A stretch of DNA of 64,000 nucleotides from Gammaproteobacteria bacterium (GTDB lineage Bacteria > Pseudomonadota > Gammaproteobacteria > JAABTG01): assembly GCA_034522055.1 (NCBI GenBank), contig JAXHLS010000002.1:2933549-2997548 (forward strand). Direction: 5' to 3'. Shown in pieces: positions 1 through 64,000 of the stretch (its first letter is position 1; each line of letters starts with the position of its first letter). Made by a program: the position numbers and the translations under genes. Under the pieces are notes generated by a model. The model saw only the letters and a program-made list of their open reading frames with translations, was not told the origin of the DNA and ran no database searches.

Positions 1-543
1 GCCGGCGACCTTGCCTTCCTCAGCGGCCTGGCGCCCGAATTGGGTTTCACCGTGGGTTGCCGTGACACCTTCGAGGTGGACGGCGAGCGTGTCAGCAGTA
101 CCCGGGTGAGGGCGGCGCTGCAGGCGGGGGACCTGGAACTCGCCCGCCGTCTGCTGGGATACGACTACAACTTATACGGCCGCGTGGCCCATGGCGACAA
201 GCGCGGCCGTACCATCGGCTTTCCCACCGCCAATGTCCATCTGCACCGCCTCAAGGTGCCCGTCAGCGGCGTGTTCGCGGTACGCCTGCACTGCAACGGC
301 GCCGCGCCCTTGCTGGGGGTGGCCAACCTCGGGCATCGCCCCACCGTCAGGGGGAACGAGCCGGTGCCCCTGCTGGAGGTCCACCTGCTGGATTACGACG
401 GCGACCTCTACGGGCGCCACGTGCGGGTGGATTTTCTCAAGCACCTGCGGGACGAGCGGCGCTTCGAGTCCTTCGATGCCCTCAAGGCCCAGATAGAGGA
501 CGACGTAACCGCGGCCCGGCGTTATTTCGCCACGTCCCCCTGA
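1..543 (+). CDS. ribF: Riboflavin kinase/FAD synthetase, C-terminal part
   Basis: This is the 3' part of the bifunctional enzyme that phosphorylates riboflavin to FMN and adenylates FMN to FAD in the cytosol. The gene runs off the left edge, so about 180 residues remain. The tail of the nucleotidyltransferase domain is visible as the conserved SSTRVRAAL segment. The riboflavin kinase barrel follows, with HGDKRGRTIGFPTAN marking its ATP/flavin-binding region and a conserved EVHLLDYDGDLYG stretch. It lies 19 bp before ileS, which is the usual ribF-ileS-lspA order of proteobacteria. The TTG at 40 is internal and is not the real start. Confidence 0.95.
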   Translation, partial: AGDLAFLSGLAPELGFTVGCRDTFEVDGERVSSTRVRAALQAGDLELARRLLGYDYNLYGRVAHGDKRGRTIGFPTANVHLHRLKVPVSGVFAVRLHCNGAAPLLGVANLGHRPTVRGNEPVPLLEVHLLDYDGDLYGRHVRVDFLKHLRDERRFESFDALKAQIEDDVTAARRYFATSP

Positions 544-562
544 CCCCGCCCAGCCCTAGAGA

Positions 563-3415
563 GTGACCTTGACCGACTACAAAGAGACCCTGAACCTGCC
601 CGCTACCGCCTTCCCCATGCGTGCCAATCTTCCCCAGCGTGAGCCCGGAATGGTGGAGCGCTGGCAGCAGATGGGGCTGTACGCGCGTCTGCGGGAGGCG
701 CGCCGGGAGTGCCCGAAATACGTGCTCCACGACGGCCCGCCCTACGCCAATGGCGATATCCACATCGGCCACGCGGTGAACAAGATCCTAAAGGATATCA
801 TTGTCAAGGCCCGTACCCTGGACGGCATGGACGCCCCCTACGTGCCCGGCTGGGACTGCCACGGCCTGCCCATCGAGCTGCAGGTGGAGAAGAAGGTGGG
901 CAAGCCCGGCGGCAAGGTGGACGCCGCCACCTTCCGGCAGAAGTGCCGCGAATATGCGGCGCAGCAGGTGGACCGCCAGCGCACCGACTTCATCCGCCTC
1001 GGCGTGTTGGGGGACTGGGACCATCCCTACCTCACCATGGACTACCACACCGAGGCCGCCATCATCCGTGCCCTGGGCAAGATCGTCGTGGCCGGGCATC
1101 TCACCAAGGGCTTCAAGCCCGTCCACTGGTGTGCCGACTGCCGCTCGGCCCTGGCCGAGGCGGAGGTGGAATACGAGGACAAGACCTCCCCCGCCATCGA
1201 CGTACGTTTCCGGCCCGTGGACGATGCCGATTTCCTGGTGCTGGCCGGCGCCGTGGGCCAGGGCCAGGTGTCCGCGAGCGAGGGCCCGGTATCCGTGGTC
1301 ATCTGGACCACCACCCCCTGGACCCTGCCGGCCAACCGGGCGGTGGCGCTGAACCCCGAGCTGGAGTACGCCCTGGTGCAGGTGGACCTGGGCTCCGGCC
1401 CGGAGCGGCTGCTGGTGGCCGATGGCCTGCTGTCCGACGTGATGCATCGTTACGGCGCCGACGATCACCGGGTGTTGGCGCGCTGCCGCGGCATCGCCCT
1501 GGAGGGCATGCTGCTGCACCATCCCTTCTACGAGCGCACCGTGCCCGTCATCCTCGGCGACCACGTCAGCCTGGAGGCCGGCACCGGCGCCGTGCACACG
1601 GCCCCCGGCCACGGCCAGGACGACTACGTGGTGGGCCGGCGTTACGGCCTCGAGGTGGATAACCCCGTGGGGCCGGACGGCCGCTTCCTGCCCGCTACCC
1701 CGTTGTTCGGCGGCGAGGAGGTGTTCGCCGCCAACGACCGGGTGCTGGAGGTGCTGCGGGAGCGCGGCGCCCTCATCCACGTGGAGAAGCTCCACCACAG
1801 CTATCCCCATTGCTGGCGCCATAAGCGCCCCCTCATCTTCCGCGCCACCCCCCAGTGGTTCATCGCCATGGACCACCAGGGGCTGCGGGAGAAGGCCCTG
1901 GAGGCCATCCGCGCGGTGACGTGGATACCGGAATGGGGCCAAGCCCGTATCGAGGGCATGGTGGCGGGGCGTCCCGATTGGTGCGTCTCCCGCCAGCGCA
2001 CCTGGGGGGTGCCTATCCCCTTGTTCGTCCACCGTCAGAGCGGCGAAATCCATCCCGACACGGAGGCCCTGCTGGAAGCGGTGGCCGGGCGGGTGGAGGA
2101 GGGGGGCGTGTCGGCGTGGTTCGAGATGGCGCCCGAGGAACTGCTGGGCGAGCAGGCTGCGGACTACGAGAAGGTCAACGACACCCTGGATGTCTGGTTC
2201 GATTCCGGCGTCACCCACGAGGCCGTGCTGCGCCGGCGCCCGGAGCTGGCCTACCCGGCGGATCTGTACCTGGAAGGCTCGGACCAGCACCGCGGCTGGT
2301 TCCAGTCCTCCCTGCTGTCGGCGGTGGCCATCAACGGCTCGGCCCCCTATCGGGGCGTGCTCACCCACGGCTTCACGGTGGATGCCCAGGGCATGAAGAT
2401 GTCCAAGTCGCGGGGCAACGTGGTGGCCCCCCAGCAGGTGATGAACGCCCTGGGGGCCGATATCCTGCGCCTGTGGGTGGCGGCCACGGACTATCGCGCG
2501 GAGATGAGCGTGTCCGACGAGATCCTCAAGCGCATGGCGGACACCTACCGGCGCCTGCGCAACACGGCGCGTTTTCTGCTTTCCAACCTCGATGGCTTCG
2601 ACCCCGCCCTCCACACCGTGGCCCCCGGCGACATGCTGGCCCTGGACCGCTGGGCGGTGGACCGTGCCCTCGGCCACCAGCAGCGCATCCGCCAGGCCTA
2701 CACGGAGCACCAGTTCCATGTGATCTACCAGCTGCTGCACAACTTCGCGGCGGTGGACCTGGGGGGCTTCTACCTGGACGTCATCAAGGACCGCCTCTAC
2801 ACCACCCGCCCCGACAGCCGGGCGCGCCGCTCGGGCCAGACGGCCCTGTATCACATCGCCCAGGCCTTCGCCCGCTGGCTGGCGCCGGTGCTGAGCTTCA
2901 CCGCCGAGGAGATCTGGGACAACCTGCCGGGTGGGGGCGGCCACGAATCCGTGTTCCTCGCCACCTGGTACGACGGGCTCTTTGCCCTCGACGACTCGGG
3001 CATGAACGGTGCCTACTGGGAAACCGTCATCGAGGTGCGGGATTGCGTCTACCGCGCCCTCGAGCCCCTGCGCGCCGACGGGGTCATCGGCGCCTCCCTG
3101 GAGGCCGAGGTGGACATCTACTGCGAGGGCCCCATCCGCGAGGGCCTGGAGCGCCTCGGCGACGAGCTGCGCTTCGTGCTCATCACCTCCTATGCCCATG
3201 TCTACCCCCTGGAGGAGCGCCCCGAGGATGCCATGCTCCACACCCTGGCGGGCCGGGGCGAGGTGTGGGTGTCCGCCTATCCCTCGGAGCACCGCAAGTG
3301 CGTGCGCTGCTGGCACCGGCGCGAGGACGTGGGCAGCCACGCCAGGCATCCCGAGTTGTGCGGGCGCTGCGTGGACAACGTGGATGGGCCGGGCGAGGCG
3401 CGGCGTATCGCATGA
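563..3415 (+). CDS. ileS: Isoleucyl-tRNA synthetase
   Basis: This class I aminoacyl-tRNA synthetase charges tRNA-Ile in the cytosol. At 950 residues it has full bacterial length. The HIGH motif is at residues 67-70 and KMSKS at about 612-616. The C-terminal zinc finger is intact, with cysteine pairs CVRC (913/916) and CGRC (933/936). The editing domain lies between the two halves of the catalytic core ([11 protein letters not shown]). The start is GTG at 563, with only a weak purine-rich ribosome site before it. The stop overlaps the lspA start (ATGA), so the two are probably translationally coupled. Confidence 0.98.
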
Positions 3416-3927
3416 ACCGCACCCTGCGCTGGTACGCGGTCTCCGCCGTGGTGCTGCTGGTAGATCAGATCACCAAGGTGGCCGCCGCCGAGGGCCTGGA
3501 GTTCGGGCGGTCGGTGACGGTGGTGGCGGATTATCTCTATCTCACCCTGGCCCACAACCCCGGCGCGGCCTTCAGCATCCTGGCCGATGCCGGCGGCTGG
3601 CAGCGCTGGTTCTTCGTGGTCCTGGGGGCCGGGGTGGCGGCGGCCATCAGCTTCTGGATCCTGCGCATGCCCCGGGAGTGGGTGTGGCAGCCCCTGGCCC
3701 TGGCCCTGGTGCTGGGGGGCGCCCTGGGCAACGTGGTGGATCGCCTGGTCTTCGGTTATGTCATCGATTTCGTGCAGGTCTACCTGCCCTTCCTGCCGTG
3801 GCGGTTGTTCAACCCGTGGCCGGCCTTCAACGTGGCCGATGCCGCCATCTCCGTGGGAGCGGTGATGCTGGTGGTGGACGTCATCCGCGGAGGCAAGGCG
3901 CAGGAACGACGGGAGGACGGCTTGTGA
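3412..3927 (+). CDS. lspA: Lipoprotein signal peptidase (signal peptidase II)
   Basis: This inner-membrane aspartyl protease removes signal peptides from diacylglyceryl-prolipoproteins. The protein is 171 residues, normal for the family, with four hydrophobic segments. The two catalytic aspartates are visible: D110 in GNVVDR and D143 in FNVADAAIS. The conserved [11 protein letters not shown] block is also present. The start is ATG at 3412, overlapping the ileS stop by 4 bp, and the stop overlaps the start of the next gene. Lipoproteins within the window that may be its substrates are the cytochrome near 38 kb and the peptide at 32402. Confidence 0.97.
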
Positions 3928-4352
3928 CCGTGGCGGCGCCGGGACGGCGGGTGACCCTCCATTGGACCCTGGCCATCGAGGGCGGGCCGGTGGTGGACTC
4001 CACGGTGGACGAGGAGCCCATGACCATCACCCTGGGGGACGGCACCCTCCACGAGCGCTTCGAGAACGTCATCGAGGGCCTGGATACGGGCACGCGGGCA
4101 GTGTTCTACCTCAGCGGCAGCGAGGTCTTCGGTGCCTACGACCCCGCCAACATCCACACCATGCCGCGCTCGGACTTTCCGGCCGACATGGTCCTGGAGG
4201 AGGGCCATGTGGTGGGCTTCACGACGCCCGCAGGGGACGAGCTGGCGGGCACGGTACAACGCCTCGGGCCCGATGCCGTGGAGATGGATTTCAACCACCC
4301 CCTGTGCACCCGCAATCTCTCCTTCAAGGTTCAGATTCTCGAGGTCTTGTAG
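3924..4352 (+). CDS. fkpB: FKBP-type peptidyl-prolyl isomerase (SlpA/FkpB)
   Basis: This 142-residue protein belongs to the SlpA/FkpB group, which combines an FKBP fold with an insert-in-flap chaperone domain. It is expected to assist prolyl isomerisation of cytosolic proteins. Diagnostic stretches are VTLHWTLAIEGG at the N terminus, GDGTLHERFENVIEGLDTG, and the C-terminal MDFNHPLCTRNLSFKVQIL, which matches the family's NHPLAG...F.V.I pattern. The chosen start is the GTG at 3924, which forms a GTGA overlap with the lspA stop. The position between lspA and ispH is the standard arrangement. Confidence 0.93.
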   Translation: MTVAAPGRRVTLHWTLAIEGGPVVDSTVDEEPMTITLGDGTLHERFENVIEGLDTGTRAVFYLSGSEVFGAYDPANIHTMPRSDFPADMVLEEGHVVGFTTPAGDELAGTVQRLGPDAVEMDFNHPLCTRNLSFKVQILEVL

Positions 4353-4721
4353 GGGCACCGGTGCCGGTGATGCCGCGAGTCTCCTGCGGAGGTTGGGGAT
4401 TCCTCTCACGGAGGCATGGAGGCATGGAGGCACGGAGGCACAGGGGCGCCGAGCCCAGTAGTTCAGGCCAGCAGTATTGGGTCTGGTTCGGGAAGGTCGT
4501 CGCGACCCCCCCGCCGTGACGAGGGATCCGGAATCATTGCCTTTCCCTGTGCCTCCGTGCCTCCGTGAGAGATCCGAGGTCTGGCTGGGCTGGCGTGGCC
4601 TGTTCGCCCCCGGGGGCGCTCCGGGGACTTCTCCGGGACGGGTTCCCGGGCTGGGTATGGGTTTTCCCCGGCGGCGGGACAGACTACCATTTCCTACCCA
4701 TTCCCACCTGCCGTGCCATTC
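4353..4721. other. Gene-free spacer with a long inverted repeat
   Basis: No convincing gene lies between fkpB and ispH. The spacer contains degenerate tandem copies of a CACGGAGG(CA/CATGG) unit at 4403-4445. An inverted copy at 4543-4569 could pair with it across about 100 bp. Both arms begin or end in CTCTCACGG/CCGTGAGAG. The structure looks like a dispersed repeat rather than a regulatory site. Confidence 0.6.
4403..4569. repeat. Inverted repeat of GGAGGCA-type units
   Basis: The left arm (4403-4445) carries four short GGAGGCAYGG-like repeats and ends in CACAGGG. The right arm (4543-4569) starts with CCCTGTGCC and contains two complementary units. Transcription would allow a stem of about 25 bp with a large loop. 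Function is unknown. Confidence 0.6.
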
Positions 4722-5687
4722 ATGGATGTAAAACTCGCCAATCCCCGCGGTTTCTGTGCCGGCGTCGACCGCGCCATCGCCATCGTCGACCGTGCCCTGG
4801 AAATATATGGGGCACCCATCTACGTGCGCCACGAGGTGGTGCACAATCGTTTCGTGGTGGACTGCCTGCGGGACAAGGGGGCGATGTTCGTGGACGAACT
4901 GGCCGAGGTGCCCGACGGCGCGGTGGTGATCTTCAGCGCCCACGGCGTGCCCCTGCGGGTGCGCGAGGAGGCGGAGGGCCGCGGCCTCAAGGTCTTCGAC
5001 GCCACCTGTCCCCTGGTCACCAAGGTGCACCTGGAGGTGGCTCGCCACCAGCGGGAAGTTCGCGAGTGCGTGCTCATCGGCCACGCCGGGCACCCGGAGG
5101 TGGAGGGGACCCTCGGCCAATATAGGGGCCAATATCGGGACCAGCATGGCGACACCGGCGGCGGCATCTACCTGGTGGAGAAGGTGGCGGACGTGGAGGG
5201 GCTGGAGGTTCATGATCCGGAGAACCTCGCCTTCACTACCCAGACCACCCTGTCCATGGACGACACGGCCGCCGTCATCGCTGCCCTCAAAGAGCGATTT
5301 CCCGCCATCGTGGGGCCGCGCAAGGACGACATCTGCTATGCCACCCAGAACCGCCAGAACGCCGTGAAGGAGCTGACGGAGGACTGCGACCTGCTGCTGG
5401 TGGTGGGCTCCGTCACCAGCTCCAATTCCAACCGCCTGCGGGAGATCGCCGAGAAACGGGGTGTGGAGGCCTACCTCATCGACAGCGCCGATGACCTGGA
5501 TGCCGCCTGGCTGACCGGCAAGCGCCACGTGGGCGTCACCGCCGGGGCCTCGGCTCCCGAGGTGCTGGTGCAGGAGGTGCTGGAGCGCCTGCGCGGGCTG
5601 GGGGCCACCGTCACCCTGGACGACGGCGCCAACCGCGAGGACGTGGTGTTTTCCCTGCCCCGGGAACTGGCCGCCGCCGGCCGCTGA
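4722..5687 (+). CDS. ispH: 4-hydroxy-3-methylbut-2-enyl diphosphate reductase
   Basis: IspH is the last enzyme of the MEP isoprenoid pathway. It reduces HMBPP to IPP/DMAPP using a [4Fe-4S] cluster. The three cluster cysteines are visible: C12 in [11 protein letters not shown]96 in DATCPLV and C205 in [10 protein letters not shown]. The ATG at 4722 gives the N terminus closest to the family ([12 protein letters not shown]); an in-frame GTG at 4713 is an alternative. About residues 130-142 hold a short insertion created by an imperfect repeat ([12 protein letters not shown]) where relatives have only GQY plus a few residues. It closes the ribF-to-ispH block. Confidence 0.97.
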
Positions 5688-5702
5688 TTCCCGCGGCATG
5701 AA

Positions 5703-5883
5703 TGTAGGTCGGGATTCATCCCGACATCCGGCCCCGCTCCGTGCACCCCACGCCGGTTGGCCCCCTACCGGCGGGCTGTCGGGCTGAAGCCCGGCCTACA
5801 GCCCGACCCACAATCCGAACCACAGGTGCGCCGCTATCGCCGGTTCCCGCGGCACGGATGTAGGTCGGGATTCATCCCGACAT
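5703..5883. repeat. Cluster of three REP-like palindromes
   Basis: Two copies of TGTAGGTCGGGATTCATCCC (5703 and 5859, minus-type) flank one GCTGAAGC-core copy at 5776-5801. Each has a 16-bp near-palindromic core. They lie between the convergent ispH and the minus-strand gene, a typical position for REP/BIME-like sequences. The same family recurs near 17.7, 26, 29.3, 36.4, 47.9 and 48.3 kb. Confidence 0.8.
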
Positions 5884-5890
5884 CAAACCA

Positions 5891-8536
5891 TCAGGGCGCC
5901 GTCTTTTCCTTGCTCAGATCCTCCAGGCGTTGCTCCATCAGGCGCAGTTGCTCGCGGTATTCGGCCTTCACGGACTCCAGTTCCCGGCGCAGTCGTGCGC
6001 TGGCGGTTGGGGGCTCCGCCGTCTCGGCAGGGGGTCCGGCCAACAAGGCCAGCGCCCGGTCCCGCTCCCGCCGGGCCGCCTCGGGGCGGTCGCGGCCCTC
6101 GAGGAAGCGGGCACGGAACAGGGCCAGCCCCGCCTCCGCGGTGGCGCGCTGGCGGGGCGTGAGGGCGGTCAGGTAGGGGTCGGATCCCCACGGCGTATGG
6201 CCGGCGATGTCCTCCAGCAGCTCTAGCAGGGGCGCGCCGGTGAGCCAGGAGCTGGCGGCGGTAGCCACCGCACGCTGAGTGACGGGGGCGAGGAACTCGA
6301 TGGCCGGCCGGTCGTCGGTGGACAGGGGATAGCCGGCGAACAGCTCCCGGGTCTCCGACAGGTTGCCGCCATAGTAGAGCAGCAGTGGCAGTCCGTCCGC
6401 CCCTTCTGGGCCCTCATCCCCCGTCTGCTGCCAGATGCGGTCGCGCGCGATCACGGCGCCGGCATCGAGCGGGGCAGGGTCGGTGTGTCCCACCAGGGCC
6501 ACGATGGGGCCGGTGGGCAGGAAGTCGCCGCGCCACAGCGTGACGTGGTCGAATGCCTCCAGGAAGGTACGTGTGATGACGCCGAATTCCCGCTCCGAGA
6601 GCTGGTACAGGGGCAGCCACTGGGCGAACAGGCCGCCCGGGTTCAGGCGCGCCCGGGTACTGGTGAAGTGCTCCAGGGTGTACAGGCCGCCGGCACCGGC
6701 TCGCCAGGGGATAAACAGGTCGCCGATGATGACGTCGTAGCGCTCCGGCGTGGCCGCCAGGTGATGGCGCCCATCGGCGGCGATGACGGTGGCCCGCGGA
6801 TCGTCGAAGAGGCCGTGGATCCAGGGTCGGAAATACTTGCGGGAGGCGGCGATGGCCTCCGGCAGCAGTTCGGCCGCCACGACCCGCTCCACATCATGGG
6901 CCAGGGCCGCGCCGGCGGTGATGCCGGTGCCGAGACCGATGAAGAACACCGAGCGCGGGTCGGGATGCAGCAGCAGGGGAAAGTGGGCCTGGCGTTCCTC
7001 GTAGCCCCGGCCCGCGGTGCCCCCCAGGGTGTAGTAGTTGTTCACCTTGGTGCGCAGGTCATCGCCCCGGCGCACCACCGCCACCGCACCGCCGCCGCCC
7101 TCCCAGATTTCATAGATGCTCTCCTGGCTGCCCACCGGGTCGATGCGCACCAGGGGCAGCCGGGAACTGTCCAGCACGGTGAGCAGCAGCATCAGTCCTA
7201 CTGCCGGTGCGGTCACCAGGGCCCGGGCCCGGCGCGGGCCGTCCTCCGCCAGCGGTCGTATGGCCAACAGCACGGCCACCAGATAGAGGGCGGCCATGAG
7301 CTGGATGGAGCGCCACAGCCCCAGCCATTCCAGCAGCAGGAAGGCCGCGCCCAGGGCGCCGGCGATGGCCCCCAGGGTGTTCAGGGCCACGAGCTCCCCC
7401 ACGGTGTGCCCGGCATGGCGGCTGACGGGCTCGCTGACCCTGGCGAGGTAGGGAAATACCAGGCCCAGTATCAGGGTGGCGGGCAACAACACCACGGCGG
7501 TGGTGCCGATGACGGTGGCCACATAGCCTGCCCAGTCCGTACCTGCCCCCACGTAGCCGAGGCCATCGGTGACGTGATGGAACACCTGGGGTGTCGCCGC
7601 GGTGAGGAGGGCGCCGGCCACCAGCATGGCGGCCAGTACGGGGCGGGGTGCCGCCTGGCGGCGGGCGATCAGGCGCGCCGCCAGGGCACCCAGGGCTAGG
7701 GCCACCAGGAACACCATGAGCACGGCGGCGAAGGTATAGACGGAGTTCTGCAGCACCTGGGCGAACATGCGGGTCCATAACACCTCCAGGGCCAGGGTGA
7801 CGAAGCCGGAAAGAAAGGCCAGGGCGCGGATGGTGGGTAGCCCGATGCCGGCAGGTGCCCCAGGGGCGGGTTTCGGGGTGACCACCGGTGCCGCGGCTGA
7901 CACCGGAGCCCGCAGCGCCAGCAGGCCGGCGGCCGCCGCGATAACGAGCACGGCCCCGATAGTTACCCCGTAACTCGTCCGGTAACCCAGCGCCTGGGGC
8001 AGCACGAAGGCCGCCAGCAACACCCCGCCGGCGGCCCCCAGGGTGTTGAGGGCGTAGAGCAGCGGCACCCGGCGGCCCAGGGTGGCCGGGCCCCGCACCA
8101 CGTACTGGCTGAGCACCGGCAGGGTGCCACCCATGAAAAAGGTGGGCGGCACCAGCACGGCCATGGCGATGAGTACCTTGATGGCCAGGAACAGCCCTGG
8201 TTGGTCGCCCCACCACCGATACAGCGAGCCGTAGAGGGCATGGAACAGAGCCATCAGCCCGAAAAAAAGCAGCGCGCTGGCGGCCACCGCGAGTTCCAGC
8301 AGGGCATAGGTCCGCAGGGGATGGGCGAGTTTGGGGGTGCGACGACCCCAATAAGCACCCCCCGCCGCGAGACCGAGGAAAAAGGCCCCCAGGGTGGCCC
8401 CGGCCGCCTGGGCGGTGCTGCCGAAGAGCAGCGCCAGCTCGCGCATCCACAACACTTGGAACACCAGGCCCGTGAAGCCCGACAGGAAAAACAGCAGCAG
8501 CACCGCGGTGAGGTGAGGGCGAGAGTGGGAGGTCAT
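5891..8536 (-). CDS. Polytopic membrane protein fused to a spermidine-synthase-like domain
   Basis: The protein has 881 residues. The N-terminal ~480 residues are many hydrophobic helices, with two repeated transporter-like halves beginning FLSGFTGLVFQVLWMREL and FLSGFVTLALEVLWTRMF. A soluble spermidine-synthase-like Rossmann domain follows at roughly 500-730, with a glycine loop FFIGLGTGITAG and acidic residues VVAAELLPEAI and IAADGRHHL. The C-terminal ~100 residues are charged and helical. Family members with this architecture are usually labelled fused MFS/spermidine synthase and are mostly uncharacterised. The start chosen is the ATG at 8536. A strong Zur-type palindrome lies 31 bp upstream, so zinc-dependent control is plausible. 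Substrate and reaction are unknown. Confidence 0.8.
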   Translation of the reverse strand: MTSHSRPHLTAVLLLFFLSGFTGLVFQVLWMRELALLFGSTAQAAGATLGAFFLGLAAGGAYWGRRTPKLAHPLRTYALLELAVAASALLFFGLMALFHALYGSLYRWWGDQPGLFLAIKVLIAMAVLVPPTFFMGGTLPVLSQYVVRGPATLGRRVPLLYALNTLGAAGGVLLAAFVLPQALGYRTSYGVTIGAVLVIAAAAGLLALRAPVSAAAPVVTPKPAPGAPAGIGLPTIRALAFLSGFVTLALEVLWTRMFAQVLQNSVYTFAAVLMVFLVALALGALAARLIARRQAAPRPVLAAMLVAGALLTAATPQVFHHVTDGLGYVGAGTDWAGYVATVIGTTAVVLLPATLILGLVFPYLARVSEPVSRHAGHTVGELVALNTLGAIAGALGAAFLLLEWLGLWRSIQLMAALYLVAVLLAIRPLAEDGPRRARALVTAPAVGLMLLLTVLDSSRLPLVRIDPVGSQESIYEIWEGGGGAVAVVRRGDDLRTKVNNYYTLGGTAGRGYEERQAHFPLLLHPDPRSVFFIGLGTGITAGAALAHDVERVVAAELLPEAIAASRKYFRPWIHGLFDDPRATVIAADGRHHLAATPERYDVIIGDLFIPWRAGAGGLYTLEHFTSTRARLNPGGLFAQWLPLYQLSEREFGVITRTFLEAFDHVTLWRGDFLPTGPIVALVGHTDPAPLDAGAVIARDRIWQQTGDEGPEGADGLPLLLYYGGNLSETRELFAGYPLSTDDRPAIEFLAPVTQRAVATAASSWLTGAPLLELLEDIAGHTPWGSDPYLTALTPRQRATAEAGLALFRARFLEGRDRPEAARRERDRALALLAGPPAETAEPPTASARLRRELESVKAEYREQLRLMEQRLEDLSKEKTAP

Positions 8537-8566
8537 CCGTCCTTCCATCAGGGTTGTAGAGGGGGT

Positions 8567-8581
8567 TGTTATGATATAACA
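8567..8581. promoter_or_regulatory. Zur-type operator
   Basis: TGTTATGATATAACA differs at one base from the gammaproteobacterial Zur consensus TGTTATAnTATAACA. It sits in the divergent region between the fused membrane/spermidine-synthase-like gene (31 bp) and the plus-strand zinc-import genes (about 190 bp). It may repress both directions when zinc is plentiful. The assignment is by pattern only. Confidence 0.75.
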
Positions 8582-8773
8582 TTTTTCGCTTCTTCTCCGG
8601 ACCAACCCGTGGACCCTGCCCGGTGCTGACTCGCTTCGCCACAATGTTCTTACCGGCCTGCCCTTTGCGGTGGCAGGCATTGAGCACCCGCGCGGTGGCA
8701 TCATGCACAGGAGGCAGGGGCGGCTTTACCCGCGGGAAGCGATCGACTCACGCCGGCCTGCGGAATCCCATGG

Positions 8774-9073
8774 ATGATGACCGGAAGAGCCCTCTTGGCA
8801 ACTAGGCGCCGCTGGCCCATGTGGCTGCTCGCCGGCCTGCTGGCGGTGGCCCAGGCGGTGCTGGCACAACACGAAGTCCATCATCCCGACCATGACGACG
8901 ATCCCGCGGCCTGCGGGTATTACCTCGTGGGCGGTGATCTCAAGCACGCCGATGCCGGCACGGCAACTTTACCCCTCGCAGACCTCAATCACGTCCTGAA
9001 AGCAGGCCTGGTTCGTCCCTGCGGCCCACCGCCCTGCACCCCCCTCGGCGTCGCCCGCGGTCCTCCCGCCTGA
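8774..9073 (+). CDS. Small exported His-rich protein
   Basis: The ORF encodes 99 residues with a signal peptide (hydrophobic WLLAGLLAVAQAVLA, likely cleavage before QHEVHH). A short histidine/aspartate cluster (HEVHHPDHDDD) and ACGYYLV follow. Small exported His-rich proteins with cysteine motifs are often found at the head of Zur-controlled zinc-uptake operons (DUF2946/DUF2607-like), but I cannot assign a family with certainty. The C-terminal third is Pro/Cys-rich and could be non-native. It lies just downstream of the Zur-type box and upstream of the porin. ATG at 8774 and 8777 are both possible. Confidence 0.5.
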   Translation: MMTGRALLATRRRWPMWLLAGLLAVAQAVLAQHEVHHPDHDDDPAACGYYLVGGDLKHADAGTATLPLADLNHVLKAGLVRPCGPPPCTPLGVARGPPA

Positions 9074-9277
9074 CGGCCGCCGGGCGTTGCCGTCTCCCAG
9101 GAAGGCGTCGGCGTCCGGCGGGTCCGATGGTTCGCTCCCGTGCCATGAGTCTGGCGGCGGCCCGGCGGACCCTCTTTCCCTTGAATGCACGAGGCGTGGC
9201 CCATGGGAGGGCCACCCTCCGGCGCCGGCATCGTATCCGCCGCGCGCCACCCACTGAACGTCGAGAGGAACAGAGCC

Positions 9278-10759
9278 ATGAAGCAGTTGATGACCGGCGC
9301 CCTGGCGGCGGCCGCTCTACTGGCACCCTTGGGTGCCGGCGCGGCCGATGACGCGGATATCGCCGAACTGAAGACCATGATCCAGCAGATGAAGACGGAC
9401 TACGAGCGCAAGATCGAGGCCCTGGAGTCCCGTCTCGAGGAGGCCGAGCGCACGGCGGGCGAGGCCGCCGGCAAGGCGGACAGGGCGAGCCGCGAGGTGG
9501 CGGCGAAGCCCGTCCCGTCCGCCAGGCGGGGGGGCAGCCGCGGCGCCGTCACCTCGGGTAACGCCTTCAATCCTCAGATCTCCGTTATCCTGGACGGCAA
9601 TTACTACACCGACGATGTGGACGGCGAGGGCACGGAGCTGCTCGGCGAGGCCTTCCGCGCCGGTGCCGGCCATGGTCACGAGGACGAGGGCGGCGGCGAG
9701 AACGAGCATGCCCACGGCGGGGCCGAGAAGGGTTTCAACTTCCGCGAGGCCGAGGTGTGGCTTTCCGCCACCGTGGATCCCTACTTCGACGCCCAGGCCA
9801 CCCTCACCTTCGACGACGGTGGCGGCGGGGAGATCGAGGAAGCTTTCCTGGAGACGCGCTCCCTGCCCGGTGGCCTCAAGGTGAAGGCCGGCAAGTTCTT
9901 CAGTGACTTCGGTTACATGAACCGTCAGCACCCCCACGAGTGGGATTTCGTGGACCAGAACCTCGCTCACCAGAACCTGTTCGGCTTCAATCTGGCGGAT
10001 ACCGGCGTCCAGCTCACCTGGCTGCCGGAGCTGCCCGTCTACACCCTGTTCGGGGTGGAGGCCTTCCAGGGCGAACAGGAACGCTTCGGCGCCTTTGTAG
10101 AAGACGAGGATGAGAGGGACGAGCTGGCGCTGGATGACGAGGACGACGGACCCCGCCTGTTCATCGGTTTCGTCAAGGTGGCCCCGGACCTCGGCTTTAA
10201 TCATGCCCTGCAACTCGGGGCCTCGGTGGCCCACGCGACTCAGTCCCAGCTCATCGGCGAGATCGAGGAGGAAGAGGCGGGCTTCGACGGCGACGAGACC
10301 CTGTGGGGCCTCGACCTGGTGTACAAATACGACTCGCCCCGCTCCTACGGCGCGGGGGATTTCGTGCTCCAGGGCGAGTATCTCTTCGATACCAAGGATA
10401 TGAAGATCACCGCCTTCGAGGACGACCCCACCCTGGTGGGTGGCACGCGCAAGTTCAAGACCGATGGCTGGTATCTTCAGGGCTGGTATGGCTTCGCGCC
10501 CCGCTGGCAGGCCGGCCTGCGCTACGACGCCCTGGGGTCTACCAACAAGGTGACGGGCACCGGCGGTGGCGAGAACTTCGACGAGTCGGACCGTTGGACC
10601 GCGGCCCTGACCTACCGGCCCAGCGAGTTCTCCATGCTGCGCCTGCAGGCCGCCACGGCGGATATCGTCACCGGCGAGGACGGGACGTCCGAGGACTTCG
10701 ACTACGTCTATCTCCAATACATCCTGAGCCTCGGCAGCCATGGCGCCCACAAGTTCTAA
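9278..10759 (+). CDS. Zinc-linked outer-membrane porin with His/Asp/Glu-rich loops
   Basis: This 493-residue protein has a signal peptide (MKQLMTGALAAAALLAPLGAGA), then a periplasmic coiled coil at about residues 25-80 (MIQQMKTDYERKIEALESRL). A beta-barrel of alternating aromatic/polar strands follows, ending in phenylalanine (SHGAHKF), the usual C-terminal barrel signature. A loop near residues 129-147 is rich in His, Glu and Asp (GHGHEDEGGGENEHAHGG), and another acidic loop lies near 275-292. No TonB box or plug domain is visible, so it looks like a porin rather than a TonB-dependent receptor. The start at 9278 follows GAGAGGAA. The neighbouring zinc ABC transporter and Zur box suggest divalent-cation passage. 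Confidence 0.8.
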   Translation: MKQLMTGALAAAALLAPLGAGAADDADIAELKTMIQQMKTDYERKIEALESRLEEAERTAGEAAGKADRASREVAAKPVPSARRGGSRGAVTSGNAFNPQISVILDGNYYTDDVDGEGTELLGEAFRAGAGHGHEDEGGGENEHAHGGAEKGFNFREAEVWLSATVDPYFDAQATLTFDDGGGGEIEEAFLETRSLPGGLKVKAGKFFSDFGYMNRQHPHEWDFVDQNLAHQNLFGFNLADTGVQLTWLPELPVYTLFGVEAFQGEQERFGAFVEDEDERDELALDDEDDGPRLFIGFVKVAPDLGFNHALQLGASVAHATQSQLIGEIEEEEAGFDGDETLWGLDLVYKYDSPRSYGAGDFVLQGEYLFDTKDMKITAFEDDPTLVGGTRKFKTDGWYLQGWYGFAPRWQAGLRYDALGSTNKVTGTGGGENFDESDRWTAALTYRPSEFSMLRLQAATADIVTGEDGTSEDFDYVYLQYILSLGSHGAHKF

Positions 10760-11088
10760 GGACGCGCAGGGCGGAACAAGCGCAGTGGTCCCATCGCTGC
10801 GGCGGTGGGCCGGGCCAAACGGCGAAAAGCGTAACCACGAAAGACACGAAATGCGCGAAAGGGGAGAAGCCCGGGAAGGTGTGTAGGGTGGAACAAGCGC
10901 AGCGGTTCCACCGTTGCGGCGCTGGGCCGAGCCAAACGGCGAAAAGCGTAACCACGAAAGACACGAAATGCGCGAAAGGGCAGAAGCTCGGAAAGGTGTG
11001 TAGGGTGGAACAAGCGTAGCGGTTCCACCGTTTGCGGCGGTGGGGCGTTGCCCGGCGTTTGGTTGTTAATCCTATGAAGGAATTCATC
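10760..11088. repeat. 117-bp tandem repeat, about 2.3 copies
   Basis: The spacer between the porin and the ABC transporter genes consists of a direct repeat of period 117 bp. Copies begin at about 10764, 10881 and 10998, the last one partial. Each unit starts GTAGGGTGGAACAAGCG and includes a GGTGGAAC/GTTCCACC inverted pair. Each full unit also holds a segment AACCACGAAAGACACGAAA that recurs near 17581 and, inverted, near 48265. No coding sequence is apparent. Confidence 0.85.
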
Positions 11089-11979
11089 ATGAATCTATTA
11101 AGACGATTGTTAATCCCCGGCATGTTGTGGCTGCCCCTGGCGGCCCAGGCGGCCCTCGATGTGGTGGCCACCAGCACGAGCACCGGCGCCCTGGTGCGCG
11201 AGGTGGCGGGCGATCATGCGAAGGTCACCGTCCTCGCCCCCCCGGACCGGGATCTCCATTATTTGCAGGCGCGCCCGACCATGATGCGGGCCCTGCGCAG
11301 TGCCGACTTGGTGGTGGCCCTGGGGGCGGACATGGAAGTCGGCTGGTTGCCCCCCGCCATCCGTCAGGCCGCCAATCCGGCCATCCTGCCGGGGCGTGCG
11401 GGCTACTTCGAGGCCGCGGCTCAGGTGGAACGGCTGGATGTCGGTGGGCCGGCGGATCGCGCCCGCGGGGACGTGCACCCCGTGGGCAACCCCCACGTCA
11501 ACATGGACCCCGTGCGCATGGCGCGGGTGGCGCTGGCCCTGGCCGATCGTCTGGCGGAGCTGGACCCGGACCATGGCGGCGTATACCGGGAGCGGGCGGC
11601 CGCCTTCGAGGACAAGGTGCAGGCGCGCATGGAGGAATGGCAACGGCGCACAGCCGGTACGCCCGGGGTGGTGAGCTTCCACAAGGATGTCGTCTATCTG
11701 CTGGATCGCTTCGGGGTGCCCCATCTCGGTACCCTGGAGCCGGTGCCCGGGGTGCCGCCCAGCGCCAGTCATCTCCGGGAACTGACGGACAGGCTGGCGG
11801 GCCGTGACGGCGTGATCCTGTATGCCACCTACCAGCCGCAGCAGGCGGCGGACGTCCTGGCGCAGGCCCTGGGGTGGTCCACCATGAGATTGCCCCTGGA
11901 GCCCCCCATGGGTGCGGACGGGGAGGCCTATCTGGACCACATGGAACGCTGGGTGGACGCCCTCGCCACGGACGGTTGA
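11089..11979 (+). CDS. Metal ABC transporter substrate-binding protein (ZnuA-like)
   Basis: This 296-residue periplasmic protein belongs to the cluster A-I metal-binding lipoprotein/ZnuA family. It has a cleavable signal peptide ending AAQA. Candidate metal ligands are the histidine in DLHYLQARPT, the histidines in HPVGNPHVNMDP, and FHKDVVYLLDRFG. The usual long His-rich loop of ZnuA is missing. The start at 11089 is preceded by AAGGA at optimal spacing; an in-frame ATG at 11074 is less likely. Its stop overlaps the next ATG by one base (TGATG), so the ABC transporter genes form one operon. Confidence 0.88.
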   Translation: MNLLRRLLIPGMLWLPLAAQAALDVVATSTSTGALVREVAGDHAKVTVLAPPDRDLHYLQARPTMMRALRSADLVVALGADMEVGWLPPAIRQAANPAILPGRAGYFEAAAQVERLDVGGPADRARGDVHPVGNPHVNMDPVRMARVALALADRLAELDPDHGGVYRERAAAFEDKVQARMEEWQRRTAGTPGVVSFHKDVVYLLDRFGVPHLGTLEPVPGVPPSASHLRELTDRLAGRDGVILYATYQPQQAADVLAQALGWSTMRLPLEPPMGADGEAYLDHMERWVDALATDG

Positions 11980-12542
11980 TGGCGGCCCCGCTGCTCGAGG
12001 CGACGGACCTGGTGGCCGGCTATGGCAAGCCGGTGGTCGGTCCCTTGTCCTTCACGGTGGAGCCGGGGGAGGTGGTGGGTCTATGGGGGGCCAACGGCAG
12101 CGGCAAGTCCACCCTGCTGCGGGCCATCGCCGGCACCGCCCGCGTCTTCGGCGGGCGCCTGGAACGCCGGCCGGGGCTCGCCGTGGCGTGGCTGGCCCAG
12201 CAGCCGGTGCGCCTGGAGGAGATGCCCTTCAGTGGCCACGATTACCTGCGCCATGCCGGGGTCCGGGACACTCCCCCCGGTCGCCTCGCCGGTTGGCTGG
12301 ACAGACGGGTCGACGCCCTGAGCGGGGGCCAGTTTCAGCTGCTGGCGGTGTGGTCCGTGGTGGGTGGCCCGGCGGACCTGGTGATGCTGGATGAGCCCAC
12401 CAATAACCTGGATCCGGAAGGGGAGGCCATGCTCGCCGGTATCCTGAAACAGGAACGGGGCCGGCGTACGGTGCTGCTGGTGAGCCACGAACGAGGTTTC
12501 CTGCAAGAGGCCTGCAGCCGGGTGTTGGAGGTCGGGTCGTGA
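11979..12542 (+). CDS. Metal ABC transporter ATP-binding protein (ZnuC-like)
   Basis: A compact 187-residue ABC ATPase. Walker A is GANGSGKST at about residues 40-48. The signature loop is LSGGQFQLL, Walker B is LVMLDEPTNNLD, and the switch histidine is in VSHERG. It is shorter than a typical ZnuC (about 250 residues) because it lacks the C-terminal extension. Start and stop overlap its neighbours (TGATG and GTGA). It probably powers zinc, or possibly manganese, import with the flanking permease and binding protein. Confidence 0.88.
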   Translation: MAAPLLEATDLVAGYGKPVVGPLSFTVEPGEVVGLWGANGSGKSTLLRAIAGTARVFGGRLERRPGLAVAWLAQQPVRLEEMPFSGHDYLRHAGVRDTPPGRLAGWLDRRVDALSGGQFQLLAVWSVVGGPADLVMLDEPTNNLDPEGEAMLAGILKQERGRRTVLLVSHERGFLQEACSRVLEVGS

Positions 12543-13327
12543 ACTGGGCCATGGTGGCGGACCCCTTGTTCCATCTGCCCTTCGCCGCCGGTCTGGTGAT
12601 AGCTCTGGTGCTGCCCCTGCTGGGAGTGCTGTTGCGGTTGCGGGACGAGTGGCTGGCGGCCCTGGGCCTGGCCCACCTGGCCGGAGCGAGCGGACTGGTG
12701 GGGCTGGCGGTGGGGCTGCCGGTGGTCCTCGGTGCTCCCCTGGGCGCCCTGGTCGGAGCGGCCCTCAAGACCTTCGGGCGTTTCCGCGGCAACACCGTCT
12801 ACGGGGTTATGATCCTGGTGGGCTGGGCCACCACCCTGCTGGTGGCTGCCAACACCGCCCTCGGCAGCGTCATGGGCCATGCGCTGGTGGAGGGCCAACT
12901 CTACTTTGCCGGCCCCATTCATCTTGGGAGCGCCCTGGTTTTCGCCGTGGTGGCGGCGGCGGTGCTGCCGTGGGTCATGCCCCGGCTCATCCGCGCCCGC
13001 CTGTTTCCCGGTCACGAGACATCCAACCGCTTGCCGGCGTGGCGCTGGCATCTCGCCTTCGACATGCTGGTGGCCCTGGGCATGGCCATGGGCACCGGCA
13101 TCCTCGGCCTCATGGGTGCCTTCGCCCTGGTGTTCGTGCCTCCCTGGGTAGCCTTCCGTCTGGCGCCCCACTGGCGCGCCTGCCTCGTCATCAGTGCCGC
13201 CATCGCGGTGGTCGCCTATCTGGTCGCCTTCGCCATCGCCCTGGCCGGGGACCAGCCCTTCGGCCCGGTGCTGGTGGCCGTGCTGGTGGCGGCGGGCGGG
13301 CTGGCCCTGGTGCCGGTCAGGCGCTGA
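12539..13327 (+). CDS. Metal ABC transporter permease (ZnuB-like)
   Basis: This 262-residue inner-membrane protein has about eight hydrophobic helices and belongs to the ABC-3 family of metal permeases. The start is GTG at 12539, overlapping the ATPase gene by 4 bp. Gene order (binding protein, ATPase, permease), the upstream His-rich porin and the Zur-type box make zinc the most probable substrate. The metal cannot be fixed from the sequence. Confidence 0.87.
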   Translation: MNWAMVADPLFHLPFAAGLVIALVLPLLGVLLRLRDEWLAALGLAHLAGASGLVGLAVGLPVVLGAPLGALVGAALKTFGRFRGNTVYGVMILVGWATTLLVAANTALGSVMGHALVEGQLYFAGPIHLGSALVFAVVAAAVLPWVMPRLIRARLFPGHETSNRLPAWRWHLAFDMLVALGMAMGTGILGLMGAFALVFVPPWVAFRLAPHWRACLVISAAIAVVAYLVAFAIALAGDQPFGPVLVAVLVAAGGLALVPVRR

Positions 13328-13461
13328 GCCGTTCCCTGGCTGAATACTGTGATGGCCCTTATCGAAGGGCCGTCAGGTCCTACAAGCATTCCGTCCCTCG
13401 CCCGTGTCGGCACCCTCCACTGGATTACGATTAATTCCCATTTGCAATCTTCGTAAAAGGA

Positions 13462-13480
13462 AATGAGAATTAGTCGCGTT
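13462..13480 (+). promoter_or_regulatory. Fur-type box
   Basis: AATGAGAATTAGTCGCGTT matches most positions of the 19-bp Fur pattern AATGAGAATnATTCTCATT, with a near-perfect left half and a weaker right half. It lies about 36 bp before the 63-residue ORF at 13517. Confidence 0.6.
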
Positions 13481-13516
13481 AGTATGTATTTGGCAACTCA
13501 TCGAGGGAGAAGACCC

Positions 13517-13708
13517 ATGGCAAGCATGTACAGAGGCGGCAGCGCCTGGTTGGGGGATCGGGGGGTGGTGATCATCGACGGCGACCAGTCCATGGTACGC
13601 CTGGTGCGTGCACCGGGGCGGGAGGCCGCGGAGGATGATCCCGACCTGTGCGAAAGGATGGCCCGCAATATCCTCAAGGGCTATCTTCACATCACGGAAC
13701 AGGGCTGA
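13517..13708 (+). CDS. Hypothetical small protein behind a Fur-type box
   Basis: A 63-residue basic/acidic protein that I do not recognise. The start at 13517 follows GGGAGAAG; an ATG at 13463 lies within the Fur-type box and is unlikely. There is no signal peptide and no clear metal-binding motif beyond one cysteine (DLCERM). It sits directly upstream of the remains of a TonB-dependent receptor, which suggests it was the first gene of an iron-regulated receptor operon. Confidence 0.5.
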   Translation: MASMYRGGSAWLGDRGVVIIDGDQSMVRLVRAPGREAAEDDPDLCERMARNILKGYLHITEQG

Positions 13709-14087
13709 AGGAGCAGGACCCTGGCGGCGCCGTGGATTTCATCACCCCCATCGCCCACGACGGCCCGGGCACCCGGTTGTTCATCAATGGTGACAGCCAC
13801 GGCCAGGTGCAGGATACGTCGCCCTCAATCCCCGCCTCGGAGTCATCCACCACCCGACCCCCGACGTCGAGGTGTTCGCCAACCTGAGCCGCCTCTACGA
13901 GCCGCCCACCAACTTCGAGGTGGACGACGACGTGCGGGGCGGCAACGAGGCCCTGGATGCCGTGCGCTGGATGGTCTTCGAAGTGGGCTCCCGGGGTACC
14001 CGGGCGATGGCTCTGGGCGCGCTCCTGATCGCCGGAGTCACGGGCATGGGCATAGCGCTGTTCCTGCGGGCACCGGGGCGGCGATGA
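13709..14087 (+). pseudogene. Remnant of a TonB-dependent receptor
   Basis: Two adjacent frames carry pieces typical of TonB-dependent outer-membrane receptors. The first reads VDFITPIAHDGPGTRLFING. Near 13812 the reading frame shifts by one base and continues YVALNPRLGVIHHPTPDVEV and FANLSRLYEPPTNFEV. The receptor similarity ends near 14003 (EVGSRGTR). A short hydrophobic tail (ALGALLIAGVTGMGIALFLR) from another source completes the ORF at 14087. Receptors are normally over 600 residues, and here barely 95 remain without plug or C-terminal strand. It is a decayed, internally deleted gene. Confidence 0.75.
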
Positions 14088-14200
14088 TAAGCGCCATGGA
14101 GGCTGCGAGGGTCCTGTGGACGGAGCGGCGGGTTGATCCGCGTGCCTATCCATCGGTCCCGGGGCTGGGCACGCGCCATGGGCCAGGCCCATGTTTTGCA

Positions 14201-14219
14201 AATGCGAATCATTATTAAT
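14201..14219 (+). promoter_or_regulatory. Fur-type box
   Basis: AATGCGAATCATTATTAAT fits the Fur pattern at about 15 of 18 informative positions. It lies 112 bp before the DUF6746-like gene at 14332, with AT-rich DNA just after it. Confidence 0.65.
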
Positions 14220-14331
14220 ATACTGGCGGCGGTGGTCTTTCGTACCCGTGCTCGAGGCCTCGCCCGGCGCGGCCGGGTGTCGGCCAGACCCCCAAGATCG
14301 ACTATTTCAACCGTATTTAGAGGAGTCCCAG

Positions 14332-14706
14332 ATGAGCCATTATTCACGGATACTGATTCTCGCCGGCAGCCTGGCCCTGGCCGGCGCGGCCCCGGCCAGC
14401 GACGATGTCGAGCATTACGAGGGCAAACCGGCCGAGACCCTGGAGCAGGCGGTGGCCAATTTCTCCGAGTACAATGCCAAGCTGGCTGCGGTGCTGGAAC
14501 AGAAGGAGCTGACGCCCCAGGATCTGGCCACCGTTCACCAACTCACCTATACCCTCGAGAACGCATTGGAACGCATCAACCACGACTTCTCGGCATTGGC
14601 GGAGACCCTGGAGGCCATCCATCTGGCATCGGAAAGGGCGGATGCCGAAGGGGTCGGCTCGAACGGTGCCCGCTACCTGGATACCGCCCGCAAAGTGGTT
14701 CCCTGA
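14332..14706 (+). CDS. Exported DUF6746-like protein
   Basis: A 124-residue protein with a signal peptide (LILAGSLALAGAAPA) followed by a mostly helical, charged mature part. Such proteins occur beside TonB/ExbB/ExbD genes in sulfur-oxidising gammaproteobacteria and resemble DUF6746; their role is unknown. The start at 14332 is preceded by AGAGGAG. A Fur-type box lies upstream and the TonB system downstream, so a part in iron-responsive envelope function is likely but unproven. Confidence 0.6.
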   Translation: MSHYSRILILAGSLALAGAAPASDDVEHYEGKPAETLEQAVANFSEYNAKLAAVLEQKELTPQDLATVHQLTYTLENALERINHDFSALAETLEAIHLASERADAEGVGSNGARYLDTARKVVP

Positions 14707-15030
14707 TGGCGGTGGGCGGCCCGGGCCTGTAACGGGCCGGATGCGGCTTGCCCCGGAGCGGGAGATGGCCTCGGGCGTGCCGGCAGAAGGTCGATAGATC
14801 GGGGCCTTGGCACCGGATCCCAGGGGTGGCGATCAACGCCCTGGTGGTCCGTTTCTGGGACGCGCCGGCGTGGTGAAGCAGGGGGCGAACCAGGGGTGTC
14901 GCAGCTCCTGGATGGCGCCTCAACATTGAACGCAATCGACCGACGTGATAAAAATGATTCGTATTAGCGCTCCGTAACGGCCAGACCGTGGCGGGCGGTT
15001 GCGCATCCATGGTCTCGAGGAAATCCGGCA
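14707..15030. other. Spacer carrying a Fur-type site
   Basis: No gene is visible. The only clear element is the Fur-like sequence at 14951-14969, about 60-80 bp before exbB. Confidence 0.5.
14951..14969. promoter_or_regulatory. Fur-type box before exbB
   Basis: On the minus strand this region reads CTAATACGAATCATTTT, which resembles the Fur consensus half sites in an imperfect arrangement. The spacing to the exbB start makes it a candidate operator for the TonB operon. Confidence 0.5.
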
Positions 15031-15774
15031 ATGAACGACCAATTACAATCTGAACTCACGGCCCTGGGGGCATCTGGGGGCGAACCTTTGATGGAGGGCT
15101 TGCGGGAGTTGCTGGCCACCGGCGGGCCGGTGGTCGCCATCCTGCTCGCGATGTCGGTGACGGCCCTCACCATCGTCCTGGTCAAGCTGTGGCAGTTCAG
15201 TGCCGCGCGCCTCGGCGACCGCGAGACCGCCCACCGTGCCCTGGCCCTCTATCGCTCCGGCCGTATCGGCGATGCCGTGGCCATGGCGGCGGGCTCGCGC
15301 AATCCGGTGGCCCAGGCCCTGGCCCGGGCGATCCGCGGCCAGCAACGCAACCTGCCGGAGGCCAAGGTGCGGGAGGAGGTGGTGCGCTGGGGCAGCGATG
15401 TGCTGGAGAGCCTGCGTCACTGGTTCCGGCCCCTGGAGGTGATCGCTTCCCTGGCCCCCCTGCTGGGCCTGTTCGGCACCGTGCTCGGCATGATAGAGGC
15501 CTTCCGCCAGTTGGAGCAGGCCGGCAACCAGGTGAATCCCGCCATCCTGTCGGGGGGTATCTGGGAGGCCCTGCTCACCACCGCGGTGGGCCTGGCGGTG
15601 GCCATTCCGGTGGTGGTCCTGCTCAACTGGCTGGAACGCAAGGTGGACCGCCTCGCCCACGAGATGGACAGCGTGGTTACCCGGGTATTCACGGAGGACC
15701 TGTCGGACGTGACGGACGAGGAAGACCATGGAGTCGAACGGCTCAGCCCAGCCGCTGCCGCGGCTGGCGAATAA
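15031..15774 (+). CDS. exbB: MotA/TolQ/ExbB proton channel protein
   Basis: This 247-residue inner-membrane protein is predicted to form, with ExbD, the proton-driven motor that energises TonB. It has one N-terminal helix (LLATGGPVVAILLAMSVTAL) and two later helices containing the family signature (APLLGLFGTVLGMIEAF and TTAVGLAVAIPVVVLLNW). The start follows GAGGAAAT. It overlaps exbD by 47 bp, and all four genes up to tonB are packed with overlaps or gaps of at most 3 bp, so they form one operon. Confidence 0.93.
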   Translation: MNDQLQSELTALGASGGEPLMEGLRELLATGGPVVAILLAMSVTALTIVLVKLWQFSAARLGDRETAHRALALYRSGRIGDAVAMAAGSRNPVAQALARAIRGQQRNLPEAKVREEVVRWGSDVLESLRHWFRPLEVIASLAPLLGLFGTVLGMIEAFRQLEQAGNQVNPAILSGGIWEALLTTAVGLAVAIPVVVLLNWLERKVDRLAHEMDSVVTRVFTEDLSDVTDEEDHGVERLSPAAAAAGE

Positions 15775-16159
15775 CGCCCGCCGGCGGCGCCCCCTCATCA
15801 GCCTGACGCCACTCATCGACGTGGTGTTCATCCTGCTGGTCTTTTTCATGCTCGCCTCCAGCTTTCTCGACTGGCGGTCCATCGACCTGAGCGCCCCTGC
15901 CCGGGCGACGGCGGCCACCACCCTCGAGGGCGCGCTGCTGGTGGAGCTGCGGCCCGAGGGGATCCGGCTCTCCGGCGAGTCTCTGTCTCTCGATGCCCTC
16001 GCCGCTCGGGTGGCCGAGCGGGTGGCGCGCCGCCCCGATCAGCGGGTCCTGGTGAGGCCCGCCCGCGGGGTACCCCTGGAGGCGGTGGTGGACGTGCTCG
16101 ACCGGTTGGCGGGGGCCGGTGTGCGTTCCTTGTCCCTGGTCCGCTCTCAGGGGGGCTGA
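15728..16159 (+). CDS. exbD: ExbD-type biopolymer transport protein 1
   Basis: A 143-residue protein with one transmembrane helix (PLIDVVFILLVFFMLASSF) bearing the key aspartate that carries protons in ExbD/TolR proteins. A periplasmic domain follows. The start at 15728 lies inside the 3' end of exbB. The next gene is a second ExbD, so the motor may use a mixed ExbD pair. Confidence 0.92.
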   Translation: MESNGSAQPLPRLANNARRRRPLISLTPLIDVVFILLVFFMLASSFLDWRSIDLSAPARATAATTLEGALLVELRPEGIRLSGESLSLDALAARVAERVARRPDQRVLVRPARGVPLEAVVDVLDRLAGAGVRSLSLVRSQGG

Positions 16160-16162
16160 GCC

Positions 16163-16570
16163 ATGCGTTTCGAGAGCCCCCGCCCCCGCAACGACGAGGA
16201 GCGCATCCTGCCCCTCATCAACGTGGTGTTCCTGCTGCTCATTTTTTTCATGGTGGCCGGCCGCCTGGCCGCCTCCGATCCCTTCCACATCGAGCCGCCC
16301 CGGTCCGCCAGCGGCGCGGCGGCGGAGGTCCGGGACATGCTGGTGCTGGTGGGGGCCGACGGCCGCCTGGCCCTGGACGGCGCCGTGGTGGATGAGGCCA
16401 CGCTGGAGGGCGCGGTGGCCGAGCGCCTGGTCCATGAGACCACGGCCGAGGTGCGCCTCAAGGCCGATGGCGGCGCGGAGGCGGTGCGGGTGGTGGAGGT
16501 CATGGAACTGTTGCGTGAAGCGGGCGTGGAGCGCCTGAAACTCCTCACGGTGCCGGTGAAAGGCCCGTGA
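16163..16570 (+). CDS. exbD: ExbD-type biopolymer transport protein 2
   Basis: A second, divergent ExbD of 135 residues. In its transmembrane segment (ILPLINVVFLLLIFFMVAGR) an asparagine stands where the first copy has the proton-carrying aspartate (PLINVVF versus PLIDVVF). In ExbD/TolR that aspartate is required for proton flow, so this copy may play a structural role. It overlaps tonB by 4 bp (GTGA). Confidence 0.88.
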   Translation: MRFESPRPRNDEERILPLINVVFLLLIFFMVAGRLAASDPFHIEPPRSASGAAAEVRDMLVLVGADGRLALDGAVVDEATLEGAVAERLVHETTAEVRLKADGGAEAVRVVEVMELLREAGVERLKLLTVPVKGP

Positions 16571-17448
16571 CCATCCAACGTGGCTACTGGTTGCCTGCTT
16601 TCGGTGTGGCGGCGCTGCTGCATCTGGGGGTCGCGGCCGCCATGTTCTGGCAATGGTCGGATCCCGGGTCCGTGGACGCGGGTATGGGTGGCCTGGAGGT
16701 GGCCCTGGGCCCCGCCGGCGGGTCGGCCGGGGCGCCGATGGAGGAGGCCACCGCGGCCGCGTCCGTGGAACCGCCGCCGGCCCCGGTACCCGAGGAGGTT
16801 CGGGCGGTCGAAGAGCCACCCCCCGAGGTGGTCGCGGCAGTCCCGGTGGAGACGGTGGAGCCGGAACCCGTAGAAGAGTTGGTGCCCGAACTCAAACCCG
16901 AACCTGAGCCTGAACCCGTGGTCATCACCGAGCCGGAGCCTGTCAAGCCGGAGCCCGAGGTGGAACCGCCGCCCGAGCTCGTGGCGGTTGCCGAGCCGGT
17001 TACCGAGCCTCTACAGGAGGTCAGTGACGTGCCGCCGGAGCCGGCAGATTCCCACGCCGGGCCCGGCCAGGTGGCCACCGCCGACAGCAAAGGTCAGGGC
17101 ACGCGTGACGCCCGGGATACCGGCAGCGGTGACGACAGCTCCGGCGGCGGAATGGCCGGCGCCGAAGCGGATTACGCGGCCATCCTCCAGGCCTGGCTGG
17201 AGCGCCACAAGGAGTACCCCCGGCGCGCCCAGCGGCGCCGCCAGGAGGGTACGGCGCTGCTCTACTTCGTGATGGATCGCGAGGGCCATGTCTTGAACTA
17301 CCGCATCGAGGAGAGTTCCGGCTTCGGCTTGCTGGACCGCGAAGTGGAGCGCATGATCGAGCGCGCCCAGCCCCTGCCGCGCATGCCCGAGGACATGCAA
17401 CAGGCGCAGCTCGAACTCAAGGTGCCGGTGCAGTTTTTCCTGCGATGA
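16567..17448 (+). CDS. tonB: TonB energy-transducing protein
   Basis: This 293-residue protein spans the periplasm and passes proton-motive energy to outer-membrane receptors. It shows an N-terminal anchor (GVAALLHLGVAAAMFW), a long Pro/Glu/Val-rich stretch from about residue 55 to 165 (repeated EPEP), a glycine/serine linker, and a C-terminal TonB domain (YPRRAQRRRQEGTALLYFVM) that ends in LKVPVQFFLR. The start is GTG at 16567. No intact TonB-dependent receptor is present in this window. Confidence 0.93.
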   Translation: MTIQRGYWLPAFGVAALLHLGVAAAMFWQWSDPGSVDAGMGGLEVALGPAGGSAGAPMEEATAAASVEPPPAPVPEEVRAVEEPPPEVVAAVPVETVEPEPVEELVPELKPEPEPEPVVITEPEPVKPEPEVEPPPELVAVAEPVTEPLQEVSDVPPEPADSHAGPGQVATADSKGQGTRDARDTGSGDDSSGGGMAGAEADYAAILQAWLERHKEYPRRAQRRRQEGTALLYFVMDREGHVLNYRIEESSGFGLLDREVERMIERAQPLPRMPEDMQQAQLELKVPVQFFLR

Positions 17449-17452
17449 GGCG

Positions 17453-17583
17453 CGTTAACGTGAAAGACGCGAAGCACGCTCTCCCCCTCTCCTTCTGAGA
17501 GAGGAATGGGGTGAGGGAACAAACATGGCGATACGCGCTCCTCTTTCATCATTTCGGGCGGCGCGTATCGCCATGAGAGTTAA
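17453..17583 (+). repeat. ~130-bp hairpin element, copy 1
   Basis: The element runs from GTTAACGTGAAAGACGCGAAG to GAGAGTTAACC. A perfect 14-bp inverted pair (CATGGCGATACGCG at 17524-17537 with its complement at 17562-17575) forms a hairpin, preceded by CTCTCCCCCTCTC. A second copy in the opposite orientation is at 42851-42983. It has no ORF, so it looks like a non-autonomous, MITE-like element. Confidence 0.75.
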
Positions 17584-17700
17584 CCACGAAAGACGCGAAA
17601 ATAGGAAAGTAAAAGAGGTTCGTTAGCAGAATTCGTGGGTATAGAGGGCATAATTTCCTCTCGCCAAGATGCCAGGAACGCCAAGAAATCAGCTGTTTGA

Positions 17701-17725
17701 ATGTCGGGATGAATCCCGACCTACA
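17701..17725 (+). repeat. REP-like palindrome
   Basis: One GTCGGGATGAATCCCGACC core with the usual CTACATCCGTGCC tail. A partial second unit follows near 17760. Confidence 0.8.
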
Positions 17726-17883
17726 TCCGTGCCAAAGGAATGGGTGGTGGGGGTGCTGTGTAGGTCGGACTGTAGGTCGGGCTTCAGTAGGGTAGGTTGG
17801 GGTGAGGAACGAACCCCAACATCAACACTGATCCCAGGCGTCGGTAACTCATGGGGCCACCGCGTCGATGCCAGGCACCGCCG

Positions 17884-18258
17884 ATGATTGCTCCCCGTAG
17901 GCTGCTGCGGTGGGCCGAGGTTACCACCGCCCTCGCGCTCGTCGCCATCTTCGCCGCGGTGGTGGCCTCGGCCTTGCAGGACGCGCGCTTCGAGGTGGTG
18001 AACGCCAGCGGTGAGGTGGCGGAGGTCACGGCGCTGTGGCGCGATCGGCGGCGGGAACTCGGTCGCGTCGCCCCGGGCCAGCGTCTCGGCTTCACGGTCG
18101 ACGACGAGGGGGGCATGGCCTTCGCGGCTCGTTTTCCATCGGGGCGGACCCTGGCCAGCGAGCCCGTTTACTTCACCGACGGCACCGCCGTAATCGTCAC
18201 CGTGGGGGATGGCGGCATGGACGTCCGGCATGACTTTGACGGCGCGCCGGCGGATTGA
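17884..18258 (+). CDS. Hypothetical membrane-anchored protein
   Basis: A 124-residue protein with one N-terminal transmembrane helix (AEVTTALALVAIFAAVVASAL) and a periplasmic part that is probably mostly beta. I do not recognise the family. ATG at 17884 is preferred because it places the helix close to the N terminus; a start at 17851 would add eleven residues. There is no clear ribosome site. It lies after the TonB operon but is separated by repeats, so it need not be functionally linked. Confidence 0.5.
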   Translation: MIAPRRLLRWAEVTTALALVAIFAAVVASALQDARFEVVNASGEVAEVTALWRDRRRELGRVAPGQRLGFTVDDEGGMAFAARFPSGRTLASEPVYFTDGTAVIVTVGDGGMDVRHDFDGAPAD

Positions 18259-18410
18259 GACTCGGGCCGCCCCTGGCGCGGGGAGAGACCTCGGAACCCT
18301 ACGGCCTACAGGAACAGATGCAGGCGCCAGCCATCCCCGCCACCGTCCCGCACCGACTGGGTCTGAGGGCGATGGGCTGGGGGCCTCGGGGGAGGAATGG
18401 TCGCCGGGTG

Positions 18411-20496
18411 CTATGCGTCCCCGGCCTTGCCGCTACGGCCGCCCGCCAGGGCGTTGATCAGGATACCGATGGTGGTGCCGTTGTGGAGCAGGGCGCTGGC
18501 CACCGGTGACAGCCAGCCCGCCATGGCGCCGGCCAGGATGCCGGTGTTGATGCCCACCGCCAGGTTGAAGTTGGTGCGGATGAGTCCCATGGTGTGAGCG
18601 GAGAAGCGGCGGGCGTCCGCTACCGCCCCCAGGCGGTCCTCCAGCAGCACGATATCGGCGGTGGCCCGCGCGATGTCGGCGCCGCGGGGCATGGCGATGC
18701 CCACCTCGGCGGCCGCCAGGGCGGGGCCGTCGTTGACGCCGTCACCGACGAAGGCCACCCGGTGACCCTGCCGCTGCAGGGCCTCGATGACTCCCGCCTT
18801 GGCCTCCGGCTGCATCTCGGCGTGCACCTCGTCGAGGCCGAGTTCCGCGCCCAGGGCCTCGGCCTTGGCTCGCTGATCACCGGTGATCATTATCAGCCGC
18901 TCCACCCCCAGGGCGCCGCAGGCGTGTCAGGGCGGCGGCGGCCTCGGCGCGCAGGGTGTCCCGCAGTGCCACCAGCCCCAGGGGCTCGCCCGCGCTGCCC
19001 ACGTAGAGCAGGGTCTTGCCGGCCTCTTCGAGGCCGTCGATGAGGGGCTGGTGGGGGGCGAAGGAGAGGCCCTCGTGTTCCTCCAGGTAGTGGCGGCTGC
19101 CGATGACCACCCGCTCGCCGCGCACCTCGGCGGACATGCCATGGGCCACCAGGTAATCCACCTCGCCGTGAGTGATATGCTGCAGGTCCCGCTCGCGGGC
19201 GGCGTCCACCACCGCCCTGGCCACGGGATGGCTGGCATGCTCCTCCACCGACGCCACCAGGGCCAGCAGATCCCCTGCGGTGCACCCGGCATCCGGCGCC
19301 ACCACCTCCACGTCGGTGACTGCCAGCTCGCTGTGGGTGAGGGTGCCGGTCTTGTCGAACACCACCGTGTCCACCGCGGCCAGGTGTTCCATGGCCTGGC
19401 CGCCGCGGATCAGCACGCCGTGACGGGCGGCCTGGTACATGCCGGACTTGAAGGCCACCGGGGTGCCCAGCTTGAGCGCGCAGGAGTAGTCCACCAGGAA
19501 CACCGATTCGAGTCGCGTGAGGTCCCGGGTGAGGGCATACACCAGGCCGCCGGTGATGAGGGTCAGGTAGACCCGCCGGTCCGCCAGGTCGTCGGCCATG
19601 CGCTGGGTCTCGGAGCGTTTCTCCAGGGACTCCTGGATGAACCGGGAGATGCGGGCGGTGGTGGTCTCCGCGCCCACCTGGGTGGCCTCGACCACCACCC
19701 GCCCCTCCTCGATGACCGAGCCGGCCACCACGCGCCTGGGTGCCTCCTTGCGCACCGGGGCGTCCTCGCCGGTGACGGCGGACTGGTTGACCAGGGCCAC
19801 GCCCGCCACCACCCGGCCGTCCACCACCACCGTCTCGCCCACGCCTACGGTCACCCGCTCCCCCTCGCGCACCTCGTCGCCGGCCACCTGCACCAGTACC
19901 CCGTCCCGTTCCACCCAGGCCATGGCGGGCTCGGGCCGCAGCAGCCGGTCCGACTGGCGCTCGGTGCGCTGCTCCAGGTACTCCCCCAGGGCCAGCAGCA
20001 GATCGGTGATGGTAGCCGTGTAGACCTGGCCCCGAGCCGCCGACAGGCCCACCGCCAGGGCATCCAGCACCTCCACCTTGACGCCGCGATGCACCAGGGT
20101 GTCGGCGCCCCTGGCGAGGGTGGAGCCCACGGTGGCGAAGGTGAGCAGGCGCTGGGCCGGGGGCGGCAGGAAGGGCAGCAGCAACAGGCTCGTGGCGGCG
20201 CCGAGGATGGGCGCCATGCCGGCCTCCGATCCACGTCCCGGCGGCGTTGCCGGCGCCTCCGGCGGGCCATAGGCCGCCAGTCGCGCGCGGATGGTGGCCG
20301 TCAGGTCCAGGTGCGGCGGATACTCCACCACCAGGGAGCGGGCGCCGCGGTTGACCCGCACCCGCTCCACCCCCGGCACGGTCTCCATCCAGGTCTCGAG
20401 CAGACGGGGATCGGTGGAGGGCTCCGCCAGTAGTGGCACCCGGAGCCGCAGGCGTCCGGGGACCTCGTGAACCACGCTGCAGTCGCCACCAGCCAT
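18411..20496 (-). pseudogene. CtpC-like P-type metal ATPase, frameshifted
   Basis: Two overlapping minus-strand frames together make one P1B-type ATPase of about 690 residues. The upstream part (20496-18877) has an N-terminal HMA-like domain without CxxC (HEVPGRLRLRVPLL), a CtpC-like membrane motif DYSCALKLGTPV in place of CPC, and the phosphorylation motif DKTGTLTH. The downstream part (18905-18411) carries MITGDQ and GDGVNDGPAL and the last helices. They are joined by a one-base shift at about 18912-18918 (GGGCGCCGCAGG). CtpC relatives are linked to manganese or zinc. It ends the feo cluster. Either the gene is broken or this is a sequencing error. Confidence 0.85.
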
Positions 20497-20499
20497 GAT

Positions 20500-20712
20500 C
20501 TAGCGCCGGCCGAGACCCAGGGCCCGCCCCACCACGTAGAGCAGGGCGGCGCCCGCCGCCAAGCCCACCACGAGGCGGTCGGCCTTGATGGGGGCATGGT
20601 GGCCGTGCGGTGGCCGGGCGCCGCCCAGATGCAGGGAATGGGGCGTCGGCCGCGCCGGGCCGCGGCGCGGGAACAGGACGCGGACCTCGGGACTAGCTCC
20701 CTGCCGTGTCAT
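20500..20712 (-). CDS. Small membrane protein before the P-type ATPase
   Basis: A 70-residue ORF with a His-containing N-terminal half (PPHGHHAPIKA) and one C-terminal transmembrane helix (LVVGLAAGAALLYVVGRALG). It ends 4 bp before the ATPase start, so co-expression is likely. Small membrane proteins are commonly encoded beside HMA-containing ATPases, but the role is unknown. The exact start is uncertain because there is no strong ribosome site. Confidence 0.5.
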   Translation of the reverse strand: MTRQGASPEVRVLFPRRGPARPTPHSLHLGGARPPHGHHAPIKADRLVVGLAAGAALLYVVGRALGLGRR

Positions 20713-20925
20713 CGCTCTTTACCGCTTCCGCCGCCCGCAACCCCGCTTCGGCATCCTGAAAACGCTCTTTCAACTCCTCCGTGCCCCCCTGGATGAGGGA
20801 CCACAGTTTCACCGCACCCTTGATGGCGTTGCGCTGCACCGTCTCGTTGGTCAGCAGGTAGGCGGCAGCCGTCCCGGCACGTGGTGGACGATGGTGATGA
20901 AACGCCGGAGGTGAAGCAGATCCTG
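20695..20925 (-). pseudogene. Fused remains of an HMA-like protein and a glycine-zipper protein
   Basis: Read on the minus strand, LDPQDLLHLRRFITIVHHVP starts like a small HMA-type protein of the HVPGRLR family, then stops in frame. A base shift at the GGACGGCTGCC junction opens a second frame with TAAAYLLTNETVQRN and KGAVKLWSLIQGGTEELKER, as in small membrane proteins found in such clusters. An internal deletion seems to have merged two genes out of frame. An intact relative of the first half is the gene at 24323. Confidence 0.6.
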
Positions 20926-20948
20926 GGGGTCCAATGGTCGAGCAGTTT

Positions 20949-21176
20949 TCAGTTCCGGTCGTCCACGTATTCGTAGACATCCATGGGGCCCAGGTCGCAC
21001 TTGTTGCAACCGGCGGTGCACTGGCCGGGCGGCAGGTGGCGGACCCGGCCCTTGCGCTCCAGTACCGCCAGCATGCCGCGCAGGGCATCGGTGTCGGTAT
21101 CGAAACGGTAGGCCATGTCCTGGAGGGTCACCCGCCTGTGCTCGGCCAGGTAGCGACGCAGCTCGGAGAGGATCAT
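20949..21176 (-). CDS. feoC: Ferrous iron transport protein C
   Basis: FeoC is a small winged-helix protein that accompanies FeoB and carries an iron-sulfur-type cysteine cluster. This copy has 75 residues. The N-terminal helix-turn-helix is MILSELRRYLAEHRRVTLQD and MAYRFDTDTDALRGMLAVL. The cysteine cluster is CTAGCNKC near residues 53-60. It lies 61 bp downstream of feoB in the same direction. The family either tunes FeoB stability or senses iron/oxygen. Confidence 0.85.
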   Translation of the reverse strand: MILSELRRYLAEHRRVTLQDMAYRFDTDTDALRGMLAVLERKGRVRHLPPGQCTAGCNKCDLGPMDVYEYVDDRN

Positions 21177-21237
21177 GGGCGTCCCATCCCGCCCGACGCA
21201 TGGGCCGCCACGCTTCCGGCCTCCCGCGACGCCGCCA

Positions 21238-23580
21238 TCAGGCCCGGCCCTCCGTGACCGCCACCAGCCGGCCCTTCTCCCGCATGCCCCACCAGCGCAG
21301 GGCCAGCACCACCGCCGTCCATGCCGCCAGCATCGCGCCGATCCAGGCCAGGGAGGCGGCGGGGTGGCGGCTGAAGACGGCCGCCTGATAGAAGATGGTG
21401 GCAGCGGCGTAGGCCATGCCCGTGGTCCAGGCGGCCACGAACAGGGTCCAGCCGGAGCCCGATTCCCTGTAGATGGCCGCCAGGGCCGCGGTGCAGGGGA
21501 AATAGAGCAGGATGAACAGCAGATAGGCGAAGGCCCCGGCGGCGCCGTCGAAACGGGCCGCCATGGCGCCGAAGGTGGTGCCGTCCACCCCCAATGATCC
21601 GGCGGCCGCATCGGTGCTGGAGATATCGCCCACGGAGATCCCGAGGGGATCTGTCCAGGTGGTCAGGGCGGCGGCCAGGTTCTCCGGTACGCTGAGGAAG
21701 GCCGCCGACAGGCCGCCTCCCAGGCTGAAGCCCTCCTCCTCCGCGACGGCCTCCCCGGCGGCGAGGGCGTCCGCCCGCCCGAGGGCGGTGTACATGGAGT
21801 CCAGGGTGCCCACCACCGCCTCCTTGGCGAGCACGCCGGTGAAGATCCCCACCGCCGCGGGCCAGTTGTCGGCTTCGAGGCCCATGGGAGAGAAGGCGGG
21901 CGAGATGGTGCGGCCCACCTCGGAAAGCACCGAACTCTCGGTATTCTCGTGGCCATAGCTGCCGTCGGTGCCCATGGAGTTGAGGACGTTCAACACCAGC
22001 ACCATGGGCACGATGATGCGCCCGGCCCGGAACATGAAGCCCTTGGTGCGGTCCCAGGTGCGGATCAACACGCCCTTGACGGTGGGCAGATGGTAGGGTG
22101 GCAGCTCCATCACGAAGGGCGTGCTCTCGCCCTGAAGCAGGGTCTTCTTCATGATGAAACCGGTGAGCAGCGCCACCGCGATGCCGATGAGATAGAGCCC
22201 GAACACCACGTTCTGTCCCCCCACCGGGAAGAAGGCCGCGGCGAACAGGGCGTAGACCGGCAGGCGCGCGCCACAGGACATGAAGGGCGCCATGACGATG
22301 GTCATGATGCGGTCGCGGTGGTGCTCCAGGGTGCGGGTGGCCATGATGGCGGGCACGTTGCAGCCGAAGCCCACGATGAGGGGCACGAAGGACTTGCCGG
22401 GCAGCCCCACGGCGCGCATGAAGCGGTCCATGACGAAGGCCGCCCGGGCCATGTAGCCGGAGTCCTCAAGCACCGACAGGAACAGGTACAGGAAGGCGAT
22501 GATGGGGATGAAGGTGGCGACCACCTGGATGCCGCCGCCGATGCCGTGGGCGATGAGCACGGTGAGCCAGTCCGGAGCCCCCAGGCCGCCCATCAGTTCG
22601 GCCATGCCGTCCACCAGCAGGGTGCCGGTGAACTGATCGAAGAAGTCGATGAACGCGCCGCCGATGTTGATGGTGAACATGAACATCAGGTACATGACGG
22701 CGAGGAAGATGGGGATGCCGAGGGCGCGGTTCAGCATCACCCGGTCGATGCGGTCCGAGCGGTTGCGGGACACCTGGGCGCGGCGCGTCACCGCCCCCTG
22801 GGCCAGGGTGTTGGCGAAGCCGTAACGGCCATCCGCCAGCAGGATGTCCACGTCGTCCGCGAGGCCGGCCCGCAGTTCCGCCAGGCGTTCGGGGGAGAGG
22901 GCCGGACCGGCGAGGCGGTGGGCCAGGTCGTCACCTTCCAGCAAGCGGACGGCGAGCCAGCGCGGATCGGCGCCCGCCTCCCGGGCGGTGGCCTCGAGCC
23001 CGGGCAGCAGGGCATCGATGGCCTGCTCCAGGCTGCGGTCGTAGGTGATGGATGCGGTGGGGATGGGCGGGTCTTCGACCGCTGCCGACACCGCTTTCTT
23101 CACCGCGTCGATGCCCTCGTCGTTCACCGCCACCACCGGCACCACGGGGCATCCGAGGTCCGCCGCCAGTCGTTCCACGTCGATGTCCATGCCCAGGGTG
23201 TCGGCCGCGTCCATCATGTTGAGGGCCACCAGCAGGGGCTTGCGCATCTCCACCAACTGGGCGGTGAGATAGAGATTGCGCTCGAGGTTCGAGGCATCGA
23301 CGATGTTGATGACGAGGTTCGCTTCGTCGTCCTGAACGTAGTCCCGGGCGATCTTCTCGTCCAGAGAGACGTGCTCGTCGGTGACGTCCAGGGAATAGGT
23401 GCCGGGCAGGTCGACGACCTCGAATTCGGCGCCATCGTGACGGTAGTGGCCGGTCTTGCGTTCCACCGTGACGCCCGGCCAGTTGCCCACCCGCTGGCGG
23501 GCGCCGGTGAGGGCGTTGAACAGGGTGGTCTTGCCACAGTTGGGGTTGCCCACCACTCCGATGGTGTACCTCTTTTCCAT
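21238..23580 (-). CDS. feoB: Ferrous iron transporter B
   Basis: This 780-residue inner-membrane protein imports Fe2+. The N-terminal G domain has the G1 motif GNPNCGKT at residues 11-18, G3 DLPGTYSL and G4 NMMD. A GDI-like region and the membrane core follow, with two Gate motifs and conserved cysteines (GFGCNVPAIMATRTLE, FMSCGARLPVYALF). Length and order are normal. The start at 23580 overlaps the feoA stop by one base (TAATG). Confidence 0.97.
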   Translation of the reverse strand: MEKRYTIGVVGNPNCGKTTLFNALTGARQRVGNWPGVTVERKTGHYRHDGAEFEVVDLPGTYSLDVTDEHVSLDEKIARDYVQDDEANLVINIVDASNLERNLYLTAQLVEMRKPLLVALNMMDAADTLGMDIDVERLAADLGCPVVPVVAVNDEGIDAVKKAVSAAVEDPPIPTASITYDRSLEQAIDALLPGLEATAREAGADPRWLAVRLLEGDDLAHRLAGPALSPERLAELRAGLADDVDILLADGRYGFANTLAQGAVTRRAQVSRNRSDRIDRVMLNRALGIPIFLAVMYLMFMFTINIGGAFIDFFDQFTGTLLVDGMAELMGGLGAPDWLTVLIAHGIGGGIQVVATFIPIIAFLYLFLSVLEDSGYMARAAFVMDRFMRAVGLPGKSFVPLIVGFGCNVPAIMATRTLEHHRDRIMTIVMAPFMSCGARLPVYALFAAAFFPVGGQNVVFGLYLIGIAVALLTGFIMKKTLLQGESTPFVMELPPYHLPTVKGVLIRTWDRTKGFMFRAGRIIVPMVLVLNVLNSMGTDGSYGHENTESSVLSEVGRTISPAFSPMGLEADNWPAAVGIFTGVLAKEAVVGTLDSMYTALGRADALAAGEAVAEEEGFSLGGGLSAAFLSVPENLAAALTTWTDPLGISVGDISSTDAAAGSLGVDGTTFGAMAARFDGAAGAFAYLLFILLYFPCTAALAAIYRESGSGWTLFVAAWTTGMAYAAATIFYQAAVFSRHPAASLAWIGAMLAAWTAVVLALRWWGMREKGRLVAVTEGRA

Positions 23581-23807
23581 TACCCTCTCTCCACTCTCAG
23601 GGCGGTCGCCTCGGCCCGCCGCAGACTCAGTTTGAAGCCCCGCACCTGAAGTTCCACGGGATCACCCATGGGAGCGATGCGGGTGATCCGAAACGGCGTA
23701 CCGGGGGTGAGCCCCATGGCCAGCAGTTTCTTGCGGTAGGCGCGTGTGCCTTCCGCGAAGCCGGCCACGCGACCGGATTCTCCGACGGACATATCATCGA
23801 GCGTCAT
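23580..23807 (-). CDS. feoA: Ferrous iron transport protein A, copy 1
   Basis: FeoA proteins are about 75-residue SH3-like domains that modulate FeoB. This copy has 75 residues from the ATG at 23807, which follows GAGGAGTGACTCC. It contains the usual AMGLTPGTPFRI and GDPVELQVRGFKLSLRR motifs. It is immediately upstream of feoB and overlaps its start. Confidence 0.93.
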   Translation of the reverse strand: MTLDDMSVGESGRVAGFAEGTRAYRKKLLAMGLTPGTPFRITRIAPMGDPVELQVRGFKLSLRRAEATALRVERG

Positions 23808-23842
23808 GGAGTCACTCCTCGGATTGCCCGGCGGCTCCCCCC

Positions 23843-24085
23843 TCATGCGGGTACCACCAGGACCTTCATGGCCATGCCGCCGCCTATGGCGAGGCGTCCG
23901 GCGCCGCGCGACACCACCAGGCCGCTGCCCTGGCGCTGGATCACGGTGATTTCGGTGCCCACGTTGAGCCCGAGTTCGGTGAGCCGGCCATCGAGGTTGC
24001 GGCCCGCACGCAGGGCGTGGATGCGGACTCGCTGGCCCTCCGCGGCCATGGCGAGGGCGAAGGGTTTTTCTGAGCCGTGAGTCAT
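23843..24085 (-). CDS. feoA: Ferrous iron transport protein A, copy 2
   Basis: A second FeoA, first gene of the minus-strand operon. From the ATG at 24085 it is 80 residues, with ELGLNVGTEITVIQRQG and GRLAIGGGMAMKVLV as family landmarks. An ATG at 24133 would add 16 residues; neither has a strong ribosome site. The Fur-type box at 24154-24172 is 69 bp upstream. Two FeoA copies before FeoB are seen in several proteobacteria. Confidence 0.88.
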   Translation of the reverse strand: MTHGSEKPFALAMAAEGQRVRIHALRAGRNLDGRLTELGLNVGTEITVIQRQGSGLVVSRGAGRLAIGGGMAMKVLVVPA

Positions 24086-24153
24086 CGCCGCTGGTGCGCT
24101 GGGAAAGGAGTCGCCTGGGGGTTGCTGGAGCATATATTAACTACCATAGCAGG

Positions 24154-24172
24154 AATGAGAACGATTCCGCTT
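24154..24172. promoter_or_regulatory. Fur-type box, feo operon side
   Basis: AATGAGAACGATTCCGCTT keeps a full left half of the Fur pattern and a partial right half. It is the likely operator for the minus-strand feoA-feoA-feoB-feoC operon. Confidence 0.6.
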
Positions 24173-24244
24173 TGATTTATATCAAGCGTCGGTGGGTGTG
24201 GGCAGAGGGACGGGTTTGGGACGGCGGGTGCCATGGAAGGAGCG

Positions 24245-24263
24245 CATGAGAACGATTTGCATT
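24245..24263. promoter_or_regulatory. Fur-type box, HMA gene side
   Basis: CATGAGAACGATTTGCATT resembles the Fur pattern and lies 60 bp before the plus-strand gene at 24323. With the site at 24154 it makes a divergent, doubly operated region. Confidence 0.55.
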
Positions 24264-24322
24264 CCATAACGCGATCGATATACTTTCGGCATGACAGGCC
24301 AGCAGCCCCGGAGGGCATTCCC

Positions 24323-24676
24323 ATGAGTCATTATATTCACCATGTACCCGGCCGCTTGCGCGTGCGGTCCAAGGCCTTTCGCTGTAATCAGGGAATCGTC
24401 GAGGGGGTCGAACGGGAGTTGCGCGCCCTCGAGGGCGTGCAGGCCGTGCGACACAACCACCGCAACGGCAGCCTGACGGTGCAATATGATGCGGCCACGG
24501 ATGCCGGGCGCAGGTTGTTCGAGGTGCTGGCTAACGCGGGTTGTATCGCGGTCGCCGAGGCGAGGCACCAGGGCGGCGAGGGCATGGCGGCGGCCTTCGG
24601 GCGGGCCATGGTGTCCGCTCTGGCCCAGCAGACGGTGGCGCGCTCGTTCAGTACCCTGGCGGCAGTGCTGCGTTGA
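24323..24676 (+). CDS. HMA-like small protein of the HVPGRLR family
   Basis: A 117-residue protein starting MSHYIHHVPGRLRVRSKAF, the hallmark of small HMA-type domains that occur with P-type ATPases and Feo genes. No CxxC is present, so classical HMA metal binding is not expected. The start is the ATG at 24323, after GGAGGG. It is divergent from feoA and behind its own Fur-type box. It may take part in iron handling, or in handling the metal moved by the nearby ATPase. A hairpin terminator follows. Confidence 0.65.
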   Translation: MSHYIHHVPGRLRVRSKAFRCNQGIVEGVERELRALEGVQAVRHNHRNGSLTVQYDAATDAGRRLFEVLANAGCIAVAEARHQGGEGMAAAFGRAMVSALAQQTVARSFSTLAAVLR

Positions 24677-24690
24677 GATAAGGTCGGAAA

Positions 24691-24714
24691 ACCGGGCCTC
24701 CCGCAAGGCCCGGT
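24691..24714 (+). terminator. Hairpin terminator candidate
   Basis: ACCGGGCCT and AGGCCCGGT form a perfect 9-bp stem with a six-base loop 15 bp after the HMA-like gene. The 3' flank is TGTGTGTGTAT rather than a pure T tract. Confidence 0.6.
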
Positions 24715-24850
24715 GTGTGTGTATCTTCCCTGGAGACCGGGTCGGGATCCGGTGTCTTAACCTCTCCCCTCCGGATCGTTACCATGGCGGTCGTGAATCC
24801 CACGATCTTCCCTACGTGTCCTGCCTCGCCGGTACCCCGGTTCCCCCGTC

Positions 24851-25861
24851 GTGGCTAAACCCATTCCGGCCAATCTGATCATGGGATTCCTCGGTGTCGG
24901 CAAGACCACCGCCATCCGCGGCTTGCTCGAGCGCCATCCGGCCGGGGAGCGCTGGGCGGTGCTGGTGAACGAATTCGGCCAGGTGGGGATCGACGAACAG
25001 TTGCTGGCGCCCGGTGGGGTGGCCGTGAAGCAGGTGCCCGGGGGGTGCCTGTGTTGTGTCAGCTCGGCGGCCTTCGGCGCCGGCCTGGTTCAACTGCTGC
25101 GGGAGCACCGGCCCCATCGCGTCCTCATCGAGCCCAGTGGCATCGGCCATCCCACCCAGGTAATCCACCAGCTTAGCGGCGACGACTTCGCCTCCGCTCT
25201 GGAACTGCGGGCCAGCATCACCCTGGTGGATGCGCGCAAGCTTGCGGACGACCGCTATACGACGCATCCGGCGTTCATCGACCAACTGGAGCTGGCGGAC
25301 GTGGTGGTGGGCAATAAGCTGGATGCCTATGAAGCGGTCGATCGTGAGCGTTTCACCGATAAGGCGCGCGCCTTCGATCCGCCCAAGCAGGCGGTGATGA
25401 TGGTGGAGCAGGGGCGCTTCCCGCTGGAATTGCTGGACGCCCCGCGCCTGGTTCGTCATGGACGTTTCCCCGCGGCTCACGCCCACCATCTTCACGGGGA
25501 CGGGACGGACACCGACTGCGCCCGGCCCGCGGACGATGACGGATGGCTGCGGGTCGAAGGCGTGGCTGCAGACGCCCACAGCGTGGGATGGCGCATCCGT
25601 GATGCCGTTCGTTTTCGGCGTGCCGGGCTCGAGGCGTGGCTCTCGGGGCTGGCCGGACATCGGGTGAAGGGCGTGGTGGCGACGGATGCCGGATGGCTGG
25701 CGGTGAACCTGGCCGATGGGGTCCTGAAGATGACGCCGGCGGGCGGCGCGGCGGAGAGCCGGCTGGAGGTTATCGCCTTCGGCACCCGTCTCGATGCGGG
25801 CGCCCTGGATCGCGCCCTGCGGCGCTGCGCCGCGGGTCACACTGCCGAACCTCGGACCTGA
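24851..25861 (+). CDS. COG0523 GTPase, putative zinc chaperone
   Basis: A 336-residue G3E-family GTPase. Walker A is GFLGVGKTT (residues 12-20). The metal-binding motif GCLCC is at 65-69 and the guanine-specificity segment is VVGNKLD. A short His cluster (HAHHLHGDG) lies near residue 210. COG0523 proteins deliver zinc or other metals to target proteins, and several are Zur-regulated. The nearby zrgA and DUF1826 genes, partners often found with COG0523 proteins in predicted Zur regulons, support a zinc role. The start is GTG at 24851, with no clear ribosome site. Confidence 0.85.
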   Translation: MAKPIPANLIMGFLGVGKTTAIRGLLERHPAGERWAVLVNEFGQVGIDEQLLAPGGVAVKQVPGGCLCCVSSAAFGAGLVQLLREHRPHRVLIEPSGIGHPTQVIHQLSGDDFASALELRASITLVDARKLADDRYTTHPAFIDQLELADVVVGNKLDAYEAVDRERFTDKARAFDPPKQAVMMVEQGRFPLELLDAPRLVRHGRFPAAHAHHLHGDGTDTDCARPADDDGWLRVEGVAADAHSVGWRIRDAVRFRRAGLEAWLSGLAGHRVKGVVATDAGWLAVNLADGVLKMTPAGGAAESRLEVIAFGTRLDAGALDRALRRCAAGHTAEPRT

Positions 25862-26358
25862 CTACACACCGCGCACGTGGCGTTCCGTGCTACGGAGGTC
25901 CATCCAGTCCGCCGATCCGGCTCCCCTATCCTGTCATTACGGCGCCGGCGAGTTCTAATCCGGCCGGTGGTACGTGCAGCGGGGATTAATGTCGGGATTA
26001 ATCCCGACCTACATCCGTGCCGCTGGAACGGACGGTGGGTGTGGCTGTAGGTCGGCTGCTCCCGGCAGCCGATGGGATCCCGGCGGGTGGCGGGTGGGAT
26101 GTCGGTTGCCAGGAGCAACGGACCTACATCCGTGCCGCTGGAACGGACGGTGGGTGTATCTACGGGCCGGGATGTCGGGATGAATCCCGACCTACATTCG
26201 TGCCGCGGGAACGAACGGTGGGGAGTGTTTGTGGGTCGGGCTTCAGCCCGACAGCCGGCGTCGGGGGGTACGACCCGGCGCGGGGGCACGGCGTGGGGCC
26301 GCGCTAACACCAGGGGTGTCGCCACCGGGAATCGGGTGGACGTGCCGTGGTGGCTAGG
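25862..26358. repeat. Gene-free spacer with REP-like palindromes
   Basis: No gene is supported. Palindromic units lie at 25989-26013 (TTAATC core variant), 26172-26196 and 26231-26254. The linker CCGTGCCGCTGGAACGGACG appears twice (26016 and 26131). Confidence 0.7.
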
Positions 26359-27120
26359 TCAAAACGAGAGGAAACGGTTCTCGGGGGTGAGTTCGGCGGC
26401 ACCCTGGCCCCGGTCGGTGATGAACTGCACGCGGAGTCGCTGGGTGGCGGGGAAGGGCTCGAACAGTCGTACTTCCATCCGCTCGAGGCGGGTCGGGTGT
26501 TCGCAGTGGAAGCGGTAGTTCGCGGTGACGTCCGTATGGGTATCCGTCCCAGGGGTATGGTGATCTTCGTGGTCCCGGTGGTTTCCGGAACGGTCATGGT
26601 CTCGGCCGGTCTCCTGGGTTTCAGGTTCGCCGTCGTGGCCATGGTGGTCATGCATATCCTCCGGTCCATGGTGCGCGTCCTCCGTCGCAGGTTCCCGATC
26701 ATGGGCGTGTCGATCATGGCTGTCATCGGGATGTCCCTCGGTATGCCCCTGGGTATGCCCCTGAGTATGCCCATGCCCGGCCGCCATCAGCAGGGGGCTA
26801 TCCACGGTGTGGCTCTTTAGCGTACAGGCCGCCCGCGCCGGGAACCCGAACAGGGCGGTCCCTGCCTCGAGGCGCCCCAGGGCCTGGGTCACCGCATCCC
26901 GCTCGGCGGGGGAGGTGGGGGCGTGCTCGAAACCGAAGATATTGACCGCCGGACTGTCCAGCCCGATATGGACCTCGTGGCCTTCCCGGGCCACGTTGAG
27001 GGTGGCCAGGCCGTGGACATGGGCCCCGTGTCCGCGGCGTTCATCGGCCGCGGCCGGCTGGAGTCCCAGACTGGTGGCGACGAGAGCGGCGGAAAGGGCG
27101 GTGGCGACGGTGCGGTTCAT
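26359..27120 (-). CDS. zrgA: ZrgA-family periplasmic zinc-binding protein (DUF2796)
   Basis: A 253-residue exported protein (signal peptide ending PAAA) of the ZrgA/DUF2796 family, whose Vibrio member helps import zinc with an ABC transporter. The ordered N-terminal part (HGAHVHGLATLNVA, VNIFGFEHAP) and C-terminal part (NYRFHCEHPTRLERMEVRLF) flank a long His/Asp/Glu-rich linker of about 90 residues. That linker includes three GHTQ/EGH repeats and a GHDGEPE-type tail. It is 51 bp downstream of the DUF1826 gene in the same direction. Confidence 0.88.
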   Translation of the reverse strand: MNRTVATALSAALVATSLGLQPAAADERRGHGAHVHGLATLNVAREGHEVHIGLDSPAVNIFGFEHAPTSPAERDAVTQALGRLEAGTALFGFPARAACTLKSHTVDSPLLMAAGHGHTQGHTQGHTEGHPDDSHDRHAHDREPATEDAHHGPEDMHDHHGHDGEPETQETGRDHDRSGNHRDHEDHHTPGTDTHTDVTANYRFHCEHPTRLERMEVRLFEPFPATQRLRVQFITDRGQGAAELTPENRFLSF

Positions 27121-27171
27121 GGAAGTTCCTCGTGATGGGGGTTGGCAAAGGCAGCAGGCCCATGGCCGCGG

Positions 27172-27822
27172 TCAACAGTCCAGGCACAGTAACACCCGGG
27201 TCTGGCCGGTGCCGGCTACGGGGGGAGAGCGATGCACCAGGGCGTTGCCCGCATTGCCGGGAAAGAGTTCGCCTTTCATGACGCCGACCCAGAAGGGTTC
27301 GAAGCAGGCGGGGACGCCGTGGCGCAGGATGTCCTCGTTGGGCTTGAAATGGGCCTGGGCATGACGGTCCACCTGCGCGTTGCGCAGCCATTCGGTGCCG
27401 GGGCCGCGATAGGTGCACAGCAGTCGCAGGTGGGTGCGGTCGACGTGAAAGCGGCGGCAGCCGTCGCCGTCGGTGGTCTCGAGGCGCAGGGTGACGGGTC
27501 GGGGCCCCGCGAGTTCGTGGAATACGCCTACCAGTTCATGGATGTCCTCCACCCAATGGGGATAGCGATGGGTGTCGAAGCCCTGGCCCTGGAACAGCGT
27601 CGCGACGTCCTGGACCCGGCTGGTCGGCGTGGTGGGGACACGCACGTCGGGAAACGATGAGGCGTCCAGGGTGCCCAGTTCCCCGACGATGAGGGGCGAC
27701 GGGCCGCGGTACCACAGGGCCAGGTTGATGCCCGGCTCCAGGATGCGGCCAAGGGCAATCTTATCCGTGGTGCCTGCGACATGGCCCGTCGCGGGGAACA
27801 GCGGTGGCGGCTTATGGGACAT
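27172..27822 (-). CDS. DUF1826 domain protein
   Basis: A 216-residue cytosolic protein with the DUF1826 pattern: HVDRTHLRLLCTYRGPGTEW, an NEDILRHGVP stretch, and a C-terminal VHRSPPVAGTGQTRVLLCLDC. DUF1826 genes are recurrent members of predicted Zur regulons, usually next to COG0523 GTPases, and their biochemical role is unknown. A palindrome resembling a Zur operator lies about 45 bp upstream. The gene is followed by zrgA. Confidence 0.85.
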   Translation of the reverse strand: MSHKPPPLFPATGHVAGTTDKIALGRILEPGINLALWYRGPSPLIVGELGTLDASSFPDVRVPTTPTSRVQDVATLFQGQGFDTHRYPHWVEDIHELVGVFHELAGPRPVTLRLETTDGDGCRRFHVDRTHLRLLCTYRGPGTEWLRNAQVDRHAQAHFKPNEDILRHGVPACFEPFWVGVMKGELFPGNAGNALVHRSPPVAGTGQTRVLLCLDC

Positions 27823-27861
27823 AGGCGTTCATTCGCTATATGGGCTTGGTCAGGCAAACAG

Positions 27862-27879
27862 ATGTTTATGTTATAACAT
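27862..27879. promoter_or_regulatory. Zur-like palindrome
   Basis: ATGTTTATGTTATAACAT contains a perfect 12-bp palindrome (ATGTTATAACAT, 27868-27879). It also contains two Zur half sites with a two-base rather than one-base centre. It precedes the DUF1826-zrgA operon. The spacing departs from consensus, so the call is tentative. Confidence 0.5.
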
Positions 27880-28098
27880 CACAAGATGAGGTCAAGGTCG
27901 GCGGGTAGGGCGGTCGTGGTTTCCTGGTCCATCCCGTGGCTCGCTGGTTTGAACAGCAATCTGCCGCTCGCGCAGCGGCAGGGCCGGGATGGGCATGCGA
28001 GGGGCGTGCCGAAAGACCCACACGACGGGTGGTGTCCGCGGACCCCCCGGCAGCGTAAAATGATTAACGAGACTCAGTCAGGATGAAGGCGGATTACC

Positions 28099-29184
28099 AT
28101 GACCACTACGGGTTCCGATTCAAGCGAGGTCACCATCCACCGGGCCGATTACCCCCTGCCGGGCAGCGTGCCGGTGCCTGCCTATTCCGACACCGAGAAG
28201 GCGTCCCTGCGGGAACGCATCAAGGCCCTGCTGAAGGCCCGGGACGCCGTGCTGGTGGCCCACTACTACACCGACGAGGAACTCCAGCGGCTGGCGGAGG
28301 AGACGGGCGGCTGTGTGTCGGACTCCCTGGAGATGGCCCGTTTCGGCCATGATCACCCGGCCACCACCCTGGTGGTGGCGGGGGTGCGCTTTATGGGCGA
28401 GACCGCCAAGATCCTGAATCCCGAGAAGCGCGTGGTCATGCCCACCCTGGAGGCCGAGTGCTCCCTGGATCTGGACTGCCCCGCCGCCGACTTCGCGGCC
28501 TTTTGTGACCAGCATCCGGACCGCACCGTGGTGGTCTATGCCAACACCAGCGCCGAGGTGAAGGCGCGGGCCGACTGGGTAGTGACCTCCAGCATCGCGG
28601 TGGACGTGGTGCGCTATCTGCACGACCGCGGCGAGAAGATCCTGTTTGCCCCCGATCGGCATCTCGGGGCCTACGTGCGCAGCGTCACCGGCGCCGACAT
28701 GGTGCTGTGGCAGGGCGCCTGTGTGGTCCACGAGGCCTTCAAGGCCACGGCCCTGGAGGGCCTGAAGAAAGAACATCCCGAGGCCGCGATCCTGGTGCAT
28801 CCCGAGTCACCGGCGGATGTCATCGCCCAGGCCGATGTCGTGGGGTCCACCACCCAGCTCATCAAGGCGGTGGGGGAGTTGCCCAATCCCACCTTCATCG
28901 TCGCCACCGACGACGGGATCTTCTACAAGATGCAGCAGCAGGCCCCCGGCAAGCGCCTCATCGAGGCTCCCACCGCGGGGGCCGGCGCCACCTGCGAGAG
29001 CTGCGCCCATTGCCCGTGGATGGCCATGAACAGCATGCATTCCCTGCTGCAGGTCCTGGAGCACGGGGGCAACGAGATCCACGTGGAAGAGTCCATCCGG
29101 CTGCGCGCCCTGCGTTCCACCGAGCGCATGATGGCGTTCCGAGAGGCTCAGTTGCAGGGCATCCTTTCCGATACCGACATCTGA
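28099..29184 (+). CDS. nadA: Quinolinate synthase
   Basis: NadA condenses iminoaspartate with dihydroxyacetone phosphate to make quinolinate for NAD synthesis. It is cytosolic and needs a [4Fe-4S] cluster. The 361-residue protein has normal length. Cysteines at the expected ligand positions are C121 (EAECSLD), C208 (GACVVHE) and the CESCAHC group (299-305). Other landmarks are [11 protein letters not shown] and [11 protein letters not shown]. The start is the ATG at 28099. nadB and nadC are not in the window. Confidence 0.97.
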
Positions 29185-29526
29185 GACGACATCCACCGCC
29201 TGTTCCCGGAGCACGGATGTAGGTCGGGATTCATCCTGACATCCGGCCCGGCTCCATGCCTCTCACGCCGGGTTGGAATCCCCACCGGCGGGCTGTCGGG
29301 CTGAAGCCCGACCTACAAATATCGTCCACCGCCATTCCCGGGGCACGGATGTAGGTCGGGATTCATCCCGACATCCAGGCCCGGCCGCACGCGCCTCCGG
29401 CCGAGACGGAACCACCCGCAGGCTGTCGGGCTGAAGCCCGACCTACAAATATCGCCCCCCGCCCTGTTCCCGGGGCGCGGATGTGGGTCGGGATTCATCC
29501 CGACACTCCGGCGCCAAGGTCGGATC
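29185..29526. repeat. Array of five REP-like palindromes
   Basis: Alternating ATTCATC-type (29219, 29350, 29482) and CTGAAGC-type (29293, 29423) palindromes with conserved linkers (GTTCCCGGGGCRCGGATGTAG) fill the space between the convergent nadA and amidase genes. The alternating orientation is typical of BIME-like mosaics. Confidence 0.85.
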
Positions 29527-30990
29527 TCAATCCGGCATGCCGCGACCACCGTTGCCCGGGGACGCGAGGTGCTGCAATCGCGGGGCGATACCGAGCCGCT
29601 CCCGCGCCGTGCCCAGGACCGCCTCGCAGGCGGCCCCCACCTCCAGCAGGCGGGGATCCGCGCCGCCGCGGGCTATCAACTGCAGGCCCACGGGCATGCC
29701 CTCGGCGTCCAGTCCTACCGGCAGGGTCATGGCACACAGATCCAGCATATTGGCCATGGCCGGGTTGCGCAGGGTGCGCAGGTTGATCTCCCGGTACGCG
29801 TCCCCATCGGCCACGCTCGCCACGGCGGGCGGGGTGGCGGCCAGGGTGGGGGTCACCAGTACGTCCATGGACCGAAAGTGGAGATCGGCGGTGGCGGCCA
29901 GTGCCTGCAGCCGGCGCCGGCGCCGCAGATATTCCCGGGCCGGCAGCCGCCCGGCGTCTCCGAGGCGGGCCACCACCCGGGGATCCATGGTGTCCAGCCA
30001 CGCCGGCAGCTCGCTGCTGAGAAACTCGTGGAGTTCGGGGGCCGCGAGATGGCCGAGCAGGAAGAGTTCGAGGGCCTCATCCAGCTCCGCCACGTCCACG
30101 GTGGTGAGTGCGGCCCCGGCGGCTTCGAGTTCCTGCAGGGCCAGGCGCACCGTGTCGGCGATGCCCGGTGAGCAGTCATCCCAGAACAGATGCTCGCACA
30201 GGCCGAGGCGGCAGCCGGCAAGGGGCATCGACGCCGATGACGCCGGGGCGGGTTCCAGCCCCAGAGCCTGGTCCAGCGCCTGGTCCAGGGCCTGGAAGGC
30301 CAACCGGGCGTCGGCCACGGTGCGGGTCAGGATCCCCACCGAGTCGATGCTGGAGGATAGGGGGACGATGCCGCCGGTGGGCCAGCGGCCGCGAGTGGTC
30401 TTGAAGCCCACGGTGCCCGTCATGCTGGCGGGGATGCGGGCCGAGCCGGCGGTGTCCGTGCCCAGAGCAACGAGGGCATCCACGTGCAGGCTTACGCCGC
30501 CGCCGGCGGTGGAGCCTCCGGGCACGCGATGGACCCCGGCGTCCCAGGGGTTCACCGGTACGGGCCAATGAGGATTGGTGCCGAGACCGCCGAAGGCGAA
30601 CTCCACGCTGTGGGTCTTGCCGGTGAATACGCCGAGACGATTGCGCAGGGCGGCCACCACCGGCCCATCCACGGCCCATGGCGCCGGCAGGGGACGGGGG
30701 CTGCCGGCGCGGGTGGTGAAACCCGTGACCCCAAATAGGTCCTTGATGGAGATGGGGATCCCCTGCAGCGGGCCGAGGTCTGCGCCGGTGGCGAACGCCG
30801 CGTCGGCCGCCCGCGCCTGGCCCAGCGCCAGCCCGTCGTTGCGCTCGATGTACGCCCCGAACCCTTGGTCGTATTCCCCGTAGCGGGCGTTACCGGCCTC
30901 GATCAGGGCCGCGGCGGTGACGGTGCCGTCGCGGAGCGCACGCACGATTCGGGCGAGGGAGTCATCGAGGCTGCAGGTGGCGGGGGTCAT
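29527..30990 (-). CDS. Amidase signature-family hydrolase
   Basis: A 487-residue enzyme of the Ser-cisSer-Lys amidase family. The catalytic lysine is in GIPISIKDLFG, the cis-serine in PGGSTAGGG (usually GGSSGGS) and the nucleophilic serine in GTDTAGSARIPA. It is more likely a stand-alone amidase than GatA, because the GatA-specific C-terminal motifs and gatB/gatC neighbours are absent. ATG at 30990 is preferred to a TTG at 31032. The physiological substrate is unknown. Confidence 0.88.
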   Translation of the reverse strand: MTPATCSLDDSLARIVRALRDGTVTAAALIEAGNARYGEYDQGFGAYIERNDGLALGQARAADAAFATGADLGPLQGIPISIKDLFGVTGFTTRAGSPRPLPAPWAVDGPVVAALRNRLGVFTGKTHSVEFAFGGLGTNPHWPVPVNPWDAGVHRVPGGSTAGGGVSLHVDALVALGTDTAGSARIPASMTGTVGFKTTRGRWPTGGIVPLSSSIDSVGILTRTVADARLAFQALDQALDQALGLEPAPASSASMPLAGCRLGLCEHLFWDDCSPGIADTVRLALQELEAAGAALTTVDVAELDEALELFLLGHLAAPELHEFLSSELPAWLDTMDPRVVARLGDAGRLPAREYLRRRRRLQALAATADLHFRSMDVLVTPTLAATPPAVASVADGDAYREINLRTLRNPAMANMLDLCAMTLPVGLDAEGMPVGLQLIARGGADPRLLEVGAACEAVLGTARERLGIAPRLQHLASPGNGGRGMPD

Positions 30991-31300
30991 GGCGGGGGAA
31001 TTGTCGGCTATGGTGGATGGCCAGTGTAGCAACGCCCGTTCCTTTCCCCCACCGGCGAGCGGATCCTGAGCAGCCCGCGACCCCGGACTCTTCAGCAGAT
31101 CTCGCGGACGAGCCTCGAGATGAAACAGGGATTTGTCGGTATTTTTTACACGCGGGCCTGTTTAATGTTCCATCTCCGGCCACGCCTAATCCGCAACTAA
31201 TTGATATGGAGGGTTTTAAACTGTGTCAAAGGCCGGATGGCGTTGATCTTGCCTAAGAGTTGAGTATGACCATGCAACCGCGTTCACGGGCCCCGGGGCC
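30991..31300. other. Spacer without visible gene
   Basis: Divergent region between the amidase and the transglycosylase. It has an AT-richer stretch at 31135-31230 that could hold promoters, but no motif is clear enough to call. Confidence 0.4.
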
Positions 31301-32131
31301 ATGCAGCGACTGAAGCTCTCCAACTGGCTGGCGGTGGGTGTCCTGGCCTTGGCCGGCCAGTGTGCGTGGGCCATGGAGGCGCCGTCCGTAGAGGCCCTGC
31401 TGCAGCAGGAGGACCCCGCGGTTCTTACCCGCTGGGGCCTGCGTTACGCCCACGGTGAGGGCGTGGAGCGAGACGTGGCGCGGGCGGTGAAGCTCTTCTG
31501 CAAGGCCGCCCGGGATAACCACGCGCCGGCCGCCTACGAACTGGGTGTCATCTACATGCATGGCCGCGGCGTGGTGCGGGATGATGGTTTGGCCGCCGCC
31601 TGGCTGTCCCGGGCGGCGGCGCAGGATACCCATGCCGCGCGGCTGCTGCGCCTGGTATCCGCGGGGGAGAAACCCGTCGAGCCCCGATGCCTATTGCCGG
31701 ACGGTAGCGAATACCTGGCCCCCATCGAGAGCGTGCCCGACCCCAGCCCCGAACTCATCCTGACGTGGGTGGAGCGCCTGGCGCCGGAGTATGGCCTGGA
31801 CCCGGCCCTGGTGGCGGCGGTCATCCGTACCGAATCCAATTTCGACCCCCGGGCCCGCTCTCCCAAGGACGCCCGGGGCCTGATGCAGCTCATTCCCGCC
31901 ACCGCCCGACGCTTCGGCGTGGAGGACATCTGGGACCCGGTGGAGAACCTGCGCGGTGGGCTGGCCTATCTGCGCTGGCTCCTCGACCACTTCGACGGCG
32001 ATGTGGAGTTGGCCCTGGCCGGCTACAACGCCGGCGAGAATGCCGTGCGCAGGTATCGCGGCATTCCCCCCTACGCCGAGACCCGGCGCTACGTGCAACG
32101 GGTGACGCGCCGGGTCGCCCTGCAGATGTAG
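31301..32131 (+). CDS. Lytic transglycosylase with Sel1 repeats
   Basis: A 276-residue exported protein that probably cleaves peptidoglycan. A signal peptide ([16 protein letters not shown]) is followed by two Sel1-type repeats at about residues 42-112 ([20 protein letters not shown] and [20 protein letters not shown]). An SLT catalytic domain spans about 150-270. The catalytic glutamate is in [13 protein letters not shown], with the supporting motifs [10 protein letters not shown] and [12 protein letters not shown]. The start is the ATG at 31301. Confidence 0.92.
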
Positions 32132-32401
32132 GCCGGCCGCGTTATCCGCAGCACTTTTCAGCCGCCCCCGCACCAGGCACCTCGACCCACCCTCCTGCGC
32201 GTGTTCAGGCGTCCGGATACCGGGGCGTGATGGGCGCGGAACCCGCGGACAGCTCCTCCCGAGAAGGCACTGAACACCGGGGCTTTGCCATGGTCGAAGG
32301 CATAGCACTTCAACCACACCGCTAACCCTGCGCTTGAATCGACCACCACCGGACCCTATGTTCACACCTGCCTTGGGCGCACCTCGATGGGGAGACCTTC
32401 A

Positions 32402-32485
32402 ATGCTGATGAGATTGCTCGGCGGCCTGCTGCTGCTGGCCAGCGTGGGCCTGGTCTCCTGTCAGGCCTTCATCCATGCCTTCTGA
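32402..32485 (+). CDS. 27-residue entericidin-like lipopeptide
   Basis: A very short ORF, MLMRLLGGLLLLASVGLVSC plus seven residues, has the form of a lipoprotein signal peptide with lipobox LVSC and almost no mature part (CQAFIHAF). It is preceded by GGGGAGACC at suitable spacing. It overlaps the start of the XpaC gene by 11 bp, which suggests translational coupling. Entericidin-type lipopeptides look similar, though they are usually longer. Confidence 0.5.
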   Translation: MLMRLLGGLLLLASVGLVSCQAFIHAF

Positions 32486-33368
32486 ACCCCGGCCGCTGTT
32501 GACCGAGGCCCAGGGGGCGCTGCTGCGCAAGGGCGTGCGGGAGGTAGGGGACCGCCTCACGGCCCTGCGCCGGGGAGTGCGGGGTGTGCTGCTCTACATC
32601 CTGCCGCTGCCGCTGGCGTTGGCGGCCCTGGTGAGCCTGGCCTCGGGCAGCTTTCCAGCCGCCATGGCCGCCGCGGCGGCCTTCGCCCTGGTGGTGGTGG
32701 GTGGTTACCTCAACCGGCGTGGCCTGGTGGAAGAACTCGTGGCGCCGGAGCGGCGCTATACGCGCCCTTCGCGCCTGCCCTACAAGTATCTTGCTGCGGC
32801 CCTGGTGGGGGCCGGCACGGCCCTCGCTGCCTATGGTGCGGTGGGCCAGGGGCTGCTCGTCAGCCTGACCTTCGGCCTGTTGGCAGTGGCGGGTTTTCAT
32901 CTGGCCTACGGGCTGCCCCGCCCCGGGGTGCTGCTGAGCCGCCCGTCGCCGGGGGGTACGGATCGTCCCCTGCGCCGGGCCCTCGAACAGGCGGAGGGCC
33001 GCCTGATCGCTATCGAGAAGGCAGCCCTGGGGGTCCGCAATGCGGAACTGGAGCAGCGGCTGCGGCGTATCGCGGTCCAGGGGCACGGCATCCTCGATCT
33101 TATCGTCGAGCGTCCGCAGGAACTCTACCGGGCACGTAAGTTTCTGAACGTCTATCTGGAGGGTGCCGAGCGGGTGGCCGCCCGCTATGCTCGCACCCAC
33201 CGCCTAGCCCGCGGTGGCGAGCTGGAGCGGAATTTCCGTGCCGTGCTGGCGGAGATCGAGTCGGTCTTCGAGCGCCAGCGCGTGCGCCTGCTGGAGCAGG
33301 ATGTCCTCGACCTGGATGTCCAGATCGAAGTGTTGCGCAAACGGCTGGAGCAGGAAGGCATCCGCTGA
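32475..33368 (+). CDS. XpaC-family membrane protein
   Basis: A 297-residue protein with four hydrophobic helices in two pairs (about residues 35-75 and 105-145). A helical C-terminal half includes VERPQELYRARKFLNVYLEG. This is the XpaC pattern, first named for 5-bromo-4-chloroindolyl phosphate hydrolysis. XpaC genes are very often paired with TelA/YaaN genes, as here. The function of the pair is still unclear, though they are linked to toxic-anion or envelope-stress resistance. Confidence 0.85.
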   Translation: MPSEPRPLLTEAQGALLRKGVREVGDRLTALRRGVRGVLLYILPLPLALAALVSLASGSFPAAMAAAAAFALVVVGGYLNRRGLVEELVAPERRYTRPSRLPYKYLAAALVGAGTALAAYGAVGQGLLVSLTFGLLAVAGFHLAYGLPRPGVLLSRPSPGGTDRPLRRALEQAEGRLIAIEKAALGVRNAELEQRLRRIAVQGHGILDLIVERPQELYRARKFLNVYLEGAERVAARYARTHRLARGGELERNFRAVLAEIESVFERQRVRLLEQDVLDLDVQIEVLRKRLEQEGIR

Positions 33369-33399
33369 ACCCTGTCCTTCACCCCCTGAGGAAACCACC

Positions 33400-34536
33400 A
33401 TGTCCCAAGATCCGGAACCCCATGGCAGCGCCATCACACCGGTCGATGCACCGGCCGCCGAGAACGGGACCGTGCCGGATCGCTTGTCGCGCCAGGACAT
33501 CGAACCCCTGCTGGCGGAGCTGGACCTCACCGACAGCCACTCCGTGCTGTTTTTCGGCAGCCGTTCCCAGGAGCGTCTGACCGAGGTCTCGGACAGCCTG
33601 CTGGAGCGGGTGCGCGCCAAGGACGCGGGGCCGGCGGGGGACGCCCTCAACGACATGGTCATGACCCTGCGCGGCTTCGATGTGAGCGACTTGGACCCCA
33701 ATGCCAGGGTGGGCTGGCTGGGACGTCTGATGGGCAAGGGCCGGGACGCCGCCAAGCTGTTGCAGCGCTACGAGGGGGTGCGGGACCAGATCGAGGCCGT
33801 CACCGAGCGCCTGGAGCGTCACAAGACGGCCCTCATGGAGGACATCGAGGCCCTGGACCGCCTGTACGCGGCGAATCTCGAATACTTCCACACCCTCGAA
33901 CGCTACATCGCCGCCGGCGAGGAGAAGCTGCGGGAACTCGACGAGGAGCATATCCCGGAGTTGGCGAAGGCGGTGGAGGCGGGGGGCGACACCCTGGCCG
34001 CCCAGCGCCTGCGTGACCTGCGGGGGACCCGGGACGATCTGGAGCGGCGTGTGCATGACCTGCGTCTCACCCGCCAGGTGACCATGCAGAGTCTGCCGAG
34101 CCTGCGCCTGGTGCAGGAGAACGACAAGTCCCTGGTGAGCAAGATGACGTCCACCCTGGTGAACACCGTGCCCCTGTGGCGCCAGCAACTGGCCCAGGCC
34201 CTCACCATCCATCGTTCCCGGGCGGCCACCGCGACCGTGGCCGCCGCCTCGGACCTCACCAACGAGCTGTTGCGGGCCAATGCCGACAACCTGCGCGAGG
34301 CCAATGCCGAGACCCGCCGGCAGGTGGAGCGCGGGGTGTTCGACATCGAGGCCGTGAGCGAGGCCAACCGCAGCCTCATCGGGACCATCGAGGACAGCCT
34401 ACGCATCGCCGACGAGGGCCGGGCGGCGCGTGCCAAGGCCAGTGCCGAGCTGAATGCCCTGGAGGCCCAGTTGCGTGAATCCCTGGCCGCCGCCAGCGCC
34501 CGTCAGGACGGTGCGGCCGGCAAGGCGCCTTCCTGA
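33400..34536 (+). CDS. TelA/YaaN-family toxic anion resistance protein
   Basis: A 378-residue, almost wholly helical cytosolic protein. Family landmarks are SVLFFGSRSQERLTEVSDSL near the N terminus, MTLRGFDVSDLDP, and a central PLWRQQLAQALTIHRS. The family is associated with tellurite and other toxic-anion resistance, but the mechanism is not established. The start at 33400 is preceded by GAGGAAACCACC. It lies 31 bp after xpaC and 33 bp before the DUF533 gene, forming one operon. Confidence 0.9.
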   Translation: MSQDPEPHGSAITPVDAPAAENGTVPDRLSRQDIEPLLAELDLTDSHSVLFFGSRSQERLTEVSDSLLERVRAKDAGPAGDALNDMVMTLRGFDVSDLDPNARVGWLGRLMGKGRDAAKLLQRYEGVRDQIEAVTERLERHKTALMEDIEALDRLYAANLEYFHTLERYIAAGEEKLRELDEEHIPELAKAVEAGGDTLAAQRLRDLRGTRDDLERRVHDLRLTRQVTMQSLPSLRLVQENDKSLVSKMTSTLVNTVPLWRQQLAQALTIHRSRAATATVAAASDLTNELLRANADNLREANAETRRQVERGVFDIEAVSEANRSLIGTIEDSLRIADEGRAARAKASAELNALEAQLRESLAAASARQDGAAGKAPS

Positions 34537-34569
34537 TGTCCGTTAACGTATTTTTCCTCTGGAGGTCTG

Positions 34570-35214
34570 ATGATGTTTGATGCCAAGCGTTTACTCGATC
34601 AACTGGTGGGCAGTGGCGCCGCCGGGGGCTTCGCCGGGGGGTTGGCGGGCGGTGCCCTGGCCAATGTCCTCGGCAGCAAGAAGGGCCGCAAGCTCGGTGG
34701 CAACGCCCTCAAGCTCGGCGGACTCGCCCTGGTGGGTGGCCTGGCCTATAAGGCGTGGCGCGACTATCAGCAGGGCCAGGCAGCCCCCGCGGGGGAGGTG
34801 CCGGTACCGCCGGCGGGCGCCGGTTTCCTGCCGTCGGAAAACGATGCTCGGAGTGCCGATGATCTCAGCGTGCTGCTGGTGCGCGCCATGATCGGCGCCG
34901 CCAAGGCCGACGGCAACATCGATACCCAGGAGAGCCAGGCCATCCTGAACCGCATCAACGAACTCCAGCTGCCGGCCGAGGACAAGGCGTTCCTGTTCGA
35001 GGAGTACAGCCGGCCTCTGGACATCGCCGCCATCGCCCGGGATGTGGATTCGCCGGAGCATGGGGTGGAGGTCTATGCCGCCTCGGCCCTCGTAGTGGAC
35101 CCGCCGTCACCGCCGGAGCGTATCTACCTGGACAGCCTGGCCCGGGAGCTGGGACTCGAGGATGGCCTGGTGCGCCAGATCCACGCCACCCTGGCCCAGG
35201 AGACCGGCGGCTGA
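34570..35214 (+). CDS. DUF533 protein with TerB-like domain
   Basis: A 214-residue protein with an N-terminal glycine-rich segment (GFAGGLAGGALANVLGSKKG) and a weak membrane helix. The C-terminal TerB-like helical domain spans about residues 100-214 (VLLVRAMIGAAKADGNIDTQ). DUF533 members (YebE in E. coli) are envelope-stress-associated. The position after TelA suggests that xpaC, telA and this gene act together. RBS TCTGGAGG precedes the ATG at 34570. Confidence 0.85.
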   Translation: MMFDAKRLLDQLVGSGAAGGFAGGLAGGALANVLGSKKGRKLGGNALKLGGLALVGGLAYKAWRDYQQGQAAPAGEVPVPPAGAGFLPSENDARSADDLSVLLVRAMIGAAKADGNIDTQESQAILNRINELQLPAEDKAFLFEEYSRPLDIAAIARDVDSPEHGVEVYAASALVVDPPSPPERIYLDSLARELGLEDGLVRQIHATLAQETGG

Positions 35215-35230
35215 TGGTGCAGTCCGTGCC

Positions 35231-36046
35231 TCACGACTCGTGGTTGTAGCCCTTGACGATATAGCCGCCGGATTTCTCGTCGTATTCCAGCTCCAGCAGG
35301 CCACGCTTGCGGGCCTCGTCCAGCAGCAGGCCGAAGGAGCGGAAGCCATGGTAGCTCTCGTTGAAGCCCGGCTTGCGGCGCTTCAGGGCCTGCTTGACCA
35401 TGGAGCCCCACACCTTCTCCTCCTCGCCGCGCTCGGCGAACAGATCCTCCACCGTGGCCACCACCAGGTCCAGGGCCTCCTGGGCCTTGTCCTCGTCGGT
35501 GGGGGCGGCGGTGGGCTTTTTCTGGCCGGAACCCTTCTTCTTGCTGGCCCGCCGCTTCGGTGGTTCACGCACCAGGTCGTCGTAGAAGATGAAGTCGTCG
35601 CAGTTGCCGATGAGCAGGTCCGAGGTGGAGTTCTTCACCCCCACGCCGATCACCAGCTTGTTGTTCTCCCGCAGCTTGCTCACCAGGGGCGAGAAGTCGG
35701 AGTCGCCGCTGATGATCACGAAGGTGTCCAGGTGGGCCTTGGTGTAGCAGAGGTCCAGGGCATCCACCACCATGCGGATGTCGGCGGAGTTCTTGCCCGA
35801 TTGCCGGATGTGGGGGATCTCGATGAGTTCGAAGGCCGCCTCGTGCATGGGGGGCTTGAATTCCTTGTAGCGGTCCCAGTCGCAATAGGCCTTCTTGACC
35901 ACGATGTTGCCCTTGAGCAGCAACCGCTCCAGCACCTTCTGCACGTCGAAGGCCTTGTAGTTGGCATCGCGTACGCCAAGGGCGATATTCTCGAAATCGC
36001 AGAACAGGGCCATGTTCATGTTGCGGGAGGCGGTGGTATCGGTCAT
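35231..36046 (-). CDS. NYN-domain ribonuclease-like protein with C-terminal LOTUS domain
   Basis: A 271-residue LabA/DUF88-type protein. The NYN (PIN-like) domain at residues 10-160 shows the metal-binding acidic residues in ALFCDFENIALG, NSADIRMVVDALD and ISGDSDFSPLV. A basic linker (PPKRRASKKKGSG) joins it to an OST-HTH/LOTUS domain at about 200-265. The architecture implies RNA binding and cleavage, but targets are unknown. It is convergent with the DUF533 gene. The following plus-strand gene is a truncated antitoxin. Confidence 0.9.
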   Translation of the reverse strand: MTDTTASRNMNMALFCDFENIALGVRDANYKAFDVQKVLERLLLKGNIVVKKAYCDWDRYKEFKPPMHEAAFELIEIPHIRQSGKNSADIRMVVDALDLCYTKAHLDTFVIISGDSDFSPLVSKLRENNKLVIGVGVKNSTSDLLIGNCDDFIFYDDLVREPPKRRASKKKGSGQKKPTAAPTDEDKAQEALDLVVATVEDLFAERGEEEKVWGSMVKQALKRRKPGFNESYHGFRSFGLLLDEARKRGLLELEYDEKSGGYIVKGYNHES

Positions 36047-36103
36047 ATGGGTTCTTTATTCGCATTTTTGACATCAATAGCATCAATCAACAGGATGCCA
36101 TAT

Positions 36104-36343
36104 ATGCGTACCACCATCACCATCGATGACGATGTCATGGCTCAGATCGAAGACCTGCGCCGAAGAGAAAGCCTCTCTTTGAAGGCCGCGACGAACTGGC
36201 TCGTAAGCAGATTTCGTGGGTGTAGGGAGAATAATTTCCTCTCGCCAAGAACGCCAAGAACGCCAAGGAACCTCTTTGATTGTCGGGATGAATCCCGACC
36301 TACATCCGTGCCGCAGGAACGGGCGGTGGTGGTGCCTCTGTAG
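36104..36343 (+). pseudogene. VapB/RHH-type antitoxin truncated by repeats
   Basis: The ORF starts MRTTITIDDDVMAQIEDLRR, a ribbon-helix-helix DNA-binding N terminus typical of VapB-like antitoxins. After about 36 residues (ATNWLVSRFRG) the reading frame runs into the dispersed repeat sequence and ends at 36343. No PIN-type toxin gene follows. It is a remnant cut by repeat-driven rearrangement. Confidence 0.65.
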
Positions 36344-36661
36344 GTCGGGCTGTAGGTCGGGCTTTAGCCCGACACCCAACGCTGGCGGGCGGTACCGACC
36401 CCGCGCGCGGTATGCGCGGCGGGATTGAATGTCGGGATGAATCCCGACCTACATCCGTGCCAAAGGAGCGGGCGGTGGTGGTGTGTCTGTAGGTTGGGCT
36501 GTGGTCGGGCTGTAGGTCGGGCTTTAGCCCGACACCCAACGCTGGCGGGTGGTACCGACCCGGCGCGAGGTATGCGCGGCGGGTTTGATTGTCGGGATGA
36601 ATCCCGACCTACATCCGTGCCAAAGGAGCAGGCGGTGGTTGTGTATCTATAGCGTCCGGGG
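36221..36661. repeat. Triplicated repeat unit with REP-like palindromes
   Basis: A unit of about 150-160 bp occurs nearly three times, with GTCGGGATGAATCCCGACC cores at 36281, 36430 and 36590. Between them are GGGCTTTAGCCC-type palindromes (36340-36374, 36511-36535) and a shared linker CCAACGCTGGCGGG. The left boundary repeats the CTCGCCAAGAACGCCAAG motif also found at 17655. No gene is supported. Confidence 0.85.
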
Positions 36662-37706
36662 TCAGGAGACGCGGTCGCCGGGAGGGCCCAGGCGCACCTG
36701 AACGCGCAGGCCCCCGAGGCCGGGGGAAGGCCCGATGGCGAGGCCGCCCCCGTAGAAGTCGACGATGTCCCGGACGATGGCCAGACCCAGGCCATGACCC
36801 TCCCGGGTTTCGTCGAGGCGCCGGCCGCGCCGGGCCAGGGTCTCCAATTGTTCTTCCGGCACTCCCGGTCCGTCGTCATCCAGGGTGATGGTCAGGGTTT
36901 CCGGCGACGACTCCACCGTCAGCTCGATGCGTTGCGCCGCCCACTTGAAGGCGTTGTCCAACAGATTGCCCAGTAGCTCCATCATGTCCTCGCGATCGGC
37001 AGGAAATGCCTCATCGCCGACGATACGGGTCTCCAGGCCGAGGCCGGCATCGCGGTGTATATGCTCGAGGGTGGCCACCAGATCGGCGGCATCGGTGGCG
37101 GGCCGGAACAGGGCGCCGGGGGCGGTGCCCCCCATGAGGCGGGCGCGGCGCAGTTCCCGTTCGATGCGGCCCTGGATCAGGGCGAGTTGGCGGGTCATCT
37201 CCGCCCGCAGGGGTGGATCGATGACGGGGCGTTCCACCAGGCTGCCCAGCATGGAGAGCGGCGTCTTGAGGCCATGGGCCAGATCGCCGGCGGCCTTGCG
37301 GGAGCGCTTGAGGCGTTCCTCCAGGGTCTCCAGCAGGCGGTTGAAGGCCTGGATGAGGGGCTGGATCTCGGCCGGAGCATCGCCGCTAAGCTGGTGGCGG
37401 GTGCCGAGTTCCAGTTCCCGCACCTCCCCACGGGTACGTTCCAGGGGGCTCAAACCGCGCCGCAACAGTTGTCGTTGCAGGGCCAGTACCAGCAGGATGG
37501 CCACCAGGGTGGCGATGGCGAAGCCCGCCTGCCAGCCCATGATGGTGGCACGCACCGGCCCGAGGTCTTCCGCCACCGCGATGACGATGGCATTGCCCCG
37601 GCGCTGGAAGCCGTGGGCCCTCACCAGTAGCCGCGAGGCATCGGGGCCTGCTACCTCCAGGGTGCGGACCTCGCCGACGCCAATGTCAGGGACCGCCAGT
37701 TCATGC
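36662..37706 (-). pseudogene. Histidine kinase, partial duplicate lacking its sensor region
   Basis: This stretch is a close copy of the last ~345 residues of the intact kinase at 38828-40165. It includes the linker HELAVPDIG, one membrane helix, HAMP, DLAHGLKTPLSML and the ATPase boxes. Its left part is replaced at about 37706 by unrelated DNA, so the sensor domain and first transmembrane helix are missing. The open frame continues to 37972 but reads backwards through a DsrC-like fragment. It is probably non-functional, although the catalytic core is intact. Confidence 0.85.
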
Positions 37707-37893
37707 GTGACTACTTCTTCGAGCACGGTATTGCCGCAGACGCCCGCTTCGTGATCAAGTACCTCGACGAGGAGAAGGGATATGGGCGCGGGGCCCGCAG
37801 CAAGCTCTACGAGCTGTTTCCTTATGGTTTTACATGCAGCAGGCCTGCAAGGTGGCGGGAATGAGAAGACCAAGGGCCTGGAGTACCGGCTGA
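37707..37893 (+). pseudogene. DsrC/TusE-family protein fragment
   Basis: The plus strand encodes RDYFFEHGIAADARFVIKYL, then a lysine-glycine segment, KLYELFPYG and, after a one-base shift near 37825, MQQACKVAGMRRPRAWSTG and a stop. This is the C-terminal half of a DsrC-like protein of the WSTG-ending type, which lacks the usual C-terminal cysteines and is found in sulfur oxidisers. The 5' half is gone and has been joined to the truncated kinase. Confidence 0.6.
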
Positions 37894-37996
37894 AGCGAAC
37901 TTTTGGGGCGAGCACGCGGGGGGGGGTGACGTAGAACGGCTGCGCGCACTGGCCACGGAGGCGAGGCGGCACGCCTCCGTGGCTTGCTTCAAACGA

Positions 37997-38473
37997 TCAG
38001 GAACTCTCGTTTACCATGTGCGCGACGGCAGCCCGCAGATCATCGTCGCTGCAACTCATGCAGGCGCCTTTCGGCGGCATGGCATTCAACCCATTTTTGA
38101 CGGAAGAGAACAGGGCGTCTTGGCCTTTGGCGATGCGCGGTGCCCAAGCCTCCTTGTCTTCTAGCTTCGGCGCGCCCGCCGCCCCGGTGGCATGACAGGA
38201 CTGGCAGGATTGCTGATAGATCTTCTTACCGTCGGCTGAGGCGCTCTGGCCGGCTGCGGGTTCCTGCGCGGCCGTCTGGGTTGTCTCTGGCTTTGCCGTC
38301 GGATCGGGGGCTGGGGATGACTTGGCGGACTCCGTGGTCTGCGGTGCGGCCGCCTGGTTGCCAGTGGCGCTTTCGTCGTTCGAGCATCCCGAGGTCAGCG
38401 GCATGAGAAATGCCAGTGTCAGCAGCAATGCCATCGGGCCAAACCGTCTCGTACCGGTGGTATAGGTAGACAT
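37997..38473 (-). CDS. Cytochrome c5-like lipoprotein
   Basis: A 158-residue periplasmic electron carrier. The signal peptide ends in a lipobox (LTSGC). A Thr/Ala/Pro-rich linker covers about residues 32-80. The cytochrome domain carries one haem site CQSCH, the distal methionine region LNAMPPKGACMSC and two further cysteines typical of cytochrome c5. ATG at 38473, preceded by GGAGGTG, is preferred to the one at 38488. The neighbours are rearranged kinase copies, so its partner is unclear. Confidence 0.9.
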   Translation of the reverse strand: MSTYTTGTRRFGPMALLLTLAFLMPLTSGCSNDESATGNQAAAPQTTESAKSSPAPDPTAKPETTQTAAQEPAAGQSASADGKKIYQQSCQSCHATGAAGAPKLEDKEAWAPRIAKGQDALFSSVKNGLNAMPPKGACMSCSDDDLRAAVAHMVNESS

Positions 38474-38669
38474 CAGATTCACCTCCATAGTGGGGAGTCG
38501 GGGGATTGGTAAGATTAAAGCCCAAGTTTAGCGGAGTTCCGTCCAAGGGGGAATCGGGCTTCAAGACACTACGCTGGCTTGGCCTTCGCCGGATCCTCAG
38601 ATTAGATGGCGTAAGCCGGGACGAGCCGCATTCGGGCACTTGAAGCCTCTCCCGGGCCTCTCGTCCTCC

Positions 38670-38806
38670 TCCCCAGCCAATGAAGCGCCCACGGACATCT
38701 GTCCGTCATAGAAACCCACCACATCCCTCATGCTGGCAAGCCCGAGACCGTGACTCTTTCGGGTCTTGTCGAGGCGCTGACCGCGTCGGGCCAGGGCTCA
38801 GGGCCA
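38670..38806 (-). pseudogene. Third histidine-kinase C-terminal fragment
   Basis: The minus strand encodes ARRGQRLDKTRKSHGLGLAS and MRDVVGFYDG, which align with the end of the intact kinase next door (RRGRRLDETREGHGLGLAIV). The fragment covers roughly the last ATP-binding box only and is more diverged than the other copy. It shows an older duplication at the same place. Confidence 0.7.
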
Positions 38807-38827
38807 CGGGCGCGGCGCGCGATGGAT

Positions 38828-40165
38828 TCAAGATACCCGTTGGCCGAGTGCGTCCAAGCGCACCTGCACTCGGAGGCCCCCGAGGCCGGGGGAGGGCCCG
38901 ATGGTGAGGCTGCCTCCGTAGAAGTCGACGGTGTCCCGTACGATGGCCAGACCCAGGCCATGGCCCTCCCGGGTTTCGTCGAGGCGCCGGCCGCGCCGGG
39001 CCAGGGTCTCCCGTTGTTCTTCCGGCACCCCCGGTCCGTCGTCATCCAGGGTGATGATCAGGGTTTCCGGCGACGACTCCACCGTCAGCTCGATGCGGCG
39101 TGCCGCCCACTTGAAGGCATTGTCCAACAGGTTACCCAGCAGCTCCATCATGTCCTCGCGATCGGCAGGGAAGGCCTCATCGCCCGTGAAACGGGTCTCC
39201 AGGGCGAGGCCGGCATCGTGGTGTATATGTTCGAGGGTGGCCACCAGATCGGCGGCATCGGTGGCGGGCCGGAACAGGGCGCCGGGGGCGATGCCGCCCA
39301 TGAGGCGGGCGCGGCGCAGCTCTCGTTCGATGCGGCTCTGGATCAGGGCGAGTTGGTGGGTCATCTCCGCCCGCAGGGGTGGATCGATGACGGGCCGTTC
39401 CACCAGGCTGCCCAGCATGGAGAGCGGCGTCTTGAGGCCATGGGCCAGGTCACCGGCGGCCTTGCGCGAGCGCTTGAGGCGTTCCTCCAGGGTTTCCAGC
39501 AGGCGATTGAAGGCCTGGATGAGGGGCTGGATCTCGGCCGGAGCATCGCCGCTGAGCTGGTGGCGGGTGCCGAGTTCCAGTTCCCGCACCTCCCCACGGG
39601 TACGTTCCAGGGGGCTCAAACCGCGCCGCAACAGTTGTCGTTGCAGGGCCAGTACCAGCAGGATGGCCACCAGGGTGGCGATGGCGAAGCCTGCCTGCCA
39701 GCCTAAAATGGTGGCACGCACTGGCCCGAGGTCTTCCGCCACCGCGATGACGATGGCATTGCCCCGGCGCTGGAAGCCGTGGGCCCTCACCAGTAGCCGC
39801 GAGGCGTCGGGGCCTGCTACCTCCAGGGTGCGGACCTCGCCTACGCCAATGTCAGGGACCGCCAGTTCATGCGCCCACAGGGATCGGGAACGCAACACCT
39901 CGCCGTCGATGGCGATGGCGAAGTAGTGGCCGGAGTAGGCTCGCTCGAATACCGGGTCCGTGGCCAGCAGGGTGGGGCTGCCGCCGCGTCGGCGCTGGTA
40001 GCGGATGGCGGCGAGCAGGCTCTCGGCGTCGTGATCGAGGCGCGTGATCATGTAATCGAGGATGCCGTGCCGGATGGCCAGGCTGGAGCCCAGGCCCGCC
40101 AGCAGGAACACGATGACCAGAACCCCGCCCAGCCCCAGGGCCAGGCGGTTGTGAATCGACCTCAC
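38828..40165 (-). CDS. Sensor histidine kinase
   Basis: A 445-residue inner-membrane kinase with two transmembrane helices (about residues 10-32 and 153-175), a periplasmic sensor of about 120 residues, a HAMP linker, a HisKA domain with H242 in DLAHGLKTP and a HATPase domain (NLLDNAFKWA, DDGPGVPEE, GHGLGLAIV). The domain order matches PhoQ/QseC-type kinases. Its start overlaps the response-regulator stop by 4 bp. The signal is unknown, but PepSY and cytochrome b561 genes in the same operon hint at metals or redox. Confidence 0.93.
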   Translation of the reverse strand: MRSIHNRLALGLGGVLVIVFLLAGLGSSLAIRHGILDYMITRLDHDAESLLAAIRYQRRRGGSPTLLATDPVFERAYSGHYFAIAIDGEVLRSRSLWAHELAVPDIGVGEVRTLEVAGPDASRLLVRAHGFQRRGNAIVIAVAEDLGPVRATILGWQAGFAIATLVAILLVLALQRQLLRRGLSPLERTRGEVRELELGTRHQLSGDAPAEIQPLIQAFNRLLETLEERLKRSRKAAGDLAHGLKTPLSMLGSLVERPVIDPPLRAEMTHQLALIQSRIERELRRARLMGGIAPGALFRPATDAADLVATLEHIHHDAGLALETRFTGDEAFPADREDMMELLGNLLDNAFKWAARRIELTVESSPETLIITLDDDGPGVPEEQRETLARRGRRLDETREGHGLGLAIVRDTVDFYGGSLTIGPSPGLGGLRVQVRLDALGQRVS

Positions 40166-40830
40166 CGACCCGGGGCCCGCAGCCGGTAGCCGTGGCCACG
40201 CAGGGTCTCGATGCGTTCGCTCCCGATCTTCACGCGCAGGCGGCGGATATGGGCTTCGATGACGTTGCTGTCGTGCTCAGCGGCTTCGTCGTAGAGATGC
40301 TCGGTCAGGGCGCCCTTTGAGACGATGCGCCCGCATCGGGTCATGAGCAGCCGCAGCAAACCATACTCCATGGGGCTGAGGGCGACCGGCGCGGCCCCCG
40401 CCACCGTCACCGTGTGCTGGTCCTCGTCCAGGGTCAGGTCGCCGCGGGTCATACGGCTGCCCTCCTGGCCGCCGCCGCGGCGGCTCAACGCCAGCAGGCG
40501 GGCCACCAGTTCCTCCACGTGGAAGGGCTTGGCCAGGTAGTCATCGGCCCCGGCCTTGAAGCCCTCCACCTTTTCGAACCAGGCACCCCGGGCCGTGAGG
40601 ACGAGGACCGGCAGCCGCAGGCCCCTGGCTCGCCAGTTGCGTAATACCTGGAGGCCGTCCCGGTCCGGCAGGCCGAGGTCCAACACCACCGCGTCGTAGT
40701 CCACTTCGGTGCCGAGAAACTCGCCATCCACGCCATTGTCCGCCTCGTCCACGGCGAAACCGGCGGCCACGAGGCGGGGCACCACCTCCCCTCGCAGATC
40801 CGGGTCATCCTCGACCAGCAACAGCCGCAA
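40162..40830 (-). CDS. OmpR/PhoB-type response regulator
   Basis: A 222-residue regulator. The receiver domain has the acidic pocket VEDDPD, phosphorylated D51 in VVLDLGLPDRDG, the threonine in LTARGAW and the lysine in YLAKPF. The C-terminal winged helix ends in RLRVKIGSERIETLRGHGYR. The start is TTG at 40830, preceded by AAGGGAG. It adjoins the PepSY gene by one base and overlaps the kinase gene, so the three are co-transcribed. A CTGAAA direct repeat at 41891-41907 is a candidate binding site. Confidence 0.94.
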   Translation of the reverse strand: MRLLLVEDDPDLRGEVVPRLVAAGFAVDEADNGVDGEFLGTEVDYDAVVLDLGLPDRDGLQVLRNWRARGLRLPVLVLTARGAWFEKVEGFKAGADDYLAKPFHVEELVARLLALSRRGGGQEGSRMTRGDLTLDEDQHTVTVAGAAPVALSPMEYGLLRLLMTRCGRIVSKGALTEHLYDEAAEHDSNVIEAHIRRLRVKIGSERIETLRGHGYRLRAPGR

Positions 40831-40831
40831 A

Positions 40832-41185
40832 TCAGTGCTCCCTTTTCAGCAGGTTGCCGTCCATGGCGTCCATCTCGAGTTCCCACACGATTCCGTTGTC
40901 GTCGACGATCTCGATCTCGTAAATATAGCGGCCGTCGTCCTTCTCGAACTCGGCCTCGAGGACGCGGCCGGCCTGGTGGCCCTCGGCCATCCCCAGCACC
41001 TGGCGCAGGGGCAGGATGCGGCCATTACGCACCAGTTCCCGGGCGGCGTGGTGGTCGTCCCGCCGGGCCCGGTCACCGTGATCGTCACTGGCCGGCGCGG
41101 TCGCCGTCATGAGCACGATGGCGGTGGCAACCGTCCCGGCCAGCAGGGCGCCCCTCAGCAGGTAGACATTATGCCCTTTCATCAT
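40832..41185 (-). CDS. Exported PepSY-domain protein
   Basis: A 117-residue protein with a signal peptide (LLAGTVATAIVLMTATAPA), a short His/Asp cluster (DDHGDRARRDDHHA) and one PepSY domain (LPLRQVLGMAEGHQAGRVLE, then EFEKDDGRYIYEIEIVDD). Single-PepSY proteins are common partners of two-component systems that sense metals or envelope state. The start ATG follows GAGGAGAAATC and overlaps the cytochrome b fragment by 4 bp. Confidence 0.88.
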   Translation of the reverse strand: MMKGHNVYLLRGALLAGTVATAIVLMTATAPASDDHGDRARRDDHHAARELVRNGRILPLRQVLGMAEGHQAGRVLEAEFEKDDGRYIYEIEIVDDNGIVWELEMDAMDGNLLKREH

Positions 41186-41367
41186 GATTTCTCCTCCGTC
41201 TCGATGTGCTTGATGCCCGTCACCATGGACTTGGGCAGGTTCTCACCGGTGAAGATGCTCTCCACCATGACGCCGCCGATATGTGCCGCCACCAGCACCA
41301 GGAAGCCGCCCACCAGCAGCCAGTGGCCGATGCGCACGAAGGGGTCCCAGACTTTGATGGTGTTCAT
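41182..41367 (-). CDS. Internally deleted cytochrome b561 (61 residues)
   Basis: The ORF begins MNTIKVWDPFVRIGHWLLVG, the normal start of a cytochrome b561-type subunit including the haem-ligand histidine. It then jumps directly to the last helix and tail (AAHIGGVMVESIFTGENLPK). Intact relatives have roughly 180-220 residues and four helices, so about two thirds are missing while the frame is kept. It is either a pseudogene or a surviving mini-protein with one transmembrane segment. It is in the kinase operon. Confidence 0.7.
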   Translation of the reverse strand: MNTIKVWDPFVRIGHWLLVGGFLVLVAAHIGGVMVESIFTGENLPKSMVTGIKHIETEEKS

Positions 41368-41499
41368 GGTTTATTCCTTGGATGTTATGGGTGCAGGCCG
41401 GCGACTTGCGGTGCCCGGTGCCATCCCAGGAGAGAAAGCGCCGGGTCCTCATTGCCCGCAACCCGGTCCCGAGCAGGAACCGCAACGGGTGGTACCGCT

Positions 41500-41814
41500 T
41501 CACTGGGTGGCGAAGCGTCCGCCGCCATGGCGGCCGTAGCCCATGCCCCTGCCGCGCATACCGGGCTCGTCGGGCAGGGTGACGCCCTGCTCGGCGGCGC
41601 GTTCCTTCATGGATTCATGGCGAGCCACCCGGTAGGCTTGGCGTTCCTCGGTAGTCATGTTCACCATGGCGGCGCGATGGGTGGCGAATTCCTCGTCGCT
41701 CATGAGGTCGCGGCCGTGGCGTATCGGGTACTCGTCGCCGGCCATAACGGTGCCGGCCAAGGGGATGAGCAGGGCGATGCCTGCGGCGGTGATGATGGTT
41801 TTTCTCGCTTTCAT
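41500..41814 (-). CDS. Small exported protein heading the two-component operon
   Basis: A 104-residue protein with a signal peptide (IITAAGIALLIPLAGTVMA). A short helical section (MSDEEFATHRAAMVNMTTEE) and a Gly/His/Arg-rich tail (GMGYGRHGGGRF) follow. The combination resembles small periplasmic Spy/CpxP-like stress proteins in a general way, but I do not assign a family. It is the first gene of the operon, with a CTGAAA direct repeat 77 bp upstream. Confidence 0.65.
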   Translation of the reverse strand: MKARKTIITAAGIALLIPLAGTVMAGDEYPIRHGRDLMSDEEFATHRAAMVNMTTEERQAYRVARHESMKERAAEQGVTLPDEPGMRGRGMGYGRHGGGRFATQ

Positions 41815-41890
41815 GATGGTGTCCTCTCGTAGATTGCCAGTGGAGCCCGACGCCTTGTCGTCTCCCTGGAGAACAATCTAATCCCGTAAG

Positions 41891-41907
41891 CTGAAACGAA
41901 ACTGAAA
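41891..41907. promoter_or_regulatory. CTGAAA direct repeat, possible response-regulator box
   Basis: CTGAAACGAAACTGAAA has two identical hexamers with an 11-bp period, the spacing used by OmpR/PhoB-type regulators. It lies in the divergent region between the two-component operon and the DUF169 gene. Confidence 0.45.
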
Positions 41908-42046
41908 AGAGACACGAGGCGCGCGGCAGACCGGATTGAATGACACGGAGATAAACCCGGACCGCGCCAGGGGTTGCATCCCGCGGCCAAGGCTCCGAGG
42001 ATTCGACGCCTGTCCAACGAATTATTCCAGGAAAGGGGTATCCACC

Positions 42047-42766
42047 ATGACCGATTACGCCAAGCTTGCCGAGGACCTTACGCAATCCCTGGCCCTCGCC
42101 AATCCGCCGTTGGCCATCACCTTCGGCGAGGAGGCGCCCGCCGGTGTCGAGCCCTTCGCGGACCCCATGCCGAGCCCGACGGCAGACGGCCGCACCGGGC
42201 GCGTGGCGGCGGGATGCGTGTTCTGGATGAAGGCGGCGGAACGGACCTTCAGCACCGTGGCCGCGGACCACGGCAACTGCAGCGTGGGCAGCCTGACCCA
42301 TGGCTTCAAGACCCTGGATGAGGCGGGCGCCAAGGCCGATGTGGGCACCCTGGTGGAGGCGGGCTGGGTCACGCCGGAGGTGTTTCCGGACATCCCCGTG
42401 GTCGCGGAGAAACCCGGTGTCGTGACTTATGGCCCCCTGAGAGAGACCCCGGTGGCCCCCGACGTGGTGTTCCTGCGGGTCAACGCCAAGCAGGCCATGA
42501 CCCTGTCCGACGCCTTCCCCGAGATGCGGTTCGAGGGCAAGCCCCAGTGCCACATCATTCCCATCGCCAAGGAGCGGGGGCAGGTGGCCCTCAGCGTGGG
42601 CTGCATGTTGAGCCGGGTGCGTACCGCCATGCCCAACACCGAGATGACCTGCGCCATCCCCGGGGCACGCCTGGAGGAGGTAGTGCAGCGCATCAAGACC
42701 ACCAATGCCATCGACAACTCGGTGGCCGATTACGCCGGCCAGGACGCTCGGCGCTTCGACGGCTGA
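42047..42766 (+). CDS. DUF169 family protein
   Basis: A 239-residue cytosolic protein matching COG2043/DUF169. Typical features are NPPLAITFGEEAPAGV near the N terminus, a cysteine-containing AAGCVFWMKAA, NCSVGSLTHGF, and SVGCMLSRVRTAMPNTEMTC near the C terminus. These conserved cysteines may bind an iron-sulfur centre, but the function is unknown. The start at 42047 follows GGAAAGGGG. soxB follows about 250 bp downstream, separated by a repeat element. Confidence 0.8.
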   Translation: MTDYAKLAEDLTQSLALANPPLAITFGEEAPAGVEPFADPMPSPTADGRTGRVAAGCVFWMKAAERTFSTVAADHGNCSVGSLTHGFKTLDEAGAKADVGTLVEAGWVTPEVFPDIPVVAEKPGVVTYGPLRETPVAPDVVFLRVNAKQAMTLSDAFPEMRFEGKPQCHIIPIAKERGQVALSVGCMLSRVRTAMPNTEMTCAIPGARLEEVVQRIKTTNAIDNSVADYAGQDARRFDG

Positions 42767-42850
42767 GGAATGCATGGCAAGTTCTGGCGCCGGTTGTTCT
42801 GTGTTAGATTCCGGTGACCTCGCGGCTCGCCGGCGGGGATGGATTCACAC

Positions 42851-42983
42851 TATTAACTCGCATGGCGATACGCGTCGCCCAAGATGATGAAAGAGGAGCG
42901 CGTATCGCCATGTTCGTTCCCTCACCCCATCCCTCTCCCAGAGGGAGAGGGGGAGTTCGTGCTTCGCGACTTTCACGTTATAA
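42851..42983 (-). repeat. ~130-bp hairpin element, copy 2 (inverted)
   Basis: The reverse complement of this stretch matches 17453-17583 over nearly the whole length, including the CATGGCGATACGCG hairpin and the CTCCCCCTCTC block. It lies just upstream of soxB, so it may influence or have displaced the native promoter. Confidence 0.75.
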
Positions 42984-43012
42984 GTAGAGCTAGATAGAGG
43001 AGGAGTTGCCTT

Positions 43013-44800
43013 ATGAATCTCAGCCGTCGAGAGTTCGTGCGCCTGATGGGCCTGGCCGGCGCGGCCGGCCTGGTGCCCGGTTCCGTCTTCGCCGCCCGCA
43101 AGGCCCCGTCCGACCTCTATGAGGTCCCGAGCTTCGGCAATGCGCGCCTGCTGCACTATACCGACTGTCACGCCCAGTTGCTGCCCGTCTACTTCCGCGA
43201 GCCCAACGTCAACCTCGGCATCGGGCCCGCCTACGGCAAGGCGCCTCATCTCGTGGGTAAACACCTGCTGGAACGCTTCGATATACCCGCCGGCGGCATC
43301 GAGTCCCATGCCTTCACCTATCTCAATTTCGAGGAGGGCGCGGAGACCTACGGCAAGGTGGGGGGCTTTGCCCATCTCAAGACCCTGGTGGACAAGCTGC
43401 GCAGCGAGTACGGCCCCGCCAAGACCCTGCTGATGGACGGCGGCGACACGTGGCAGGGCTCCGGCACTGCCTTCAAGACCCGGGGTCTCGACATGGTGGG
43501 GGCTACCAACCTGCTGGGTGTGGACGTGATGACGGGCCACTGGGAGTTCACCTACCTGGACGAGGAGGTGATTAAGAACGTAGGCAAGTTCAAGGGCGAT
43601 TTCGTGGCCCAGAACGTCAAGGTCACGGAGGATGCCCTTTTCGACTACCGCTTCGAGGACTTCGAGGGCTTTCAGCCCGACAGCGGCAGGGCCTTCGAGC
43701 CCTACGTCATCAAGGATCTCGGTGGCGTGCGGGTGGCGGTCATCGGCCAGGCCTTCCCCTATACCCCCATCGCCAACCCGGCGCGTTTCATCCCCGATTG
43801 GACCTTCGGTATCCGCGACGATGCCATGCAGGAGATCGTGGACCGGGTGCGCGATACGGAGAAGCCAGACGCCGTGGTGGTGCTGTCCCACAACGGCATG
43901 GACGTGGACCTCAAGATGGCTTCCATCGTCACCGGCATAGACGCCATCTTCGGTGGTCATACCCACGACGGTGTGCCGGGGGCGATACCGATAAAGAACC
44001 GCGGCGGTACCACCCTGGTCACCAATGCCGGCTCCAACGGTAAGTTCCTCGGCGTCATGGACCTCGATGTACGTGATGGCCGGGTGCAGGGTTTCAAGTA
44101 CCGTCTGTTGCCCGTGTTCTCCAACCTTCTCGCGCCCGACGCGGGGATGGCGGCCTACATCGACGAGGTGCGCAGGCCCCACCTGCCGTGGCTCACCGAG
44201 GAGCTGGCGGTGGCCGAGGACCTGCTGTACCGCCGCGGCAACTTCAACGGCACCTTCGACCAGGTCATCTGCGATGCGTTGCGGGTCCAGCTCGATGCCC
44301 AGGTCTCCCTCTCGCCGGGCTTCCGCTGGGGCGTCTCGGTGCCGGAGGGTGATGCCATCACCATGGATCACGTGCTGACCCAGACGTGCATGACCTATCC
44401 CGAGACCTATGCCCGTGACATGAAGGGTTCGGATATCAAGCTGATCCTGGAGGATGTCTGCGACAACCTGTTCAATCCCGACCCCTACTACCAGCAGGGC
44501 GGCGACATGGTGCGAGTGGGTGGCCTGGACTACACCTGCGATCCCACCGCGGAGATGGGTAACCGTATCCAGGAACTCAGGCTCGACGACGGCAGCCTCA
44601 TCGAAGGTGACAAGACCTATAAAGTAGCGGGCTGGGCCACCGTGGGTTCCCAGTCGCCCGGGGCCCCGGTGTGGGATGTGGTGGCGGATTATCTGCGGGA
44701 CCGCAAATCCGCCCGTATCGATAAACTCAACACGCCCAAACTCCGCAACGTGGAGGGCAACCCCGGGCTGGCGGACTACGCCAACCAGGTGTTGAGTTAG
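43013..44800 (+). CDS. soxB: Thiosulfohydrolase SoxB
   Basis: SoxB is the periplasmic dimanganese enzyme that releases sulfate from SoxY-bound thiosulfate intermediates. The protein has 595 residues. A twin-arginine-like signal (SRREFVRLMGLAGAAG) is followed by a metallophosphatase domain with metal-binding motifs HYTDCHAQL, DGGDTWQGS, GHWEFTY, LSHNGMDVD and GGHTHDGVP. The C-terminal 5'-nucleotidase-like domain is complete. The start at 43013 follows GGAGGAG. No other sox genes are in the window, so soxB is separated from soxXYZA here. It is the strongest marker of a sulfur-oxidising lifestyle. Confidence 0.97.
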   Translation: MNLSRREFVRLMGLAGAAGLVPGSVFAARKAPSDLYEVPSFGNARLLHYTDCHAQLLPVYFREPNVNLGIGPAYGKAPHLVGKHLLERFDIPAGGIESHAFTYLNFEEGAETYGKVGGFAHLKTLVDKLRSEYGPAKTLLMDGGDTWQGSGTAFKTRGLDMVGATNLLGVDVMTGHWEFTYLDEEVIKNVGKFKGDFVAQNVKVTEDALFDYRFEDFEGFQPDSGRAFEPYVIKDLGGVRVAVIGQAFPYTPIANPARFIPDWTFGIRDDAMQEIVDRVRDTEKPDAVVVLSHNGMDVDLKMASIVTGIDAIFGGHTHDGVPGAIPIKNRGGTTLVTNAGSNGKFLGVMDLDVRDGRVQGFKYRLLPVFSNLLAPDAGMAAYIDEVRRPHLPWLTEELAVAEDLLYRRGNFNGTFDQVICDALRVQLDAQVSLSPGFRWGVSVPEGDAITMDHVLTQTCMTYPETYARDMKGSDIKLILEDVCDNLFNPDPYYQQGGDMVRVGGLDYTCDPTAEMGNRIQELRLDDGSLIEGDKTYKVAGWATVGSQSPGAPVWDVVADYLRDRKSARIDKLNTPKLRNVEGNPGLADYANQVLS

Positions 44801-44839
44801 GAAGCCTGCGTCAATCGCGCCAGCGATTGGAACTGACTG

Positions 44840-44866
44840 CCCGGCCCGGTCGTGCACCGGGCCGGG
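44840..44866 (+). terminator. Strong hairpin after soxB
   Basis: CCCGGCCCGGT and ACCGGGCCGGG form an 11-bp perfect stem with a five-base loop 39 bp after the soxB stop. It is followed by TCATCCCTT, not a pure T tract. It may serve both converging transcripts. Confidence 0.7.
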
Positions 44867-44952
44867 TCATCCCTTAGATCGGGGCATGCCTTAGATAGGG
44901 TGGTCCGCTCTCCACGGACGGGGTCCCGTCTCTTCAGCGCCGCCGCAGGCCC

Positions 44953-45711
44953 TCAGCGCGCATACTCCAGGGCGATCAGCATGCCCAGCAGCAGCGCCAT
45001 CATCATGGCGCCCAGGCTGTCCCGCGGCCGCCAACGCTCCTGGGGCAGCAGGTACAGGCGTCCCTGGAAGCCGCGGCACCTCATGGCATCGAGGATGCGC
45101 CGGGAGCGTTCCAGGCTGCGCACCATGAGCATGCCCACCAGCCAGCCGTAGGTGCGCCAAGTGTGGCGGTTGCTTCCCGGGGTGAAGGCCCGCGCCCGCA
45201 TGGCGAGGCGCATGCGCCGGTATTCGTCGTACATCACCCCCATGTAACGGACGGTGAGCAGGAACAGATGCACCAGCTTGTGAGGCACCCCCAGGCGCGC
45301 CAGCGCATGGCCGAGAATGGCGGGATCCAGGGTGCCCGCAAGTGCCAGCAGCATGATCACGATGGCATTGGCCCGCAGGGCGATGGCGACGGCGCGATGC
45401 AGTCCTTCCCATGTGGCCACCAGTGGTCCGACGGCGAACAGCGTCTCGCCGGTCACGGTGAAGGGCAGGGAAGCCAGTACCACCACCATGAAGCCCTCCA
45501 GAGCCACCAGCCGGCGCCCCAGCAGCCGCGCCGGCAGGCCCGCGGCGGCGGCCACCGCGAGGGCGATGGTCAGGGCGCCTGCCAGTACCCATAGGTCCTG
45601 GAGAGACGCGACCACACCGGCGAAGGCCAGCGCGGCCACCACCCGCAGGCGCGGGTCGAGGTCGGCCAGCCACGGTCGCGGTGTCGCGACGACGAGGGCG
45701 AGGACGCTCAT
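44953..45711 (-). CDS. cbiQ: ECF transporter T component, CbiQ-type
   Basis: A 252-residue inner-membrane protein with about five helices. It has the coupling motifs of T components, here as MRLAMRARAFTPG and LDAMRCRGFQGRL, which would bind the ATPase helices. The N-terminal DPRLRVVAALAFAGV is typical of CbiQ. The start ATG at 45711 overlaps the preceding gene. It is the last gene of the nickel/cobalt cluster. No CbiO/NikO ATPase gene follows, as the next genes are convergent. Confidence 0.9.
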   Translation of the reverse strand: MSVLALVVATPRPWLADLDPRLRVVAALAFAGVVASLQDLWVLAGALTIALAVAAAAGLPARLLGRRLVALEGFMVVVLASLPFTVTGETLFAVGPLVATWEGLHRAVAIALRANAIVIMLLALAGTLDPAILGHALARLGVPHKLVHLFLLTVRYMGVMYDEYRRMRLAMRARAFTPGSNRHTWRTYGWLVGMLMVRSLERSRRILDAMRCRGFQGRLYLLPQERWRPRDSLGAMMMALLLGMLIALEYAR

Positions 45712-46259
45712 GGGCCGCGCCGGCGGCTGCGCCACCACAGCACCACCCCGGCGATGCCGAAGATGAAACCGATGCCGCCGACCACGTCGCCGAGGCGGGC
45801 GCGCCGGGCATGGGCCTGCAACTCGGCCCGCAGGGGGCCCACCTGGCGGGCCACGGCGCGCTCCACGAGGGCCGCCAAGGGGTCGCCGGCAGGCGGCGCC
45901 CCGGGGTCCGTGGCCGGCGCGGGGGCGGTGGTGCTCTGGGCCGTGGTGTCGGCGGCGGCGCCCAACTCCGCGGCGCTCACCGTCCACGTGGCGCGGTGGC
46001 CGTCGCCGGTGTCGGCTACTATGCGGTGTGGTACCCGACTCTCGGTGACGTAGTTGAACTCCCCCGCGGCGTCGGGCTCGAGGGTGGCCAGGATGGTGTC
46101 GTCCGGTCCCCGCACGGCGATGCGGGCCCCGGCCGCGCGGCCGCCGCCCGCGAAATAGGCGTAGCCATGGATGGTGTCGCCCTCGGTCCAGGCGAAGACG
46201 TTCAGCAGGTGCGCCGCTGCCGGGACGCTCCAGGCGGCGGCCAACAGCAGTAACAGCAT
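45708..46259 (-). CDS. NikL/CbiL-like accessory membrane protein
   Basis: A 183-residue protein. The signal peptide MLLLLLAAAWSVPAAA is followed by a periplasmic carboxypeptidase-regulatory-like beta domain (YAYFAGGGRAAGARIAVRGP). A Thr/Ala/Pro linker and a C-terminal transmembrane helix (GGIGFIFGIAGVVLWW) complete it. This layout is that of NikL-type small components of nickel/cobalt ECF transporters. It lies between cbiM and cbiQ, overlapping cbiQ by 4 bp. Confidence 0.8.
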   Translation of the reverse strand: MLLLLLAAAWSVPAAAHLLNVFAWTEGDTIHGYAYFAGGGRAAGARIAVRGPDDTILATLEPDAAGEFNYVTESRVPHRIVADTGDGHRATWTVSAAELGAAADTTAQSTTAPAPATDPGAPPAGDPLAALVERAVARQVGPLRAELQAHARRARLGDVVGGIGFIFGIAGVVLWWRSRRRGP

Positions 46260-46263
46260 GCGT

Positions 46264-46887
46264 CTAGCCAAGGGAGTCCTCCCGGCGTGCCAGCAGTTCC
46301 GGTGCCACCCGCCGCAGGAACACCACGGCCCCGCCGGTGACCGCCGCCTCCACCAGCAACAGCGGGACATAGGTGGCCAGGATCACCTTGGCGGCGGGCA
46401 GGAAGGCGGGGCCCGAGAGCCCCAGGGACAGGGCCACCAGGGTGCCGGTAAGCGCCACCCCCAGGGCGCCGGCCAGGGCCCCCAGGGCGAACAACGGCGT
46501 GCGGCCGCGGGCACGTGCGATGAAAGGTCCGATCAGGGCGGCGCACGCCAGGGCCGGGGCCGCGATGTTGAAGGTATTCACGCCCAGCACCAGCAGGCCG
46601 CCGTGGCCGAAGAAAGTGACCTGCATCACCAGGGCTACCAAAATAGTGGGTACCGCGGCCCAGCCGAGGATGAGACCGATGAGGCCGTTCAGGATCAGAT
46701 GCACGCTGCTGGGCGCCACCGGCACGCTCACCAGAGAGGCCACGAAGAAGGCCGCCGCCATCACCGCCGCCTGGGGGATGCGCTCGTAGTCCAGGCGCCG
46801 CACGGCCACCGCCAGGGCGGTGGCGGCCAGCACCCCGCCGCCCACCAGCACGGGAGCGGCGAGGACGCCGTCGGGGATATGGGCGAT
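46264..46887 (-). CDS. cbiM: Nickel/cobalt ECF transporter S component CbiM/NikM
   Basis: CbiM binds Co2+ or Ni2+ through its free N terminus and an early histidine. The conserved AHIPDGVLAAP and SSVHLILNGLIGLILGW motifs are present, with seven hydrophobic segments. No ATG, GTG or TTG lies close to the conserved N terminus. The best start is the ATC at 46887-46885, 9 nt after GGGAGG, giving (fMet)-Ala-His-Ile-Pro. The alternative, GTG at 46929, adds 14 residues inside the previous gene. The total is 207 residues from the ATC. The metal is nickel or cobalt; the sequence does not decide. Confidence 0.85.
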   Translation of the reverse strand: MAHIPDGVLAAPVLVGGGVLAATALAVAVRRLDYERIPQAAVMAAAFFVASLVSVPVAPSSVHLILNGLIGLILGWAAVPTILVALVMQVTFFGHGGLLVLGVNTFNIAAPALACAALIGPFIARARGRTPLFALGALAGALGVALTGTLVALSLGLSGPAFLPAAKVILATYVPLLLVEAAVTGGAVVFLRRVAPELLARREDSLG

Positions 46888-46901
46888 GGTCCGGCGCCTC
46901 C

Positions 46902-47672
46902 CTACTGCATATCGCGGGCGTGGACCCACATGAGGGCACCTTGTTCCACCGGCACCTCCGCGCCCTCGGGATTCGTCATCGTCTCGTCCCCCTCCAGGAG
47001 GGCGGCGAAACCCCACCAGCCGGCGCGGGGCATGGCGTAGGCGAAGACGCCGTTGGAATCAGCCTTGATCACCTGGGTGACATAGGCGTCTGCGGGCGGG
47101 GTGACGGACCCGTCGTTACGCCATTCCACCTCCACCTCGGCGAAGGGTACCGGGGCGCCGTTCTTCTTCACCACGCCGCGGAACAGGTTGCCCGTCCACA
47201 GGCCGTAGGGGCGGACCAGGGGGGCGATTTCCACGGGGAAGCCGACACTGTGGTCCCAGCCTTCCCCGGCACCGAAGGCGGAGACCACCACCTTCGTGTA
47301 GTGGACTATCATCACGCCTTCGGCGGGTTCCCAGTACGGCGCCGGCTCGACGTAGAACACGTAGTCGCCGGGACGCCGGAAGGTGTAGTCGGCTTGGAAC
47401 GCCGTCTTGCCGTCCACGCGGCGGGTCGCCAGGGATGCTGCAAGGTCCTCGTGCCCGTGGGGGCCGAGGGCGCCGAAGCGGGCGGGCCGTGCCATCTCCA
47501 TGGCCGGGCCACCCATCATGGGGTGGGTGAATCTCAGATCGAGACCCACGGTGCGATTATCGGCGTCTTCCACGATATCTCGGTCGGGTATCATCTCAAG
47601 GAAATGGGCCGCGACCATCGCCGGCCACAACGATGTGCCCGTGAGTATTAGAATGGCACCGATTCGGTTCAT
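46902..47672 (-). CDS. NikK-like DUF4198 periplasmic protein
   Basis: A 256-residue exported protein with a signal peptide ([16 protein letters not shown]) and the DUF4198 pattern: [11 protein letters not shown] at the mature N terminus (His likely metal-binding), [15 protein letters not shown] and [16 protein letters not shown]. NikK-type proteins present nickel or cobalt to the NikM/CbiM core. It is the first gene of the minus-strand cluster, and its 3' end overlaps any extended form of cbiM. Confidence 0.85.
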
Positions 47673-48714
47673 CTGCGGCCTCTGCTTGTCGTGTCATTAC
47701 CGGGATTGGTGGGTGGACCCCGTGGCCACGCCCAGGGGTCCGGAAGGTCTATTAATCATACAAAACTAAATTTCGTAATAACAGGGTCTTCTCAATGTCG
47801 GGCTAAAGCCCGACCTACAAACACATCCCTACCGCCCGACCCACAGCCACACCCACCGCCTGTTCCTGTGGCACGGATGTAGGTCGGGATTCATCCCGAC
47901 ATTAAAGCCCGCCGCGCATACCACAGGCCGTGCCGGAACCACCCGCAGGCTGTCGGGCTGAAGCCCGACCTACAGCCCGACCTACAGCCCGACCAACAGC
48001 CCGACCCACAGCCCGACCCACAGCCACACCCACCGCCTGTTCCTGTGGCACGGATGTAGCGCCCGCAAACCGCCGAATTTCGTCGGCTGCCAAGAGCAGC
48101 CGACCTACGCCTCTGTCCTTCTCCCCAGGGAAAATGGGAAAGGGGAAATGGGAAATGGGAAATGGGAAAAGATTACCACCCGTGCGTCCGCTCTGCTGAC
48201 GCCGAAACGGTGGATCCGCTGCGCCTTTTCGAACTGCCACTCCTCCCTGACGTTCTCCCTTTTCGCGTCATTTCGCGTCTTTCGCGGTTACGCTTTTTGT
48301 AGATCGGGATTCATCCCGACATTCGGCTGTGGGGGGGCGAGACGGATGTCCATGTAGGCGACGACGGGCATTCGGGTAGACGACTGGATGTCTGGGTAAG
48401 AGGGTGGGTGTCTGGATAGGGGGATGGCGTAAGAATGGAGTATGGGATGTCTAACGAATTGCTTGCGACTTCGGAAACCTAAGGAAGAATCGGATTGTGA
48501 CTACCGTTGATACTGGAGTCGATACGGCGGGCTTGCTGCCGAGGCGCGTGGGGCATTTGGACCTATTGACCGGTGTAAAACAACCGCTTTTGGCTGATGG
48601 CTGGCCAGAGATGGTGTCGGTGGTGGTTTGTACGTGGCCTTTTGCGGGCACCTGGCATGGTTCTCGCCTGATCTTTTTTCCAACCGCCGCCGTGGTTCAA
48701 TCCATCGCACGAAC
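47673..48714. other. Long gene-free region with repeats
   Basis: No gene is supported over about 1 kb. REP-like palindromes lie at 47795-47819, 47879-47903, 47950-47974 and 48299-48323. The stretch 47966-48019 holds four or five tandem CCCGACC(T/C)ACAG units. An inverted copy of the ACGAAAGACGCGAAA repeat is near 48265. The part after 48330 is less repetitive, with short GGGTGTCTGGATAG-like near repeats, and weak ORFs there were not accepted. No B12 riboswitch or NikR operator was seen upstream of the nickel/cobalt genes. Confidence 0.6.
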
Positions 48715-50061
48715 ATGTCGACCCTTCTTTACATTCTGATCATTCCGTTACTGCTCGCCTTCATCGCGACGCCCGCGCGGGCGGATGGGGAGGCGATGCT
48801 GATTCCGGTGCAGGGTCCCATCGGTGCAGCCACCGGGGAGATGGTGGTGCGTGGCATCGGCGAGGCAAAGGAGCAGGGCGCCGCTCTGGTGATCCTGGAG
48901 ATGGATACCCCCGGGGGCCTCGATGCGGCCATGCGCCACATTGTCAAGGCCATCCTGGCCTCCGACGTGCCTGTGGTCACCTATGTGTCGCCCTCGGGGG
49001 CGCGGGCCGCCAGCGCCGGCACCTACATCCTCTACGCCAGCCACGTGGCCGCCATGGCCCCCGCTACCAATCTCGGGGCGGCCACGCCGGTGCAGGTAGG
49101 CGGGCTTCCCGGCCTCGGGGATAAGGCGCCCGCGGGCGACGGGGACGAGGCGGAAGGTGATGACGGGGAGCCCGCCGGCGACGCCATGGAGCGCAAGATG
49201 GTGAACGACGCGGTGGCCTATATCCGGGGCTTGGCGGAAATGAGAGACCGCAACGCCGAGTGGGCGGAGCGGGCCGTGCGGGAAGCGGTGAGCCTGTCGT
49301 CATCGGCCGCACTGGAGGACGGCGTCATCGATGTCGTGGCCGCCAGTATCCCCGAGCTGTTGGAGGCCATCCATGGCCGCACCGTCAATGTTGCCGGGAT
49401 GGAGCACGAGCTGGACACCGAGGGCCTCATGGTGAATCGCGTCGAACCGGGCTGGCGGACGCGGTTGCTGTCCATCATCGCCAATCCCAACGTCGCCTAC
49501 ATCCTGCTGATGATCGGCATCTACGGGCTCATCTTCGAACTCGCGAATCCGGGGGCGGTGATCCCCGGTACTATCGGTGCGGTAAGCCTGTTGCTGGCCC
49601 TCTATGCCCTCCAGGTGTTGTCGGTGGACTACGCGGGGGTGGCGCTGATCCTCCTCGGGGTGGCTCTCATGACGGCTGAAGCCTTCGCCCCGAGTTTCGG
49701 TGTCCTCGGGCTCGGCGGGCTGGCCGCCTTCCTGTTTGGCTCGGTGATCCTCATGGACGAGGAGGGTGTGGCCGTTTCCCTGCCCGTGGTCTTCATCACC
49801 GGCGCCCTAAGCGCGGGCCTCTCCATCTGGGTGGTGGGCCGCCTGGCGGCCCTGCGCCACAAGCCAGTCGTCAGTGGCACCGGGCGGCTGGTAGGGATGA
49901 GCGGCACCGCACGGGAGGACTTCGACCACAGTGGTCACGTGCGGGTGGAGGGTGAGGTCTGGCAGGCGGATACCCGCGCCCCGGTACACAAGGGCGACGC
50001 CGTGCGGGTCCTGTCCGTCGACGGCCTGCGCCTCGAGGTTGAACCGGAGAAACAGGAGTAA
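48715..50061 (+). CDS. nfeD: NfeD-family membrane serine protease
   Basis: A 448-residue protein. A signal/anchor helix ([17 protein letters not shown]) precedes a ClpP-like serine protease domain with the nucleophile region [16 protein letters not shown] and a lysine/asp-rich insertion ([15 protein letters not shown]). A four-helix membrane section ([19 protein letters not shown] onwards) and a C-terminal OB-fold domain ([20 protein letters not shown]) follow. NfeD proteases work with stomatin partners, and the next gene is a stomatin. The start at 48715 has no strong ribosome site. Confidence 0.92.
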
Positions 50062-50065
50062 CGCG

Positions 50066-50872
50066 ATGATGAACGAACTGATGCTGACCTATCTGCTGCC
50101 CATACTTCTGGTGGTGGCGTTTCTGGCCGCGGCCCTGCGCATCCTGCGCGAGTATGAGCGTGGCGTGGTGTTCTTCCTCGGCCGCTTCCAGGCGGTCAAG
50201 GGGCCGGGGCTCATCGTCCTCGTGCCCGGCATCCAGCAGATGGTGCGGGTGGACCTGCGTATCATCACCATGGACGTGCCGGAACAGGACCTCATCACCA
50301 AGGACAACGTCACGGTGCGGGTGAACGCCGTGCTGTACTTCAAGGTGGTGGATGCGGAGAAGGCGGTCATCCAGGTCGAGCAGTTCGAGATGGCGACGAG
50401 CCAACTGGCCCAGACTACCCTGCGCTCGGTGCTCGGCCAGCACGATCTGGACGAACTGCTGTCGGAGCGTGACCGCCTGAACAGCGATATCCAGGGGATC
50501 CTCGATGAACAGACCGACGCCTGGGGCATCAAGGTGACCAACGTCGAGATCAAGCACGTGGACCTCAACGAGAACATGATCCGCGCCATCGCCCGCCAGG
50601 CTGAGGCGGAGCGCAACCGGCGCGCGAAGGTGATCCATGCCGATGGCGAGTATCAGGCCTCGGAGCGCCTGCGCGATGCCGCCGGTGTCATCGCCGATCA
50701 CCCCGAGGCCCTGCAGTTGCGTTACCTCCAGACCCTGGCGGACATGTCCAGTGATCGGGCCACCACGGTGGTGTTTCCCTTGCCCATGGAGTGGTTGCAG
50801 TCCTTCAGCAGGACCCCGGCTGCGGGTGGCGCCGGCAAGAAGGGCGCACCGGAAGAGGAACAAGAGGCCTGA
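50066..50872 (+). CDS. Slipin/stomatin (SPFH/band 7) protein
   Basis: A 268-residue membrane protein. One N-terminal hairpin helix ([20 protein letters not shown]) is followed by an SPFH domain ([35 protein letters not shown]) and a coiled coil ([22 protein letters not shown] split by the end of the domain). It is the standard partner and substrate of NfeD. It starts 5 bp after nfeD with AGGAG before the ATG. Confidence 0.93.
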
Positions 50873-51183
50873 CACGGCCCGATGCCGATGGGAATGCCGG
50901 TCGTGGCTCTCCGGCCGGGTCGACGGTGGCTCCTTCCGCAAAGGCCACGTTGGTAATCACGGGCCTCCCGGACATACCGGCATCGCAGTGTGCGAGAATG
51001 GCTCGCGCCGCGGCATCCGCGGCAGGGTGAAAAAGAGTCGGGGGGCATAGCCATGAGTATCGAGCCGCGGAGGGCATCGAGGGTTTTCGCCCCGTTGATT
51101 TCCTGGCCCCGTAGCGCGTCACCGCACCGGTGGCGACTCGCCTCCATGGCGATGGCGGGCCAGCGGCCGCGGCGGTATGCGCC
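50873..51183. other. Spacer without supported gene
   Basis: Both strands carry short open frames, but none has a recognisable protein or a good start. No clear palindrome or repeat of the common families is present. Confidence 0.4.
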
Positions 51184-52536
51184 ATGACGCCGGCCGTGAA
51201 GGCGGCCGAGGTGGGGCGTATCACTTTCCGTCTCCACGAGTATGCCCATGACCCCTCGGCTGCGGCGTATGGCCTCGAGGCCGCGGAGAAGTTGGGTGTG
51301 GACCCCCAGCGGGTTTTCAAGACCCTGGTGGTGGAACTGGACGGCCGGACCCTGGCGGTGGGGCTGGTGCCGGTCTCGGGGATGCTGGGCATGAAGGCCA
51401 TCGCCCGGGCCGCCGGTGCCCGCAAGGCGGCCATGGCCGATGAGGCGGAGGTGCGGCGGGCCACGGGTTACGTGCTGGGCGGCGTGAGCCCCCTGGGACA
51501 GAAGAAGCGCCTGCGCACCTTCATCGACCGCTCCGCCCAGGGCTTTTCCACCATCCATGTCAGCGCCGGCCGCCGGGGCCTGGAGTTGGAGATCGCCCCC
51601 CAGGATCTGGTGCGCCTCACGGGGGGTGTGTTCGCGGCGCTGGTGCAACCGGCCCTGGGGGGGCAACCCGGCGCGGACGATACCCGACCCGCCGCCCAAT
51701 GGGGCGAGGCCTCGCCGCTCCACGACCCATGGATCCTGGCCCACTTCGAGGCCCGGCCCACGGATGTCCTCATCACCACCGCCCCCAAGGCGGGTACCAC
51801 CTGGATGCAGCAGATCCTCCATCAGTTGCGCAGCGGTGGCGACCCGGACTTCGCGGAGATCGACGGCGTGGTGCCGTGGCTGGAACGCCAGCGCCCCGGC
51901 CGGGACTGGCGGCAGATCCTTGCGGACTTCGAGGCCCTGCCGGACCCCCGGGTGTTCAAGACCCATTGCACCTGGGAACAGACTCCGGGCCGCGACACGG
52001 CCCGCATCATCCTCACCCTGCGGGACCCGCGGGACTGCTGCGTGAGCTTCTATCATCACCTGATGGACATGACCGACGCGGCCCTCTCCCGCACCGGACT
52101 CACGCGCCCCGCCACCATGGATGAACACGTGTCGGCCTGGCTGGCTTTCGGGGCGTGGTTCCGCAACGTCGCGAGTTGGTGGCCGCGGCGGGAGCGGGAC
52201 AATGTGCTCTTGTTGCCCTATGCCGATCTCAAGGCCGACCTGCCCGCTGCCTTGGGACAGATCCTGGATTTCCTCGGTTGGACGACCACGCAGGCGGAGC
52301 GGGCCCGGGTCCTGGAGTACGCCTCCTTTTCGTGGATGAAGGCCAACGCCCACCGCTTCGTGGGCCAGGGGGAGGACGGCGAGCCCGTCTTCCGTCCCGG
52401 CGGTTTCATCCGCAAGGGCCGGACCGGGGACTACCGGACCCATCTGTCTCCGGCGCAGGAGGCCCGCATACTGGAACGTTGCCGGGCGGAACTGCCCGCC
52501 GCCTGTTTGGCCTACCTGGGCCTGGACGCCGACTAA
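51184..52536 (+). CDS. Fusion of YbaK-type Cys-tRNA(Pro) deacylase and sulfotransferase
   Basis: One uninterrupted ORF of 450 residues joins two enzymes. Residues 1-155 are a YbaK/EbsC editing domain, with K46 in RVFKTLVVEL and the conserved GGVSPLG at 99-105. YbaK hydrolyses mischarged Cys-tRNA(Pro). Residues ~183-450 are a cytosolic-type sulfotransferase. It has the PAPS-binding loop TAPKAGTTW at 199-207, the second PAPS motif LTLRDPRDCCVSFYHH and a C-terminal KGRTGDYRTHLS that fits the family's RKG..GDW motif. The start at 51184 is the ATG after TATGCGCC. The 3' end overlaps the convergent SDR gene by 4 bp. The acceptor substrate is unknown. Confidence 0.9.
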   Translation: MTPAVKAAEVGRITFRLHEYAHDPSAAAYGLEAAEKLGVDPQRVFKTLVVELDGRTLAVGLVPVSGMLGMKAIARAAGARKAAMADEAEVRRATGYVLGGVSPLGQKKRLRTFIDRSAQGFSTIHVSAGRRGLELEIAPQDLVRLTGGVFAALVQPALGGQPGADDTRPAAQWGEASPLHDPWILAHFEARPTDVLITTAPKAGTTWMQQILHQLRSGGDPDFAEIDGVVPWLERQRPGRDWRQILADFEALPDPRVFKTHCTWEQTPGRDTARIILTLRDPRDCCVSFYHHLMDMTDAALSRTGLTRPATMDEHVSAWLAFGAWFRNVASWWPRRERDNVLLLPYADLKADLPAALGQILDFLGWTTTQAERARVLEYASFSWMKANAHRFVGQGEDGEPVFRPGGFIRKGRTGDYRTHLSPAQEARILERCRAELPAACLAYLGLDAD

Positions 52537-53240
52537 GCGCCGGCTGTACGCAGCGTTCCCATGCCACCATCCATGGCCACGATCTGACCGGTCATCCAAC
52601 TGGCGTCGTCGGAGAGTAGGAAGGCGATGAGGGCGGCTACCTTGTCCGCATCGCCGATGCTCCGGGCGGGGTGGCGGGCGGCCATGTCCTCACGCTTGCG
52701 CGCGCTGGACAGCAAGGGAGCGGCCAGGGGGGTGTCGACGAGGGAGGGGGCGACGGCATTGACGCGAATGGCGGGCGCGAGTTCCGCGGCGAGGGCCCGG
52801 GTGAGGCCCTCCACCGCTCCTTTCGCGCCCGAGATGGAGGCGTGATAGGGCATGCCCGTGGCAACGGCCACGCTGCTCATGGTCACCACCGCGGCGCTGC
52901 CCGCTTGCTTGAGATTCTTCAGATAGTGCTGGATCACCCGCACCGCACCGAGATAATTCACCTGCAGATCCGCCATGATCTGCTCGTTATTCAGCCGACT
53001 GAACGGCTTCAGGGTGATGGAGCCCGGCAGGTAGACCAGGCCGTCCAGCGGGCCATCCCAGTCCGGCAGGGCCGAAGAAAAATCGGTGACATCGCATGAC
53101 CAGTGGGCCGCCACGGCCGCCGTTGCGGGCCCCTCTTTACGGCGACTCATGCTGATCACCCCATGGCCTTCATCGCTGAGGCGACAAGCCAGCCCGAGGC
53201 CGATACCGGAGGTGGCCCCGACGATGAGGAAATTCTTCAT
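52533..53240 (-). CDS. Short-chain dehydrogenase/reductase
   Basis: A 235-residue classical SDR. The nucleotide-binding motif is GATSGIGLG near the N terminus. NYLGAV is present, the catalytic serine lies in VTMSSVAV, and YHASISGAKGA supplies the Tyr-x-x-x-Lys region as YHASISGAK. That spacing departs from the usual YxxxK, since the lysine is eight residues after the tyrosine. The C-terminal DGGMGTL tail is standard. The substrate is unknown. A 63-residue exported ORF overlaps its start by 4 bp. Confidence 0.88.
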   Translation of the reverse strand: MKNFLIVGATSGIGLGLACRLSDEGHGVISMSRRKEGPATAAVAAHWSCDVTDFSSALPDWDGPLDGLVYLPGSITLKPFSRLNNEQIMADLQVNYLGAVRVIQHYLKNLKQAGSAAVVTMSSVAVATGMPYHASISGAKGAVEGLTRALAAELAPAIRVNAVAPSLVDTPLAAPLLSSARKREDMAARHPARSIGDADKVAALIAFLLSDDASWMTGQIVAMDGGMGTLRTAGA

Positions 53241-53428
53241 CTGCGCGGTGCCTCCATGATGTCCCCGGCAGACGGGGCCGATAAATGTTCCTGTCCACCG
53301 GACTGAGGGGAGACGAAGGGGAGGGCGAGGATGCTCGCGTCAGCGCCGGCGGCCAGGAAACCCAGTAACAGCACGAGGCCGGACAGATTCCGGCCCCGTT
53401 TCGCTGCGATATTCGATTGCCTGTTCAT
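53237..53428 (-). CDS. Small hypothetical exported peptide
   Basis: A 63-residue ORF with a hydrophobic segment (LSGLVLLLGFLAAGADASIL) that looks like a signal peptide or anchor. It overlaps the SDR start by 4 bp (ATGA), which favours real translation upstream of the SDR. I do not recognise a family. Confidence 0.45.
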   Translation of the reverse strand: MNRQSNIAAKRGRNLSGLVLLLGFLAAGADASILALPFVSPQSGGQEHLSAPSAGDIMEAPRR

Positions 53429-53518
53429 GGGGAGCAGTACGCCGCACCGGCGGCCTCGGATCATGGGGCGTGAAGGGTGTGGCGAACGCTATCGCGAAGG
53501 AGCTGAACGGGCTCGGGT

Positions 53519-54043
53519 TCAGCTGCGGGCCCGCCGGGGTTCCACGATGACGGGGTCCCCCACCCTGATGGAGCCGTCCTCCACCACCGTGAGGCCGACG
53601 CCGCCGCGGTGGGCGAGGGCCTTCATGGTACCGGGGCCGAGCATGCGCTCGAGATAACCGCAGGGCGGACGCAGGCGGTGGAAGCGCAGCCGGGTCTCGC
53701 CGATGCGGATATGACAGTCCCGGAAGGCCGCCACGGGTATGCCGGCCACCACCAGGTTTCGTCGATGCTCGCCGCGGGAAAAGCACAGGCCGGATTGTTG
53801 CTCGGCCGCCTGCAGGTCCTCCAGGGTCACCAGGGTCACCTGGCAGCCGTCGGTGGCCCGCCAATGTCCAGCGCCATTGGCATAGCGGTCACGGGCCAGG
53901 CCCTGGCCGGCCACGGCATGCACGGCGTCCGCGGCCTCCATGGGTGCGCCGGCGACGGGAGCGAGGTAGATGGCCTTCAGAGTGCCGCGGAGGTCTTCCG
54001 GCGACCAATCCTGCAACCATGAGAACAGACGTCCTTTCACCAT
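53519..54043 (-). CDS. MOSC-domain protein
   Basis: A 174-residue MOSC protein. These domains are predicted to carry sulfur for molybdenum-cofactor-linked reactions. Landmarks are the cysteine-containing ATDGCQVTLVTLEDLQAAEQ, RGEHRRNLVVAGIPV, the conserved LRPPCGYLERMLGPGTMKAL with its cysteine, and GGVGLTVVEDGSIRVGD. It is a stand-alone MOSC like YiiM. The start at 54043 (ATGGTGAAAGG) is reasonable. Neighbours do not reveal a partner enzyme. Confidence 0.88.
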   Translation of the reverse strand: MVKGRLFSWLQDWSPEDLRGTLKAIYLAPVAGAPMEAADAVHAVAGQGLARDRYANGAGHWRATDGCQVTLVTLEDLQAAEQQSGLCFSRGEHRRNLVVAGIPVAAFRDCHIRIGETRLRFHRLRPPCGYLERMLGPGTMKALAHRGGVGLTVVEDGSIRVGDPVIVEPRRARS

Positions 54044-54063
54044 TTAATCGTTGCGAGTCGCTC

Positions 54064-54456
54064 TCAACCCCACTCACCACGGCCGTTGAGATGTTCGATG
54101 ACCCGTTGCATGCCCTCGAGACCGAGGCTCAACATGAGATCCAGCGGCGGCCTGCCGTTGAAATAGGGATGGGGGGTACTGACCCAGTAGTTGGCCATCT
54201 CCGTGCTCTGGGGGTGCATCTGTTGGAGGGCCTTATGGATAGTGAGGACGGCGCTCATATGCCTATGCAGGCGGGCCTCTTCCGCCTCGTCTAGGCCATC
54301 GCCGAAGCCCGCCAGCAGATGCCGGGGATCATCGTCAGCCGTTCCCATCAGCCGCGCCTGGCCCGCGGGCGGCACGCCCCAGTCCCGCATGACCTGCAAA
54401 ACAACGCGGGCCATATCCCGGCGTCGCTGGACATCCAAGTCGCTGATCGTGCCCAT
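54064..54456 (-). CDS. Xre/MbcA/ParS-type antitoxin (DUF2384), orphan
   Basis: A 130-residue protein with an N-terminal helical DNA-binding-like part and the C-terminal toxin-binding domain seen in MbcA/ParS antitoxins (YWVSTPHPYFNGRPPLDLML and LEGMQRVIEHLNGRG). The usual RES-type toxin gene should follow downstream, but the next gene in that direction is the MOSC protein. It is an orphan antitoxin or a regulator. Confidence 0.8.
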   Translation of the reverse strand: MGTISDLDVQRRRDMARVVLQVMRDWGVPPAGQARLMGTADDDPRHLLAGFGDGLDEAEEARLHRHMSAVLTIHKALQQMHPQSTEMANYWVSTPHPYFNGRPPLDLMLSLGLEGMQRVIEHLNGRGEWG

Positions 54457-54646
54457 GGGCGATTAAACCTGTCTGTGCTCAAAAACTGCAATCAAAGGCG
54501 AATATCCAGACTCTACACATCGGCTGGAGCTTGATCCATGGGGGACGCGGTGGCGTAGGGCACATGTCGACACGTCCCTGCTTACTGTTCCCTGCATCCC
54601 AGCATGGTGGGCAAGGTGATTGTGGAGGAGTAGTCCATACTCCACG

Positions 54647-54684
54647 GAGCCGCCGGCCCGCCCCGCGGGGTGGGCCGGCGGCTC
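54647..54684 (-). terminator. GC-rich hairpin after the ceramidase-family gene
   Basis: GAGCCGCCGGCCC pairs perfectly with GGGCCGGCGGCTC across a 12-base loop. It overlaps the stop region of the minus-strand ceramidase-family gene. There is no T tract, so termination strength is uncertain. Confidence 0.6.
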
Positions 54685-55363
54685 AGGGACAAGCGACCCC
54701 GGGTCGTGAACGCTGGTTATGCGCCGGGCCTGGCGGCCATGTCATGAGAAAGCGGGTGGTGAGATAGAGAACCAAACCGTTCAGCAGGTGCCACAGAAAA
54801 TGGGTGCCCACGGGGAGGGTGGCGCAGACGGCGTCGTCGATGCTGCGGAAGACCAGGGAGAGGGTGAATGCCAGCACCGCGATCGCCAACGGCCCGGCGC
54901 GGGCCGGTGCCAGGGTGCGGACGTGGATGGCCATGATCACCAGGGCCAGCCAGGCGGGCAGATAGAACACCGAGCCGTTGAGGAAATCCGCCGGCAGGGC
55001 CGCCTGCACACCCGCGTTGGCCCCGTGGAACGCCAGGAACAGCAGGGTCCCCGTGCCGAGGTCCGTGCGGGCCACCCGGACCAGATAGCTCACCAGAAAG
55101 ACGTTGATATAGAGGGTAATGGGTACCACGTCCATCATGGCGGACCAGGGCGTCGCCAGGGTATGCCACAGGAAACTGCCCACGCCGATGGAGAACACCA
55201 GGAAGATCAGCACCACCACCTCCCACGCCATGGGCGGCGGAGGCCGGCGTAGCGCTAGGCACAGCAGGGCGATGCCCGCGGCGATGAAGGCGAGGTTGGT
55301 GAGGGCGTTCACGGGCTCGGCCCAGAAGGCGTCCAGGGAGCGCTCGCAGTATTCCATGGTCAT
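54683..55363 (-). CDS. Ceramidase-family membrane protein
   Basis: A 226-residue protein with seven hydrophobic helices and the conserved residues of the alkaline ceramidase (CREST) superfamily: EPVNALTNLAFI, SFLWHTLATPWSAMMDVVPI and HFLWHLLNGLVLYL. These contain the histidines and aspartate that bind zinc. Bacterial members have unknown substrates. The start is ATG at 55363, or 55357. It diverges from the peroxiredoxin gene. Confidence 0.88.
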   Translation of the reverse strand: MTMEYCERSLDAFWAEPVNALTNLAFIAAGIALLCLALRRPPPPMAWEVVVLIFLVFSIGVGSFLWHTLATPWSAMMDVVPITLYINVFLVSYLVRVARTDLGTGTLLFLAFHGANAGVQAALPADFLNGSVFYLPAWLALVIMAIHVRTLAPARAGPLAIAVLAFTLSLVFRSIDDAVCATLPVGTHFLWHLLNGLVLYLTTRFLMTWPPGPAHNQRSRPGVACP

Positions 55364-55427
55364 CAGTTCCCGGCTGCTTCTCGCGCGCCCGGCCGAGGGG
55401 TGGAGGCTATCATGACAGGGGTTGGTT

Positions 55428-55464
55428 ATAGATAATAACTAACGATTTCATTGAAAGTTATCAT
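55428..55464 (+). promoter_or_regulatory. OxyR-type box
   Basis: Four tetramers ATAG-N7-CTAA-N7-ATTG-N7-TCAT match the spacing of the OxyR consensus (ATAG-N7-CTAT repeated), with 12 of 16 key bases. It lies 90 bp before the peroxiredoxin-glutaredoxin gene in an AT-rich promoter region. Confidence 0.6.
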
Positions 55465-55553
55465 TTTATTAATCATCCGCCTTTGGTTATGGTGTCATCC
55501 ATCGAGATAAAATTTAACCATCGATTCAACAGCAAACCATTCAGGAGGTTGTC

Positions 55554-56297
55554 ATGGATCCATTGAAAGAAGGTCAACGCGTACCCGATGCGGTGTTCCA
55601 CACCCGCCAGGGTCACGAATGGGTGGACGTGTCCACCGATGATATATTCAAGGGCAGGACGGTGGCGGTGTTCTCCCTGCCCGGGGCCTTCACACCCACC
55701 TGCTCGTCGTCCCACGTGCCGCGCTTCCACCAGCTGGCGCCCGCCTTCAAGGCCGCGGGGGTGGACGAGATCGTCTGCATCTCCGTCAACGACGCCTTCG
55801 TCATGAACGAGTGGGCGGCGGATCAGAAGGCGGACAACATCACCTTCCTCCCGGACGGCAACGGCGAGTTCACGGCGGGCATGGGATTGCTGGTGGACAA
55901 GGACGACCTGGGCTTCGGCAAGCGCTCCTGGCGCTACTCCATGCTGGTGAAGGACGGCGTCATCGACAAGATGTTCGTGGAGCCGGAACAGCCGGGCGAC
56001 CCCTTCGAGGTGTCCGATGCCGACACCATGCTGGCCTACATCGCCCCGGAGGCGGTCAAGCCCCTGGATGTCACGGTGTTCACCCGCAAGGGTTGCCCCT
56101 TCTGCGCCAAGGCCAAGGGCATGCTGCACGACGAGGGCATCGAGTTCGAGGAACTGGAACTCAACCGTGACTATACTGACCGTACCCTGCGGGCGGTGAC
56201 GGGGGGCGACATGGTGCCCCAGGTGTTCATCAACGGCGAACGGGTCGGAGGTTCCACCGATCTGGAGGCCTGGCTGGATGCCCGCGACGCCGCCTGA
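55554..56297 (+). CDS. Peroxiredoxin-glutaredoxin hybrid (Prx5/Grx)
   Basis: A 247-residue fusion that reduces hydroperoxides using glutathione. Residues 1-165 form a Prx5 domain with the peroxidatic cysteine C50 in GAFTPTC. Residues 172-245 form a glutaredoxin with CPFC (C181/C184) and the cis-proline motif VPQVFI. Such hybrids are typical of gammaproteobacteria and are often OxyR-regulated, which fits the upstream box. The start follows GGAGG at good spacing. Confidence 0.96.
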
Positions 56298-56466
56298 AAT
56301 GGTCCGCCGCGAGGATGGGCGGCGGCCGCAACGCCGCCCGCCGATTTGCGGTGATCCACGGATTACCGATGTGACCGAGCCATTTCACTACGTTTTTTTG
56401 CGGGAAACCGCGCGCCGTGAGGTCTAAAATTCAGCATCAGTCGGAACGGAGAACAGGGAGGCGGCG

Positions 56467-57093
56467 GTGACATCTGCGGGACGTACCGGCAATCAGGCGG
56501 CGGCGATGCTGGCGTGGGGCCTTGTGATCATGATGCTGGTCAGGGCCTATCCCGTTGGCGCCCAGGACTTTGGCCAAGGCGGTTATCCACTCGCGGGTGA
56601 AGACCATCCCTGGGCCCCGGGGGGTGCCGGCCAGGCCCTTTTCGCGGGCTTCGACCCGGCCCTGATGGGACCCGGCCTTGGCTCCTCCCCTGGTCCGGGG
56701 CATGGCCATGCCGGCGCCTACCCGGAGCCCTTCTCCTCCCATATCCCGTACGGTGCCTCGCCAGGGGGCTTCGGCCGGCCCGGCGGCTCGGGGTGGTATG
56801 GGTCCGGTGCCTCTGCTTACGGCGCTTGGGAAGGCCCTGTTCGAGCCCCTCTGTTTGAGCCCTGGACACCCGATTTTCCCGGCGCGCCGAATCCCCTCAA
56901 CACCCGTTCCGGGGGCAATCCGGAGATGGGGTTCTGGGAGGCGGCGCCCACCGCCTTTCGCTATCGGCGGGTGCCCGTCACCGGCGGGCCGAGCATCTAC
57001 GCCCACGGTTGGTATACGCCCTGGGGCGAATTCGAAGGGGTGTTGATCATCCGCGGCAATGCCCGTGGCCTGTCCCAGGGCCATGGTTATTGA
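56467..57093 (+). CDS. Secreted Gly/Pro-rich hypothetical protein
   Basis: A 208-residue protein with a signal peptide (MLAWGLVIMMLVRAYPVGA). The mature chain is rich in glycine, proline, tyrosine and alanine (GPGLGSSPGPGHGHAG, GSGWYGSGASAYG). The C-terminal third is more ordered (AFRYRRVPVTGGPSIYAHGW). No family is recognised. The start is GTG at 56467 after GGGAGG. Composition suggests an extracellular or envelope-associated protein. Confidence 0.6.
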   Translation: MTSAGRTGNQAAAMLAWGLVIMMLVRAYPVGAQDFGQGGYPLAGEDHPWAPGGAGQALFAGFDPALMGPGLGSSPGPGHGHAGAYPEPFSSHIPYGASPGGFGRPGGSGWYGSGASAYGAWEGPVRAPLFEPWTPDFPGAPNPLNTRSGGNPEMGFWEAAPTAFRYRRVPVTGGPSIYAHGWYTPWGEFEGVLIIRGNARGLSQGHGY

Positions 57094-57212
57094 GCCATGG
57101 CTTGGGGCATTGGAGTGGAGCCCTTGAGCCATGGTTTCGTGTTTTTATACCGGGGCTGCGGCGGGAGCATCGACCTTGGCTCATGGATCTCATGTCGAGG
57201 CAACATGGAACG

Positions 57213-57524
57213 ATGGAAAGACGTAAATCGAGCGAACAACGACGCCATCAACGTATATCGGCAACCTTTGTCACCGAGGTGTTCGAGCGCAACCGGCTGT
57301 CCGGCCGCTTCATGTCCCGCAACGTCAGTGCCGGGGGTATGTTCCTGGAGACCGGTTCTACCTTCCTCGCCCACGGCGACGACATCGAGCTGAATGTCAT
57401 GGTGTTCGGCGACCGATACCCCATGCGCGGCAGGGTGGTGCACCATGGCCCCGGCGGCGTCGGTATCAAGATGTCCCGTGTGGACGCCCATTATTACCGC
57501 GCCCTGATGTCCATGGTGGGATGA
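57213..57524 (+). CDS. PilZ-domain protein
   Basis: A single PilZ domain of 103 residues, probably a c-di-GMP receptor. The binding motif RRxxR is present as ERRKSSEQRRHQRI near the N terminus. The second motif is N.SAGGM (SRNVSAGGMFLETG). ATG at 57213 is preferred; in-frame ATGs at 57192 and 57183 would add a few residues. It lies about 120 bp after the secreted Gly-rich protein. Confidence 0.82.
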   Translation: MERRKSSEQRRHQRISATFVTEVFERNRLSGRFMSRNVSAGGMFLETGSTFLAHGDDIELNVMVFGDRYPMRGRVVHHGPGGVGIKMSRVDAHYYRALMSMVG

Positions 57525-57861
57525 AGGAACCTTATAGGGGGGATCCACCCCGGTCCTACGCGCCGGCCGCTCGGCCACGGCGGCGACCACCCCCGGCGGG
57601 TCCCGCAGATCCTCCAGCTTGTCCAGGAAGCGCTACAGCACTCGGGCGTCCCCGAGGGCCCGGTGGCGGGCCTCGCCCCCCAGGCCGTGACGGGCGATGA
57701 GGCTGCCCAGGGTGTGCTCGATGGCCGCCAACCCGGTCGCCTAATCGATGGTGTCCCGGGATCGCGCTTGACAGGCGCCTCGTCGGACCTTAAAAAGAAG
57801 CCGCAAGGCCGGCAAGGACAAGAGGCCGAATAGGCAATCCATTCAGACAAGGAGGTCTGTC
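57525..57861 (-). pseudogene. Decayed 3'-5' exonuclease fragment
   Basis: On the minus strand, about 57532-57745 reads IARHGLGGEARHRALGDARVL then a stop codon and RFLDKLEDLRDPPG. This is the C-terminal part of a DnaQ/epsilon-like exonuclease (HRALGDA motif). It has an in-frame stop and lacks the N-terminal active-site residues. The gene-free remainder up to the secretion operon holds the AAGGAGGT ribosome site of the next gene. Confidence 0.6.
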
Positions 57862-60018
57862 ATCGCTCCCGATCCCGCCATCGATCCCGTACCCGCCGAT
57901 TCGGGGCTCGCCTGCCTGTTGCTGGTGGCGCGTTTCCACCACGTGCCGGCGGCGGGCGACCAACTGCGCCATCGCTTCGGTAGGGCAGGCGCCCCCTTCG
58001 GCGTGCAGGAGGTATTGCGGGGGTTGCGTCATCTGGGCCTCAAAGCCCGTGCCGTCGACAGCTCGTGGCGGCGCCTGGATGGTGTGGCGCCGCCCTGCAT
58101 CGTGGTGCGCCGGGACGGCGGTTTCGCGGTGGTGGGGGGCTTCAGGGACGACAGGGTATTGGTCCATGACCCGGCGGATCCTCATCCCCAGGTGATGACC
58201 CGGGCGGAGTTCGAGGACACCTGGTCGGGCCGCGTCATCCTGGTCACCCGGCGCGCGACCAGGCCCGATGGCGCCCGGCCTTTCGGCTTCGCCTGGTTCC
58301 TGCCGGCCCTCATGCAGCACCGCCGCCTGCTGGGGGAGGTGCTGGTGGCTTCTCTCTTCGTGCAACTGTTCGCCCTCCTCACGCCCCTGTTCTTCCAGGT
58401 GGTCATCGACAAGGTGATGGTGCACCGGGGCTATACCACTCTTCACGTGCTGGCGGTGGGCATGATGGCCCTGCTGCTCTTCGATGCTGTGCTGGGCGGC
58501 CTGCGTACCTACGTCCTGACCCATACCAGCTCGCGCATCGACGTCACCCTGGGGGCGCGGCTGTACCGGCATCTGTTGCGCCTGCCGGTGTCCTACTTCG
58601 AGGCCCGGCGGGTGGGGGATACGGTGGCCCGGGTGCGGGAGCTGGAGACCATCCGCCAGTTCCTCACGGGCTCCACCCTGACTCTGGTCATCGACGTCCT
58701 GTTCATCGGGGTGTTCATCGCCGTGATGTTTTTCTACTCTCCCCTCCTCACCTGGGCGGTGCTGGGCACCCTGCCCCTGTACGGGGCCCTGTCGGTCCTC
58801 ATCACCCCCGTGCTGCGCCGGCGCCTGGACGAAAAGTTCGACCGCGGCGCCGAGAACCAGGCCTTCCTGGTGGAATCGGTGACCGGCATCGGTACCCTCA
58901 AGGCGATGGCGGTGGAGCCCGCCATGGAGCGGCGCTGGGAGGAGCAGCTGGCGGCCTATGTGCGGGCGGCGTTCCGCACCCAGTCGCTCGGAAATATCGC
59001 GGGACAGATGGCGGGCTTCTTGAGCAAGGCCACTACCGTGATGATCCTGTGGATCGGCGCCGACCTGGTGATCCGCGGCGAACTGTCGGTGGGCCAGCTC
59101 ATCGCCTTCAACATGCTGGCGGGCCGGGTCAGCGGCCCCATCCTGCGGCTGGTGCAGATGTGGCAGGAGTTCCAGCAGGCGGGGATCTCCGTGCGGCGCC
59201 TCGGGGACGTGCTCAACGCGCCGCCGGAACCCACCCACGAGGGTACCCGCCTGCCCCTACCGCGGCTGGCGGGGCGGGTGGAGTTCCAGCAGGTGGGCTT
59301 CCGCTACCGGCCCGGCGGGCCGGAGGTGTTGCGCGGGGTCTCCTTCGATGTGCGGGCCGGCCAGACCATCGGCATCGTGGGGGCCTCCGGTTCGGGCAAG
59401 AGCACCATCGCCAGGCTGATCCTGCGGCTCCACGTGCCGGAACGCGGTCGGGTGCTGGTGGACGGGATGGACCTCGCCCAGGCGGATCCCGTGGGGCTGC
59501 GCCGGCAGATCGGCGTGGTGGAACAGGAGGGCATGCTCTTCCATCGCACGGTGCGGGAGAATATCGCCCTGGCGGATCCCGGCGTGCCCATGGAGCGGGT
59601 GACGGCGGCGGCCCGGCTGGCGGGGGCCCACGATTTCATCCTCGCCATGCCCCATGGCTACGACACCCGGGTGGGGGAGCACGGGGCCACTCTGTCGGGG
59701 GGCCAGCGCCAGCGCATCGCCATCGCCCGGGCCCTCATCACCGACCCCCGCATCCTCATCTTCGACGAGGCCACCAGCGCCCTCGACTACGAGTCCGAGG
59801 CCATGGTGCTGGCCAACATGGATCGCATGGTCGCGGGACGCACCGCCTTCGTCATCGCCCACCGGCTGTCCACCCTGCGCCGCTGCGATCGCATCCTGGT
59901 GCTGGCCGACGGCAGGGTCACCGAGGACGGCGACCACGACGCCCTGGTGGCCCGCGGTGGCTACTATGCCCGGCTCCACCGCATGCAGCAGGGGCCGCTG
60001 CCGGCGGTGGCCAACTGA
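57862..60018 (+). CDS. Type I secretion ABC transporter (HlyB/LapB-type)
   Basis: An inner-membrane exporter of about 718 residues. An N-terminal C39-like domain has the catalytic cysteine replaced by serine (DSGLACLLL), as in RTX exporters. Six membrane helices span about residues 155-440. The ATPase domain has GASGSGKST, LSGGQRQRIAIAR and ILIFDEATSALDYES. No ATG/GTG/TTG precedes the conserved N terminus. The best start is the ATC at 57862, 5 nt after a perfect AAGGAGGT (57849-57856); the TTG at 57919 has no ribosome site and would cut into the domain. No RTX-type substrate or TolC gene is nearby. Confidence 0.9.
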   Translation: MAPDPAIDPVPADSGLACLLLVARFHHVPAAGDQLRHRFGRAGAPFGVQEVLRGLRHLGLKARAVDSSWRRLDGVAPPCIVVRRDGGFAVVGGFRDDRVLVHDPADPHPQVMTRAEFEDTWSGRVILVTRRATRPDGARPFGFAWFLPALMQHRRLLGEVLVASLFVQLFALLTPLFFQVVIDKVMVHRGYTTLHVLAVGMMALLLFDAVLGGLRTYVLTHTSSRIDVTLGARLYRHLLRLPVSYFEARRVGDTVARVRELETIRQFLTGSTLTLVIDVLFIGVFIAVMFFYSPLLTWAVLGTLPLYGALSVLITPVLRRRLDEKFDRGAENQAFLVESVTGIGTLKAMAVEPAMERRWEEQLAAYVRAAFRTQSLGNIAGQMAGFLSKATTVMILWIGADLVIRGELSVGQLIAFNMLAGRVSGPILRLVQMWQEFQQAGISVRRLGDVLNAPPEPTHEGTRLPLPRLAGRVEFQQVGFRYRPGGPEVLRGVSFDVRAGQTIGIVGASGSGKSTIARLILRLHVPERGRVLVDGMDLAQADPVGLRRQIGVVEQEGMLFHRTVRENIALADPGVPMERVTAAARLAGAHDFILAMPHGYDTRVGEHGATLSGGQRQRIAIARALITDPRILIFDEATSALDYESEAMVLANMDRMVAGRTAFVIAHRLSTLRRCDRILVLADGRVTEDGDHDALVARGGYYARLHRMQQGPLPAVAN

Positions 60019-60056
60019 GCCGTGGCGCCCCGTGCCGGTAACAACGGGAGCTGGGC

Positions 60057-61385
60057 ATGATGGTGCGCCCGGGCCGCCGCCAGGGGGACGAGCTGGAGTT
60101 CCTGCCCGCGGTGCTGGAACTCCAGGAGACGCCGCCGTCGCCGGTGGGCCGGGCCACGGCCGGCGTCATCATGTTGCTGTTCGTGGTGGGGGTGGCGTGG
60201 GCCGCCCTGGGGCAGATGGACATCGTGGCGGTGGCCCCGGGGAAGATCGTCCCCAGCGACCGCTCCAAGGTCATCCAGCCCCTGGAGGCGGGTGTGGTGA
60301 GGGCGATTCGTGTGGCGGACGGGCAACGGGTGGCTGCGGGGGATGTGCTCATCGAACTGGATGCCACGGCGGCGGATGCCGACGTGGCGCGGCTGGCCAA
60401 TGAGGCCCAGGCGGCGGCGCTGCAGGCCGGTCGCCTGCGGGCCTTGCTGGCGGGTGCCGACGCCATGGCGGTACCGGCCGGCGCCGATGGCGCCCTGGCG
60501 GCCCTGCAGGAACGCTTGCTGGTGGACCAGCGCAATGAATACACCGCCCGCCTGGAGTCGGCGCGGCTGCAGGTGCGGGAGCGTGCTGCCACTGTTGCGG
60601 TCACCGGGGCCCATATCGCACGCCTGGAGGCCGTGCTGCCCCTGATCGAGGAGCGCACCGCGGCCATGGCGGACCTCGAGCGTAAGCACTACGGCTCGCG
60701 CATGGCGTTCCTGGAACTGGAAGAGGAGCGCGTGGACAAGGTCCGGGAACTCGACACCCTGCGCCATCAGCTCGAGCGCGACCGGGCGGCTCTGGAGGAT
60801 GCCCGGGCCCGCATGACCCATATCACGGCGGAAGCCCGGCATGGCTGGCGCGCCGCCCTGGCGGAACACGAGACCCGCCTGCGCTCTATCGCCGAGGAGC
60901 TGCACAAGGCCGAGGGCCGGCGCCGGCGGCAGCGGCTGGTGGCCCCCATCGGCGGCGTGGTCCAGCAGTTGGCGGTCCACACCGTGGGCGGGGTGGTGAC
61001 GCCGGCCCAGACCCTGATGGTCATCGTGCCCGGGGAGGACCGGCTCGAAGTGGAGGCCTGGGTGGAAAATAAGGACGCGGGCTTCGTGCGCCGCGGCCAG
61101 GCGGCGGAGGTCAAGGTCGAGGCCTTTCCGTTCACCCGCTACGGCACCGTGGCGGGCACCATCTTGGACCTGTCGCGGGAGGCGGTGACCATGGAGGGCG
61201 CCGGACTGCTCTATCCGGCGCGGGTGGCTCTCGCGCATACGGCCGTGGAGGTGGGCGGGGCGCCGGTGGCCCTGGCACCGGGGATGAACGTGACGGTGGA
61301 GATCAAGACTGGCCGGCGGCGGCTGCTGGAGTATTTTCTCAGCCCTCTGCTGCGGGGCCTCGACGAGAGTGCCCGGGAGCGTTGA
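60057..61385 (+). CDS. HlyD-family periplasmic adaptor
   Basis: A 442-residue membrane fusion protein. A short cytosolic N terminus is followed by one transmembrane helix (ATAGVIMLLFVVGVAWAAL), a biotinyl-lipoyl half (VAVAPGKIVPSDRSKVIQPL), a long periplasmic coiled coil at about residues 115-300, the second lipoyl half (LVAPIGGVVQQLAVHTVGGV) and a beta-barrel end. It would bridge the ABC exporter to an outer-membrane TolC. The start at 60057 lies 39 bp after the transporter gene. Confidence 0.92.
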   Translation: MMVRPGRRQGDELEFLPAVLELQETPPSPVGRATAGVIMLLFVVGVAWAALGQMDIVAVAPGKIVPSDRSKVIQPLEAGVVRAIRVADGQRVAAGDVLIELDATAADADVARLANEAQAAALQAGRLRALLAGADAMAVPAGADGALAALQERLLVDQRNEYTARLESARLQVRERAATVAVTGAHIARLEAVLPLIEERTAAMADLERKHYGSRMAFLELEEERVDKVRELDTLRHQLERDRAALEDARARMTHITAEARHGWRAALAEHETRLRSIAEELHKAEGRRRRQRLVAPIGGVVQQLAVHTVGGVVTPAQTLMVIVPGEDRLEVEAWVENKDAGFVRRGQAAEVKVEAFPFTRYGTVAGTILDLSREAVTMEGAGLLYPARVALAHTAVEVGGAPVALAPGMNVTVEIKTGRRRLLEYFLSPLLRGLDESARER

Positions 61386-61485
61386 GGACGAGGGCCGGGC
61401 CCAGGGCCATGCGCGACCGGCTTGTAAATGGCAGCGCTTAGGCCACACTTGGCATACCTATCTGCATCCAGGCAAGGGGGCGTTC

Positions 61486-61806
61486 TTGGCTTACGAAAAT
61501 AATCGATTACTGCTGGAACTCGAGAAGATCCGGCGGGACGTGAACCGTGAGGTGATCAACCCGGAGATCCCGGAGTTGTCCATGGCGGACATCGAGCCCA
61601 TCATCCGCATGGTGGCCAAGGTGCGCCTCGCCTACCTCAAGGAGTTCCTCGACATCGCCAGGATGGACGGCGACATGCCCTCCAGCCACCAGGTGGAGAT
61701 GTTGAAGGGGCTGCGCCACGCCTACGAGGAACTGGTGGCCGCCGCCAACGCCATGGAGACGGCCATCCAGCGGGGCTACGTGGACGTGCGGGGCGTTTCC
61801 GGCTGA
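61486..61806 (+). CDS. Hypothetical protein linked to the secretion genes
   Basis: A 106-residue, helical, acidic protein with no signal peptide. TTG at 61486 after AAGGGGG is the best start; upstream frame has poor composition. The pattern NPEIPELSMADIEPIIRMVA and LKGLRHAYEELVAAANAME is not one I recognise. It lies 100 bp after the adaptor gene and may be a chaperone or a regulator of the exported cargo, but that is only inference. Confidence 0.6.
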   Translation: MAYENNRLLLELEKIRRDVNREVINPEIPELSMADIEPIIRMVAKVRLAYLKEFLDIARMDGDMPSSHQVEMLKGLRHAYEELVAAANAMETAIQRGYVDVRGVSG

Positions 61807-61858
61807 CATCCGCCCGTCTCCCGCCCCTGGGACCTGAACCAACGACGAGGACCATCCC

Positions 61859-62059
61859 ATGCTGTGGGCCCACTGCCCCCTGTGCGACGCCCCCCTGTTC
61901 GAACCCATGCGCCCGCCGCCGGGCGAGGATACGGTGTTCAGCTGTCCCGAATGTGGTGGCTTGCTGCGCCGGGAGTACGACGACGAGAGCGGCGAGGAGC
62001 GCCTGGTGGGCGTGGATCCGAGGGACAGGCGATCCTCGGGCGGGCCGCCGCCCGCCTGA
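61859..62059 (+). CDS. Small zinc-ribbon protein
   Basis: A 66-residue protein with two CxxC pairs (HCPLCDAP near residue 5 and SCPECGGLL near 28) that would bind one zinc, followed by a charged, proline-ending tail. The start is ATG at 61859. The function is unknown; it is probably co-transcribed with the preceding small gene. A hairpin flanked by A9 follows. Confidence 0.6.
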   Translation: MLWAHCPLCDAPLFEPMRPPPGEDTVFSCPECGGLLRREYDDESGEERLVGVDPRDRRSSGGPPPA

Positions 62060-62092
62060 GCCCCACGAATTCTGCTGACGAGCAAAAAAAAA

Positions 62093-62112
62093 GACCCCGC
62101 GGGCGCGGGGTC
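62093..62112. terminator. Hairpin terminator candidate
   Basis: GACCCCGC and GCGGGGTC form an 8-bp stem with a four-base loop, preceded by nine A residues and followed by ATTCTT. It can terminate the upstream plus-strand genes, and would be strong for minus-strand transcription. Confidence 0.7.
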
Positions 62113-62248
62113 ATTCTTAGGAGGATACTTATTGCACGTTGGAAGCGCCTGCATCATCTCCCAACGGCCGCAAGAGTAAAATGACCCAGGTCAAAAACCA
62201 TCCGCCGCCAGAGGTCTTTCCCACCATCGTGGCAAGCACCGTGGCCCC

Positions 62249-63004
62249 GTGATGCTGGAACTCCGCGCCCTGTCCAAGAGCTATGACGGTACCGTGGCGG
62301 TGGCGCCCCTGGATCTCGCCTGCCTGCCGGGGGAGACCACGGTGCTCATCGGCCCCAGCGGCTGCGGCAAGTCCACCTTGCTGCGCCTCATCACCGGGCT
62401 GGTGGCGCCGGATGCGGGCCAGGTGGTGGTGGCGGGGCAGGTGCTCGGCCCCGACAACGTGCGGGCGCTGCGCCATCGCATGGGCTACGTGATCCAGGAG
62501 GGCGGGTTGTTCCCCCACCTCACGGCCGGCGCCAACGTCGGCCTGCTGGTGCGTCACCTGGGCTGGCCGGAGACACGCATCGCCGGGCGTCTGGCAGAAC
62601 TCGCCCGGCTGGTGCATGTGGCTCCAGAGTTGCTCATGCGCTATCCGGCGGAGCTATCCGGCGGCCAGCGCCAGCGGGTGGGTCTGATGCGCGCCCTCAT
62701 GCCCGATCCGGAGCTGCTGCTGCTGGACGAGCCCCTGGGGGCCCTGGACCCCATGATCCGCAGCCGCCTCCAGGAGGATCTGCGGCACATCTTCCGGCGC
62801 CTCGGCAAGACCGTGGTGCTGGTGACCCACGACATCGCCGAGGCCGCCTTCTTCGCCTCTTCCATCATCCTCATGCGTGCCGGCCACGTGGTGCAGCGGG
62901 GCACCCTCGAGGACCTGGTGCGGCGCCCCGCCGAGGCCTTCGTCACCGAGTTCATCACCGCCCAGCGCCGGCCCCTGGAGGCCCTCATGGCGGCCACCCC
63001 GTGA
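62249..63004 (+). CDS. Osmoprotectant-type ABC transporter ATP-binding protein
   Basis: A 251-residue ABC ATPase of the OpuCA/ProV group. Walker A is GPSGCGKST, the signature LSGGQRQRVGLMRAL, and Walker B LLLLDEPLGALDP; a C-terminal FVTEFITAQRRPLEAL follows. No CBS domains are present, unlike longer OpuCA members. The start is GTG at 62249 or ATG at 62252. The stop overlaps the next start (GTGA), so the two genes are coupled. Likely cargoes are glycine betaine, choline or related compounds. Confidence 0.88.
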   Translation: MMLELRALSKSYDGTVAVAPLDLACLPGETTVLIGPSGCGKSTLLRLITGLVAPDAGQVVVAGQVLGPDNVRALRHRMGYVIQEGGLFPHLTAGANVGLLVRHLGWPETRIAGRLAELARLVHVAPELLMRYPAELSGGQRQRVGLMRALMPDPELLLLDEPLGALDPMIRSRLQEDLRHIFRRLGKTVVLVTHDIAEAAFFASSIILMRAGHVVQRGTLEDLVRRPAEAFVTEFITAQRRPLEALMAATP

Positions 63005-64000
63005 GGGCCCCCGCGGGGCCGCTGCTGGCCCTGAGCCTGGCCCTCGGCTGGGTCACAGGCTGGGCTGCCCCGGCACCGGCCCACGAGCTGGTGGTGGGTT
63101 CCAAGAAGTTCACGGAATCGGTGATCCTGGGTGAGATCCTGCGGCTTGCCATAGAGGCCGCAGGCTGGCCGGCCCGCCATCGCGCCGAGTTGGGGGGTAG
63201 CCCGGTGTTGTGGAGTGCCCTGGTGACGGGGGATATCCATCTCTATCCGGAATATACCGGCACCCTGATGGAGGAGCTGCTGGCGCGGGAGAACGTGATG
63301 GAGGGGCCGACTTTGGAACGGGCCCTGGCGGCCCGTGGCCTCGCCATGCTCGCACCCCTCGGTTTCAACAACACCTATGCCGTCGGCGTCACCGCGGTAC
63401 GGGCCCGGGAACTCGGCCTGGGGACGGTGTCGGACCTCCTCCGTCATCCCGGCCTGCGTCTCGGTTTCTCCCACGAGTTCATGGACCGCGAGGACGGCTG
63501 GCCGGGCCTCAAGGCCCGCTATGGCCTGCCCCAGGAGCGGGTCACGGGGCTGGACCACGACCTCGCCTACCGTGCCCTGGCCGCCGGGCGCATCGATGTC
63601 ACGGATCTCTACACCACCGACGCGGAGATCGACGACTACGATCTGCGCCCCCTCGAGGACGACCGGGGCTATTTCCGCGACTACCGGGCGGTCGTGCTCT
63701 ACCGCCGGGAACTGGCCCACCAAGCACCGGAGGTATTGGCCATCCTCGGCCGCCTGGCGGGCACTATCGACGAGGCGACCATGATCGCCATGAACGCCGC
63801 GGTGAAGCTGGAGGGCCGCAGCGAAGGCGCGGTGGCCCAGGAATTCATGGCCCGGACCCTGGGGGTGGGCGGGCGCCACGAGGCGCCTTCCGTGGCGGCG
63901 GAAGTGGGACGGCGCACCCTGGAGCATCTGTACCTGGTGGCCCTGTCCCTGTCGGCGGCCATCGCCGTGGGGCTGCCGCTGGGCATCGCCGCCGCCTACC
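63001..64000 (+). CDS. Osmoprotectant ABC transporter, substrate-binding domain fused to permease (partial)
   Basis: The gene runs off the right edge. After a signal segment (LLALSLALGWVTGWAAPAPA) a glycine-betaine-type binding domain extends from about residue 24 to 300 (VVGSKKFTESVILGEILRLA, IHLYPEYTGTLMEELL, DVTDLYTTDAEIDDYDL). The same frame then continues into membrane helices (LYLVALSLSAAIAVGLPLGI), so binding protein and permease are one chain, with the binding domain first. The start is GTG at 63001, overlapping the ATPase gene. Confidence 0.88.
   Translation, partial: MRAPAGPLLALSLALGWVTGWAAPAPAHELVVGSKKFTESVILGEILRLAIEAAGWPARHRAELGGSPVLWSALVTGDIHLYPEYTGTLMEELLARENVMEGPTLERALAARGLAMLAPLGFNNTYAVGVTAVRARELGLGTVSDLLRHPGLRLGFSHEFMDREDGWPGLKARYGLPQERVTGLDHDLAYRALAAGRIDVTDLYTTDAEIDDYDLRPLEDDRGYFRDYRAVVLYRRELAHQAPEVLAILGRLAGTIDEATMIAMNAAVKLEGRSEGAVAQEFMARTLGVGGRHEAPSVAAEVGRRTLEHLYLVALSLSAAIAVGLPLGIAAAY

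What the first reader, a model, noticed from the sequence alone, without database searches (positions are those of the whole stretch)
51184..52536. One protein joins a YbaK tRNA-editing domain to a sulfotransferase
The 450-residue ORF is continuous across the junction and both halves keep key residues: K46 and GGVSPLG for the Cys-tRNA(Pro) deacylase, and TAPKAGTTW and the LTLRDPRD loop for the PAPS-dependent sulfotransferase. I know of no established link between clearing mischarged Cys-tRNA and sulfate transfer. In a sulfur oxidiser the fusion might couple cysteine or thiol status to sulfation. Alternatively it may be a recent joining of two neighbouring genes.
Basis: partly seen in the sequence, partly recalled or inferred. 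Interest (0 to 1): 0.75.

Follow-up and report, generated by a model that had tools for sequence, protein, structure and literature searches.

The report
Accidental YbaK–sulfotransferase fusion in one species
One bacterial species makes a tRNA proofreading enzyme and a sulfate-transferring enzyme as a single protein, because a piece of DNA replaced the stop signal at the end of the proofreading gene; both halves look intact, but nothing suggests they work together, so it is a real curiosity rather than a new system.

Summary
The 450-residue frame at 51184-52536 is real. It holds a complete YbaK/EbsC Cys-tRNA(Pro) deacylase (1-157), a 10-15 residue linker, and a complete SULT-type sulfotransferase (about 170-448), with key motifs kept in both halves. 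The sister species (G001) carries nfeD-slipin-ybaK in the same order, but its ybaK ends in TAG exactly where the window reads through. DNA homology to the sister stops at 51654, the last sense codon of the ancestral ybaK. It resumes at 54583, inside the 3' end of a cupredoxin gene of which only 51 bp remain. So 51655-54582 (sulfotransferase, SDR, MOSC, orphan antitoxin) is a replacement segment whose left joint removed the stop. The sulfotransferase lost its own start codon, so it can be made whole only as a fusion or from rare GTG codons inside ybaK. Its nearest kin are single-domain Chromatiaceae enzymes. I found no other fusion in 767 sampled genomes or among 31 relatives, and no genome but this one had both genes at the cut-offs used. 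That argues against a conserved coupling of Cys-tRNA editing to sulfation. Verdict: a genuine, novel, single-species gene fusion, probably two independent activities on one chain; modest interest.

The parts
51184..51654 (+). YbaK/EbsC Cys-tRNA(Pro) deacylase domain (residues 1-157), the whole ancestral ybaK coding sequence minus its stop
   Evidence: TIGR00011 168.7 bits, above cut-off; 2dxa_A E. coli YbaK 4e-46; DNA homology to the sister species' ybaK ends at 51654, where the sister has TAG
51655..51687 (+). Junction and linker (codons 158-168): CTG GGG GGG CAA... in place of the ancestral stop; the joint lies in this interval
   Evidence: Alignment with G001; matching 'RPAA(H/Q)WGE' begins at about codon 168 in the Thiococcus sulfotransferase; pLDDT under 50 over 143-166 (YbaK half not reliable)
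51688..52536 (+). SULT-type PAPS-dependent sulfotransferase domain (about residues 169-450), without its own start codon
   Evidence: PF00685 9.8e-45; fold match SULT2A1 3f3y Z 27.5, rmsd 2.8, 264 aligned; 70-73% identity to Chromatiaceae homologues; no in-frame start between codons 158 and 207
51655..54582 (.). Segment with no counterpart in the assembly of the sister species: sulfotransferase, SDR, MOSC protein, orphan Xre/MbcA-type antitoxin
   Evidence: blastn against G001 contigs: homology ends 51654, resumes 54583; Pfam of its genes; none found in G001
54583..54633 (+). 51-bp 3' remnant of a cupredoxin gene (YCSLHPSMVGKVIVEE*), right edge of the replacement
   Evidence: 84% DNA match to the G001 cupredoxin-like tail; no other convincing copy of it in the own genome
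48718..50061 (+). NfeD family protein, left syntenic flank
   Evidence: PF01957/PF24961; also upstream of ybaK in G001
50057..50872 (+). Slipin/SPFH (Band 7) protein, left syntenic flank
   Evidence: PF01145; 91% aa identity in G001 next to ybaK

Best explanation
A species-specific, accidental gene fusion. A DNA replacement downstream of ybaK joined the last sense codon of ybaK in frame to a sulfotransferase of Chromatiaceae type that had lost its own start. The single polypeptide probably folds into two independent modules on a flexible linker. The YbaK module clears Cys-tRNA(Pro), by family knowledge as a ternary complex with ProRS. The sulfotransferase module moves a sulfuryl group from PAPS to an unknown small acceptor, with H261 as general base and K202 and the RDPRD/RKG loops binding PAPS. 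The practical effect is that ybaK's start drives the sulfotransferase. Shown: the open frame, intact motifs, stop in the sister, boundaries of the replaced segment, missing sulfotransferase start. Inferred: both activities, independence of the modules, horizontal origin.
For: Single open frame with both full domains. TAG at the same codon in the sister species' ybaK at the same locus. Homology break at 51654 and 54583, with a truncated cupredoxin at the right edge and no convincing copy elsewhere in the genome. No close relative of the sulfotransferase in the four other genomes of its family and order. The sulfotransferase groups with Thiococcus, Halochromatium and Rhabdochromatium at 100/99 support. 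It keeps all but one of 72 columns that are invariant in 20 single-domain homologues. No other fusion in 369 class and 398 phylum genomes, 31 homologous loci, or plasmid, phage and viral collections. No conserved neighbour genes of the sulfotransferase across about 50 loci.
Against: In G001 the stretch between ybaK and the cupredoxin falls in a contig gap, so its ancestral content is not seen. Base composition does not mark the segment as foreign (GC3 0.77-0.87, against 0.83-0.88 for flanking genes). No sign of a transposase or of flanking repeats. Activity of either half is not shown.
Confidence: 0.8

Rival explanations
1. A selected bifunctional enzyme in which Cys-tRNA editing and sulfation are functionally coupled, for example the YbaK module senses cysteine or thiol state, or delivers the sulfotransferase to ProRS/tRNA so that it sulfates a tRNA- or translation-linked target.
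For: Both halves keep their key residues, and the frame is intact although the sulfotransferase has no start of its own.
Against: The architecture was found in one genome only. Of 369 class genomes, 48 have YbaK and 19 the sulfotransferase, sharing only this one. Of 21 sulfotransferase genomes only one has even a distant YbaK-like hit, at the cut-off used. Intact motifs are also expected if the joining is recent.
Confidence: 0.06
2. Translation mostly yields separate products: the sulfotransferase is also started at GTG codons inside ybaK (143, 149 or 154), or the linker is cut, so the fusion is largely formal.
For: In-frame GTG codons exist at 143, 149 and 154, with a G-rich stretch just before 149; GC-rich linker with no predicted order.
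Against: No well-spaced Shine-Dalgarno sequence at these codons. No stop ends YbaK, so YbaK without the sulfotransferase could arise only by cleavage.
Confidence: 0.15
3. Assembly or sequencing artefact: two separate genes joined by an error.
For: A run of seven G lies at the junction, a place where long-read assemblies make indels; no reads were available.
Against: An indel would not give two intact genes (no stop in the other frames until 52043 and 52122, no sulfotransferase start). Both flanks are syntenic with the sister species, and the contig is 3.7 Mb.
Confidence: 0.05

Closest known systems
YbaK/EbsC Cys-tRNA(Pro) deacylase (TIGR00011; E. coli YbaK 2dxa, H. influenzae 1dbx)
   Same: Full length, above the curated cut-off, K46 and GGxSPLG kept; genomic place shared with the sister species' ybaK
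   Different: No stop; the C-terminus continues into a sulfotransferase. [quoted passage not shown]
Cytosolic SULT-type sulfotransferases (PF00685; SULT1C2 3bfx, SULT2A1 3f3y) and the single-domain gammaproteobacterial family (Thiococcus, Halochromatium, Rhabdochromatium)
   Same: Whole domain, fold Z 27.5 to SULT2A1, 70-73% identity to the Chromatiaceae proteins, same PAPS motifs
   Different: Those have their own short N-terminal leader and start codon; here the leader is cut and replaced by YbaK
Editing domains fused to ProRS (INS domain; YbaK-like domains of protozoan ProRS, PMC3532385)
   Same: A YbaK-type domain as part of a larger polypeptide
   Different: There the partner is the synthetase whose product is edited, and the fusion is widespread; here the partner is unrelated and the fusion is in one species

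Membership tests
YbaK Cys-tRNA(Pro) deacylase (TIGR00011) | Profile match above the curated cut-off over the whole model | tested here: met
   168.7 bits against 153.25, model 1-151 of 152
YbaK Cys-tRNA(Pro) deacylase (TIGR00011) | Active-site lysine K46 and GGxSPLG loop | tested here: met
   K46 aligned with K46 of 1dbu/1dbx, GGVSPLG at 99; K46 reported critical by mutagenesis, as cited in PMC3532385
YbaK Cys-tRNA(Pro) deacylase (TIGR00011) | Single-domain protein | tested here: not met
   ORF continues 293 residues into a sulfotransferase; the domain is a YbaK, the protein is a variant architecture
YbaK Cys-tRNA(Pro) deacylase (TIGR00011) | Deacylates Cys-tRNA(Pro); binds ProRS | not testable with these tools
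   needs a biochemical assay
PAPS-dependent sulfotransferase (PF00685, SULT type) | Profile match over the domain | tested here: met
   9.8e-45, model 1-250 of 255
PAPS-dependent sulfotransferase (PF00685, SULT type) | 5'-PSB loop (PKxGTTW), catalytic His, 3'-PSB (RDPRD), RKGxxGD motif | tested here: met
   K202, H261, R280-D284, R410-K411-G412 located and aligned to 3bfx; K202, H261, R280, R410 and G412 invariant in 21 homologues
PAPS-dependent sulfotransferase (PF00685, SULT type) | SULT fold | tested here: met
   Model pLDDT mostly above 90 in this half; Z 27.5 to 3f3y
PAPS-dependent sulfotransferase (PF00685, SULT type) | Transfers sulfate from PAPS to an acceptor | not testable with these tools
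   acceptor unknown; no conserved neighbourhood to hint at it
Conserved YbaK-sulfotransferase fusion family | Same architecture in other genomes | tested here: not met
   None in 31 homologous loci, 369 class genomes, 398 phylum genomes, or plasmids, phages and viral contigs

The most novel reading that the evidence does not exclude
A truly coupled enzyme: ProRS/tRNA(Pro) recruitment through the YbaK module places or regulates the sulfotransferase, linking mischarged cysteine to sulfation of a specific target.
Probability: 0.04. Interest if true: 0.8.

Novelty: new variant of a known kind. Interest (0 to 1): 0.3.

Why it matters
It is a clean example of how a new two-domain protein arises: a replacement whose joint falls on a stop codon, with a sister species that keeps the earlier gene end. 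It also gives an exception to the published statement that stand-alone INS-superfamily editing proteins are single-domain (PMC11295145). It warns against reading a functional link from one fusion (the 'Rosetta stone' argument). If the two activities were coupled it would matter much more, but the evidence points away from that.

Tried and rejected
Frameshift or indel artefact: rejected from the stop pattern in the other frames and the lack of a sulfotransferase start. Old neighbouring genes joined by simple stop loss: rejected, since no relative has the two side by side. Long open frames of other YbaK hits as possible fusions: five loci with open frames of 282-658 aa (G216, G174, G148, G265, G088) and G370 (358 aa) were fetched and hold no sulfotransferase; longer frames in the phylum run (G633, G764, G464, G757) matched the query only within 1-182 and were not fetched. 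Foreign composition: not seen. Flanking direct repeats or a transposase marking the insertion: none convincing. Overlap of the two G001 contig ends to show the empty site: no overlap found. Structure of the YbaK half: low confidence because the alignment holds only sulfotransferases. It was not searched further; the sequence match to 2dxa was used instead. Conserved neighbours of the sulfotransferase: none. A defence role: no PADLOC match. Papers holding both YbaK and sulfotransferase: one, on protein CoAlation, judged by its title and abstract and not read.

Full report
OBSERVATION. The frame 51184-52536 (+) is open for 450 codons. Residues 2-153 match TIGR00011 (Cys-tRNA(Pro) deacylase) at 168.7 bits, above its cut-off, and E. 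coli YbaK 2dxa at 4e-46. Residues 192-436 match PF00685 at 9.8e-45 and human SULT1C2 at about 1e-33. K46, GGVSPLG (99), TAPKAGTTW (199), H261 in KTHCTW, RDPRD (280) and RKGRTGD (410) are all present.

IS IT AN ARTEFACT? There is a run of seven G at the junction. Yet in the other two forward frames the next stops lie at 52043 and 52122, and between codons 158 and 207 of the main frame there is no ATG, GTG or TTG. A missing or extra base could therefore not give back two intact genes. The window lies in a 3.7-Mb contig, and the DNA on both sides of the joined segment is syntenic with another species of the genus. An artefact is unlikely, though no reads were seen.

HOW IT AROSE. In the sister species G001 the order is nfeD, slipin, ybaK, and ybaK ends ...CTG CAG CCG GCC TAG. 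The window reads ...GTG CAA CCG GCC CTG GGG GGG. By blastn, homology between the two species stops at 51654, the last sense codon, and resumes at 54583. At the right edge G001 has the 3' end of a cupredoxin-like gene (...YCALHPAMVGKVVVEE*; named from the sequence motif, since the 49-residue fragment had no Pfam match). The window keeps only its last 51 bp (YCSLHPSMVGKVIVEE*), and there is no other convincing match in the own genome. So 51655-54582 replaced older DNA in this lineage. It carries the sulfotransferase, an SDR, a MOSC protein and an Xre/MbcA-type antitoxin, none of which was found in G001. A caution: in G001 the stretch between ybaK and the cupredoxin lies in a contig gap, so what stood there is unknown.

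ORIGIN OF THE SULFOTRANSFERASE. No close relative exists in the four other genomes of the family, which are also all that the order holds here (G002 has only distant sulfotransferases at about 30%). Its nearest relatives are single-domain proteins of Thiococcus, Halochromatium and Rhabdochromatium (70-73%), with which it groups at 100/99 support. These start roughly 20-35 residues before the conserved WGE motif. In the window that leader is cut and its start lost. Horizontal transfer is likely but not proved; GC3 is like that of the neighbours.

IS THE FUSION A CONSERVED DEVICE? None of 31 homologous loci in named genomes, 369 class genomes or 398 phylum genomes shows it. No place in plasmid or phage records covers 80% of the query, and viral contigs gave nothing. 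In the class sample 48 genomes have YbaK and 19 the sulfotransferase, with this genome as the only one in both lists; about two would be expected by chance, so this shows no positive link rather than exclusion. Of 21 genomes with the sulfotransferase one has a distant YbaK-like hit. The sulfotransferase has no conserved neighbours. These facts speak against a functional tie.

HOW IT PROBABLY WORKS. The sulfotransferase half is predicted with pLDDT mostly above 90 and fits SULT2A1 at Z 27.5, rmsd 2.8, 264 aligned. The YbaK half was not well modelled, since the alignment held no YbaK. The sulfotransferase half keeps all but one of 72 columns invariant in 20 homologues (R345P). dN/dS is about 0.18 for ybaK against G001 and 0.23 for the sulfotransferase against Thiococcus, but most of that history may precede the joining. 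The most likely picture is two active modules on a flexible linker, doing their usual jobs, with sulfotransferase synthesis now tied to ybaK's start. YbaK acts with ProRS and tRNA(Pro) (PMC6344894), and whether the added 290 residues disturb that complex is open.

COMPARISON AND VERDICT. [quoted passage not shown] This protein is an exception and, within what was searched, a new architecture. It is a new variant of a known kind: a one-species fusion, interesting as an example of gene birth by stop loss and not as a new pathway.

Noticed in passing
54583-54633: 51-bp remnant of a cupredoxin-like gene whose longer 3' part is present at the start of a contig of the sister species (L078:1-149); the rest was not found in this genome.
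   Followed up: yes
54064-54456: Xre/MbcA/ParS-type antitoxin C-terminal domain protein with no obvious toxin partner beside it, inside the replacement segment.
   Followed up: no
47962-48169: Short tandem repeats (12-bp AGCCCGACCCAC x6.3 and 7-bp AAATGGG x5.4) upstream of the nfeD gene.
   Followed up: no
55554-56297: Peroxiredoxin-glutaredoxin hybrid protein (Redoxin plus Glutaredoxin), a known kind of fusion, 3 kb from the finding.
   Followed up: no
54683-55363: Ceramidase-family (PF05875) protein next to the right edge of the replaced segment.
   Followed up: no
L035:2308-3150: A record named Halobacteria archaeon carries a sulfotransferase 62% identical to this one; possibly a mis-binned contig or a transfer.
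   Followed up: no
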